33,201 nt of DNA. Source: an uncultured Eubacterium sp. GTDB taxonomy: Bacteria > Bacillota > Clostridia > Lachnospirales > Lachnospiraceae. The notes below the pieces were generated by a model. That model was not told the DNA's origin, searched no databases, and was given only the letters and a program-made list of their open reading frames with translations. Below, piece after piece: positions 1-33,201 of the stretch. Within the stretch, counting starts at the first letter, position 1. Each line of letters starts with the position of its first letter. The stretch covers positions 1 through 33,201 of the forward strand of contig CAMEWO010000023.1 of NCBI GenBank assembly GCA_945946665.1. The letters run 5' to 3'. Both the position numbers and the translations under genes were made by a program.

Positions 1-61
1 GACAAGTAGAGAAATTAATCGTAGAATATAAGTATATAAATTATAGAGGAGGTACAGGTAT

Positions 62-1504
62 ATGCCAAGATGGACATATTCAATCACAATTGTTAACAAT
101 ACTGACAGACCTCTGGAATTGATATCATCAAGTCTTCCATGGGGTCAGAAAGATGGAGGATTTCCAAAAGAGATAGCACCAGGAGCATGTGGGGAATTCA
201 GTGTATACGCAAAGGCAGGCACGTCAACGGGAATTGAAATGTATTTTTCAATGAAGGATAAAGTGCCGAGTGAAGGTGATGCGAGCTATGGATTAATATC
301 ATTTTCTCTTGATATGCCTTACTGGAAACATAAGAACACCAGTAAGCTTAATTGCACCGGTGTACTCAAATCAGATGGTTTCTCAGAGGTTCCTGATGGA
401 GCCCATGATTTTTCCACAACAGTACAGGTTTTCACATCACTGTCAGATAAGATGCTGGAAAAGAAAAGTATAGAAGAATGTGGATATTGCAACAGCTATG
501 ATTGGGAAATGGTTCGTGAGCTTAATGTAATGGATCCGGACTTGACTCCGGTTAGTGAAATCCTTCCGAAAAACAATATTCTGTCAGGAAGAAAGATGAT
601 TGGAAGAACAGAAAAAAGAACAATTCCAAGAAGTTTGTGGGGACAGATAATTGACAGAAGCTACAAGGATGATTATAGCAAAAAGCATTTTGTGCAGGAA
701 TACTTCACAGATTCAATCTATGAGGTAAGAAGAAATATTAGTATTCCTATTGCGGCTAATGAGACTTACGAAAAAAATATTGAAATTACTAACCATTCAA
801 CGATAAGACGAGAGACAAGTGAGGAATTCAGGATTGAAAATACTATAGAATGTGAAGCTGAACCAGAAGCATTCTCGTTATCGGAGGAATTGTCAGTATC
901 ATATCAGATTACTAACCTTAGTGAATATTGCGCAGAAAACGAGAAGGTAGAGAGACAGACATTTTCCTATGCATCAGTTGAAAATGACAGAACTGTTGTA
1001 TTATGGGATATAGTGCAGATAATAGCTCTGTATCGTGTTAATTCAAGAGGTGTAACAGAACTGGTAGGAATAGGAGATTATCTTGTTTCCCAGACACAGA
1101 CCACATATACATCAGGAGAAGAAGGTACAGACCAGCCAGGGGTTGAACTTCAGTTTCCATATGCCAATTCAGAAGCCGATTATGATGCAGAAGATGAATA
1201 TGCAGAAGATAATAATCTTAGTACAATCCAAGGCAGTATTACAATTAATGGGACCACATATAGATGGAGAGAATACAAATGTGGAGGACTTAATCGTGGT
1301 ATTGAATTTAATCCAGGAAGAAAAAGGTATGAATTCGATCCCAATCCCCATGATGATGCGTGGTATAATAGTCATCAGTCAAGATGGTATGCTAAGATGG
1401 CAGAAGAATTTGAGAAAAAAGCGGAGAGAACAGGCTGGAACTGGCCATCAACAGTAAGAAACTTAAAAGTTCATAATACAACTTATACAGCAACAAAAAT
1501 ATAA
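62..1504 (+). CDS. Unrecognised beta-rich protein with an aegerolysin-like N-terminal region
   Basis: The 480-aa product has no signal peptide and no membrane helix. The ATG follows GGAGG at a good distance. Residues 1 to about 125 read as a small beta-sandwich: a start of the form ITIVNNTDRPLEL, then a WGQ turn, IAPGACGEF and an end near DGAHDFSTTVQVF. This weakly recalls aegerolysin or actinoporin-type domains. Residues about 220-345 are beta-strand-like, rich in Ser, Thr and Glu, and end in a hydrophobic stretch (VVLWDIVQIIALYRV). The tail is acidic, then Trp/Tyr/Asn-rich with no recognisable motif. A fragment of a relative of the N-terminal domain lies at 1712-1837, so this gene type has been duplicated locally. 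A pore-forming or lipid-binding role is only an idea suggested by the layout. Confidence 0.85.
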   Translation: MPRWTYSITIVNNTDRPLELISSSLPWGQKDGGFPKEIAPGACGEFSVYAKAGTSTGIEMYFSMKDKVPSEGDASYGLISFSLDMPYWKHKNTSKLNCTGVLKSDGFSEVPDGAHDFSTTVQVFTSLSDKMLEKKSIEECGYCNSYDWEMVRELNVMDPDLTPVSEILPKNNILSGRKMIGRTEKRTIPRSLWGQIIDRSYKDDYSKKHFVQEYFTDSIYEVRRNISIPIAANETYEKNIEITNHSTIRRETSEEFRIENTIECEAEPEAFSLSEELSVSYQITNLSEYCAENEKVERQTFSYASVENDRTVVLWDIVQIIALYRVNSRGVTELVGIGDYLVSQTQTTYTSGEEGTDQPGVELQFPYANSEADYDAEDEYAEDNNLSTIQGSITINGTTYRWREYKCGGLNRGIEFNPGRKRYEFDPNPHDDAWYNSHQSRWYAKMAEEFEKKAERTGWNWPSTVRNLKVHNTTYTATKI

Positions 1505-1517
1505 TACATGCAATACA

Positions 1518-1550
1518 AGGGCAGGGCGGCTTAAGATGCCGCCCTGCCTT
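1518..1550. terminator. GC-rich hairpin terminator
   Basis: The arms GCAGGGCGGC (1521-1530) and GCCGCCCTGC (1538-1547) match perfectly around a 7-nt loop, and the stem can be extended by about three pairs. CTTATTT follows. It sits 13 bases after the stop of the 480-aa gene and would also end a minus-strand gene from the right. It is one of three related hairpins, with 2720-2750 and 4140-4173. Confidence 0.75.
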
Positions 1551-1634
1551 ATTTCGTTATAGTTAAAAAGGATAAAGTTAGATGGTTTTCTATAGCTAGC
1601 GACACTTCTGAAAATTAGAAACGGACTTAAAACG
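1541..1634 (-). pseudogene. 3'-end remnant of a second rpn-like nuclease gene
   Basis: The stretch 1541-1634 aligns without gaps to 2741-2834 with roughly ten mismatches, at a constant offset of 1200 bases. The match covers the terminator arm, the trailer and the last codons of the intact minus-strand Rpn gene. Read on the minus strand the remnant ends in VSNFQKCR and a stop, where the intact gene ends in VSDFQKCCWL. Similarity stops near 1635, so only the tail of the copy is left. Confidence 0.75.
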
Positions 1635-1668
1635 CAAATAGCAATGAATAATATATCAGTAAATAAAA

Positions 1669-1712
1669 CAAAACGCACGATAAACGCACGCGTGCGTTTA
1701 TCGTGCGTTTTG
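1669..1712. repeat. Perfect 44-bp palindrome with zero loop
   Basis: Every base from 1669 to 1690 pairs with its mirror in 1691-1712, and the match ends at 1668/1713. Each arm holds AAACGCACG twice in direct order, so the element carries four copies of the 9-mer, two in each orientation. It lies between the rpn remnant and the gene fragment that starts at its right edge. It could be a site for a dimeric or tetrameric DNA-binding protein, a replication or recombination scar, or a cruciform. It has no T-tract and so is not a typical terminator. Confidence 0.9.
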
Positions 1713-1837
1713 AATGCACAGGAAAACTAAGAGCAGAAGGTTTCGTACCCGTGTCTGATGGAGCACATAAATATTCAATAACAGATAGAAGCTTAAAAGT
1801 AGGTAGTATAACTTTGATACGGGTTGAAAAGTTATGA
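1712..1837 (+). pseudogene. Fragment of a relative of the gene at 62-1504
   Basis: The frame from GAA at 1712 to the TGA at 1835-1837 encodes ECTGKLRAEGF, then VSDGAHKYSIT, and ends in GSITLIRVEKL. It matches NCTGVLKSDGF and VPDGAHDFSTT of the 480-aa protein (13 of 24 residues in the ungapped part). No start codon or ribosome binding site precedes it, and the similarity begins at the edge of the palindrome. The stop soon after the domain suggests that the parent was a short single-domain protein. Confidence 0.7.
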
Positions 1838-1889
1838 TTGAAAGTGTATACTGATTTATATAAAAGTAATGTATGAAAGGGTCATCTTA

Positions 1890-1919
1890 TTGACAAAAAT
1901 AGAAATTATTAGAGATTAT
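1890..1919 (+). promoter_or_regulatory. Likely promoter for the HIRAN-domain gene
   Basis: TTGACA (1890-1895) is a perfect -35 box, 18 bases before GATTAT (1914-1919), which matches four of six bases of the -10 consensus. The start codon at 2001 lies about 75 bases after the expected transcription start. Confidence 0.4.
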
Positions 1920-2000
1920 GGAGGGGTCATCGTTCATAATAGGTAAACATCCAGATTATGATATGAACACCATGAGAGAAAAAGAAAGCGGGAGATATTG

Positions 2001-2681
2001 ATGAAACATGATTTTCTATATGTAATTTGGAAAAATCCCGAAAACAGAAGAAACTATATTGTTGGTAAATTGATTAAATCTGATGGCTATTCATTCGAAT
2101 ATTCGCATGAATATAAAGAGGCTCAATTGAATGGATGGGAATTAATACAAGCATTCCCAGAAGTGAAAAAGTATCATAGCAAGGATTTATTTCCGTTTTT
2201 TTCCAGCAGATTACCAGACAAGAAACGAAAGGATATTGAAGCGGTATTAGCAAAGTATGGATTGAAAGAGTATGATGGCTATGAGTTATTAAGAAGAAGT
2301 GGCGGTAGATTGCCAATTGATACATATGAGTTCATAGATCCTATATTTCCAGAAGATGAAACTGTTGAACGTGATTTCTATATTGTGGGTGTAAGGCACA
2401 CGGCTGGATGCATGGGTGCGAATTGCGTTGATAGACAGGAATTGTGTGTTGGTATGGAATTATTGCTAGAACTTGAACCGGATAATGAGTATGATTCTAA
2501 TGCAGTATTAGTAAAGGCGGAGCAGGGTGAGTATATTGGATATGTGCCCCGGTACTATAGTGAGAGCGTTGCATTCAGATTGAAGAATAACATGTCGTAC
2601 AAATGCACTGTTATCGAATTGTGTAAAGAAAAGGATTGTCAGAATTGTGTTAAGGTAAAACTGATAATGCCAAGAAAATAA
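2001..2681 (+). CDS. HIRAN-domain protein with HipA_N-like front
   Basis: I chose the ATG at 2001 because GGGAG lies 6 bases before it; an in-frame TTG at 1998 is too close to that site. The product has 226 aa. Residues about 1-110 resemble the small N-terminal domain of HipA-type proteins: YVIWKN, VGKLIKSDGYSFEYSHEY, FPFFSSRLPDKKRKDI and a GG turn. Residues about 122-226 match the HIRAN domain: FYIVGVRHT, LCVGMELLLELEPDNEYDSN, then AVLV and YIGYVPRYYSESV. HIRAN domains bind DNA 3' ends or damaged DNA in SNF2-type helicases and also occur alone in bacteria. No kinase domain follows, so it is not a HipA toxin. The neighbouring Rpn nuclease hints at a defence or DNA-processing context, but nothing proves a link. 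Confidence 0.85.
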   Translation: MKHDFLYVIWKNPENRRNYIVGKLIKSDGYSFEYSHEYKEAQLNGWELIQAFPEVKKYHSKDLFPFFSSRLPDKKRKDIEAVLAKYGLKEYDGYELLRRSGGRLPIDTYEFIDPIFPEDETVERDFYIVGVRHTAGCMGANCVDRQELCVGMELLLELEPDNEYDSNAVLVKAEQGEYIGYVPRYYSESVAFRLKNNMSYKCTVIELCKEKDCQNCVKVKLIMPRK

Positions 2682-2719
2682 CAAAGACAAAGTGATACAG
2701 ATTGATTTATTGATTAAGA

Positions 2720-2750
2720 GGGCGGCGCCATCAGGTGTCCGCCCTGCCTT
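2720..2750. terminator. Bidirectional GC-rich hairpin between convergent genes
   Basis: GGGCGG (2720-2725) pairs with CCGCCC (2739-2744), and an inner CGCC/GGTG stem encloses an ATCA loop. CTGCCTTATTT follows. It lies between the plus-strand HIRAN gene and the minus-strand Rpn gene, so it can serve both. The sequence is closely related to the hairpins at 1518-1550 and 4140-4173. Confidence 0.65.
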
Positions 2751-2789
2751 ATTTCGTTATAGTTAAAAAGGATAAAGTTAAATAGCTTT

Positions 2790-3023
2790 CTATAGCCAGC
2801 AACACTTCTGAAAATCAGAAACAGACTCAAGAATCTTGTCTATATCGTAATCTGGTGCAGCAGCAATAACTGCATCGTATAGTGGCTTTATAGTCTCGGG
2901 TTCCTCTTCAAGTTCGGACGCAATAGTATCGATATCCATTCCTTTCTGGACTTTCTTGGTAATCTGGGTAATCAATCTCCTTATATCGCCTTCCTCTCGT
3001 CCTTCTTCCCGCTCAACCCTCAT
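2790..3023 (-). CDS. Possible internal start giving a short C-terminal Rpn product
   Basis: An in-frame ATG at 3023-3021 on the minus strand (MRVEREEGREEG) follows AAGAAGGA with only 3 bases between. It would yield a 77-aa C-terminal protein. Some enterobacterial rpn genes make such a short form, which blocks the nuclease. Here the spacing is short and the region is charged by nature, so this is only a candidate. Confidence 0.2.
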   Translation of the reverse strand: MRVEREEGREEGDIRRLITQITKKVQKGMDIDTIASELEEEPETIKPLYDAVIAAAPDYDIDKILESVSDFQKCCWL

Positions 3024-3800
3024 ACGTCCTTCTTCATCGTAATCATACACGCTCACGTCAATTACCTCCTCCCTGTGTTCAGAGAAGAAATCTGATAAGA
3101 TACCACTTGCAATACACTCATCAACAGCCTCTGTTACTGCGGTTCGGATATCCTTATTCTCTGAATATTTCTTCTCATTGACCTTATTAACGAATGTCAT
3201 ATAGTCCCGGAGAATGTGGCACTTATTTAAGATTGAAGGAACTTTTCTGATTTTTGAATCATCTGGAGTTCCATCATCTGATTCTTCAACACAATCGGGA
3301 TTAATATTGATAACCCTGACCTTAAGTTCTAGTTCTGGTTCTGACTTAGTATAAACCTGAGATACGCTAGCCTTACTTTCCATAAACATATCTGAAAGCT
3401 TCAGAACCGTTTCTTCATCCTTCATCCCATCCCTTCCGTTATAGAAAGTGACGAAATGTGGCACAGGAATCTTCAGCATGGTACGCCTGTGCAATTCACT
3501 GTTTGGATACATCTCTCTGTACACATCTGACACATAATGTAAGAACCTTAATGGCATGTTAGGATTCTTAGAAGCCTGCTGTTCAAACATATACAAATCC
3601 TGTCCAAACACAAATGAAGCATCATTCTTATACTTCATATATACACCACCCTGAAGTGTTGTAACAGCAAGGTCATCTACATTAGTATAAGCTGTGTCAT
3701 TCAGCGCGTTATACAGCTCAAGCAGATTCTTCTTGTCACGGAACAACATACAAAATACGTTGTCCTTATATCTCACAGTTACAGTTTCTTTATTATTCAT
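2790..3800 (-). CDS. Rpn family recombination-promoting nuclease / putative transposase
   Basis: The 336-aa product starts at an ATG preceded on the minus strand by AGGAGG. The N-terminal third carries the PD-(D/E)XK-type core of the RpnA/YhgA-like family: KDNVFCMLF with the first acidic residue (about 13), then NDASFVFGQDLYMFEQQAS with Asp60, Glu73 and Gln75, then NPNMPLRFLHYV. The C-terminal third is charged and helical (REEGREEGDIRRLI), as usual for these proteins. Rpn proteins are DNA endonucleases that raise recombination, and some act in phage defence. The 3' end of a second copy remains at 1541-1634. The gene is isolated and convergent with the HIRAN gene. The length is normal and no frame break is seen. 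Confidence 0.9.
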   Translation of the reverse strand: MNNKETVTVRYKDNVFCMLFRDKKNLLELYNALNDTAYTNVDDLAVTTLQGGVYMKYKNDASFVFGQDLYMFEQQASKNPNMPLRFLHYVSDVYREMYPNSELHRRTMLKIPVPHFVTFYNGRDGMKDEETVLKLSDMFMESKASVSQVYTKSEPELELKVRVININPDCVEESDDGTPDDSKIRKVPSILNKCHILRDYMTFVNKVNEKKYSENKDIRTAVTEAVDECIASGILSDFFSEHREEVIDVSVYDYDEEGRMRVEREEGREEGDIRRLITQITKKVQKGMDIDTIASELEEEPETIKPLYDAVIAAAPDYDIDKILESVSDFQKCCWL

Positions 3801-4029
3801 AAGTCCTCCTGACTGGCAGGAGTGAAGATTATGTGCCTGATAAAGAGAAACTTATTACAATAAAAGGTTATCAACTGATATCATAATAGCATTCCACGTC
3901 CCACAAAACAAGCGCAAAGCGACAATCCTGCCTAAAAGTAGATAAAAATTTAATAAAAAGGAATTACTGGTGAATCCCATGACACACGCCTGAACGTGCA
4001 AGGTTACATGAAAACACATGTATAATGTA

Positions 4030-4060
4030 TTGAGATTAGCTAATCAAGATAAAGTATACT
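4030..4060 (+). promoter_or_regulatory. Possible promoter overlapping a 12-bp palindrome
   Basis: TTGAGA (4030-4035) and TATACT (4055-4060) are 19 bases apart, slightly long. The perfect palindrome GATTAGCTAATC (4034-4045) overlaps the -35 end and the spacer, where a repressor site would lie. Transcription from here would reach the hairpin at 4140-4173 before the gene at 4272, so it may drive a short RNA or be attenuated. Confidence 0.25.
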
Positions 4061-4139
4061 TACAATATATAATATATAACAGACGATGCCTTGTGTCAAT
4101 AATAAAATAAAAAATATATAAATTGAATATATTAATTAA

Positions 4140-4173
4140 GCAGGGCGGCGCCGTCAGGTGCCACCCTGCTTTT
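4140..4173 (+). terminator. Orphan GC-rich hairpin with T-tract
   Basis: The arms 4140-4152 and 4157-4169 pair with one C-A mismatch and one G-T pair around a GTCA loop, and TTTT follows. No plus-strand gene ends upstream: the nearest gene runs the other way. It may end a short transcript, act as an attenuator for the next gene, or be left over from a lost gene. It shares the core GGCGGCGCC and TCAGGTG with the hairpin at 2720-2750. Confidence 0.7.
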
Positions 4174-4271
4174 ATATTAAGGAGAAAAAAGCCACTCTAC
4201 AAATTGTTATTAGCTTCCCCAAATAGTATAATAAACATATAGCATCAAAAGATGTCATGACAGGGGGATAT

Positions 4272-5366
4272 ATGAGATACACAGACATGTTTGAACAATA
4301 CAAGGGATATGGTGAGACTATAAAAGGATTAAAGGATGCACTGGAGCCAATAAAAGGATTAAGAGATGCACTGGAGCCAATAAAAGGATTAGGAGATGTG
4401 CTGGAGTCGGTAAAAGGATTAGGAGATACATGGGCACCCATAACGGGATATCAGAGTATGATAGAGCCTGCCATGTCTGCATGGACAACAGCATCTAACA
4501 TGGATCGGCTGGTGAATGACCAGGTAACATTCTTAAGTCAGAATTATGGAGGAATGGAAACTTTGTTGTCGCAGGCTGACAGGATGATGGGTTTCTACAA
4601 CTCAGACATAGCAGAAGGCATGAAGAGTGCAATGTCTGGTTATGCTGGTATGGCAGAACAGCTCAATTATAACAGTGTTTACCAAAATATAGTGGGATTG
4701 CTGGATTCGTATGGTTCGATTAAAGACGTGGTTGACAGCATATATTCTTCATTACCGCCGGGAAATTATGGGTATGAAGGTGAAGAGTATGAGAGCGAAG
4801 AAAGTGTTATTGAAGAAAATGCTATTGAAGAAAATGTTGTCAGGGAAAGTGCTGTCAGAGAAAATGCTGTCAGAAAAAATGCCGTAAACAAGGGTTCAGA
4901 ACTAGAAACAGACTTTGCCGACGAGCAGGAGCTTCAGGAGGCGCTGGAAGAAGAGAGCGCAGATCAGGACAAATTTCTAAAAAGAATTAAGAACTGGGCA
5001 GAAGAGAAGAAAAAGAAATACAATATATATAAATGTATAATGTTGTTTGTGGTAAATGTATTTTTGCTGCCGTATCTTCAGGAAAATGTAGGGAAACCTG
5101 CCATGACGAAGGTTGTGAGCTGCGTAAAACAGGCACCGGAGAAGGGAGCAGAGATAATATGCAAGCTCAAAGACGGCATACAGGCGATTATCACAGAAAA
5201 TACGAATTACTATTATAAGGTCAGATTTACGGATGAAAATGGTGTGGAACGTGAAGGATATGTGGCAAAAAAGAATCTGAGGGTGATTGAGGAAGAAGAG
5301 AGGGAGACTGAGAAAAAGGATGATGAGGGGGAAATGGAGCAGAAGAATGAAGACAGAGCAGAATAA
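4272..5366 (+). CDS. Repeat-bearing membrane protein with SH3-like C-terminal segment
   Basis: The ATG at 4272 follows AGGGGG by about 5 bases; an in-frame ATG at 4257 has no ribosome binding site. The product has 364 aa. Residues 17-56 are four 10-aa repeats of the type IKGLRDALEP. The next part is Met/Gln/Ser-rich and helical. Residues about 179-208 are six pentapeptide repeats (VIEEN, AVREN). A basic stretch leads to one membrane helix near 250-270 (IMLFVVNVFLLPYL). Then comes a segment like an SH3-type fold (YYYKVRFTDENGVEREGYVA) and a charged Glu/Lys tail. There is no signal peptide. I recognise no family. It could be a membrane-tethered scaffold or a phage-derived or secretion-related surface protein. 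Confidence 0.8.
   Translation: MRYTDMFEQYKGYGETIKGLKDALEPIKGLRDALEPIKGLGDVLESVKGLGDTWAPITGYQSMIEPAMSAWTTASNMDRLVNDQVTFLSQNYGGMETLLSQADRMMGFYNSDIAEGMKSAMSGYAGMAEQLNYNSVYQNIVGLLDSYGSIKDVVDSIYSSLPPGNYGYEGEEYESEESVIEENAIEENVVRESAVRENAVRKNAVNKGSELETDFADEQELQEALEEESADQDKFLKRIKNWAEEKKKKYNIYKCIMLFVVNVFLLPYLQENVGKPAMTKVVSCVKQAPEKGAEIICKLKDGIQAIITENTNYYYKVRFTDENGVEREGYVAKKNLRVIEEEERETEKKDDEGEMEQKNEDRAE
4320..4439 (+). repeat. Four 30-bp tandem in-frame repeats
   Basis: The units start at 4320, 4350, 4380 and 4410. The first two differ at only a few bases and the fourth is the most divergent. Each encodes a decapeptide such as IKGLRDALEP. The period keeps the reading frame, so copy number can change without breaking the gene. 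Confidence 0.9.
4806..4895 (+). repeat. Six 15-bp tandem in-frame repeats
   Basis: The units encode VIEEN, AIEEN, VVRES, AVREN, AVRKN and AVNKG. Neighbouring units are nearly alike in DNA, which suggests slippage. The segment changes from acidic to basic along its length. Confidence 0.8.
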
Positions 5367-5468
5367 GGATGAGGTGAAATAGTATCCGAATTTTAACTCT
5401 GTTTAAAGTTTTAATGGGAAAATTCCAGTAAACACCAGTTGATATGCGAAATTTACTGTATTAGTAGG

Positions 5469-5498
5469 TTGAAAGAGCAATGATATGTGGTGTATAAT
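5469..5498 (+). promoter_or_regulatory. Likely main promoter of the glycan locus
   Basis: TTGAAA (5469-5474), an 18-base spacer and a perfect TATAAT (5493-5498) lie about 60 bases before the first glycosyltransferase start. Of the plus-strand gaps upstream of the long run of genes, this one has the clearest promoter. Confidence 0.6.
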
Positions 5499-5564
5499 AT
5501 CATGAATAGAGTGTACATTTAGTGGTGGATAAAATATCATAGATAGATAAAGGAAATAAAAGTT

Positions 5565-6779
5565 TTGAGTAAAGTTGAGTGTTATATAGTAGGTGCAAAG
5601 GGGATATCCTTCTATGGTGGGTATGAGTCCTTTGTTCAGAAGTTGTTGCAATATCATAAAGACAATGAAAACATACGTTATCATGTAGCCTGCAAAGCGA
5701 ATGGTGATGGAGCAATGGAAGTGGACAAACTTGAGGGCGCATCAGAAGTGATGGATAATCACTTTACATATTGTAATGCGGATTGCCATCTTATACATGT
5801 TAATGAAAAACTTGGACCAGCACAGGCTATAGCATATGATATACAAGCGTTGAAAGTATTCTGCAAGCATATTGAAGAAAATAATATAGAGAAACCAATT
5901 ATATATATATTAGCATGTAGAATAGGCCCTTTCATGAACAGATATGTAAAAAAGATTCATAAGCTTGGTGGAAAGGTGTATCTGAATCCAGACGGACATG
6001 AATGGAAGCGTGCAAAATGGTCAGCACCAGTGAGAAAATACTGGAAAGAGTCAGAGAAAATGATGGTCAAGCACGCCGATCTTGTAATATGTGATAGTGT
6101 GAACATTGAAAAATATATTCATGAATCATACGATGCGCCTGGAAAGAAGATTAATACTACATATATTGCATATGGAGCAGAGGTTAAGCCTAGCAGGTTA
6201 TCAGATGATGATCCTATATATACAACATGGATGGGAAAACATGATTTGAAATCAGGAAATTATTACATGATATGCTGCAGGGCAGTTCCAGAGAATAATT
6301 TTGAAACGATTATAAGAGAATTTATGAATAGTAATACTAAGCGAGACCTTGCTGTAATTACCACAGAAAATCCTAAGATGCTTGCAGCACTTGAGCAAAA
6401 GTTGCACTATAGCATTGATAAGAGAATCAAATTCGTAGGAACAGTATATGATTCAGAACTGCTTGTCAAAATAAGGGAGAATGCATATGGATATATTCAT
6501 GGTCATTCTGTAGGAGGTACTAATCCAACATTACTCGAAGCTTTGGGAAGTACTAAGCTCAATCTGTTGTATGATGTTGGATTTAATCGTGAAGTTGGAG
6601 AAAATGCTGCGTTGTATTGGGATTTGTATGATGGTAGCCTTGCAGGAGTCATTGATAAAGCTGATAATCTAACTGATGATGAAATTAGTGAATTGGGAAG
6701 AATGGCTAAGCAAAGGATAAAAGATGCATATAGTTGGGAGTATATCTGCGGGAAATATAATGATGTATTCTCGTTATGA
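5565..6779 (+). CDS. DUF1972-type glycosyltransferase (GT4, rhamnosyltransferase-like)
   Basis: The 404-aa cytoplasmic GT-B protein would add a sugar to the lipid-linked repeat unit. The N-terminal motif VGAKGISFYGGYESFV (about residues 9-24) is the mark of the DUF1972 family, which includes beta-1,4-rhamnosyltransferases of capsule loci. The C-terminal half has HGHSVGGTNPTLLEALG (about 312-328), the donor-binding region with its conserved Glu. The start is TTG at 5565, ten bases after AAAGGA; no better ATG exists before the conserved motif. It is the first gene of the locus, behind the promoter at 5469. Because no RmlC or RmlD is present, the donor may be another sugar, for example the 3-amino-3,6-dideoxyhexose predicted here. 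Confidence 0.85.
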   Translation: MSKVECYIVGAKGISFYGGYESFVQKLLQYHKDNENIRYHVACKANGDGAMEVDKLEGASEVMDNHFTYCNADCHLIHVNEKLGPAQAIAYDIQALKVFCKHIEENNIEKPIIYILACRIGPFMNRYVKKIHKLGGKVYLNPDGHEWKRAKWSAPVRKYWKESEKMMVKHADLVICDSVNIEKYIHESYDAPGKKINTTYIAYGAEVKPSRLSDDDPIYTTWMGKHDLKSGNYYMICCRAVPENNFETIIREFMNSNTKRDLAVITTENPKMLAALEQKLHYSIDKRIKFVGTVYDSELLVKIRENAYGYIHGHSVGGTNPTLLEALGSTKLNLLYDVGFNREVGENAALYWDLYDGSLAGVIDKADNLTDDEISELGRMAKQRIKDAYSWEYICGKYNDVFSL

Positions 6780-6793
6780 CACAGGGAGAAAGC

Positions 6794-7918
6794 ATGAAAG
6801 TATTGTTGATAGACCAAATTGCAAAAGTGAATTATAAATATACATATCCCTTAGCAAATGGATTGGTTAAAGTCGGTGTAGATGTGGAACTTGTAATTGA
6901 CCAGAAAGAAGAGCAAGAAAATTGTATATGTGATAGAATAAGATTGTTTAATACTGATGAAAAAAATATAAGTAAGATGGCAAAATTATTTAATTATATC
7001 AAATCATATCGTAAGATATTCAAAAGACTTAAGGAGGGAGAATTTTCTATATTACATACACAATGGTATACGTTTTCTCCAATAGACTATTATTTTATTA
7101 GGAAGATTAAAAGAAAATGTGGTATTAAATATGTTGCTACAGTGCATGATATATTGCCGTTTAATGAGAAATTCTATGACAAGTATTACCATAAAAAGTT
7201 ATATGCACTTGCGGATAAAATTATTCTTCAGGCACCTGCAAATATGAAAAGATTTTCTGATATCTTTCAGGATTCTTCATGTAAAACAGTAATGATACCT
7301 CATGGACATATGTTGGATTACGTTGAAACATATGACAGAATAGAAAGTAGAAAAAAATTGGGGATATCAAATAATAAATTGGTGTTTCTCTTCTTTGGAC
7401 AAATAAAAAAAGTAAAGGGTGTAGATATTTTATTAAAAGCTTTACTTAATATACGTGAAAAACATAAAGATATATATGTGGTAATAGCTGGAAGCGTATG
7501 GAAAACAGATTTTTCAGAGTGCGAGAATATAATAAATAGTAATGATTTATCTGGTTGCCTACGAACAGATATAAAATATATACCTGATGAGGATATTAAG
7601 TATTATTATTCAGCAGCTGATGTATGTGTACTTCCGTATATAGATATATACCAAAGTGGTGTTATTCAGTTGGCATTTGGTTATAAAAAACCTGTTATAG
7701 CAACTAAGTTACCGGCGTTTACACAATATGTTAAAGAAGATTATACAGGATATTTGGCAGATGTTGGAGATACAGATAGCCTTGTTAGAGCTTTTGAGAA
7801 AGCTATAGAGAACAGAGATAGATTAAGTGAAATGGGTTGTAATGGACATGAACTGGTAAAAAGAGAGCTTGATTGGAGTGTTCTTGCTAAAAGGGTGGTT
7901 GACGAGTGCTATTTATAA
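6794..7918 (+). CDS. GT4-family glycosyltransferase
   Basis: The ATG at 6794 follows AGGGAG by about 6 bases. An earlier ATG at 6776 overlaps the previous stop and lacks a site. The 374-aa GT-B protein has an acceptor-side domain with ATVHDILPFNEKF, the hinge FFGQIKKVKGVDILLKAL at about residue 200, and a donor site with VCVLPYIDIYQSGVIQLAF and KKPVIATKLPAF. The usual second Glu of the EX7E motif is replaced by a Gln/Leu-containing stretch (SGVIQLAFG), as in several GT4 subfamilies. The acceptor and sugar cannot be told from sequence. Confidence 0.85.
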   Translation: MKVLLIDQIAKVNYKYTYPLANGLVKVGVDVELVIDQKEEQENCICDRIRLFNTDEKNISKMAKLFNYIKSYRKIFKRLKEGEFSILHTQWYTFSPIDYYFIRKIKRKCGIKYVATVHDILPFNEKFYDKYYHKKLYALADKIILQAPANMKRFSDIFQDSSCKTVMIPHGHMLDYVETYDRIESRKKLGISNNKLVFLFFGQIKKVKGVDILLKALLNIREKHKDIYVVIAGSVWKTDFSECENIINSNDLSGCLRTDIKYIPDEDIKYYYSAADVCVLPYIDIYQSGVIQLAFGYKKPVIATKLPAFTQYVKEDYTGYLADVGDTDSLVRAFEKAIENRDRLSEMGCNGHELVKRELDWSVLAKRVVDECYL

Positions 7919-7934
7919 TAAGAGGATAAGCAAT

Positions 7935-9323
7935 ATGAAGTTGATTGTAAAAAAAACAACAATATATTCATTTGGTATAATGACATTACTTATTATATCA
8001 ATTTTAATAATGCCAACTGCACTTGCTGTTGTTTTGTCAATCGTACTGACTATATTATTGGCAATATTATCATATAATGGGATTATAAATAATCAAAAAA
8101 TAGGAAGTTTAACATTACTCTTTCCATTGATGTGCTCAGCTTTTCAGAATGTATATTTAGCAATGGCATCACCTAAATTATCTCCCATAGCAGTGCAGAT
8201 ACTATTGTCATTACATTTATTATACGTTATTGTGGTTATTGGATTATTTTGTCTTAACACTAAAATTAAAGATAAATCAATAGCATTGATAAGTACATGT
8301 TTATTGTTTATATTGATTCAAAGCACGATGATGTTATTGTATAATGGGACAAATATTGTATCATTTTTATCATCTCTTAGAAATGTGATAGCGTGTATGC
8401 TTTTTTATTTGTTAGCAGTATTTGTTTCAAAAAAATATGAATTAAATTACTTTCTAGATAAGTTTAGTGTAATTATGATAGTTGTATCTGTTTTTGGGTT
8501 GATAGAGTTCTATATCGGGAATAAATTATGGGTACAACTTGGTGTTACGAAATTGTGGGAGCTAAAAGGAATAGCTGTAAATGTAGCAGGTGTACCATGC
8601 AACTGGTATTCTTCAGAACTAATAGGGGGACAGCAGGTAAGAAGAATGGTAGCAACATTTGCAGATCCGGTTAATCTTGGTTCGGTTTTATTTGTGGCAT
8701 TTATGGTAGCATGGTATCAGAAGAGGAAGATGTTGTGCGGGATGCTTGCGATTTGTTGCGTATTGACGATGAGTAAGGGGGCACTTTTAGGCTTTTTAGT
8801 TTTTTTTATTTTTTACATATGGTTTCATAAAAAATTTAAGGTGTTTGTGCCATTAGCTACATTAATTAGTTTTGTATGTGGTGTATTATTTATTATATAT
8901 AGTAAATCATCATCAACAGGAAGTGTGTTCGCACATATTGCAGGATTAAAGAGAGCTCTTGTGGCTTTTGAATCTAATCCTTTTGGCATTGGCGTTGGTG
9001 AAACAGGTGTATTAGCTGCACTCTTTTCCAAATTACCTAATGGGATGGGTGTTGGGGAGACTGGATTGGGTGTTTTGATGGTTCAGCTTGGTGTGCCTGG
9101 AATTATAGTATTTTTGATTTTTTATTTATACATTTTTAGACAAGGGATGCGTATATCAAATAATTATGGTCGTGAAAAAACTTTATATTTTACACTATTG
9201 TTTTCTTTTGTGGCTATTATGATGTTTAATGAAGTGGCATTAAGTCCTAATTCTTGCGCATCGTATTTTATAATAATGGGACTAATGAGTAATTTGGAAA
9301 TAAAGGAGCGATACACAATATGA
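7935..9323 (+). CDS. O-antigen polymerase / ligase-like membrane protein (Wzy-like)
   Basis: The ATG at 7935 follows AGAGGA by 8 bases; the longer frame from 7869 runs inside the previous gene. The 462-aa product is almost all membrane helices (about 10-12). The largest outside loop (roughly residues 190-240) contains Trp- and Arg-rich sequence up to GGQQVRRMVATFADPVNLGS, then a TMSKGALLG helix start and NPFGIGVGETG, as in Wzy/WaaL proteins (PF04932 type). Such proteins join lipid-linked repeat units outside the membrane. It overlaps the next gene by 4 bases (ATGA). Only one such protein is seen, so I take it as the polymerase; a ligase role is the alternative. Confidence 0.82.
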   Translation: MKLIVKKTTIYSFGIMTLLIISILIMPTALAVVLSIVLTILLAILSYNGIINNQKIGSLTLLFPLMCSAFQNVYLAMASPKLSPIAVQILLSLHLLYVIVVIGLFCLNTKIKDKSIALISTCLLFILIQSTMMLLYNGTNIVSFLSSLRNVIACMLFYLLAVFVSKKYELNYFLDKFSVIMIVVSVFGLIEFYIGNKLWVQLGVTKLWELKGIAVNVAGVPCNWYSSELIGGQQVRRMVATFADPVNLGSVLFVAFMVAWYQKRKMLCGMLAICCVLTMSKGALLGFLVFFIFYIWFHKKFKVFVPLATLISFVCGVLFIIYSKSSSTGSVFAHIAGLKRALVAFESNPFGIGVGETGVLAALFSKLPNGMGVGETGLGVLMVQLGVPGIIVFLIFYLYIFRQGMRISNNYGREKTLYFTLLFSFVAIMMFNEVALSPNSCASYFIIMGLMSNLEIKERYTI

Positions 9324-10456
9324 AAATTATGTTTTTGTTACGTTTCTTTCCGATATACGGAGGTGGTGAAGATGTTACACTCAGATTATCAGAGGGCTTT
9401 TTGCAACAAGGATATGAGGTGTTTGTTGGTTACCTATGGGATAAAGGATGGGAAAAAATAGAATTAAATAATAGAATTAAGTGTATAAAACTTACGGATG
9501 CGGAATGTGTTAATGGCGAGGGAATAAAAAAATCAAGCTATAGGGAAATATCATGTAAGTTGGAAGATGTTATTGAAAATGAACATATTAGTTGCATAAT
9601 TAATCAATGGCTTCCGCCTAAGATGGTATTTAAAGCTAATAAAGGGCGAGCCAAAATAATAACATGTAGACATGCTGCTATATATATAAATTCTTTTAAA
9701 TGGAATGTAATGAGAAAATTATGTGGAGGTTTATTTGATATAGTTTTACGTTATTACTATAGAGATAATTTAATATATTCTGATAAATGGATATTGTTAA
9801 GCAAGGTGTTTCAAGAACAGGTAAGTGAAATATATAATGGTAAATATGATGAAAAAATAGGTTATATAAATAACCCTTGTAAGTATAATTCAATAAAAAA
9901 ATTTGATGTTGAAAAAAAAGAAAAACAAATTTTATTTGTAGGTAGATTGTATGATGCTAAGCGGGTTGATATGTTGATAGATATATGGCAAAAAGTTTTA
10001 GAATGCAACACCGCACAGGGATGGGAATTTATCATTGTTGGTGATGGAGTGGATAGAAATAAACTTGAGAATTATGTATATGATAAAAGCATAACTAATG
10101 TAAAGTTTGAGGGATATTGTGATCCAAAAGAATACTATGAAAAAGCATCTATATATGTAACAGCATCTGAAACAGAGGGATATGGGATGTCAATAATTGA
10201 GGCTATGGCATTTGGATGTGTTCCAGTAGTGATGAATACATATGAATCATTGGCTGAAATTATAAATGATCAAATTGGTTTTGCAATAAATAATGATTCT
10301 GTTAAAGATTTTGTTGAAGCTATAATTATATTGATGTCCGATAATGTAAAAAGACAACATATGGCAGAACAGTGCATTAATAAAGCAGATAACTATAATC
10401 TAAAATATATTGTAGAACAATGGCAAAGAGAGTTCAATAAAATGGAGATAGATTAG
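9320..10456 (+). CDS. GT4-family glycosyltransferase
   Basis: The 378-aa product is translationally coupled to the polymerase gene by an ATGA overlap, with AAGGAG inside the upstream gene. The front motif LLRFFPIYGGGEDVTLRLS (about residues 5-23) is the glycine-rich loop of GT-B enzymes. ILFVGRLYDAKRVDMLIDIW lies near 205, and the EX7E-type motif ETEGYGMSIIEAMAFG near 283. All usual GT4 parts are present. The linkage and donor are unknown. Confidence 0.88.
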   Translation: MKIMFLLRFFPIYGGGEDVTLRLSEGFLQQGYEVFVGYLWDKGWEKIELNNRIKCIKLTDAECVNGEGIKKSSYREISCKLEDVIENEHISCIINQWLPPKMVFKANKGRAKIITCRHAAIYINSFKWNVMRKLCGGLFDIVLRYYYRDNLIYSDKWILLSKVFQEQVSEIYNGKYDEKIGYINNPCKYNSIKKFDVEKKEKQILFVGRLYDAKRVDMLIDIWQKVLECNTAQGWEFIIVGDGVDRNKLENYVYDKSITNVKFEGYCDPKEYYEKASIYVTASETEGYGMSIIEAMAFGCVPVVMNTYESLAEIINDQIGFAINNDSVKDFVEAIIILMSDNVKRQHMAEQCINKADNYNLKYIVEQWQREFNKMEID

Positions 10457-10461
10457 AGTAT

Positions 10462-11352
10462 ATGAATAATGCTAAGTCATCGTTAATTGTTTTAAATTAT
10501 AATGATTATGATATGACCCAAAAACTTGTGGATAACGTTAAAAACTATGAGAGTATTGATACAATTGTTATTGTTGATAATTGTTCAACTAATCAGTCAT
10601 ATTATAACCTTAGATCCTATTATAAAAATAATATAAAAGTACATGTTATAAAAACAGATAAAAATGGTGGATACTCATATGGAAATAATTATGGTATTAA
10701 ATATGCTATTGACAAGTTTAATCCATCGGTTATTGCAGTTGCTAATCCGGATGTGTTGTTTACGGAAGAAACATTTACACATGCTAGAGATACAGTGCTG
10801 TTAAAATCATATGCAATGGTTTCAGCTGTGATGCATGATTCGGATGATAAAGAGGTACTTCAACCATATTGGTCAGAGCTACCAAGTTATAAATTTGATT
10901 TATTGATGAATTTTGTATGGTTTAGAAGGAAAATATATAAAGAAAAGCATTGGGTGAACAATCAAAGAGAAATAATGGACGTATGTATGATGCCGGGATC
11001 TTTATATATATTTAATACAGATGCTTTAAAGAAAATAGATTTTTTTGATGAAGGAGTTTTTTTATTTTCGGAGGAAGCTATCATATCCAATAAGTTGTTA
11101 AAAAATGGATATAAAATAGGATTAATGACAAAATATAGTTACTTGCATATGCATTCATATACAATTAAAAAGAGTGTGAAAGAAATTGACAGATTTATAT
11201 TACAGACAAAATCGAGATATTACTATCAGAAGAAATACAATAATATAAGAGGAATTAAGCTGCTTATGCTTAGAATAGCAAATTGTATAGGGATATTTGA
11301 ATTTAGTGCATGTTTATTTATAAAAAGAGCAATTGGTATGAACAATGTATAA
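10462..11352 (+). CDS. GT2-family glycosyltransferase (WbbL-like)
   Basis: The 296-aa GT-A protein has SLIVLNYND (residues 6-15), the nucleotide-site pattern IVIVDNCSTN near 36, NGGYSYGNNYGI near 70 and ANPDVLF in the DXD position near 95. The NGGY/GNN pattern groups it with rhamnosyltransferase-like GT2 proteins of cell-surface glycan loci. The C-terminal third is Tyr/Lys-rich and ends in a short hydrophobic helix, as is usual. The gap to the previous gene is 5 bases. Confidence 0.87.
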   Translation: MNNAKSSLIVLNYNDYDMTQKLVDNVKNYESIDTIVIVDNCSTNQSYYNLRSYYKNNIKVHVIKTDKNGGYSYGNNYGIKYAIDKFNPSVIAVANPDVLFTEETFTHARDTVLLKSYAMVSAVMHDSDDKEVLQPYWSELPSYKFDLLMNFVWFRRKIYKEKHWVNNQREIMDVCMMPGSLYIFNTDALKKIDFFDEGVFLFSEEAIISNKLLKNGYKIGLMTKYSYLHMHSYTIKKSVKEIDRFILQTKSRYYYQKKYNNIRGIKLLMLRIANCIGIFEFSACLFIKRAIGMNNV

Positions 11353-11371
11353 TTAGTTTGGAGAGAACCGT

Positions 11372-11983
11372 ATGCCTATAGTAAGATATATTAAGATGCA
11401 ATTATTTAAGATAAAATGGAGAATAAATAATAAAAATAATTACACGTATGCGACTTCTGTTTTTGATATAGAGAATGTAAAGGTTGGGAAATATACATAT
11501 GGTGGAATATCAGTATCTAATGATGTTAAAGATGCAAAGTTGGTTATAGGAAATTTCTGTTCCATTGCTGAGAATGTGCATTTTATGTTGGGAAGTGAAC
11601 ATGCATTAAATCATATATCAACATATCCTTTTCAGGTATATTTTATGGGGGCTGACAGAGAAGCTATATCTAAAGGAGATATTATTGTTAAAGATGATGT
11701 ATGGATTGGCAGAAATGCATTGATTATGTCAGGAGTTAATATTGGACAAGGCGCAGTAATTGCAGCGGGTGCTGTGGTAACGAAGGATGTACCTCCATAT
11801 GCCATTGTTGGTGGAGTCCCTGCAAGGGTAATTAGGTATCGTTTTGAAAAAGAAATAATTAATGAATTAGTTAATGTGGATTTTGGCAAATTTAACGTAG
11901 AAATTATCCGTAGAAATATAGATAAGTTAACATGTGAAGTTACAAAAGGAAACCTATCAGATTTAATAAATGAGATTAGATAA
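11372..11983 (+). CDS. CatB-type hexapeptide acetyltransferase
   Basis: The 203-aa left-handed beta-helix protein belongs to the xenobiotic acetyltransferase (CatB/VatD) group. GNFCSIAENVHFMLGSEHAL holds the likely catalytic His near 73, and later coils include DDVWIGRNALIMSGVNIGQG, AVIAAGAVVTKDVPPYAI and VGGVPARVIR. Members use acetyl-CoA to acetylate sugars. Here it could O-acetylate the glycan or N-acetylate the 3-amino sugar (an FdtC/QdtC role). One gene separates it from the fdtA/fdtB-like pair, which leaves both options open. Confidence 0.85.
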   Translation: MPIVRYIKMQLFKIKWRINNKNNYTYATSVFDIENVKVGKYTYGGISVSNDVKDAKLVIGNFCSIAENVHFMLGSEHALNHISTYPFQVYFMGADREAISKGDIIVKDDVWIGRNALIMSGVNIGQGAVIAAGAVVTKDVPPYAIVGGVPARVIRYRFEKEIINELVNVDFGKFNVEIIRRNIDKLTCEVTKGNLSDLINEIR

Positions 11984-12011
11984 AATTAATTATATTTAGA
12001 AAGGCACGAAA

Positions 12012-12956
12012 ATGTATTCTGTTAGCGTAATCATAGCTACATATAATTCAGATTTAAAAAAGATAAAAACAACATTAAAAAGTGTAATTAATCAGAAAAA
12101 AATAAAACTTCAGATAATAGTATGTGATGATGGTTCGGAGGATAATCATTTTACAGAAATAGAAGCGTATTTTAAGAAAAATAATTTCAATAATTATGAG
12201 TTAGTTGCAAATAAGGAAAATAGAGGGACGGTAATTAATGCATTATCGGGCTGTGAACGTGCAGAAGGGGACTATATTAAAAGTCTGGCTCCGGGAGATG
12301 GATTAATTCATAGTTATGTATTGTATGAATGGATTTACAATATGGAAAACGAAAATAAAAAATGGTCGTTTTCAGATGTAATGTATTATAATATAGATAA
12401 TAATGATAAAATTAATATACTAAAAATTAATTCATATCCGCAAGACGTTATTCCATACATAAAACATAATGATTTGAAAGCAAGATGGAATTATGTTGTA
12501 CTTAAGGATATTGCTGTTGGGGTAGCCATGATAGCCCAAAAAGAGGTATATATTAATTATCTTAATAAGATAGCAGGGAAAGTTGTATATGCAGAGGATA
12601 ATGTATGGAGATTAATGTCATTCGATGGAGTTGTTGCCAGTTATTTTTCTAAGCCTGCTGTTTTTTATGAGTATGGTTTTGGAGTTTCTACGTCAGGAGA
12701 TAGTGAATGGGGAAAAAGACTAACAAAAGATTGGTTGGTTGCAAATCATGAAATGATTAAATATTCGGGTAATGATTTATTAAAAAACAGAATGATTAAG
12801 GCATTAAAATTAGAAGAAAATGACCATTATAGATTTTATTCGCAGTTTTTTAAGGGGAAGGTGAGATTATCATTAAAAAGAAAACTTTGTCCAAGAAAAA
12901 CATATGTACCAATAGGACAAGAATTAGAGCATGTGATAAGACTATTGACAATATGA
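12012..12956 (+). CDS. GT2-family glycosyltransferase
   Basis: The 314-aa GT-A protein begins YSVSVIIATYNSDLKKIKTT and has IIVCDDGSED near residue 38. The metal-site region reads GDYIKSLAPGDGL near 92, in place of the common DXDD form. Such PGD variants occur in many active GT2 enzymes. It directly precedes the amino-sugar genes (gap 10), so transfer of the amino sugar is one possibility. Confidence 0.85.
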   Translation: MYSVSVIIATYNSDLKKIKTTLKSVINQKKIKLQIIVCDDGSEDNHFTEIEAYFKKNNFNNYELVANKENRGTVINALSGCERAEGDYIKSLAPGDGLIHSYVLYEWIYNMENENKKWSFSDVMYYNIDNNDKINILKINSYPQDVIPYIKHNDLKARWNYVVLKDIAVGVAMIAQKEVYINYLNKIAGKVVYAEDNVWRLMSFDGVVASYFSKPAVFYEYGFGVSTSGDSEWGKRLTKDWLVANHEMIKYSGNDLLKNRMIKALKLEENDHYRFYSQFFKGKVRLSLKRKLCPRKTYVPIGQELEHVIRLLTI

Positions 12957-12966
12957 AAGGAAAGAT

Positions 12967-13380
12967 ATGCAGGTTATTAAGTATGTATTTCAGCCACATG
13001 GCGATGACAGGGGACAACTTGTGGCTCTTGAGGAATTTAAAGATATACCATTCGAGATAAAAAGGGTGTATTACATGTATGATACTGCTGAAGGTGTAAC
13101 GAGGGGATGTCATGCACATAAAAATCTGCAACAGATATTAATATGTATCCATGGAAGCTGCAAGATTCGTCTCGATAATGGAAAAGAGAAAAAGATTGTA
13201 CCACTTGAAAAACCATATGAAGGGTTATATGTTTCTAACAATATGTGGAGAGAAATGTTTGATTTTTCTCCTGATGCAGTGCTTATGGTATTGGCATCAG
13301 AGTTGTATGACGAATCAGATTATATTAGGAATTATGAAGATTTTCTTGAATTTGTACGTAGAAATGAAGAAACAACATAA
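12967..13380 (+). CDS. fdtA: dTDP-4-keto-6-deoxyglucose 3,4-ketoisomerase (FdtA/QdtA-like)
   Basis: The 137-aa cupin of the WxcM-like/FdtA family moves the keto group of dTDP-4-keto-6-deoxyglucose from C4 to C3. The sequence shows FQPHGDDRGQLVALEEF near the start, then RVYYMYDT, RGCHAHKNLQQ with the active-site His residues, GSCKIRLDNG and NNMWREMFDFSPDAVLMVLA, all typical. It is followed at 17 bases by the aminotransferase that uses its product. The substrate comes from RmlA and RmlB at 28525-30495. FdtA and QdtA differ in C4 configuration, and I cannot separate them by eye. Confidence 0.87.
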   Translation: MQVIKYVFQPHGDDRGQLVALEEFKDIPFEIKRVYYMYDTAEGVTRGCHAHKNLQQILICIHGSCKIRLDNGKEKKIVPLEKPYEGLYVSNNMWREMFDFSPDAVLMVLASELYDESDYIRNYEDFLEFVRRNEETT

Positions 13381-13397
13381 GCAGAGGATGTTAATAT

Positions 13398-14495
13398 ATG
13401 AAGATACCATTTGTAAGTTTTAAACCAATGGAAAGAGAACTTGATGTTGAGTTGAGAGATGCCTTTAATCGTGTATATACAAGAAGTTGGTATATAGAAG
13501 GGGAAGAAGATGAGAAATTTGAAAATGCTTTTGCCAGATATTGCAATACAAGATATTGCGTTGGCACTGGAAATGGGTTAGATGCACTAATGCTGGCATT
13601 AAAAGCACTTGAAATTGAGGATGGAGATGAAGTAATTGTACCATCTAATACATATATAGCTACAGCATTAGCTGTTACATATGTTGGAGCAAAACCTGTA
13701 TTAGTTGAGCCAGATATTAGAACATTCAATATAGATCCCAATAGAATTGAATCAGCTATAACAAGAAAGACAAAAGCAATTATGCCAGTTCATCTATATG
13801 GTCAGCCGTGTGATATGGATCCTATTATTGATATAGCTAAAAACTACAATTTATATATAATAGAAGATTGCGCACAGGCCCATGGTGCTAAATATAAGGG
13901 AAAAGTAATAGGTTCCTTTGGTGATGTAGCGGGGTTTAGTTTCTATCCGGGAAAGAATCTTGGGGCTCTTGGCGATGCTGGGGCTGCAGTAACAAATGAT
14001 GAAGAACTTGCAAAAAAAATCCGAGCTTTAGGAAATTACGGTTCAGATTATAAATATCATCATATATATCTTGGTAATAATAGCAGACTTGACGAGATGC
14101 AAGCTGCGTTTTTATCAGCAAAATTACCACATCTTGATAAGATGAACGAAGAGAGAAGAAGAATTGCAAGAATGTACTTAGAAGGGATAAATAATCAAGA
14201 AGTAATTCTTCCATACATTCCAGATTATGCTGAACCAGTGTGGCATATATTCGGAATCAGATGCAAGAGAAGAAAAGAATTAGAAAAATGGCTTAATGAT
14301 GCTGGTATTGGTACAAATAAACATTATCCAATTCCTATACATCTTCAAGAATGCTATAAGGAACTTGGATATAAAGAAAATGATTACCCAGTTGCACAGG
14401 AGATAAGTGAAACAGAGCTTAGTTTGCCAATGTATTATGGTATGAATGAGCAAGAAGTTGGATATATAATAGATACGATAAATCATTTTAGATAA
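13398..14495 (+). CDS. fdtB: dTDP-3-keto-6-deoxyhexose 3-aminotransferase (FdtB/QdtB-like)
   Basis: The 365-aa PLP enzyme of the DegT/DnrJ/EryC1 family is of normal length. The start region [20 protein letters not shown] is typical of FdtB/QdtB/Tyl[17 protein letters not shown] near residue 54 binds the cofactor phosphate. [15 protein letters not shown] near 155 stacks on PLP, and the Schiff-base lysine is in [17 protein letters not shown] near 185. Paired with the ketoisomerase, it should make dTDP-3-amino-3,6-dideoxygalactose (Fuc3N) or the gluco form (Qui3N). The next step, N-acetylation, has two candidate hexapeptide enzymes in the locus. Confidence 0.88.
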
Positions 14496-14509
14496 GGATA
14501 TATAGTAGA

Positions 14510-15853
14510 ATGAAAAAAGTGGATTTTTTATTAATCTATGAACACAAAATGAGAGAACTGGAAAGTTTGTGCTTATTGAAATGTGAGTTGGAAAGAAAAG
14601 GATATAAGACAGATATTGTATCATGTGTTGAATTGCAATATGTTCGAAAACCGATATATAAGGCGGAAGTCGTAATATTACCAGGATGTGCCGATAATAA
14701 ATCTGTTGATTTTTATGTTGGACGTTTTGTTATATTTAATAAAATAATAAGTATGCAAAGAGAACAGATAATTAACAAGGTTGCAAAAGAAGATAAAAGT
14801 GGATGGAGTAAGCTGGCAGGAATAGGGAAAAATGCTTTTATATTTAGTTGGAGTGAACAAAATAGAAAGTGGCTTATTGAAAATGAGGGATGTAGTTACG
14901 ATCATGCAAAAGTAGTTGGAAATATTTCAATGGATTTTTGTAAAAGTAAATTCAAACGATTTTATTATGATAGAGAAAAGATTGCTGAAAAATACAATAT
15001 TGATAATAATAAAAAATGGATAACTTTTATATCGTCATTTTCTCTTGTGGGAATGTCTAACGAAGAGATGGATGCTTTGGTTGAAAGTTTAGGAATGAAT
15101 GAGTACTATCAATTGTATGATGTATCTGTTATAAGTCAACGTGAAATTTTGAAATGGTTTTCGACATTATTGGAAAAGGAAAAAGAAACTATTATTATAT
15201 ATAGACCACATCCGGGAGAAAAAATTAACCAAGAACTAAATAATATGATATCAAAATATAATAATTTTAAAGTGATTTTGGGAGAATCAGTTCAACAGTG
15301 GATACATATAAGTGATAAGATATATACATGGATAAGTACGTCTTTGGCAGATGCAATGTTCTGTAAAATTCCATGCTTTGTGCTTAGACCATATGATGTT
15401 CCTGATATGTTTGAAATTGAACTATATAGAGAAGCACAGTTTATTAGTTCTGAAGCGGATTTTATTAACTCCATCGATTCAAACTACTGCTATTATCCTA
15501 TATCTTTAGAGGAGTTAAAGAAACATTATTATTTTGATGAAAAAAGATATACATATGAAGAACAAATAGATATGTGCGAAAATATATTTGAATCAGAAAA
15601 ATATAGAATTCCGACAGATGATATGATTCAATTTAAAAAATATCAAAATAATAGATACAAAAATTTTAATATAAAAACATGGTTAAGGGGATGTAAGTTA
15701 TATAGATATTTGTATTACTTTATTATTAATAACTGTAAAATAAAGAAATTTGATAATAAGAGACAAAGACAAGAGTTTAGAGAATTAAAGAATAACAGAG
15801 AAATAGAAGATATTTGTAAACGAATATGTGAATGTTTATATCAGAAAGGATAG
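14510..15853 (+). CDS. Surface carbohydrate biosynthesis protein (candidate GT-B transferase)
   Basis: The 447-aa protein has a Rossmann-like N-terminal half (KVDFLLIYEHKMRELESLCL, then VVILPGCADNKSVDFYVGRF) and a C-terminal half with IIIYRPHPGEKINQ near residue 230 and ISTSLADAMFCKIPCFVL near 276. The RPHP and TSLADA features recall CDP-glycerol and sialyl/Kdo transferase folds, and such proteins often accompany nonulosonic acid genes. It lies 3 bases before the ABC exporter. A role as glycosyltransferase, perhaps for a CMP-sugar, is an inference. Confidence 0.7.
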   Translation: MKKVDFLLIYEHKMRELESLCLLKCELERKGYKTDIVSCVELQYVRKPIYKAEVVILPGCADNKSVDFYVGRFVIFNKIISMQREQIINKVAKEDKSGWSKLAGIGKNAFIFSWSEQNRKWLIENEGCSYDHAKVVGNISMDFCKSKFKRFYYDREKIAEKYNIDNNKKWITFISSFSLVGMSNEEMDALVESLGMNEYYQLYDVSVISQREILKWFSTLLEKEKETIIIYRPHPGEKINQELNNMISKYNNFKVILGESVQQWIHISDKIYTWISTSLADAMFCKIPCFVLRPYDVPDMFEIELYREAQFISSEADFINSIDSNYCYYPISLEELKKHYYFDEKRYTYEEQIDMCENIFESEKYRIPTDDMIQFKKYQNNRYKNFNIKTWLRGCKLYRYLYYFIINNCKIKKFDNKRQRQEFRELKNNREIEDICKRICECLYQKG

Positions 15854-15856
15854 TTT

Positions 15857-17584
15857 ATGAAAAAAATAAAAGATATAAATATGTATTTTACATATATAAT
15901 GACAAGAAAACAAAAAAAACAAATGGCTTTTATTGTTATTATGATGATTTTTGTTTCGGTATTAGAAACAATAACAACAGCATTAATATTACCGTTTACG
16001 AGTTCTGTTATGGGGAATGATTTGAGTGACTCTACCATGTTTAAATCTTTTTTTAGGATAGATAGCGACCAAGGATATATTTTAGCAATGTGCATATTGA
16101 TAATAGGTATTTATTTTTTTAAAGCAGCAGTATATCTGTTTAATCAATGGTATCAGCAAAAATTTGTTGTGGATTTTGTGTCAACACTTTCTCGAAGAGT
16201 ATTTGCAACAATTTTAAAAAAACCATATACATATCATACACATCATGCATCGTCAGAGATACAAGGGTATGTTATTAATGATATAGCAATGATTAACTTA
16301 TTTTTAAATTCTTCGTTGGTTGTAGTAACAGAAACTATGGTGATGCTATTTATTATATATATATTATGCAGGACGGATCCTTATTTTACTTTGGTGATTT
16401 TAGGTGTGATTGGAATATCAGTAGTAATAACGAATGTTGTTGTAAAAAACAAACTTAAGAAGATTGGGGTGTTATCTAGAGCATATTATGCAGAAAAGGT
16501 TAAATGGGTATCACAGACAATAGGTGGGTTAAAAGGAATTGTTGTAAATGATAAGCAGAATATGTATATTGATAATTTCAATGATGCGACAATTAAAAGT
16601 TCTAAATGCAATGCAAAAAATACATTTTTACAAAGTATACCAAGAGTAGTTGTTGAAACATCAACTATGACGGGCATATTTGGTATGATTGCTGTGTATA
16701 TAATATGTGGAGAAGATATATCGTCAGTATTGCCGATGTTTGCTACATTTGCAGTTGCGGCAATTAGAATCATGCCATCTGCAAATAGGATTAATTCCAA
16801 CTTTAATTCAATGTTGTATAATTCAAGTGCACTAAAATCAGTGTATGAAATTTTAACAGAAACAGAAACAGAAAATTTACCAAATGATAATAGTGGAGAT
16901 GATTGTAGTTTTGAATTTTCGCATCAAATAGAAATTAAGAATGTATCATTTCACTTTGAAGATGAAGATAAGAATTTATTTGAAAATGTTAATATTATAA
17001 TTCCGTACAGAAAATCTGTTGCATTCATTGGAAAGACTGGGGCGGGTAAAACAACTATGGCAGACATGATACTAGGATTGTATGAACCTCAAAAAGGCAA
17101 TATATATGTCGATGGAAAACCAATTGATAAGAAAAAATGGGCCAAAATGGTAGGATATATTCCTCAAAATATATATTTATGTGATGATACAATTAAGGCA
17201 AATGTCGCACTAGGAGAAACGGAGGATATAATAGATGAGCAAAAAGTATGGGAGTGTTTGGAAAAAGCACAATTAAAGGATTTTGTTATGAGTTTACCTA
17301 ATGGACTTAATACAATGACAGGTGAATGTGGTATAAGACTATCTGGTGGTCAAAGACAAAGAATTGGAATTGCCAGAGCCTTATATGGAAATCCACAATT
17401 TCTTGTGTTAGATGAGGCAACTTCTTCACTGGACAATGAAACGGAAAAGGCAATAATGGAGGCAATTGATGAACTAAATGGCGAGATTACAATGTTAATT
17501 ATAGCACATAGGTTAACAACGATAAAAAATTGTGATATAGTCTACAAGATAGAAAATGGAGTAGCAACATTAGTTGAAAAATAG
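15857..17584 (+). CDS. ABC exporter with fused ATPase (PglK/MsbA-like, candidate flippase)
   Basis: The 575-aa half-transporter has six membrane helices in residues about 20-310 and an ATPase domain from about 350. Walker A is GKTGAGKTT near 391, the signature is LSGGQRQR near 494, Walker B is FLVLDEATSSLD near 514 and the switch His is in IIAHRLTT near 547. Homodimers of this type flip lipid-linked oligosaccharides (PglK), lipid A (MsbA) or export peptides. In this locus no Wzx is found, so moving the lipid-linked repeat unit to the outer face is the likely job. Its position in the middle of the locus supports that. Confidence 0.87.
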   Translation: MKKIKDINMYFTYIMTRKQKKQMAFIVIMMIFVSVLETITTALILPFTSSVMGNDLSDSTMFKSFFRIDSDQGYILAMCILIIGIYFFKAAVYLFNQWYQQKFVVDFVSTLSRRVFATILKKPYTYHTHHASSEIQGYVINDIAMINLFLNSSLVVVTETMVMLFIIYILCRTDPYFTLVILGVIGISVVITNVVVKNKLKKIGVLSRAYYAEKVKWVSQTIGGLKGIVVNDKQNMYIDNFNDATIKSSKCNAKNTFLQSIPRVVVETSTMTGIFGMIAVYIICGEDISSVLPMFATFAVAAIRIMPSANRINSNFNSMLYNSSALKSVYEILTETETENLPNDNSGDDCSFEFSHQIEIKNVSFHFEDEDKNLFENVNIIIPYRKSVAFIGKTGAGKTTMADMILGLYEPQKGNIYVDGKPIDKKKWAKMVGYIPQNIYLCDDTIKANVALGETEDIIDEQKVWECLEKAQLKDFVMSLPNGLNTMTGECGIRLSGGQRQRIGIARALYGNPQFLVLDEATSSLDNETEKAIMEAIDELNGEITMLIIAHRLTTIKNCDIVYKIENGVATLVEK

Positions 17585-17601
17585 AGAGGTGGTAAATATA
17601 A

Positions 17602-18594
17602 ATGTTAAACAATAAAACAATTTTAGTAACAGGTGGAACAGGTTCATTCGGACATCAGTTCGTTAATTATGTTTTGAAGAATTACAAACTTAAGAAAATA
17701 ATAATATACTCAAGAGATGAATATAAGCAGTTTGTAATGGATAATGAATACAAAGAGCATAGAGATATTCTCAGATATTTCATAGGAGATGTAAGAGATG
17801 AAGGAAGGCTTAAGAGGGCATTGAATGGTGTAGATTATGTTGTTCATGCAGCAGCCCTTAAACAGGTACCAGCGTGTGAGTACAATCCAATTGAGGCTAT
17901 TAAGACTAATATCAATGGTGCAGTTAACGTTATTAATGCATCATTAGATGCTGGTGTTAAGAAGGTCGTTGCTTTATCAACAGATAAATCTGTTAATCCA
18001 ATTAATCTCTATGGTGGAACCAAGCTTGTATCAGACAAGCTGTTTATAGCAGCTAATTCCTATTCGGGTGAGGATGGAACAATATTCTCTATAGTGCGAT
18101 ATGGAAATGTGGCAGGAAGCAGAGGTTCGGTTATTCCATTCTTTGACAATATTATTAAGAATGGGGGAACAGAGCTTCCTATCACTGATTATAGAATGAC
18201 AAGATTCTGGATAAGCCTTGAAGAAGGCGTTAAGCTTGTTATTAAGGCTTTAGAAGAATCAAGAGGAGGTGAAACATTCATCTCTAAGATTCCTTCATTC
18301 AAGATAACTGACCTTGCCCAGGCTATGCTTCCAGGATGTGAGATGCCAGAAGTTGGAATCAGAGAAGGTGAGAAGCTTCACGAGATAATGATAACTACAG
18401 AGGATTCACTTCACACATATGAGTATGAGAAACACTTCATAGTATATCCACAGATGAATTTCTGGAATGAAGGAAAGGTAATTCCGGGTGGAAAGAAGTT
18501 GGAATATGGTTTTTCATATAGTTCTGGAAATAATAGTGAGTGGTACAATGTTGAGGATTTACAGAAACTTTTGAAAGAGCAGTATTATAACTAA
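17602..18594 (+). CDS. pseB: UDP-N-acetylglucosamine 4,6-dehydratase (inverting), PseB
   Basis: The 330-aa short-chain dehydrogenase-type enzyme carries out the first step to pseudaminic acid: UDP-GlcNAc to UDP-2-acetamido-2,6-dideoxy-beta-L-arabino-hexos-4-ulose. It has the NADP loop TGGTGSFGHQF (residues 9-19), AALKQVPACEYNP, STDKSVNPINLYGGTK with the YXXXK site near 145, and RYGNVAGSRGSVIPFF. The length is that of soluble PseB and not that of the long membrane-bound CapD type. It opens the pse block; one acetyltransferase gene stands between it and pseF. Confidence 0.92.
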   Translation: MLNNKTILVTGGTGSFGHQFVNYVLKNYKLKKIIIYSRDEYKQFVMDNEYKEHRDILRYFIGDVRDEGRLKRALNGVDYVVHAAALKQVPACEYNPIEAIKTNINGAVNVINASLDAGVKKVVALSTDKSVNPINLYGGTKLVSDKLFIAANSYSGEDGTIFSIVRYGNVAGSRGSVIPFFDNIIKNGGTELPITDYRMTRFWISLEEGVKLVIKALEESRGGETFISKIPSFKITDLAQAMLPGCEMPEVGIREGEKLHEIMITTEDSLHTYEYEKHFIVYPQMNFWNEGKVIPGGKKLEYGFSYSSGNNSEWYNVEDLQKLLKEQYYN

Positions 18595-18608
18595 TAGAAG
18601 GATGAATT

Positions 18609-19268
18609 ATGAATAAAGTAATAGAAGGGAAAAAGATTCTTGAGAAACAAGTGAGTGCGTTATGGGGATTATCACAAGAAGAAATGGAAATGTTGGATGG
18701 AGTGTTTGAAAATGTTCAATTAAGATTTGAAAAATGCTTCTCACATATTAAGAATAAGTATTATAATGCGCAAGATGGTGTTATTTTTTCTCCTTATCAT
18801 AATTGTCAATATTCATTTTTATTATATTTTTATTCAAATGAATTGTTTAAAGAGTATGGAGATAATGATTTAAGTAGTAAAATTTATTGTACTTTGAAAA
18901 TGTGTAGTGCAATGGATTTGTTTTATCAGATAGAGATGCCTGAGGTATTTTTATTTGACCATCCAGTTGGAACTGTATTAGGTAGAGCCTGTTACAGAAA
19001 CAATTTTTTATTTATGCAAAATTGTACAGTTGGTAACAATAGAGGAATATATCCTAATATAGGTGAGAATGTAATAATGATGTCGGGGGCAAAGATATTA
19101 GGAAATTGCAATATTGGAAATAACGTAATTCTATCTGCAAATTGTTATGTATTAGATACAGATATTCCTGATAATTCAATTGTATATGGGGGTAATCCGA
19201 GAGAATTAGAGATTGTACATAATAAAGAACGAATTGATGAGTTAATAAATACATTCTTCATATTATAA
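18609..19268 (+). CDS. Serine-acetyltransferase-like hexapeptide transferase
   Basis: The 219-aa protein has a helical N-terminal half (about 1-110) and a left-handed beta-helix from about 115: DHPVGTVLGRACYRNN with a likely catalytic His, QNCTVGNNRG, IGENVIMMSGAKILGNCNIG and DTDIPDNSIVYGGNPREL. This is the layout of CysE-like enzymes, but the N-terminal half is not the usual CysE sequence. The pse pathway already has its own GNAT acetyltransferase (PseH), so this one may modify pseudaminic acid, act on the 3-amino sugar, or O-acetylate the glycan. It is visibly more AT-rich than the pseB before it. Confidence 0.8.
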   Translation: MNKVIEGKKILEKQVSALWGLSQEEMEMLDGVFENVQLRFEKCFSHIKNKYYNAQDGVIFSPYHNCQYSFLLYFYSNELFKEYGDNDLSSKIYCTLKMCSAMDLFYQIEMPEVFLFDHPVGTVLGRACYRNNFLFMQNCTVGNNRGIYPNIGENVIMMSGAKILGNCNIGNNVILSANCYVLDTDIPDNSIVYGGNPRELEIVHNKERIDELINTFFIL

Positions 19269-19353
19269 ATGAGAAAAGAAAGCAAATAGATGTATTGGAA
19301 TTGGTGAGAGTACTGGGTGATACTAATTGTATTATAATACAGGAGAAATGATT

Positions 19354-20049
19354 ATGGATAATATTGCAATTATAACAGCTCGAGGTGGTTCTAAAAGAAT
19401 TCCTAAAAAAAATATAAGAGAATTCTGTGGCAGACCGATAATTGAATATAGTATAAGAGCTGCATTAGAAAGCAAACTTTTTGATGAGGTAATGGTATCG
19501 ACAGACAGCGAAGAAATAGCTGAGATATCCAAACAATGTGGAGCATCTGTTCCTTTCTTTAGAAGTGCACAGAATAGTAATGATTATGCTATAACAGCAG
19601 ATGTTATTAATGAAGTTATTATTGAGTATGAGAAATTAGGAAAGAGATTTGATACATTGTGTTGTATATATCCGACAGCACCATTTGTGACTGCTAAAAA
19701 ACTATCAGATGCATATAATGAGATGAAAAAAAATAACGCTGATTCAGCAATGACGGTGGTAAGATATGGGTTTCCTCCCCAGAGAGCAGTTGTTATAAGA
19801 AATGGCAAAATTGAATTTCAATATCCAGAATACTACAGAACAAGAAGTCAGGATTTAGAGCCAATATATCATGATTGTGGCCAATTCTATTTTTGTAATG
19901 TTGATGCATTCAAAAAATACAAGACAATGATAACTCCTAATTGTGTACCATTTGTAGTGTCTGAAGAAGAAGTGCAGGATATAGACAATATTTCAGATTG
20001 GAATATAGCTGAGATGAAGTATAATGCATCCAGGAAAAGGGAGAACTAA
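19354..20049 (+). CDS. pseF: CMP-pseudaminic acid synthetase, PseF
   Basis: The ATG at 19354 is 7 bases after AGGAGA; earlier in-frame starts at 19327 and 19348 fit worse. The 231-aa nucleotidyltransferase joins CMP to pseudaminic acid. It begins IAIITARGGSKRIPKKNIRE, the CTP loop, and continues with STDSEEIAEI, CIYPTAPFVTAKKL, YRTRSQDLEPIYHDCGQFYF and DIDNISDWNIAE. The YHDCGQFYF segment is characteristic of PseF rather than NeuA. It heads a tight run pseF-pseI-pseH-pseG-pseC with gaps of 7-17 bases. Confidence 0.92.
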   Translation: MDNIAIITARGGSKRIPKKNIREFCGRPIIEYSIRAALESKLFDEVMVSTDSEEIAEISKQCGASVPFFRSAQNSNDYAITADVINEVIIEYEKLGKRFDTLCCIYPTAPFVTAKKLSDAYNEMKKNNADSAMTVVRYGFPPQRAVVIRNGKIEFQYPEYYRTRSQDLEPIYHDCGQFYFCNVDAFKKYKTMITPNCVPFVVSEEEVQDIDNISDWNIAEMKYNASRKREN

Positions 20050-20056
20050 TAGAGGT

Positions 20057-21115
20057 ATGAATTACAGTATAAATATAAAAGGACGTAAGGTTGGTGCAAG
20101 CAATCCAACATATATTATTGCTGAGATGTCTGCAAACCATGCTGGAAGCATTGACAATGCCAGGGAAATAATCAGAATTGCCAAGGAATGTGGTGCAGAT
20201 TGTATTAAAGTCCAGACATATACGCCAGATACAATTACAATGGATTGTGATAATGAATACTTTCATATAGACAATGGTACATGGAAAGGCGAAAATCTGT
20301 ATCAACTGTATGGGAAAGCATATATGCCATGGGAGTGGCAGGGGGAATTGAAAGAAGAGGCGGAAAAGGTAGGAATAGACTTTTTCTCAACCCCATTCGA
20401 TAAATCGTCTGTGGATTTTCTGGAAAGCATTGGCATGGAATTCTACAAAATTGCATCATTTGAAATTGTTGATATTCCTTTGATTAAGTATGTTGCATCT
20501 AAAGGAAAGCCCATCATTATGTCAACCGGAATGGCAACATTGGCAGAAATTGATGAAGCAGTTGCTGCAATCAGGTCTGAAGGTAATAATCAGATAGCAT
20601 TACTTAGATGTGCAAGCGCATATCCTGCAATAACTGATGAGATGAATCTTAAGACAATGCAGAATATGTCGGAAACATTTGGAGTTCCAGTTGGCTTATC
20701 GGATCATTCTATGGGGTCAATAGGAGCCGTAACTGCTGTTGCGTTAGGAGCAAGTATTATAGAGAAACATTTTTGCCTAAGTAGAGATATAGTAACTCCT
20801 GATTCTTCGTTTTCTATGACTCCAGATGAATTCTCATGCATGGTAAAAGATATCAGGCAGGCTGAGAAAGCAATAGGCGTGGTTAAATATGGTCCGTCGA
20901 AGCAGGAAGAGACAAATATAAAGTTTAGAAAATCTATATTTGTTGAGAAGGACATATTGGCTGGACATGTTATTACGGAAGAGGATATTAGGATAATAAG
21001 ACCGGGATATGGAATGCATCCGAAATATTATGATAGTGTGGTTGGACAAAAGGCTTTAGTAGATATTAGGAGAGGTACTCCTTTACAATTTGGTATGATT
21101 AGCGACATTATATAA
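20057..21115 (+). CDS. pseI: Pseudaminic acid synthase, PseI
   Basis: The 352-aa enzyme condenses PEP with 2,4-diacetamido-2,4,6-trideoxy-L-altrose. Residues about 18-30 read IIAEMSANHAGSI, the PseI form of the NeuB motif; FFSTPFDKSSVDFLE, FYKIASFEIVDIPLI and GLSDHSMGSIGAVTAVALGA follow. The C-terminal SAF (antifreeze-like) domain runs from about 290 (RKSIFVEKDILAGHVITEED). I chose the ATG at 20057 because the family's conserved start is there; an ATG at 20024 would overlap pseF. The nearest strong site (AAAGGGAG) is about 13 bases away, so the exact start is slightly open. Confidence 0.93.
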   Translation: MNYSINIKGRKVGASNPTYIIAEMSANHAGSIDNAREIIRIAKECGADCIKVQTYTPDTITMDCDNEYFHIDNGTWKGENLYQLYGKAYMPWEWQGELKEEAEKVGIDFFSTPFDKSSVDFLESIGMEFYKIASFEIVDIPLIKYVASKGKPIIMSTGMATLAEIDEAVAAIRSEGNNQIALLRCASAYPAITDEMNLKTMQNMSETFGVPVGLSDHSMGSIGAVTAVALGASIIEKHFCLSRDIVTPDSSFSMTPDEFSCMVKDIRQAEKAIGVVKYGPSKQEETNIKFRKSIFVEKDILAGHVITEEDIRIIRPGYGMHPKYYDSVVGQKALVDIRRGTPLQFGMISDII

Positions 21116-21130
21116 TTATTGGTGATACAT

Positions 21131-21571
21131 ATGGCGGAATTATATATAAGATATGCAAACAAAGAAGATTTAGAATTACTGTTCAATTGGGCTAACGACC
21201 CATTTGTAAGACAGAATTCATTTTCAACTGATGTGATTTCGATAGAAGAACATAAAATCTGGTTTGATAATATGCTGAACAGGTCTGATGCAAAGCAATA
21301 TATATATATGAATGGAGATATTCCTATAGGACAGGCTAAGGTAAGAGTAGAGGGCAACATAGCAGAAATAGGATATAGCATTGCACAGGAATATCGTGGT
21401 AATGGATATGGCAGCAAATTATTGATTGATTTAAAAAAACAAGTGATTATAGATTTTCCTAATATAATGAAGATTATTGGAAGGGTAAAAGACAAAAACA
21501 TTGGTTCTAAAAAGGCATTTATTAGTGCAGGATATAATTGTGATTATTTGATGTTTAGTTATGATATTTAA
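21131..21571 (+). CDS. pseH: PseH-like GNAT N-acetyltransferase
   Basis: The 146-aa GNAT protein acetylates the 4-amino group of UDP-4-amino-4,6-dideoxy-N-acetyl-beta-L-altrosamine. It starts LYIRYANKEDLELLFNWAND, then PFVRQNSFSTDVISIEEHKI, and the acetyl-CoA loop YRGNGYGSKLL lies near 90-100. The first part is the typical PseH form. The ATG at 21131 is preferred over a TTG 12 bases earlier. The function is read mainly from its place between pseI and pseG together with the family match. Confidence 0.87.
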   Translation: MAELYIRYANKEDLELLFNWANDPFVRQNSFSTDVISIEEHKIWFDNMLNRSDAKQYIYMNGDIPIGQAKVRVEGNIAEIGYSIAQEYRGNGYGSKLLIDLKKQVIIDFPNIMKIIGRVKDKNIGSKKAFISAGYNCDYLMFSYDI

Positions 21572-21588
21572 GAAAATAGGGAATAACT

Positions 21589-22584
21589 ATGGTACATATC
21601 AGAGTGGATGCTAATAACATAATAGCAACAGGACATTTATTTAGGTGCATTTCCATAGCGGAAGCATTAAGAGAACTTGGCGAGGATGTTACATTCATTA
21701 TGGCTGACAATAATGGGGTATCCTTACTTGAAGACCGGTTTCCATACATTATATTAGACACAGACTGGCGTGATATGAATTCAGAATTAGCCATTCTGCG
21801 TGATATATTAGAACAAGAAAATGCAAAAAAGCTAATTATAGATAGTTATCAGGTAACAGAGAATTATCTGTCAGAAATAAGAAAATATGTTAAGACAACA
21901 TACATAGATGATGTTAATGCATTTTATTATGATGTGGATGAATTGATATGTTATGCAAACTATTATAGAAATAATAAATATGAGGAAAGATACTCCAAAA
22001 CTAAGTTATTGTTAGGATGTAATTATGTTCCATTGAGAAAAGAGTTTAGAAATGTGCCGGATAAAGTGATTAAACCGGATATAGATGAGTTGCTCATTAT
22101 GTCGGGTGGAACTGATTCTTATAATTTTATTGGGAATATCCTTGAGAATATTGATAGTTCCCAATATAAAAGGGTTAACGCAATATGTGGACGATATAAT
22201 GCATATTATGATGTTTTATATAAAAAATACAATGGAACGAATGTCAATATTGTCAGAAGTACAGATAATATCATAGATTATATGTTAAATGCAGATATTG
22301 CCATATCAGCATCAGGAGTGACATTATATGAGTTATGTGCCTGTGGAACACCAACTTTGTCATACGTTATGGCAGATAATCAGATAGATAACGCTATTCA
22401 ATTTGATAAGGATGGTATAATTTCTTATATGGGAGATATAAGAAAAGGTAATGTGATTAATAATATCATAAATAATCTGAAGACATATGATATGAAAAAT
22501 AGACAGATACAGTCATTGAGAATGAAAAAATATGTTGATAAAAATGGTGCACTAAACATTGCTGAAGAAGTAATTATGCTGTAG
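21589..22584 (+). CDS. pseG: UDP-2,4-diacetamido-2,4,6-trideoxy-beta-L-altropyranose hydrolase, PseG
   Basis: The 331-aa GT-B-fold hydrolase removes UDP before the PEP condensation. The start VHIRVDANNIIATGHLFRCI carries the catalytic His in the G-H-X-X-R-C motif near residue 15, and LLIMSGGTDSYN near 165 is the nucleotide loop. SASGVTLYELCACGTPTLSY near 240 is the C-terminal donor-site motif. The length and all motifs fit PseG. The gap to pseC is 14 bases. Confidence 0.92.
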   Translation: MVHIRVDANNIIATGHLFRCISIAEALRELGEDVTFIMADNNGVSLLEDRFPYIILDTDWRDMNSELAILRDILEQENAKKLIIDSYQVTENYLSEIRKYVKTTYIDDVNAFYYDVDELICYANYYRNNKYEERYSKTKLLLGCNYVPLRKEFRNVPDKVIKPDIDELLIMSGGTDSYNFIGNILENIDSSQYKRVNAICGRYNAYYDVLYKKYNGTNVNIVRSTDNIIDYMLNADIAISASGVTLYELCACGTPTLSYVMADNQIDNAIQFDKDGIISYMGDIRKGNVINNIINNLKTYDMKNRQIQSLRMKKYVDKNGALNIAEEVIML

Positions 22585-22598
22585 AAATGGAGAAAATA

Positions 22599-23795
22599 AT
22601 GGAGCAGTTAGCAATTAATGGCGGGAAACCGGTTCGTGAGAATAAAATATACTATGGACACCAATGTATTGATGATGATGATATTAATGCGGTTGTTGAA
22701 GTGTTAAAGAGTGATTATCTTACATGTGGACCTAAGATAGAACAGTTAGAAAAGAAATTATGCGATATCACAGGTTCTAAGTATGCAACGGCTGTCAGCA
22801 ATGGTACAGCTGCACTTCATGTTGCCTGCATGGCAGCGGGAATTGGCAAAGGTGATGAAGTAATTGTTACTCCTCTAACATTTGCAGCGTCTGCCAACTG
22901 TATATTATACTGTGGTGGAACACCAGTATTTGCTGATGTTAACCCAGAAACATATAATATTGAACCGGATTGTATAGAAAGTCTTATAACTCCTAGGACT
23001 AAAGCTGTTGTTGCGGTTGATTTTACTGGACAGGCAGTGGATGCAGACAGAATCAGGAAGATATGTGATGAACATAATCTGATATTTATTGAAGATGCAG
23101 CACATTCAATTGGAACCAGGTATAATGGGAAATGTGTTGGTAATATAGCAGATATAACTACATTCAGTTTTCATCCCGTTAAAACTGTTACTTCTGGTGA
23201 GGGCGGGGCTGTTATGACCAATAGTGATGAATTACACAAAAAAATTGTTCTTGCGAAGTCACATGGTATAACACATGACCTTACTGAGATGAAGGAAAAG
23301 AATCCAGAGGGACCATGGTATTATGAGCAGATAGAGCTTGGATATAATTACCGAATGACTGACTTTCAGGCAGCATTACTTATGAGCCAGTTAGACAAGC
23401 TTGAGAGGTTCTCAGACAGAAGGAAACAGATTGTAGCAAAATATAATGTGGCATTCAGTAAGATTCCTGAGATAATAATTCAGAAAGAGATAGAAGAGTC
23501 AGACACAACAAGACATCTCTACATAATAAGGTTGAATTTTGATATGATTAGCTGTACACGCCGTGAATTCTTTGATGCGATGTCAGCTGAGGGGGTACAG
23601 TGTCAGATTCATTATGTTCCAGTGTATTGGTTTCCATATTATGAGAACATGGGATATAAGAGGGGGCTATGTCCTAATGCCGAGATGATATATAAGAGTT
23701 GCATGAGTATACCATTGTATCCAGGCATGTCTGATAGGGATGTGGAAGACGTGATAAAAGCAGTGACAAAGATCACAAACTATTATGGGAGATAG
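22599..23795 (+). CDS. pseC: UDP-4-amino-4,6-dideoxy-N-acetyl-beta-L-altrosamine transaminase, PseC
   Basis: The ATG at 22599 follows GGAGA by 5 bases; the earlier in-frame ATG at 22587 overlaps that site. The 398-aa DegT/DnrJ-type PLP enzyme has KPVRENKIYYGHQCIDDDDI near the start, then SDYLTCGPKIEQLE, ATAVSNGTAALHVACMAAGI, FIEDAAHSIG and the lysine site FSFHPVKTVTSGEGGAVM near 185. These are PseC features. It completes the six-enzyme CMP-pseudaminic acid set. Confidence 0.92.
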   Translation: MEQLAINGGKPVRENKIYYGHQCIDDDDINAVVEVLKSDYLTCGPKIEQLEKKLCDITGSKYATAVSNGTAALHVACMAAGIGKGDEVIVTPLTFAASANCILYCGGTPVFADVNPETYNIEPDCIESLITPRTKAVVAVDFTGQAVDADRIRKICDEHNLIFIEDAAHSIGTRYNGKCVGNIADITTFSFHPVKTVTSGEGGAVMTNSDELHKKIVLAKSHGITHDLTEMKEKNPEGPWYYEQIELGYNYRMTDFQAALLMSQLDKLERFSDRRKQIVAKYNVAFSKIPEIIIQKEIEESDTTRHLYIIRLNFDMISCTRREFFDAMSAEGVQCQIHYVPVYWFPYYENMGYKRGLCPNAEMIYKSCMSIPLYPGMSDRDVEDVIKAVTKITNYYGR

Positions 23796-23800
23796 TGTCT

Positions 23801-25597
23801 ATGAAACATTTAGTTGTTAATGATAATGTAAAGTTAGTTAAGGAAGAAAAATATATTTTTGTTGATCAGCTAATGGCTAATAAAGTATTAGCTTATAACA
23901 AAAATATAAATTATTGTGTGATTAAAAACCCTTGGTTAAATAAAGAAAGATATCAAGAGGCTCACGACTATATTGCGAGCTTTAAAAAGAAAGTATTATC
24001 AGAATTAGTAGAACAACTAAATGAAATTTATAAGTTAAAATTTGATTATAATCAGTGGAACATTCTTATTGGTATGTGGTTAACTGATATATTATTTTTA
24101 ATTTATGATCATTATACAAGAATTACTTCAATAGACGAGAGATTCAATCTTGTAATAAATAAAATAAATATAGAAACTAATAGGAGTGTAGCTGAAAGTA
24201 TATCAAGTATGGTATGTGATGACTATTTTAACGCTTTTATATATTCGGTGATATGCAAAGAATTAGGAATTGAAATTATTTATAAAGAGGAAAGAGATTC
24301 TACAAAAGTAATAAAAAAATTGTGTTATTATATGCAATCAAAATATGGTAGAAAAAAAATAGCGGATAAGTTAATTAAAAAGAAAAGAAAATCAAAGCAT
24401 GATTTTAATGGTGCAATAATAGATAAGGTGAAAGAAGGCACAGAAATAGTTGTTATAAAAGGGAGATTTCCAAATGGTTTAGAAAATGCTATAAAAGATG
24501 AAGTCGGAGATAGGATAGTAATGTTTTCGGATTCTGATTTTGAAAACATAGAGAGTTATATAATATGCGATACTCAAGATGAACATCCCATTAGTATAAA
24601 CTTTGATAATTTAACATTTGATAATAGATTTGAAGAGATTGCTGCAAAGATAGTGCCATGTATAATTCCTGAAGAATTCTGTGTGAATAATTTTATCAAT
24701 ATTTATAAAAAAGCAGAAAATATTATAAAACAATGGAATATAAAAAAAATATATTCTAGCGCATATATTGGAATAGGTTTTTTGGCATCTATGTGTGCAT
24801 CCTTAGAATATGATAAAAATGTTGAGGTTATAGATATTCAACATTCAGCAGGGTATAATTTGAATAATAGTGCCATATATAATGAATCATTAGTATTTGA
24901 TAAAATATTAACATGGGGATGGAAAACAGGACGTAAAATATATGGATGTGATATAGATAGTTTTAGTATAAATAGAACAATTTTGTCAGAAAATATGTCA
25001 TACGATAGTAAAAGTGATAGAATTTTATATGCAACTAATCAAATTGAAAGCTACGAAGTTGGCAGAGGATTGATATGCGATAATTATGAAAAAAGACATT
25101 TTGAGTTAATAGATGAGTTAAATGAAGATGAAAAAAAACATTTGATTGTCAGATTGTTTACGGATGATATTAATAGTTCTATCATGCATAAGTACATATG
25201 TGAATATAAAAATATAAAACTTGAAAATGTAAGAGAGATAAAGTTTTATGACAGTTTATCACGTAGTAAATTATTAATATGTGATAGTTATGGCTCTACG
25301 CATATTGAGTCAATGATATTGAATCATCCAGTAATGTTTTTTAATGGAATAGACATGCCAATAAAGAATGAACAAGTTGAAGATTTGTTAGATGAATTAA
25401 AGAAAGTATATATATATGCAGACTCACCAAAAGAATTAATGGACAATTATAGAAAAATAGATAATATAAAACAATGGTGGGATAGTTCTATTGTGCAGGA
25501 AACGGTGAAGAGATATCTTGACGTATGTGCGAATGGTTATAATAAAGATTTAAAAAAGATATGGATAAGCGAATTTTTAAAGGAAAACATAAATTGA
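23801..25597 (+). CDS. LIC12162-family putative transferase
   Basis: The ATG at 23801 is 8 bases after GGGAGA; the in-frame GTG at 23795 shares its first base with the previous stop. The 598-aa product has no signal peptide or membrane helix. Its front region QWNILIGMWLTDILFLIYDH (about 78-97) and later segments (VIDIQHSAGYN near 344, WGWKTGRKIYG near 370, LLICDSYGSTHIESMILNHP near 490) fit the LIC12162 family of large putative transferases from O-antigen and nonulosonic acid loci. The C-terminal half resembles a GT-B donor domain. It directly follows pseC, so transfer of pseudaminic acid is a reasonable guess. Confidence 0.7.
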   Translation: MKHLVVNDNVKLVKEEKYIFVDQLMANKVLAYNKNINYCVIKNPWLNKERYQEAHDYIASFKKKVLSELVEQLNEIYKLKFDYNQWNILIGMWLTDILFLIYDHYTRITSIDERFNLVINKINIETNRSVAESISSMVCDDYFNAFIYSVICKELGIEIIYKEERDSTKVIKKLCYYMQSKYGRKKIADKLIKKKRKSKHDFNGAIIDKVKEGTEIVVIKGRFPNGLENAIKDEVGDRIVMFSDSDFENIESYIICDTQDEHPISINFDNLTFDNRFEEIAAKIVPCIIPEEFCVNNFINIYKKAENIIKQWNIKKIYSSAYIGIGFLASMCASLEYDKNVEVIDIQHSAGYNLNNSAIYNESLVFDKILTWGWKTGRKIYGCDIDSFSINRTILSENMSYDSKSDRILYATNQIESYEVGRGLICDNYEKRHFELIDELNEDEKKHLIVRLFTDDINSSIMHKYICEYKNIKLENVREIKFYDSLSRSKLLICDSYGSTHIESMILNHPVMFFNGIDMPIKNEQVEDLLDELKKVYIYADSPKELMDNYRKIDNIKQWWDSSIVQETVKRYLDVCANGYNKDLKKIWISEFLKENIN

Positions 25598-25669
25598 AAT
25601 ACCTATAATGGTGATATTGTTATAAGAGAATTAGAATGTAAAATAAAAAAGTTTTAAGGGGAATTATGT

Positions 25670-26329
25670 ATGAAGACAGTAGCATTTGTACCAATAAAGT
25701 TAAATAATCAAAGAACACCGGGTAAAAATACAAAAAAATTTGATGATGGTTCAGCGTTGATAACAGTTTTCTTAAGAACATTAGTTAAAGTAAAAGAATT
25801 TGATGAAATATATGTGTTTTGCAGTAATCAAGAGATAAAAGATTATTTGATTGAAGGGGTAGAGTATTTAGAAAGACCAAAATATTTAGATACCCAGGAA
25901 GCGACACCCCAACAAATTATGGGCGAATTTATTAAGAGAGTTGATGCTGACATATATGCTGTTTGTCATTGTACATCGCCATTTGTTACGGCCGAACATT
26001 TTAGTGAATGCGTGAATGCTGTAATAAGTGCAAAAAATGATTCATCATTTACAGCGGAAAAAATTCAAAGATTATTATGGTCGAGTGATAATAAACCATT
26101 TAATTTTGATCCGACTAATATACCAAGAACTCAGGATTTGAAGCCTATATATAATGAGGTATCTGCTGCATATGTATTTAAAAAGGAAGTGTTTGAAAAA
26201 TATAAACGAAGAATTGGTATCAATCCTCATATTACAGAGGTATCTGGAGTTGAATGCGTTGATATAGATTATCCAGAAGATTTTGAAATAGCTAATGCAA
26301 TATATATGTCGATTGTAAAATGGAGATAA
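25670..26329 (+). CDS. Second, divergent CMP-sugar synthetase (NeuA/KdsB-like)
   Basis: The 219-aa nucleotidyltransferase has AFVPIKLNNQRTPGKNTKKF in place of the usual ARGGSKRIPKKN loop. It continues with EIYVFCSN, VCHCTSPFVTAEHFSEC, IPRTQDLKPIYNEVSAAYVF and VECVDIDYPEDFEIANAIY. The overall plan is that of CMP-acylneuraminate synthetases, but the CTP loop is altered, so it is not a copy of PseF. It forms a unit with the aldolase-like gene (gap 5) and the KdsC-like phosphatase, which suggests a different 2-keto-3-deoxy acid as substrate. AAGGGG stands 8 bases before the ATG. Confidence 0.8.
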   Translation: MKTVAFVPIKLNNQRTPGKNTKKFDDGSALITVFLRTLVKVKEFDEIYVFCSNQEIKDYLIEGVEYLERPKYLDTQEATPQQIMGEFIKRVDADIYAVCHCTSPFVTAEHFSECVNAVISAKNDSSFTAEKIQRLLWSSDNKPFNFDPTNIPRTQDLKPIYNEVSAAYVFKKEVFEKYKRRIGINPHITEVSGVECVDIDYPEDFEIANAIYMSIVKWR

Positions 26330-26334
26330 TAGAT

Positions 26335-27954
26335 ATGAATCATGCAATGTTACTTGATTGTACTTTAAGAGATGGGGCTTATATTGTTGATAAGACATTT
26401 GGTGATGATACAATAATAGGAATTATTAATGGACTTGTGAAATCTAGGATTGATTGTATAGAAATTGGTTTCTTTCAGGATGAAGGATTTGGACCAGGTA
26501 AAACCGTTTATAAAAATTCGGCAGATGCCCAAAAATATATCCCGTCAGATAAAGGTGAAAGTATTTTTACAGTTTTGGCAGATTGTAGTAGATATTCAAT
26601 TGAAAATTTAGATGAGTGTACAGGTGATTCAATTGATGCAGTTAGAGAGTGTTTCTTTAAAAGTGAGAGATATAAAGCTATTGATAATTGTAAAACCATA
26701 ATAAAAAAGGGATATAAATGTTTTGTTCAGCCTGTTGATATATTAGGATATAATGATATAGAATTAATAGAACTGATTAATATTATCAATGAGGTTGAGC
26801 CTTATTGTTTATCAATAGTTGATACATTTGGTTCTATGTATCAAGAGGATTTGCATAGAGTGTTTGAAATTATTAACCATAACTTGACACCAAGCTGTAA
26901 GGTAGGGTTTCATTCGCATAATAATATGCAATTGTCAAATGCACTTTCTCAAGAGTTCTTAAGAATGGCTTATGGAAAAAGGAAGGTTATTATTGATGGA
27001 ACTATTTCTGGAATGGGAAGAGGAGCAGGAAATACACCGACTGAATTAATAGCACAATATATGGTTTCACAGTTGGGATATAATTATGATATGGATGAGT
27101 TGTTAGATATTATTGATGATTACATGGATAATATTAAATCAAAATGCAGTTGGGGATATTCAACTTCATATTTTGTTGCGGGGAGTTATGGAGCACATGT
27201 TAACAATATTGCGTACTTATCTCAGAAAAATAGTATTCGTTCCAAGGACATTAGGTATATATTAAATAAAGTTGGTTCAGATGCTAGAAAACGTTATGAC
27301 TATGATTTATTAGAAAAGACATATATAGAATATTTGGAAGCAAATGTTAATGATGACTTAGCACTAAATAAATTGTATCAACAGTTGAACAATAAAGAAA
27401 TTCTGATATTAGTTCCTGGAAAAAGTGTATCTGTTGAACAAGATAGGATAAAGGATTATATTCAGAATAATAATCCTGTTGTAATTAGTGTTAGTTATGT
27501 TGATGCAAATTTTATAGCAGATTATGTATATATGAGTAATGTTCGAAGATATAACTATTGGAAGGATAAAGAATTGTTTATATCAAAGAAAAAAATAATA
27601 ACATCGAATATTAAAGTTGCAAAGGAAAATGAGTCTGAATATATTATTTCGTTTAATAATTTAGTAAAATGCGGTTGGAATCATATTGATAATTCTACAC
27701 TTATGTTGTTAAGATTATTAGATAAATTAGAAGTTGGCAGTATTGCAATAGCTGGATTTGACGGATATAGCTTTGATGGAGATATAATATCCAATTATGC
27801 ATCAAAAGAACTTGAATTATCAAATGTTGTAGATAATCCAACAGAACTAAATAAAGAAATATACGGTATGTTAGAAGATTATAATGAAACTAGAAAAAGT
27901 AAGATTGCAATAAAATTTATTACGGAATCTCGTTTCGCTGAGATATTTGAGTAA
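26335..27954 (+). CDS. DRE-TIM pyruvate-aldolase-like protein with extra C-terminal domain
   Basis: The ATG at 26335 is 8 bases after GGAGA; an ATG at 26320 overlaps that site. The product has 539 aa. Residues 1 to about 290 are an HMGL-like barrel close to 4-hydroxy-2-oxovalerate aldolase (DmpG): LLDCTLRDGAY (6-16), CIEIGFF, the metal-binding GFHSHNNMQLSNA (about 191-203) and DGTISGMGRGAGNTPTELI (about 220-238). Such enzymes use a metal and pyruvate enolate to add to an aldehyde. Residues about 350-539 form a separate domain starting ILILVPGKSVSVEQDRIKDY, which recalls the DUF115/MptE-like Rossmann domain. Together with the flanking CMP-synthetase and phosphatase it may build a 2-keto-3-deoxy sugar acid. 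Substrate and direction are not proven. Confidence 0.82.
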   Translation: MNHAMLLDCTLRDGAYIVDKTFGDDTIIGIINGLVKSRIDCIEIGFFQDEGFGPGKTVYKNSADAQKYIPSDKGESIFTVLADCSRYSIENLDECTGDSIDAVRECFFKSERYKAIDNCKTIIKKGYKCFVQPVDILGYNDIELIELINIINEVEPYCLSIVDTFGSMYQEDLHRVFEIINHNLTPSCKVGFHSHNNMQLSNALSQEFLRMAYGKRKVIIDGTISGMGRGAGNTPTELIAQYMVSQLGYNYDMDELLDIIDDYMDNIKSKCSWGYSTSYFVAGSYGAHVNNIAYLSQKNSIRSKDIRYILNKVGSDARKRYDYDLLEKTYIEYLEANVNDDLALNKLYQQLNNKEILILVPGKSVSVEQDRIKDYIQNNNPVVISVSYVDANFIADYVYMSNVRRYNYWKDKELFISKKKIITSNIKVAKENESEYIISFNNLVKCGWNHIDNSTLMLLRLLDKLEVGSIAIAGFDGYSFDGDIISNYASKELELSNVVDNPTELNKEIYGMLEDYNETRKSKIAIKFITESRFAEIFE

Positions 27955-27962
27955 GGTGTATT

Positions 27963-28460
27963 ATGATAAAATTTTTGGTTATGGATGTTGATGGCACATT
28001 GACAGATGGAAAAATCTATATGGGAAAAGATGGCGAGGTATGTAAGGCTTTTGATATTAAGGATGGATGTGGCATTAAAGATATTTTGCCTAAGCATGAA
28101 ATTATTCCTGTGATTATAACAGCAAGATCTAGTGTAATTGTGAAAAATAGATGTGAAGAACTTGGTATATCAATGTGCTATCAGGGAACGAGACATAAAT
28201 ATGATAAATTAATGGAAATTATATCAGATTATAATAATGAGCATGGCGAAAAATACACATTAGAAAATTGTGCGTATATAGGTGACGATATAGTAGATTT
28301 ATTCTGTATGAAAGAGATTAAAAAAAGTAATGGTATTGTTGGTTGTCCACAAAATTCAACAAAAGAGGTGGTTGAAGTCTCTGATTTTGTGTCTCATTGT
28401 AAAGGCGGAGAAGGTGCAGTACGAGAATTTATAGAGTGGATAGTTGAAAAAAGCCTATAA
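27963..28460 (+). CDS. KdsC-like HAD phosphatase
   Basis: The 165-aa C0-type HAD protein is the size of KdsC. DVDGTLTDGKIYMGKDGEVC (residues 8-27) has the two catalytic Asp residues, AFDIKDGCGIK follows, ITARSS is motif II, YIGDDIVDL is motif IV and GGEGAVREFIEWI is the KdsC-type tail that closes the active site of the neighbouring subunit. KdsC enzymes hydrolyse Kdo-8-phosphate, and relatives hydrolyse Kdn-9-phosphate. No kdsA or kdsD is present. The gap to the aldolase gene is 8 bases, so the likely substrate is the phosphorylated product of that aldolase. Confidence 0.87.
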   Translation: MIKFLVMDVDGTLTDGKIYMGKDGEVCKAFDIKDGCGIKDILPKHEIIPVIITARSSVIVKNRCEELGISMCYQGTRHKYDKLMEIISDYNNEHGEKYTLENCAYIGDDIVDLFCMKEIKKSNGIVGCPQNSTKEVVEVSDFVSHCKGGEGAVREFIEWIVEKSL

Positions 28461-28524
28461 ATTTTTACTTACAGTTTTTATATAAATAATTAGTTGTGGT
28501 AAACATACCATAGGAGAAAAAATT

Positions 28525-29421
28525 ATGAAAGGCATAATTTTAGCAGGTGGATCGGGTACAAGGCTGTATCCATTAACAAAAGTTACAAGTAAACAGTTAT
28601 TACCAGTATATGATAAACCGATGATATATTATCCGATGTCGGTATTAATGAATGCAGGGATAAGGGACATTCTTATTATATCTACTCCACAGGATACACC
28701 AAGATTTCAGGATTTGCTGGGGGATGGCCATCAATTTGGTGTTAATCTGTCATATGCAGTTCAGCAGGTACCAGGTGGGTTGGCACAGGCATTTATTATA
28801 GGTGCAGATTTTATAGGTGATGATACTGTTGCTATGGTGCTCGGTGATAATATATTTGCTGGGCATGGTCTTAAGAAACGTATGGAAGCAGCAGTTGAAA
28901 GAGCTGATAGTGGTGAAGGTGCGACGGTATTCGGATACTATGTTGATGACCCTGAGAGATTTGGTATAGTGGAATTCGATAAGAATGGTAAAGCTGTATC
29001 AATTGAGGAGAAGCCAGAGAATCCAAAGAGTAATTACTGTGTGACTGGATTATATTTCTACGATAATCTTGTGGTTGATTATGCTAAGAGTCTTAAGCCA
29101 TCTGCACGAGGAGAGCTGGAGATTACAGACCTTAACCGTATTTATCTTGAAGATGGTTCGCTTAATGTCGAGCTTCTTGGACAGGGATTTACATGGCTTG
29201 ATACAGGTACGCATGAGAGTCTTGTGGATGCTACAAATTTTGTTAAAACGGTGGAGCAACACCAGCACAGAAAGATTGCGTGTCTTGAAGAAATTGCTTA
29301 TCTTAATGGGTGGATCAGCAAGGGTGAGCTGATGAGTGTGTATGAGATTATGAAGAAGAATCAGTATGGACAGTACCTGAAGGATGTCATGGATGGCAAA
29401 TATCAGGAACGTTTATACTAG
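28525..29421 (+). CDS. rmlA: Glucose-1-phosphate thymidylyltransferase, RmlA
   Basis: The 298-aa enzyme makes dTDP-glucose. It starts [20 protein letters not shown] with the nucleotide loop, then [49 protein letters not shown] and [10 protein letters not shown], all standard for the family. AGGAG precedes the ATG. It feeds RmlB (gap 30). With no RmlC or RmlD nearby, the intermediate is likely diverted to the FdtA/FdtB route. Confidence 0.95.
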
Positions 29422-29451
29422 AATAACATTTGGAAGAAAAGAGAGTATGGT

Positions 29452-30495
29452 ATGAACATTATTGTTACAGGCGGAGCGGGATTTATTGGTAGTAATTTTA
29501 TATTTCACATGTTGAAGAAGTATCCAAATTATCGCATTATATGTCTTGATAAGCTTACATATGCTGGTAATCTATCTACCTTGGCACCAGTTATGGACAA
29601 TCCTAATTTTAGATTTGTGAAAGTGGATATATGTAACCGAGATATGGTTTATAAGTTATTTGAAGAGGAGCAGCCAGATATGGTCGTCAATTTTGCTGCG
29701 GAATCGCATGTTGACCGTTCTATAGAGGATCCAGAAGTATTCCTTGATACGAATATTAAGGGAACTGCGGTACTTATGGATGCTTGCAGAAAATATGGGA
29801 TTAAGCGTTATCATCAGGTCTCAACGGATGAGGTATATGGTGACTTGCCACTTGACAGGCCTGATATATTCTTTACGGAGGAAACTCCGATACATACAAG
29901 TTCGCCTTACAGTTCATCTAAGGCAGGAGCAGATTTGCTTGTGCTTGCATATCATCGCACATATGGGTTGCCTGTATCTATCAGCCGTTGCTCTAATAAC
30001 TATGGCCCATATCATTTTCCAGAGAAATTGATTCCGCTTATGATAGTAAATGCTTTAGCTGACAAGCAATTGCCTGTATATGGTGAGGGGTTAAATGTGC
30101 GTGATTGGCTTTACGTTGAGGATCATTGTAAGGCTATTGACCTTATAATTCATAGAGGACGTGTAGGCGAGGTCTACAATGTTGGCGGGCATAATGAAAA
30201 GACAAATATTGAGATTGTAAGACTTATATGCAAGGAACTTGGTAAGCCGGAATCGTTAATTACACATGTGGCTGACCGAAAGGGGCATGATATGCGTTAT
30301 GCTATTGACCCCACAAAAATTCATAATGAACTGGGGTGGCTTCCTGAGACACGATTTGAAGATGGTATCAAGAAAACTATTAAGTGGTATCTAAATAATC
30401 GTGAATGGTGGGATGCTATTATCAGTGGGGAATATCAGAATTATTATGAGAAAATGTATGGTGGTCGCTGTATGTCAGATGTAAACGTCAAGTAA
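29452..30495 (+). CDS. rmlB: dTDP-glucose 4,6-dehydratase, RmlB
   Basis: The 347-aa extended short-chain dehydrogenase has the NAD loop VTGGAGFIGSNF (residues 5-16), FAAESHVDRSI near 84, the catalytic STDEVYGDLP near 125, and YSSSKAGADLLV with the YXXXK site near 160. It makes dTDP-4-keto-6-deoxyglucose, the substrate of the ketoisomerase at 12967. The ribosome binding site is weak (GAGAG). Base use in rmlA and rmlB is less AT-rich than in the two genes that follow. Confidence 0.95.
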   Translation: MNIIVTGGAGFIGSNFIFHMLKKYPNYRIICLDKLTYAGNLSTLAPVMDNPNFRFVKVDICNRDMVYKLFEEEQPDMVVNFAAESHVDRSIEDPEVFLDTNIKGTAVLMDACRKYGIKRYHQVSTDEVYGDLPLDRPDIFFTEETPIHTSSPYSSSKAGADLLVLAYHRTYGLPVSISRCSNNYGPYHFPEKLIPLMIVNALADKQLPVYGEGLNVRDWLYVEDHCKAIDLIIHRGRVGEVYNVGGHNEKTNIEIVRLICKELGKPESLITHVADRKGHDMRYAIDPTKIHNELGWLPETRFEDGIKKTIKWYLNNREWWDAIISGEYQNYYEKMYGGRCMSDVNVK

Positions 30496-30517
30496 AAATC
30501 GTCATTTGGAAAGATAC

Positions 30518-30546
30518 TTGCCGTTTACAATAAAGTATTTTACAAT
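30518..30546 (+). promoter_or_regulatory. Likely promoter for the last two genes
   Basis: TTGCCG (30518-30523), a 17-base spacer and TACAAT (30541-30546) match the vegetative consensus at four and five of six bases. The ATG at 30633 lies about 80 bases from the expected start of transcription. The gap after rmlB (137 bases) is the longest inside the locus. Confidence 0.5.
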
Positions 30547-30632
30547 AATGTGGGTGATTTACGGTTATCTAAATAGAGTTGTACAGTTTATTTTGTGAAT
30601 TAACAGAGTGTATGAAATTAATGAGGAAAATA

Positions 30633-31574
30633 ATGGAAATTGTAGAATTAACAGCTAAAGAATATGACAATATGATGCATGAAGATGTTCCTGTTTTTAG
30701 TAGGCTTGCATTTCTTGAATTGAATAGTGAGAAAGTTGACAAGATACATTATCTTGCGGGGAAAGATAAGAAAATAAGAGTGTTATTAGCAATTGGAGAG
30801 AAAAATGGTGAGTGGATGGCTCCTTTTTCAGCCCCATTTGCTAATATTGTTATGGTCAGAAAAGATACATCAATTGCATATTTGTGGGAGTTTATTCAAT
30901 TATTGATTAATTACGTTAAAGCTAATAAGGGAAGATTAATTAATATTTATTTGCCAGCAGATATATATGGTGCTCAAGATAATTCTCGTATTTATAATGC
31001 CTTATTGGGGAATGGATTTAATATAGAGTTTGAAGATGTTAATTATTCATTTGATTTAAATTCTTTTGAGTTGAACTCATATGAGCAATTAATGCATTAT
31101 AATGCACGTAAGAATTTGAGAATTGCGATGACATGTGATAATAAATTTATTCGTTGTGAAACGCAAAAAGAAAAGGAAGAAGCGTATGATATAATAAAAA
31201 TAAATAGGGAAGCTAGAGGATATCCATTAAGAATGACTAAGGAACAGGTTATGTCCACAATAAAAGTTGTAAATCATGACTTTTTTTTGGTGAAAAATAA
31301 TGGAATTACTATTGCATCAGCGATAGTATATAGATTAACATCAAGGATTGCCCAAGTAGTTTATTGGGGAGATGTTCCTGATGTTGGTGAGTTTAAGCCT
31401 ATTAATTTTATTTCATTTAATTTAGTAAAGTATTATAAACAATTAGGATTTGATATATTGGATATAGGCATTTCGACAGAACATGGAATACCTAATTATG
31501 GATTATGTAACTTTAAAGAAAGTCTGGGATGTATTCCATCCACAAAAATAAGAATGAAAATTGATTTAAAATAA
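30633..31574 (+). CDS. GNAT/FemAB-like acyltransferase
   Basis: The ATG at 30633 follows GAGGA by 5 bases; the longer frame from 30579 has no good site. The 313-aa protein looks like two GNAT-like halves. The second half, with FFLVKNNGITIASAIVYRL, VVYWGDVPD and GFDILDIGIS, matches the BioF2/FemAB-type acetyltransferase group. The end (YGLCNFKESLGCIPSTKIRM) is the usual FemAB-type closing motif. Such enzymes add acyl or aminoacyl groups to amino sugars or peptidoglycan. Here it may decorate an amino sugar of the glycan. Confidence 0.72.
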   Translation: MEIVELTAKEYDNMMHEDVPVFSRLAFLELNSEKVDKIHYLAGKDKKIRVLLAIGEKNGEWMAPFSAPFANIVMVRKDTSIAYLWEFIQLLINYVKANKGRLINIYLPADIYGAQDNSRIYNALLGNGFNIEFEDVNYSFDLNSFELNSYEQLMHYNARKNLRIAMTCDNKFIRCETQKEKEEAYDIIKINREARGYPLRMTKEQVMSTIKVVNHDFFLVKNNGITIASAIVYRLTSRIAQVVYWGDVPDVGEFKPINFISFNLVKYYKQLGFDILDIGISTEHGIPNYGLCNFKESLGCIPSTKIRMKIDLK

Positions 31575-31611
31575 AAAGAAAGGAATATGTTGTTTTTGAC
31601 ATAATAAAAAG

Positions 31612-32682
31612 ATGAATTTTTTAAATATTGAAAATTATCGTTCGAGTATTATTAATGATCTTAAGAAGGATGGAAGAAAAGTGGTTATTTATGGGACAGG
31701 AAAATTTGCATGTTCTGTTGCAGAAGTGATTATAAATAATAATATACCATTATATTGTTTTGTTGACAAAACTGAATACTATTATAAAGATAAAACTATA
31801 ATTGTTTGTGATAATGAATACAAATGTATTTTATTAAAAGATATGGACCTTGAGCAAACAGAATATAATGTTATATATGGATTTATCGAGTACGATAAAA
31901 TTAAAGAATGTAGAGATATTTTCAAATCATGTAAGTATGTAGATTATCTTGATGTATATCCTTCTCATATCATGGAATACGATTATTTGAAGAATAATTC
32001 TGTTGCTTTTAAAGAATTATATAGTGTTTTGAAAGATGATGAATCTAAAATGGTTCTTGAAGCCTATTTGCATGCAAGATATACAGGAGATGTAAAAGCG
32101 ATTAGCCAATTAAAGCATGGTAATACAATGTATGATTGGGAACTATTGGATATTAAGAAAGAAGATATTTTAATAGAAGGTGGTGCATACGTTGGAGATA
32201 CTATTTTAGAAATTAAAAATCAATATGGATACTTGCCTGAAGAAATATATGCATTTGAACCGGATAGTTCAAATTTGATGCAGCTAATTAATGCTTTCTT
32301 ACCTGAAGAATTACGGAAAATTCATCCTATAGCAGCTGGGCTTTATAAAGAAGATACAATTTTACGTTTTAATGAGTTTGGTAATTTGGGTTCTTCTATT
32401 TCAGAAAATGGTAATTGTGAGATAAAAGCATATGCATTAGATGGACATGAAGCATTTATTAATGTATCAGTTATTAAGATGGATATTGAGGGAAGTGAGT
32501 TGGATGCTCTAAAAGGTGCTTCAAAAATCATAGAAAAAAACAAGCCTAAACTTGCAATTTGTGTTTATCATAATAATCAGGATTTGTTGAATATATTCAA
32601 TTTTTTGAAGCCTTTTGGGTATGATTTTTTTATGAGACAGCATAGTTGTTCGTGCGAGGAAACTGTTTTATATGCAATTTAA
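31612..32682 (+). CDS. FkbM-family methyltransferase with N-terminal Rossmann-like module
   Basis: The 356-aa protein has a front domain with VVIYGTGKFACSVAEVI (about residues 24-40) and PLYCFVDKT. This is a nucleotide-binding-like module often fused to glycan enzymes. The FkbM domain follows: DILIEGGAYVGDTILEI (the SAM loop, about 184-200), YAFEPDSSN and VIKMDIEGSELDALKGAS near 291. FkbM enzymes O-methylate sugars or polyketides, so sugar capping or decoration is likely. The ATG at 31612 lacks a clear ribosome binding site; a 5-codon frame (31587-31604) with AAAGGA stands just before it and could couple translation. Confidence 0.83.
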   Translation: MNFLNIENYRSSIINDLKKDGRKVVIYGTGKFACSVAEVIINNNIPLYCFVDKTEYYYKDKTIIVCDNEYKCILLKDMDLEQTEYNVIYGFIEYDKIKECRDIFKSCKYVDYLDVYPSHIMEYDYLKNNSVAFKELYSVLKDDESKMVLEAYLHARYTGDVKAISQLKHGNTMYDWELLDIKKEDILIEGGAYVGDTILEIKNQYGYLPEEIYAFEPDSSNLMQLINAFLPEELRKIHPIAAGLYKEDTILRFNEFGNLGSSISENGNCEIKAYALDGHEAFINVSVIKMDIEGSELDALKGASKIIEKNKPKLAICVYHNNQDLLNIFNFLKPFGYDFFMRQHSCSCEETVLYAI

Positions 32683-32766
32683 TAGGATTAAAACATGTGC
32701 TTTCGAGACCGTTTCAAGTTTTGTGTAAACTTCAAAAACTGATATAAGATTTGTGAATAGTTACGA

Positions 32767-32799
32767 ATGGGCAGAGCCGATTTTCCGGTTTCTGCCCAT
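32767..32799. terminator. Hairpin downstream of the glycan locus
   Basis: ATGGGCAGA (32767-32775) pairs with TCTGCCCAT (32791-32799), and inner GCCG/CGGT pairing narrows the loop. It lies about 85 bases after the last stop of the locus. No T-run follows, so an intrinsic terminator is possible but not certain. Confidence 0.4.
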
Positions 32800-32868
32800 A
32801 TCTGCATTATAGTAAGCGCCTTATAATCAGGCGTCTTAACAATTAGTTTCTTTTTGCCATAATAACAA

Positions 32869-32932
32869 AATGAAACAGGAGTGTTTTGCTCCACTTTTGC
32901 AATGAAACGAGAGTATTTCACTCCACTTTAAT
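32869..32932. repeat. Two 32-bp imperfect tandem repeats
   Basis: Unit 1 (32869-32900) and unit 2 (32901-32932) agree at 24 of 32 positions. Both start AATGAAAC and share CTCCACTTT. In unit 1 GGAG and CTCC can form a short stem, and unit 2 keeps a weaker form of it. Confidence 0.6.
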
Positions 32933-33055
32933 TATGACATTTTTCAATTGCATCCTGACTCCAAGGCAGGAGAGACTGTAACGGCTCGTTATTCATCTTG
33001 TTATTAGGACGTTGTTCTGAATAATCCGGGTCCCGTGTCCCCGCTGTCCGGACTC

Positions 33056-33108
33056 AGGAAACCGCAAATCCGTTTTTAAGGAAACCGTCATTCCGGTGGT
33101 GGAAACCT
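33056..33108. repeat. Three spaced GGAAACC motifs near the IS end
   Basis: AGGAAACCG occurs at 33056-33064 and 33079-33087, and TGGAAACCT at 33100-33108. The spacing of 23 and 21 bases is about two helical turns. IS21-type elements carry repeated transposase sites at their ends, so these may be such sites. The outer tip of the element is not identified. Confidence 0.4.
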
Positions 33109-33177
33109 TTATCATAAATCCTTTAGAATGTAATCATGCACCGAGAGGTGTAAATACATTTAAAGGAGGTCATGACT

Positions 33178-33201
33178 ATGACCAAGTATCGAGAGATTCT
33201 C
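33178..33201 (+). CDS. Start of a likely IS21-family transposase (IstA), cut by the window edge
   Basis: AAAGGAGG stands about 8 bases before an ATG that opens MTKYREIL, after which the window ends. This opening is common to IstA proteins of Firmicutes IS21 elements, and the repeated GGAAACC motifs upstream agree. Only eight codons are visible, so the call rests on recall of the family start and on context. Confidence 0.45.

Follow-up and report, generated by a model that had tools for sequence, protein, structure and literature searches.

The window, that is, the whole 33,201-nucleotide stretch of DNA analysed here (contig CAMEWO010000023.1 of assembly GCA_945946665.1, from an uncultured Eubacterium sp. 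of the Lachnospiraceae), contains three closely spaced genes on the same strand, with a separate pseudaminic acid (Pse) operon located upstream and directly adjoining them. The features considered here are listed below.

14510..15853, + strand: candidate glycosyltransferase (TIGR04396, 140.4 bits, above the cut-off of 125)
17602..18594, + strand: PseB of the separate pseudaminic acid operon (TIGR03589, 532.7, above cut-off)
19327..20049, + strand: PseF, CMP-pseudaminic acid synthetase (TIGR03584, 302, above the cut-off of 205.7)
20024..21115, + strand: PseI, the sole NeuB-type synthase matched in the genome (TIGR03586, 472.1, above cut-off; single PF03102 match)
21589..22584, + strand: PseG (TIGR03590, 171.6, above cut-off)
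22587..23795, + strand: PseC (TIGR03588, 473, above cut-off)
23795..25597, + strand: LIC12162-like transferase (TIGR04331, 166 bits, under the cut-off of 225)
25670..26329, + strand: predicted CMP-sugar-acid synthetase, NeuA/PseF-like and divergent (219 aa; PF02348)
26335..27954, + strand: predicted class II pyruvate aldolase with a DmpG fold and a C-terminal region of about 200 residues (first possible ATG at 26320)
27963..28460, + strand: KdsC-type HAD phosphatase (165 aa; TIGR01670)

The three genes at 25670..28460 belong to the families that an earlier sequence-only reading of this DNA had named for them, as judged from their CTP_transf_3, HMGL-like and KdsC-phosphatase profile scores. The synthetase reaches 35.7 bits against PF02348 (gathering cut-off 22.6); at 65.8 against the PseF equivalog, far under 205.7, it is by score clearly not a PseF, and its closest solved relative by sequence is PpNeuA. 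The phosphatase scores 131.9 bits with the KdsC subfamily model TIGR01670 (cut-off 106.95) and 128.7 with the KdsC equivalog PRK09484, under its cut-off of 208; its top solved relatives are KdsC enzymes. Read from its first ATG, the aldolase frame spans 26320-27954 (544 aa) and overlaps the synthetase by 10 bases; the start at 26335, which has a GGAG nine bases upstream and corresponds to the Met at which a relative (L033) begins, is most likely the true one. The 5-base gap previously noted between synthetase and aldolase agrees with this start, and the 8-base gap between aldolase and phosphatase had been given correctly.

The barrel of the aldolase occupies approximately residues 1-340; its fold is that of the DmpG type over residues 4-341, and the matches of a whole-model fold search extend over residues 4-340. 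The protein obtains 72.5 bits with the HMGL-like Pfam model (cut-off 29); its top NCBIfam model is 4-hydroxy-2-oxovalerate aldolase (84.1, under the cut-off of 229), and the curated DmpG model TIGR03217 gives 74.7, below 286. R17, D18, H198 and H200 are retained in 61/61 aligned aldolases, and the window protein was also aligned with 1nvm; we take these residues to be the pyruvate-metal site, with D18, H198 and H200 as the metal ligands. The GMGxGAGN loop of the DmpG type is also found in the window aldolase. Position 21, which follows the RDGS motif, is a Tyr in 51 of the 61 aligned aldolases, the window included, and its counterpart H21 is presumably the catalytic base of DmpG. The C-terminal region of about 200 residues, like the second (ThDP) context described below, is an addition to the sequence-only reading. 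It shows an MptE-like match in 5/59 members at E<=1 (best 0.0016), a weak match to the SteA-like 9hmz (E 0.0089 over 42 residues) and, in an HMM comparison with neighbouring MptE-like proteins, a best probability of 40%.

The window genome (G000) consists of 2.45 Mb in 48 contigs and is 99.95% complete. Its single NeuB match is the PseI of the window, and KdsA (TIGR01362) has no match in these 2.45 Mb at E<=0.001, so that the absence of a second synthase, claimed earlier, extends to the genome; the arabinose-5-phosphate isomerase KpsF/KdsD (TIGR00393) likewise has no match in the window genome at E<=0.001. The window encodes PseB, PseC, PseF, PseG and PseI above cut-off (a PseH-like protein of the operon scores under its cut-off), which supports the suggestion that the three genes make a product distinct from pseudaminic acid. 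Elsewhere among the compared stretches the LIC12162-like transferase has no relative at E<1e-5, and it likely belongs with the Pse operon, not with the trio. A phosphonate route was considered and set aside: no Pfam match in the 30 scanned window ORFs points there.

Aldolase matches at E<=1e-10 are present in 108/250 genomes of the family, many of them distant and short. Neighbourhoods were compared in 8-19 kb stretches around 59 stronger places plus one distant paralog of the window genome (the family draw), and in a wider genome-contig set made of the best 80 of 574 confirmed matches, mostly metagenome-assembled, of which 75 gave a row (L134, L140, L151, L153 and L154 are absent). The 135 combined rows comprise 129 distinct loci and 6 duplicates (loci fetched twice); the paralog (L092) and proteins shorter than 315 aa were excluded, second aldolase places in G052, G129, G029 and G179 and most of the weak ones lie outside the counts, and one representative of each neighbour cluster was scanned against Pfam or NCBIfam. 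Among the 129 distinct loci, which combine the family draw and the best 80 of 574, a cytidylyltransferase stands at position -1 in 65; over the 135 rows, with the 6 duplicates, this position accounts for 67 occurrences and all other positions within eight genes for 11. The phosphatase follows at +1 in 30 of these 65 loci and at +2 in 4. Within four genes of the aldolase, a cytidylyltransferase is present in 72/129 loci, of which L099 also has a ThDP enzyme; 43 loci have a ThDP enzyme alone and 14 have neither. The family draw (60 loci) contributes 30 with a cytidylyltransferase, 24 with a ThDP enzyme, 0 with both and 6 with neither, counts that are partly circular because the neighbour labels were built from this draw of the same aldolases. 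The genome-contig set (75 rows from the best 80 of 574) contributes 44, 22, 1 and 8, respectively, and its 45 cytidylyltransferase-type carriers are distributed among Bacillota (36), Bacteroidota (2), Melainabacteria (2), Campylobacterota, Synergistota and Fusobacteriota (1 each) and unplaced sequences (2). The per-set counts, this breakdown of carriers and the other counts given over rows include the duplicates. Named carriers include Proteocatella sphenisci (L170) and Herbinix hemicellulosilytica (L138). The genome-contig set is a less dependent check of the association, as is a Leisingera plasmid with the order aldolase, KdsB, HAD (aldolase identity 25%). Phages yielded 2 partial matches.

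The association of the trio exceeds chance. The sequence-only reading had made its case depend beforehand on the three genes travelling together, and the association does recur across many genera and several phyla. Among the titles and abstract openings listed for open-licence PMC, no report of the trio was found, which does not prove it unpublished. In L033 and L141, a TylF-like methyltransferase and an acyltransferase lie between aldolase and phosphatase; they are possible modifiers of the product and give no clue to the aldehyde. Polysialyltransferases are matched above cut-off by the representatives of two neighbour clusters, one of which occurs in 11 and the other in 7 of 75 loci (3 duplicates). 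Relatives of the TIGR04396 glycosyltransferase (E<1e-5) are found in 5 other cytidylyltransferase-type loci, in 0/46 ThDP-type rows and in one untyped locus, and we infer that it is a candidate for the second CMP-sugar.

About half of the cytidylyltransferase-type relatives carry Kdo-type cytidylyltransferases. Seven aldolase-linked KdsB-type proteins were scanned with TIGR00466, and the kdsB cut-off is passed by L064, L080, L097 and L108 and not reached by the other three (L053, L098, L174). In a quick aldolase tree with 44 open forks, the NeuA-like, KdsB-like and ThDP states require 20 changes, and cytidylyltransferase versus ThDP requires 7. The 16-row set containing the window is composed of 8 KdsB-type and 8 NeuA-type rows, and within it the closest aldolase to that of the window (76% over the barrel) adjoins a KdsB. 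NeuA-like and KdsB-like families both activate ulosonic acids, and their exchange on one aldolase therefore indicates a product of that class.

Kdo, sialic, legionaminic and pseudaminic acid are CMP-activated ulosonic acids built by PEP-dependent synthases of the KdsA/NeuB type, and these genes therefore serve as markers for such sugars. When 31 genomes picked for their aldolase context were searched for KdsA and NeuB, KdsA was above cut-off in 0/31 and a genuine NeuB was lacking in 15/31, 12 of which have weak matches only and 3 none; the 12 weak matches fall on genes that the KdsA model also weakly matches and are presumably DAHP synthases. A cytidylyltransferase lies within four genes of the aldolase in 14 of these 15 genomes, and the co-occurrence without KdsA or NeuB that the sequence-only reading had proposed to search for is thus seen.

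KpsF is above cut-off in 5/250 genomes of the family and 3/391 of the class, six genomes altogether, and in 5/6 of them a synthetase, KdsA and KpsF are grouped. The synthetase of these cassettes is of KdsB type in L176, L178 and L180 (one gene separates it from KdsA in L178 and L180) and of window type in L177 and L179. In L085 (G153), which has no KdsA, a window-type synthetase is accompanied by a single-domain aldolase and by KpsF; when it is set against the KdsA-KpsF cassettes, the aldolase therefore occupies the slot of KdsA, the isomerase being retained once, in this single case. One further family genome, G052, has KdsA; it lies beside a divergent synthetase, and KpsF is not above cut-off. 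In the synthetase tree, the window-type proteins of L177 and L179 nest among 9 aldolase-linked ones in a set of 11 rows; the L186 protein stands apart on a long branch, and the three KdsA-linked KdsBs form their own group.

The aldolase-linked KdsBs retain R10, R15, K19, D101 and D228 in 32/32 proteins, and His175 and Tyr179 are each kept in 18/32. The glutamine of the EQLR motif, which we take to be a Kdo contact of KdsB, is found in 0/32, versus 3/3 KdsA-linked KdsBs and the two solved KdsBs aligned with them. The CTP end thus appears conserved and the sugar end altered. Since the glutamine is lost and the catalytic residues are kept, the product of the cassette is probably not Kdo, an argument drawn from the KdsB-type relatives and not from the NeuA-like synthetase of the window.

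The second home of the aldolase is exemplified by L073, in which RfbF, RfbG and RfbH (400.9, 460.3 and 727.6, against cut-offs of 300.25, 278.45 and 423) are followed by the aldolase and then by a HAD protein and a ThDP enzyme. An RfbF label lies within four genes in 22/46 ThDP-type rows, and anywhere in the stretch in 2/72 cytidylyltransferase-type loci. In L055 the ThDP enzyme resembles acetolactate synthase, with a score below cut-off; its best solved relative by a wide margin is the thiamine-pyrophosphate-binding protein 8rph, at 401 bits against 257 for the next. A Desulfobaculum plasmid bears an annotated rfbH, a split transketolase and the aldolase. According to the review PMC12247030, ErwE favours 4-hydroxy-2-oxo acids among the hydroxylated alpha-keto acids that it couples to CDP-4-keto-3,6-dideoxyglucose; MMAR_2332, from the caryophyllose pathway, resembles ErwE, and YerE, the founding branching enzyme, has pyruvate as its donor. 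The preferred donors of ErwE are expected aldol products from pyruvate. The caryophyllose branch is described as 1,3,4,5-tetrahydroxyhexyl in PMC5706390; by our inference, such a branch is what would be left when a ThDP enzyme uses a 2-keto-3-deoxy acid as donor. The ThDP context is an indirect but independent line of support for a pyruvate aldolase role; YerE uses pyruvate itself, and this context alone is therefore no proof of the keto acid. The main texts of PMC5706390, PMC12507525 and PMC13171606 do not contain the word 'aldolase'.

The gene families, their order and recurrence, the retained metal and pyruvate residues and the absence of KdsA are established at the level of sequence. The trio quite probably forms a complete pathway of its own, leading to a 2-keto-3-deoxy sugar acid activated with CMP, for which we propose the following reactions. 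The aldolase would bind pyruvate on a divalent metal and form the enolate. This would attack the aldehyde group of an aldose phosphate drawn from central metabolism and yield a 2-keto-3-deoxy acid phosphate, from which the KdsC-type enzyme would strip the phosphate, an irreversible step that would draw the reversible aldol reaction forward; the freed keto acid would cyclise, the synthetase would attach CMP at C2, and a transferase would then add the sugar acid to a surface polysaccharide. The aldolase would thus fill the position that related genomes, in their classical Kdo cassettes, give to the PEP-dependent KdsA, and a product of 6 to 8 carbons is plausible. Several observations count against this reading, among them the Tyr that replaces His21 of DmpG, the few cytidylyltransferase-type loci that have an RfbF label (2/72) or a ThDP enzyme within four genes (L099), and the 31/65 synthetase-at--1 loci without a recognised phosphatase at +1 or +2. 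In 9 of these 31 the contig or the strand run ends at that point, and the other 22 show none.

The trio could alternatively be a plain CMP-Kdo pathway, in which the aldolase stands in for KdsA and condenses pyruvate with arabinose-5-phosphate to Kdo-8-phosphate. The grouping of aldolase, synthetase and KpsF in L085 would fit, as would the KdsA and KpsF genes adjoined by members of the window synthetase's subfamily in L177 and L179. However, full-length KpsF occurs within the compared stretch in 1/72 cytidylyltransferase-type loci, namely L085 (L077 has a weak match, E 2e-4), the window genome is devoid of it at the threshold given above, and the EQLR glutamine is missing from the KdsB-type relatives; we regard this pathway as unlikely. 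A role as accessory to the neighbouring Pse pathway, in which the trio would modify or recycle Pse, is suggested by the position of the trio directly downstream of that operon and by the distant PseF-likeness of its synthetase. Yet the window is the only one of the 72 cytidylyltransferase-type loci with a PseI-like protein in the compared stretch, it has its own PseF above cut-off, and 14 genomes that combine aldolase and cytidylyltransferase lack both a genuine NeuB and a KdsA above cut-off, which makes such a role very improbable. We would give equally little credence to the barrel being an acetyl-CoA-dependent Claisen synthase of the isopropylmalate or homocitrate type, which belongs to the same superfamily and to whose models the protein shows weak matches.

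The cassette recognised by the sequence-only reading stands and is broader than was stated there, its chemistry and product being predictions. On balance we lean towards a wider proposal, in which aldolase and phosphatase would form a general bacterial module making 2-keto-3-deoxy sugar acids from pyruvate; this module would have repeatedly replaced KdsA, for non-Kdo CMP-ulosonic acids, and would separately supply ThDP enzymes with the keto acid, to be attached to CDP-4-keto-3,6-dideoxyhexoses and give sugars with long branches such as caryophyllose or erwiniose. If this second chemistry is real, searches for KdsA/NeuB overlook a class of acidic surface sugars, and new acidic sugars are predicted on gut commensals. 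The scale may be judged from the cytidylyltransferase at 30/60 family-draw aldolase loci, against KdsA above cut-off in 5/250 genomes of the family. The module may also bear on the donor supply for long-branched sugars such as caryophyllose.

Among known systems, the closest to the window aldolase include the 'putative aldolase' BVU_2661 (PDB 3dxi) and the DmpG type (PDB 1nvm, 4jn6). The latter is alike in its barrel, in the metal ligands D18, H198 and H200, in R17 and in the GMGxGAGN loop. It differs in having the base His21 where the window aldolase has Tyr, in lacking the extra C-terminal region and the polysaccharide context, and in its acylating aldehyde dehydrogenase partner, for which a Pfam scan of the 30 window ORFs gave no counterpart. 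The KdsB-KdsA-KdsD-KdsC pathway follows the same logic, with a synthetase upstream in the same slot and a KdsC-type phosphatase; however, its C-C bond is made by the PEP-dependent KdsA and not by a predicted metal-dependent pyruvate aldolase, it uses an arabinose-5-P isomerase that the window genome lacks, and its KdsBs do not share the altered sugar pocket of the aldolase-linked ones. The PseB-C-H-G-I-F pathway, in the same window, likewise leads to a CMP-activated ulosonic acid but, unlike the trio, starts from UDP-GlcNAc and relies on the PEP-dependent PseI. The CDP-3,6-dideoxyhexose and ThDP neighbourhood of YerE, ErwE and MMAR_2332 is the other home of the aldolase family; in such systems the keto acid would serve as the donor of a carboligation, whereas in the trio it would be activated with CMP.

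The window holds further genes besides the trio of CMP-sugar-acid synthetase, DmpG-type class II aldolase and KdsC-type phosphatase:

1998-2681: HipA N-terminal and HIRAN domains in a single 227-aa open reading frame, upstream of the polysaccharide locus
12967-14495 and 28525-30495: FdtA-like ketoisomerase, DegT aminotransferase, nucleotidyltransferase and dehydratase

The presence of the latter set suggests that a dTDP-amino-deoxy sugar is part of the same polysaccharide. The window genome also encodes a second, distant barrel (G000:C26:17253-18140, stretches L002 and L092; 25% identity), and short barrels resembling it are present in many genomes of the family draw.

Other stretches show further arrangements of these gene families. 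In five stretches (L036, L105, L107, L108 and L110), an MptE-like protein precedes KdsB-type synthetase, aldolase and KdsC-type phosphatase in a compact four-gene unit bordered by opposite-strand genes; in L105 the MptE-like protein carries a fused CDP-glycerol glycerophosphotransferase-type domain. Upstream of position 2817 in a Bacteroidales contig (L172), KdsB-type and NeuA-type synthetases are consecutive, both preceding the aldolase. A KpsF-like sugar isomerase domain of 199 aa lies close to the aldolase in a Treponema contig (L162:3147-3743), a possible hint at the aldehyde. In the related genome G052 (L186:7382-8922), a KdsA above the cut-off adjoins a very divergent synthetase, and no KpsF exceeds the cut-off in that genome. 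Finally, at L073:5543-12902 and at further ThDP-type loci, the neighbours of the aldolase family include a ThDP carboligase and genes for CDP-3,6-dideoxyhexose; long-branched sugars probably come from this combination.
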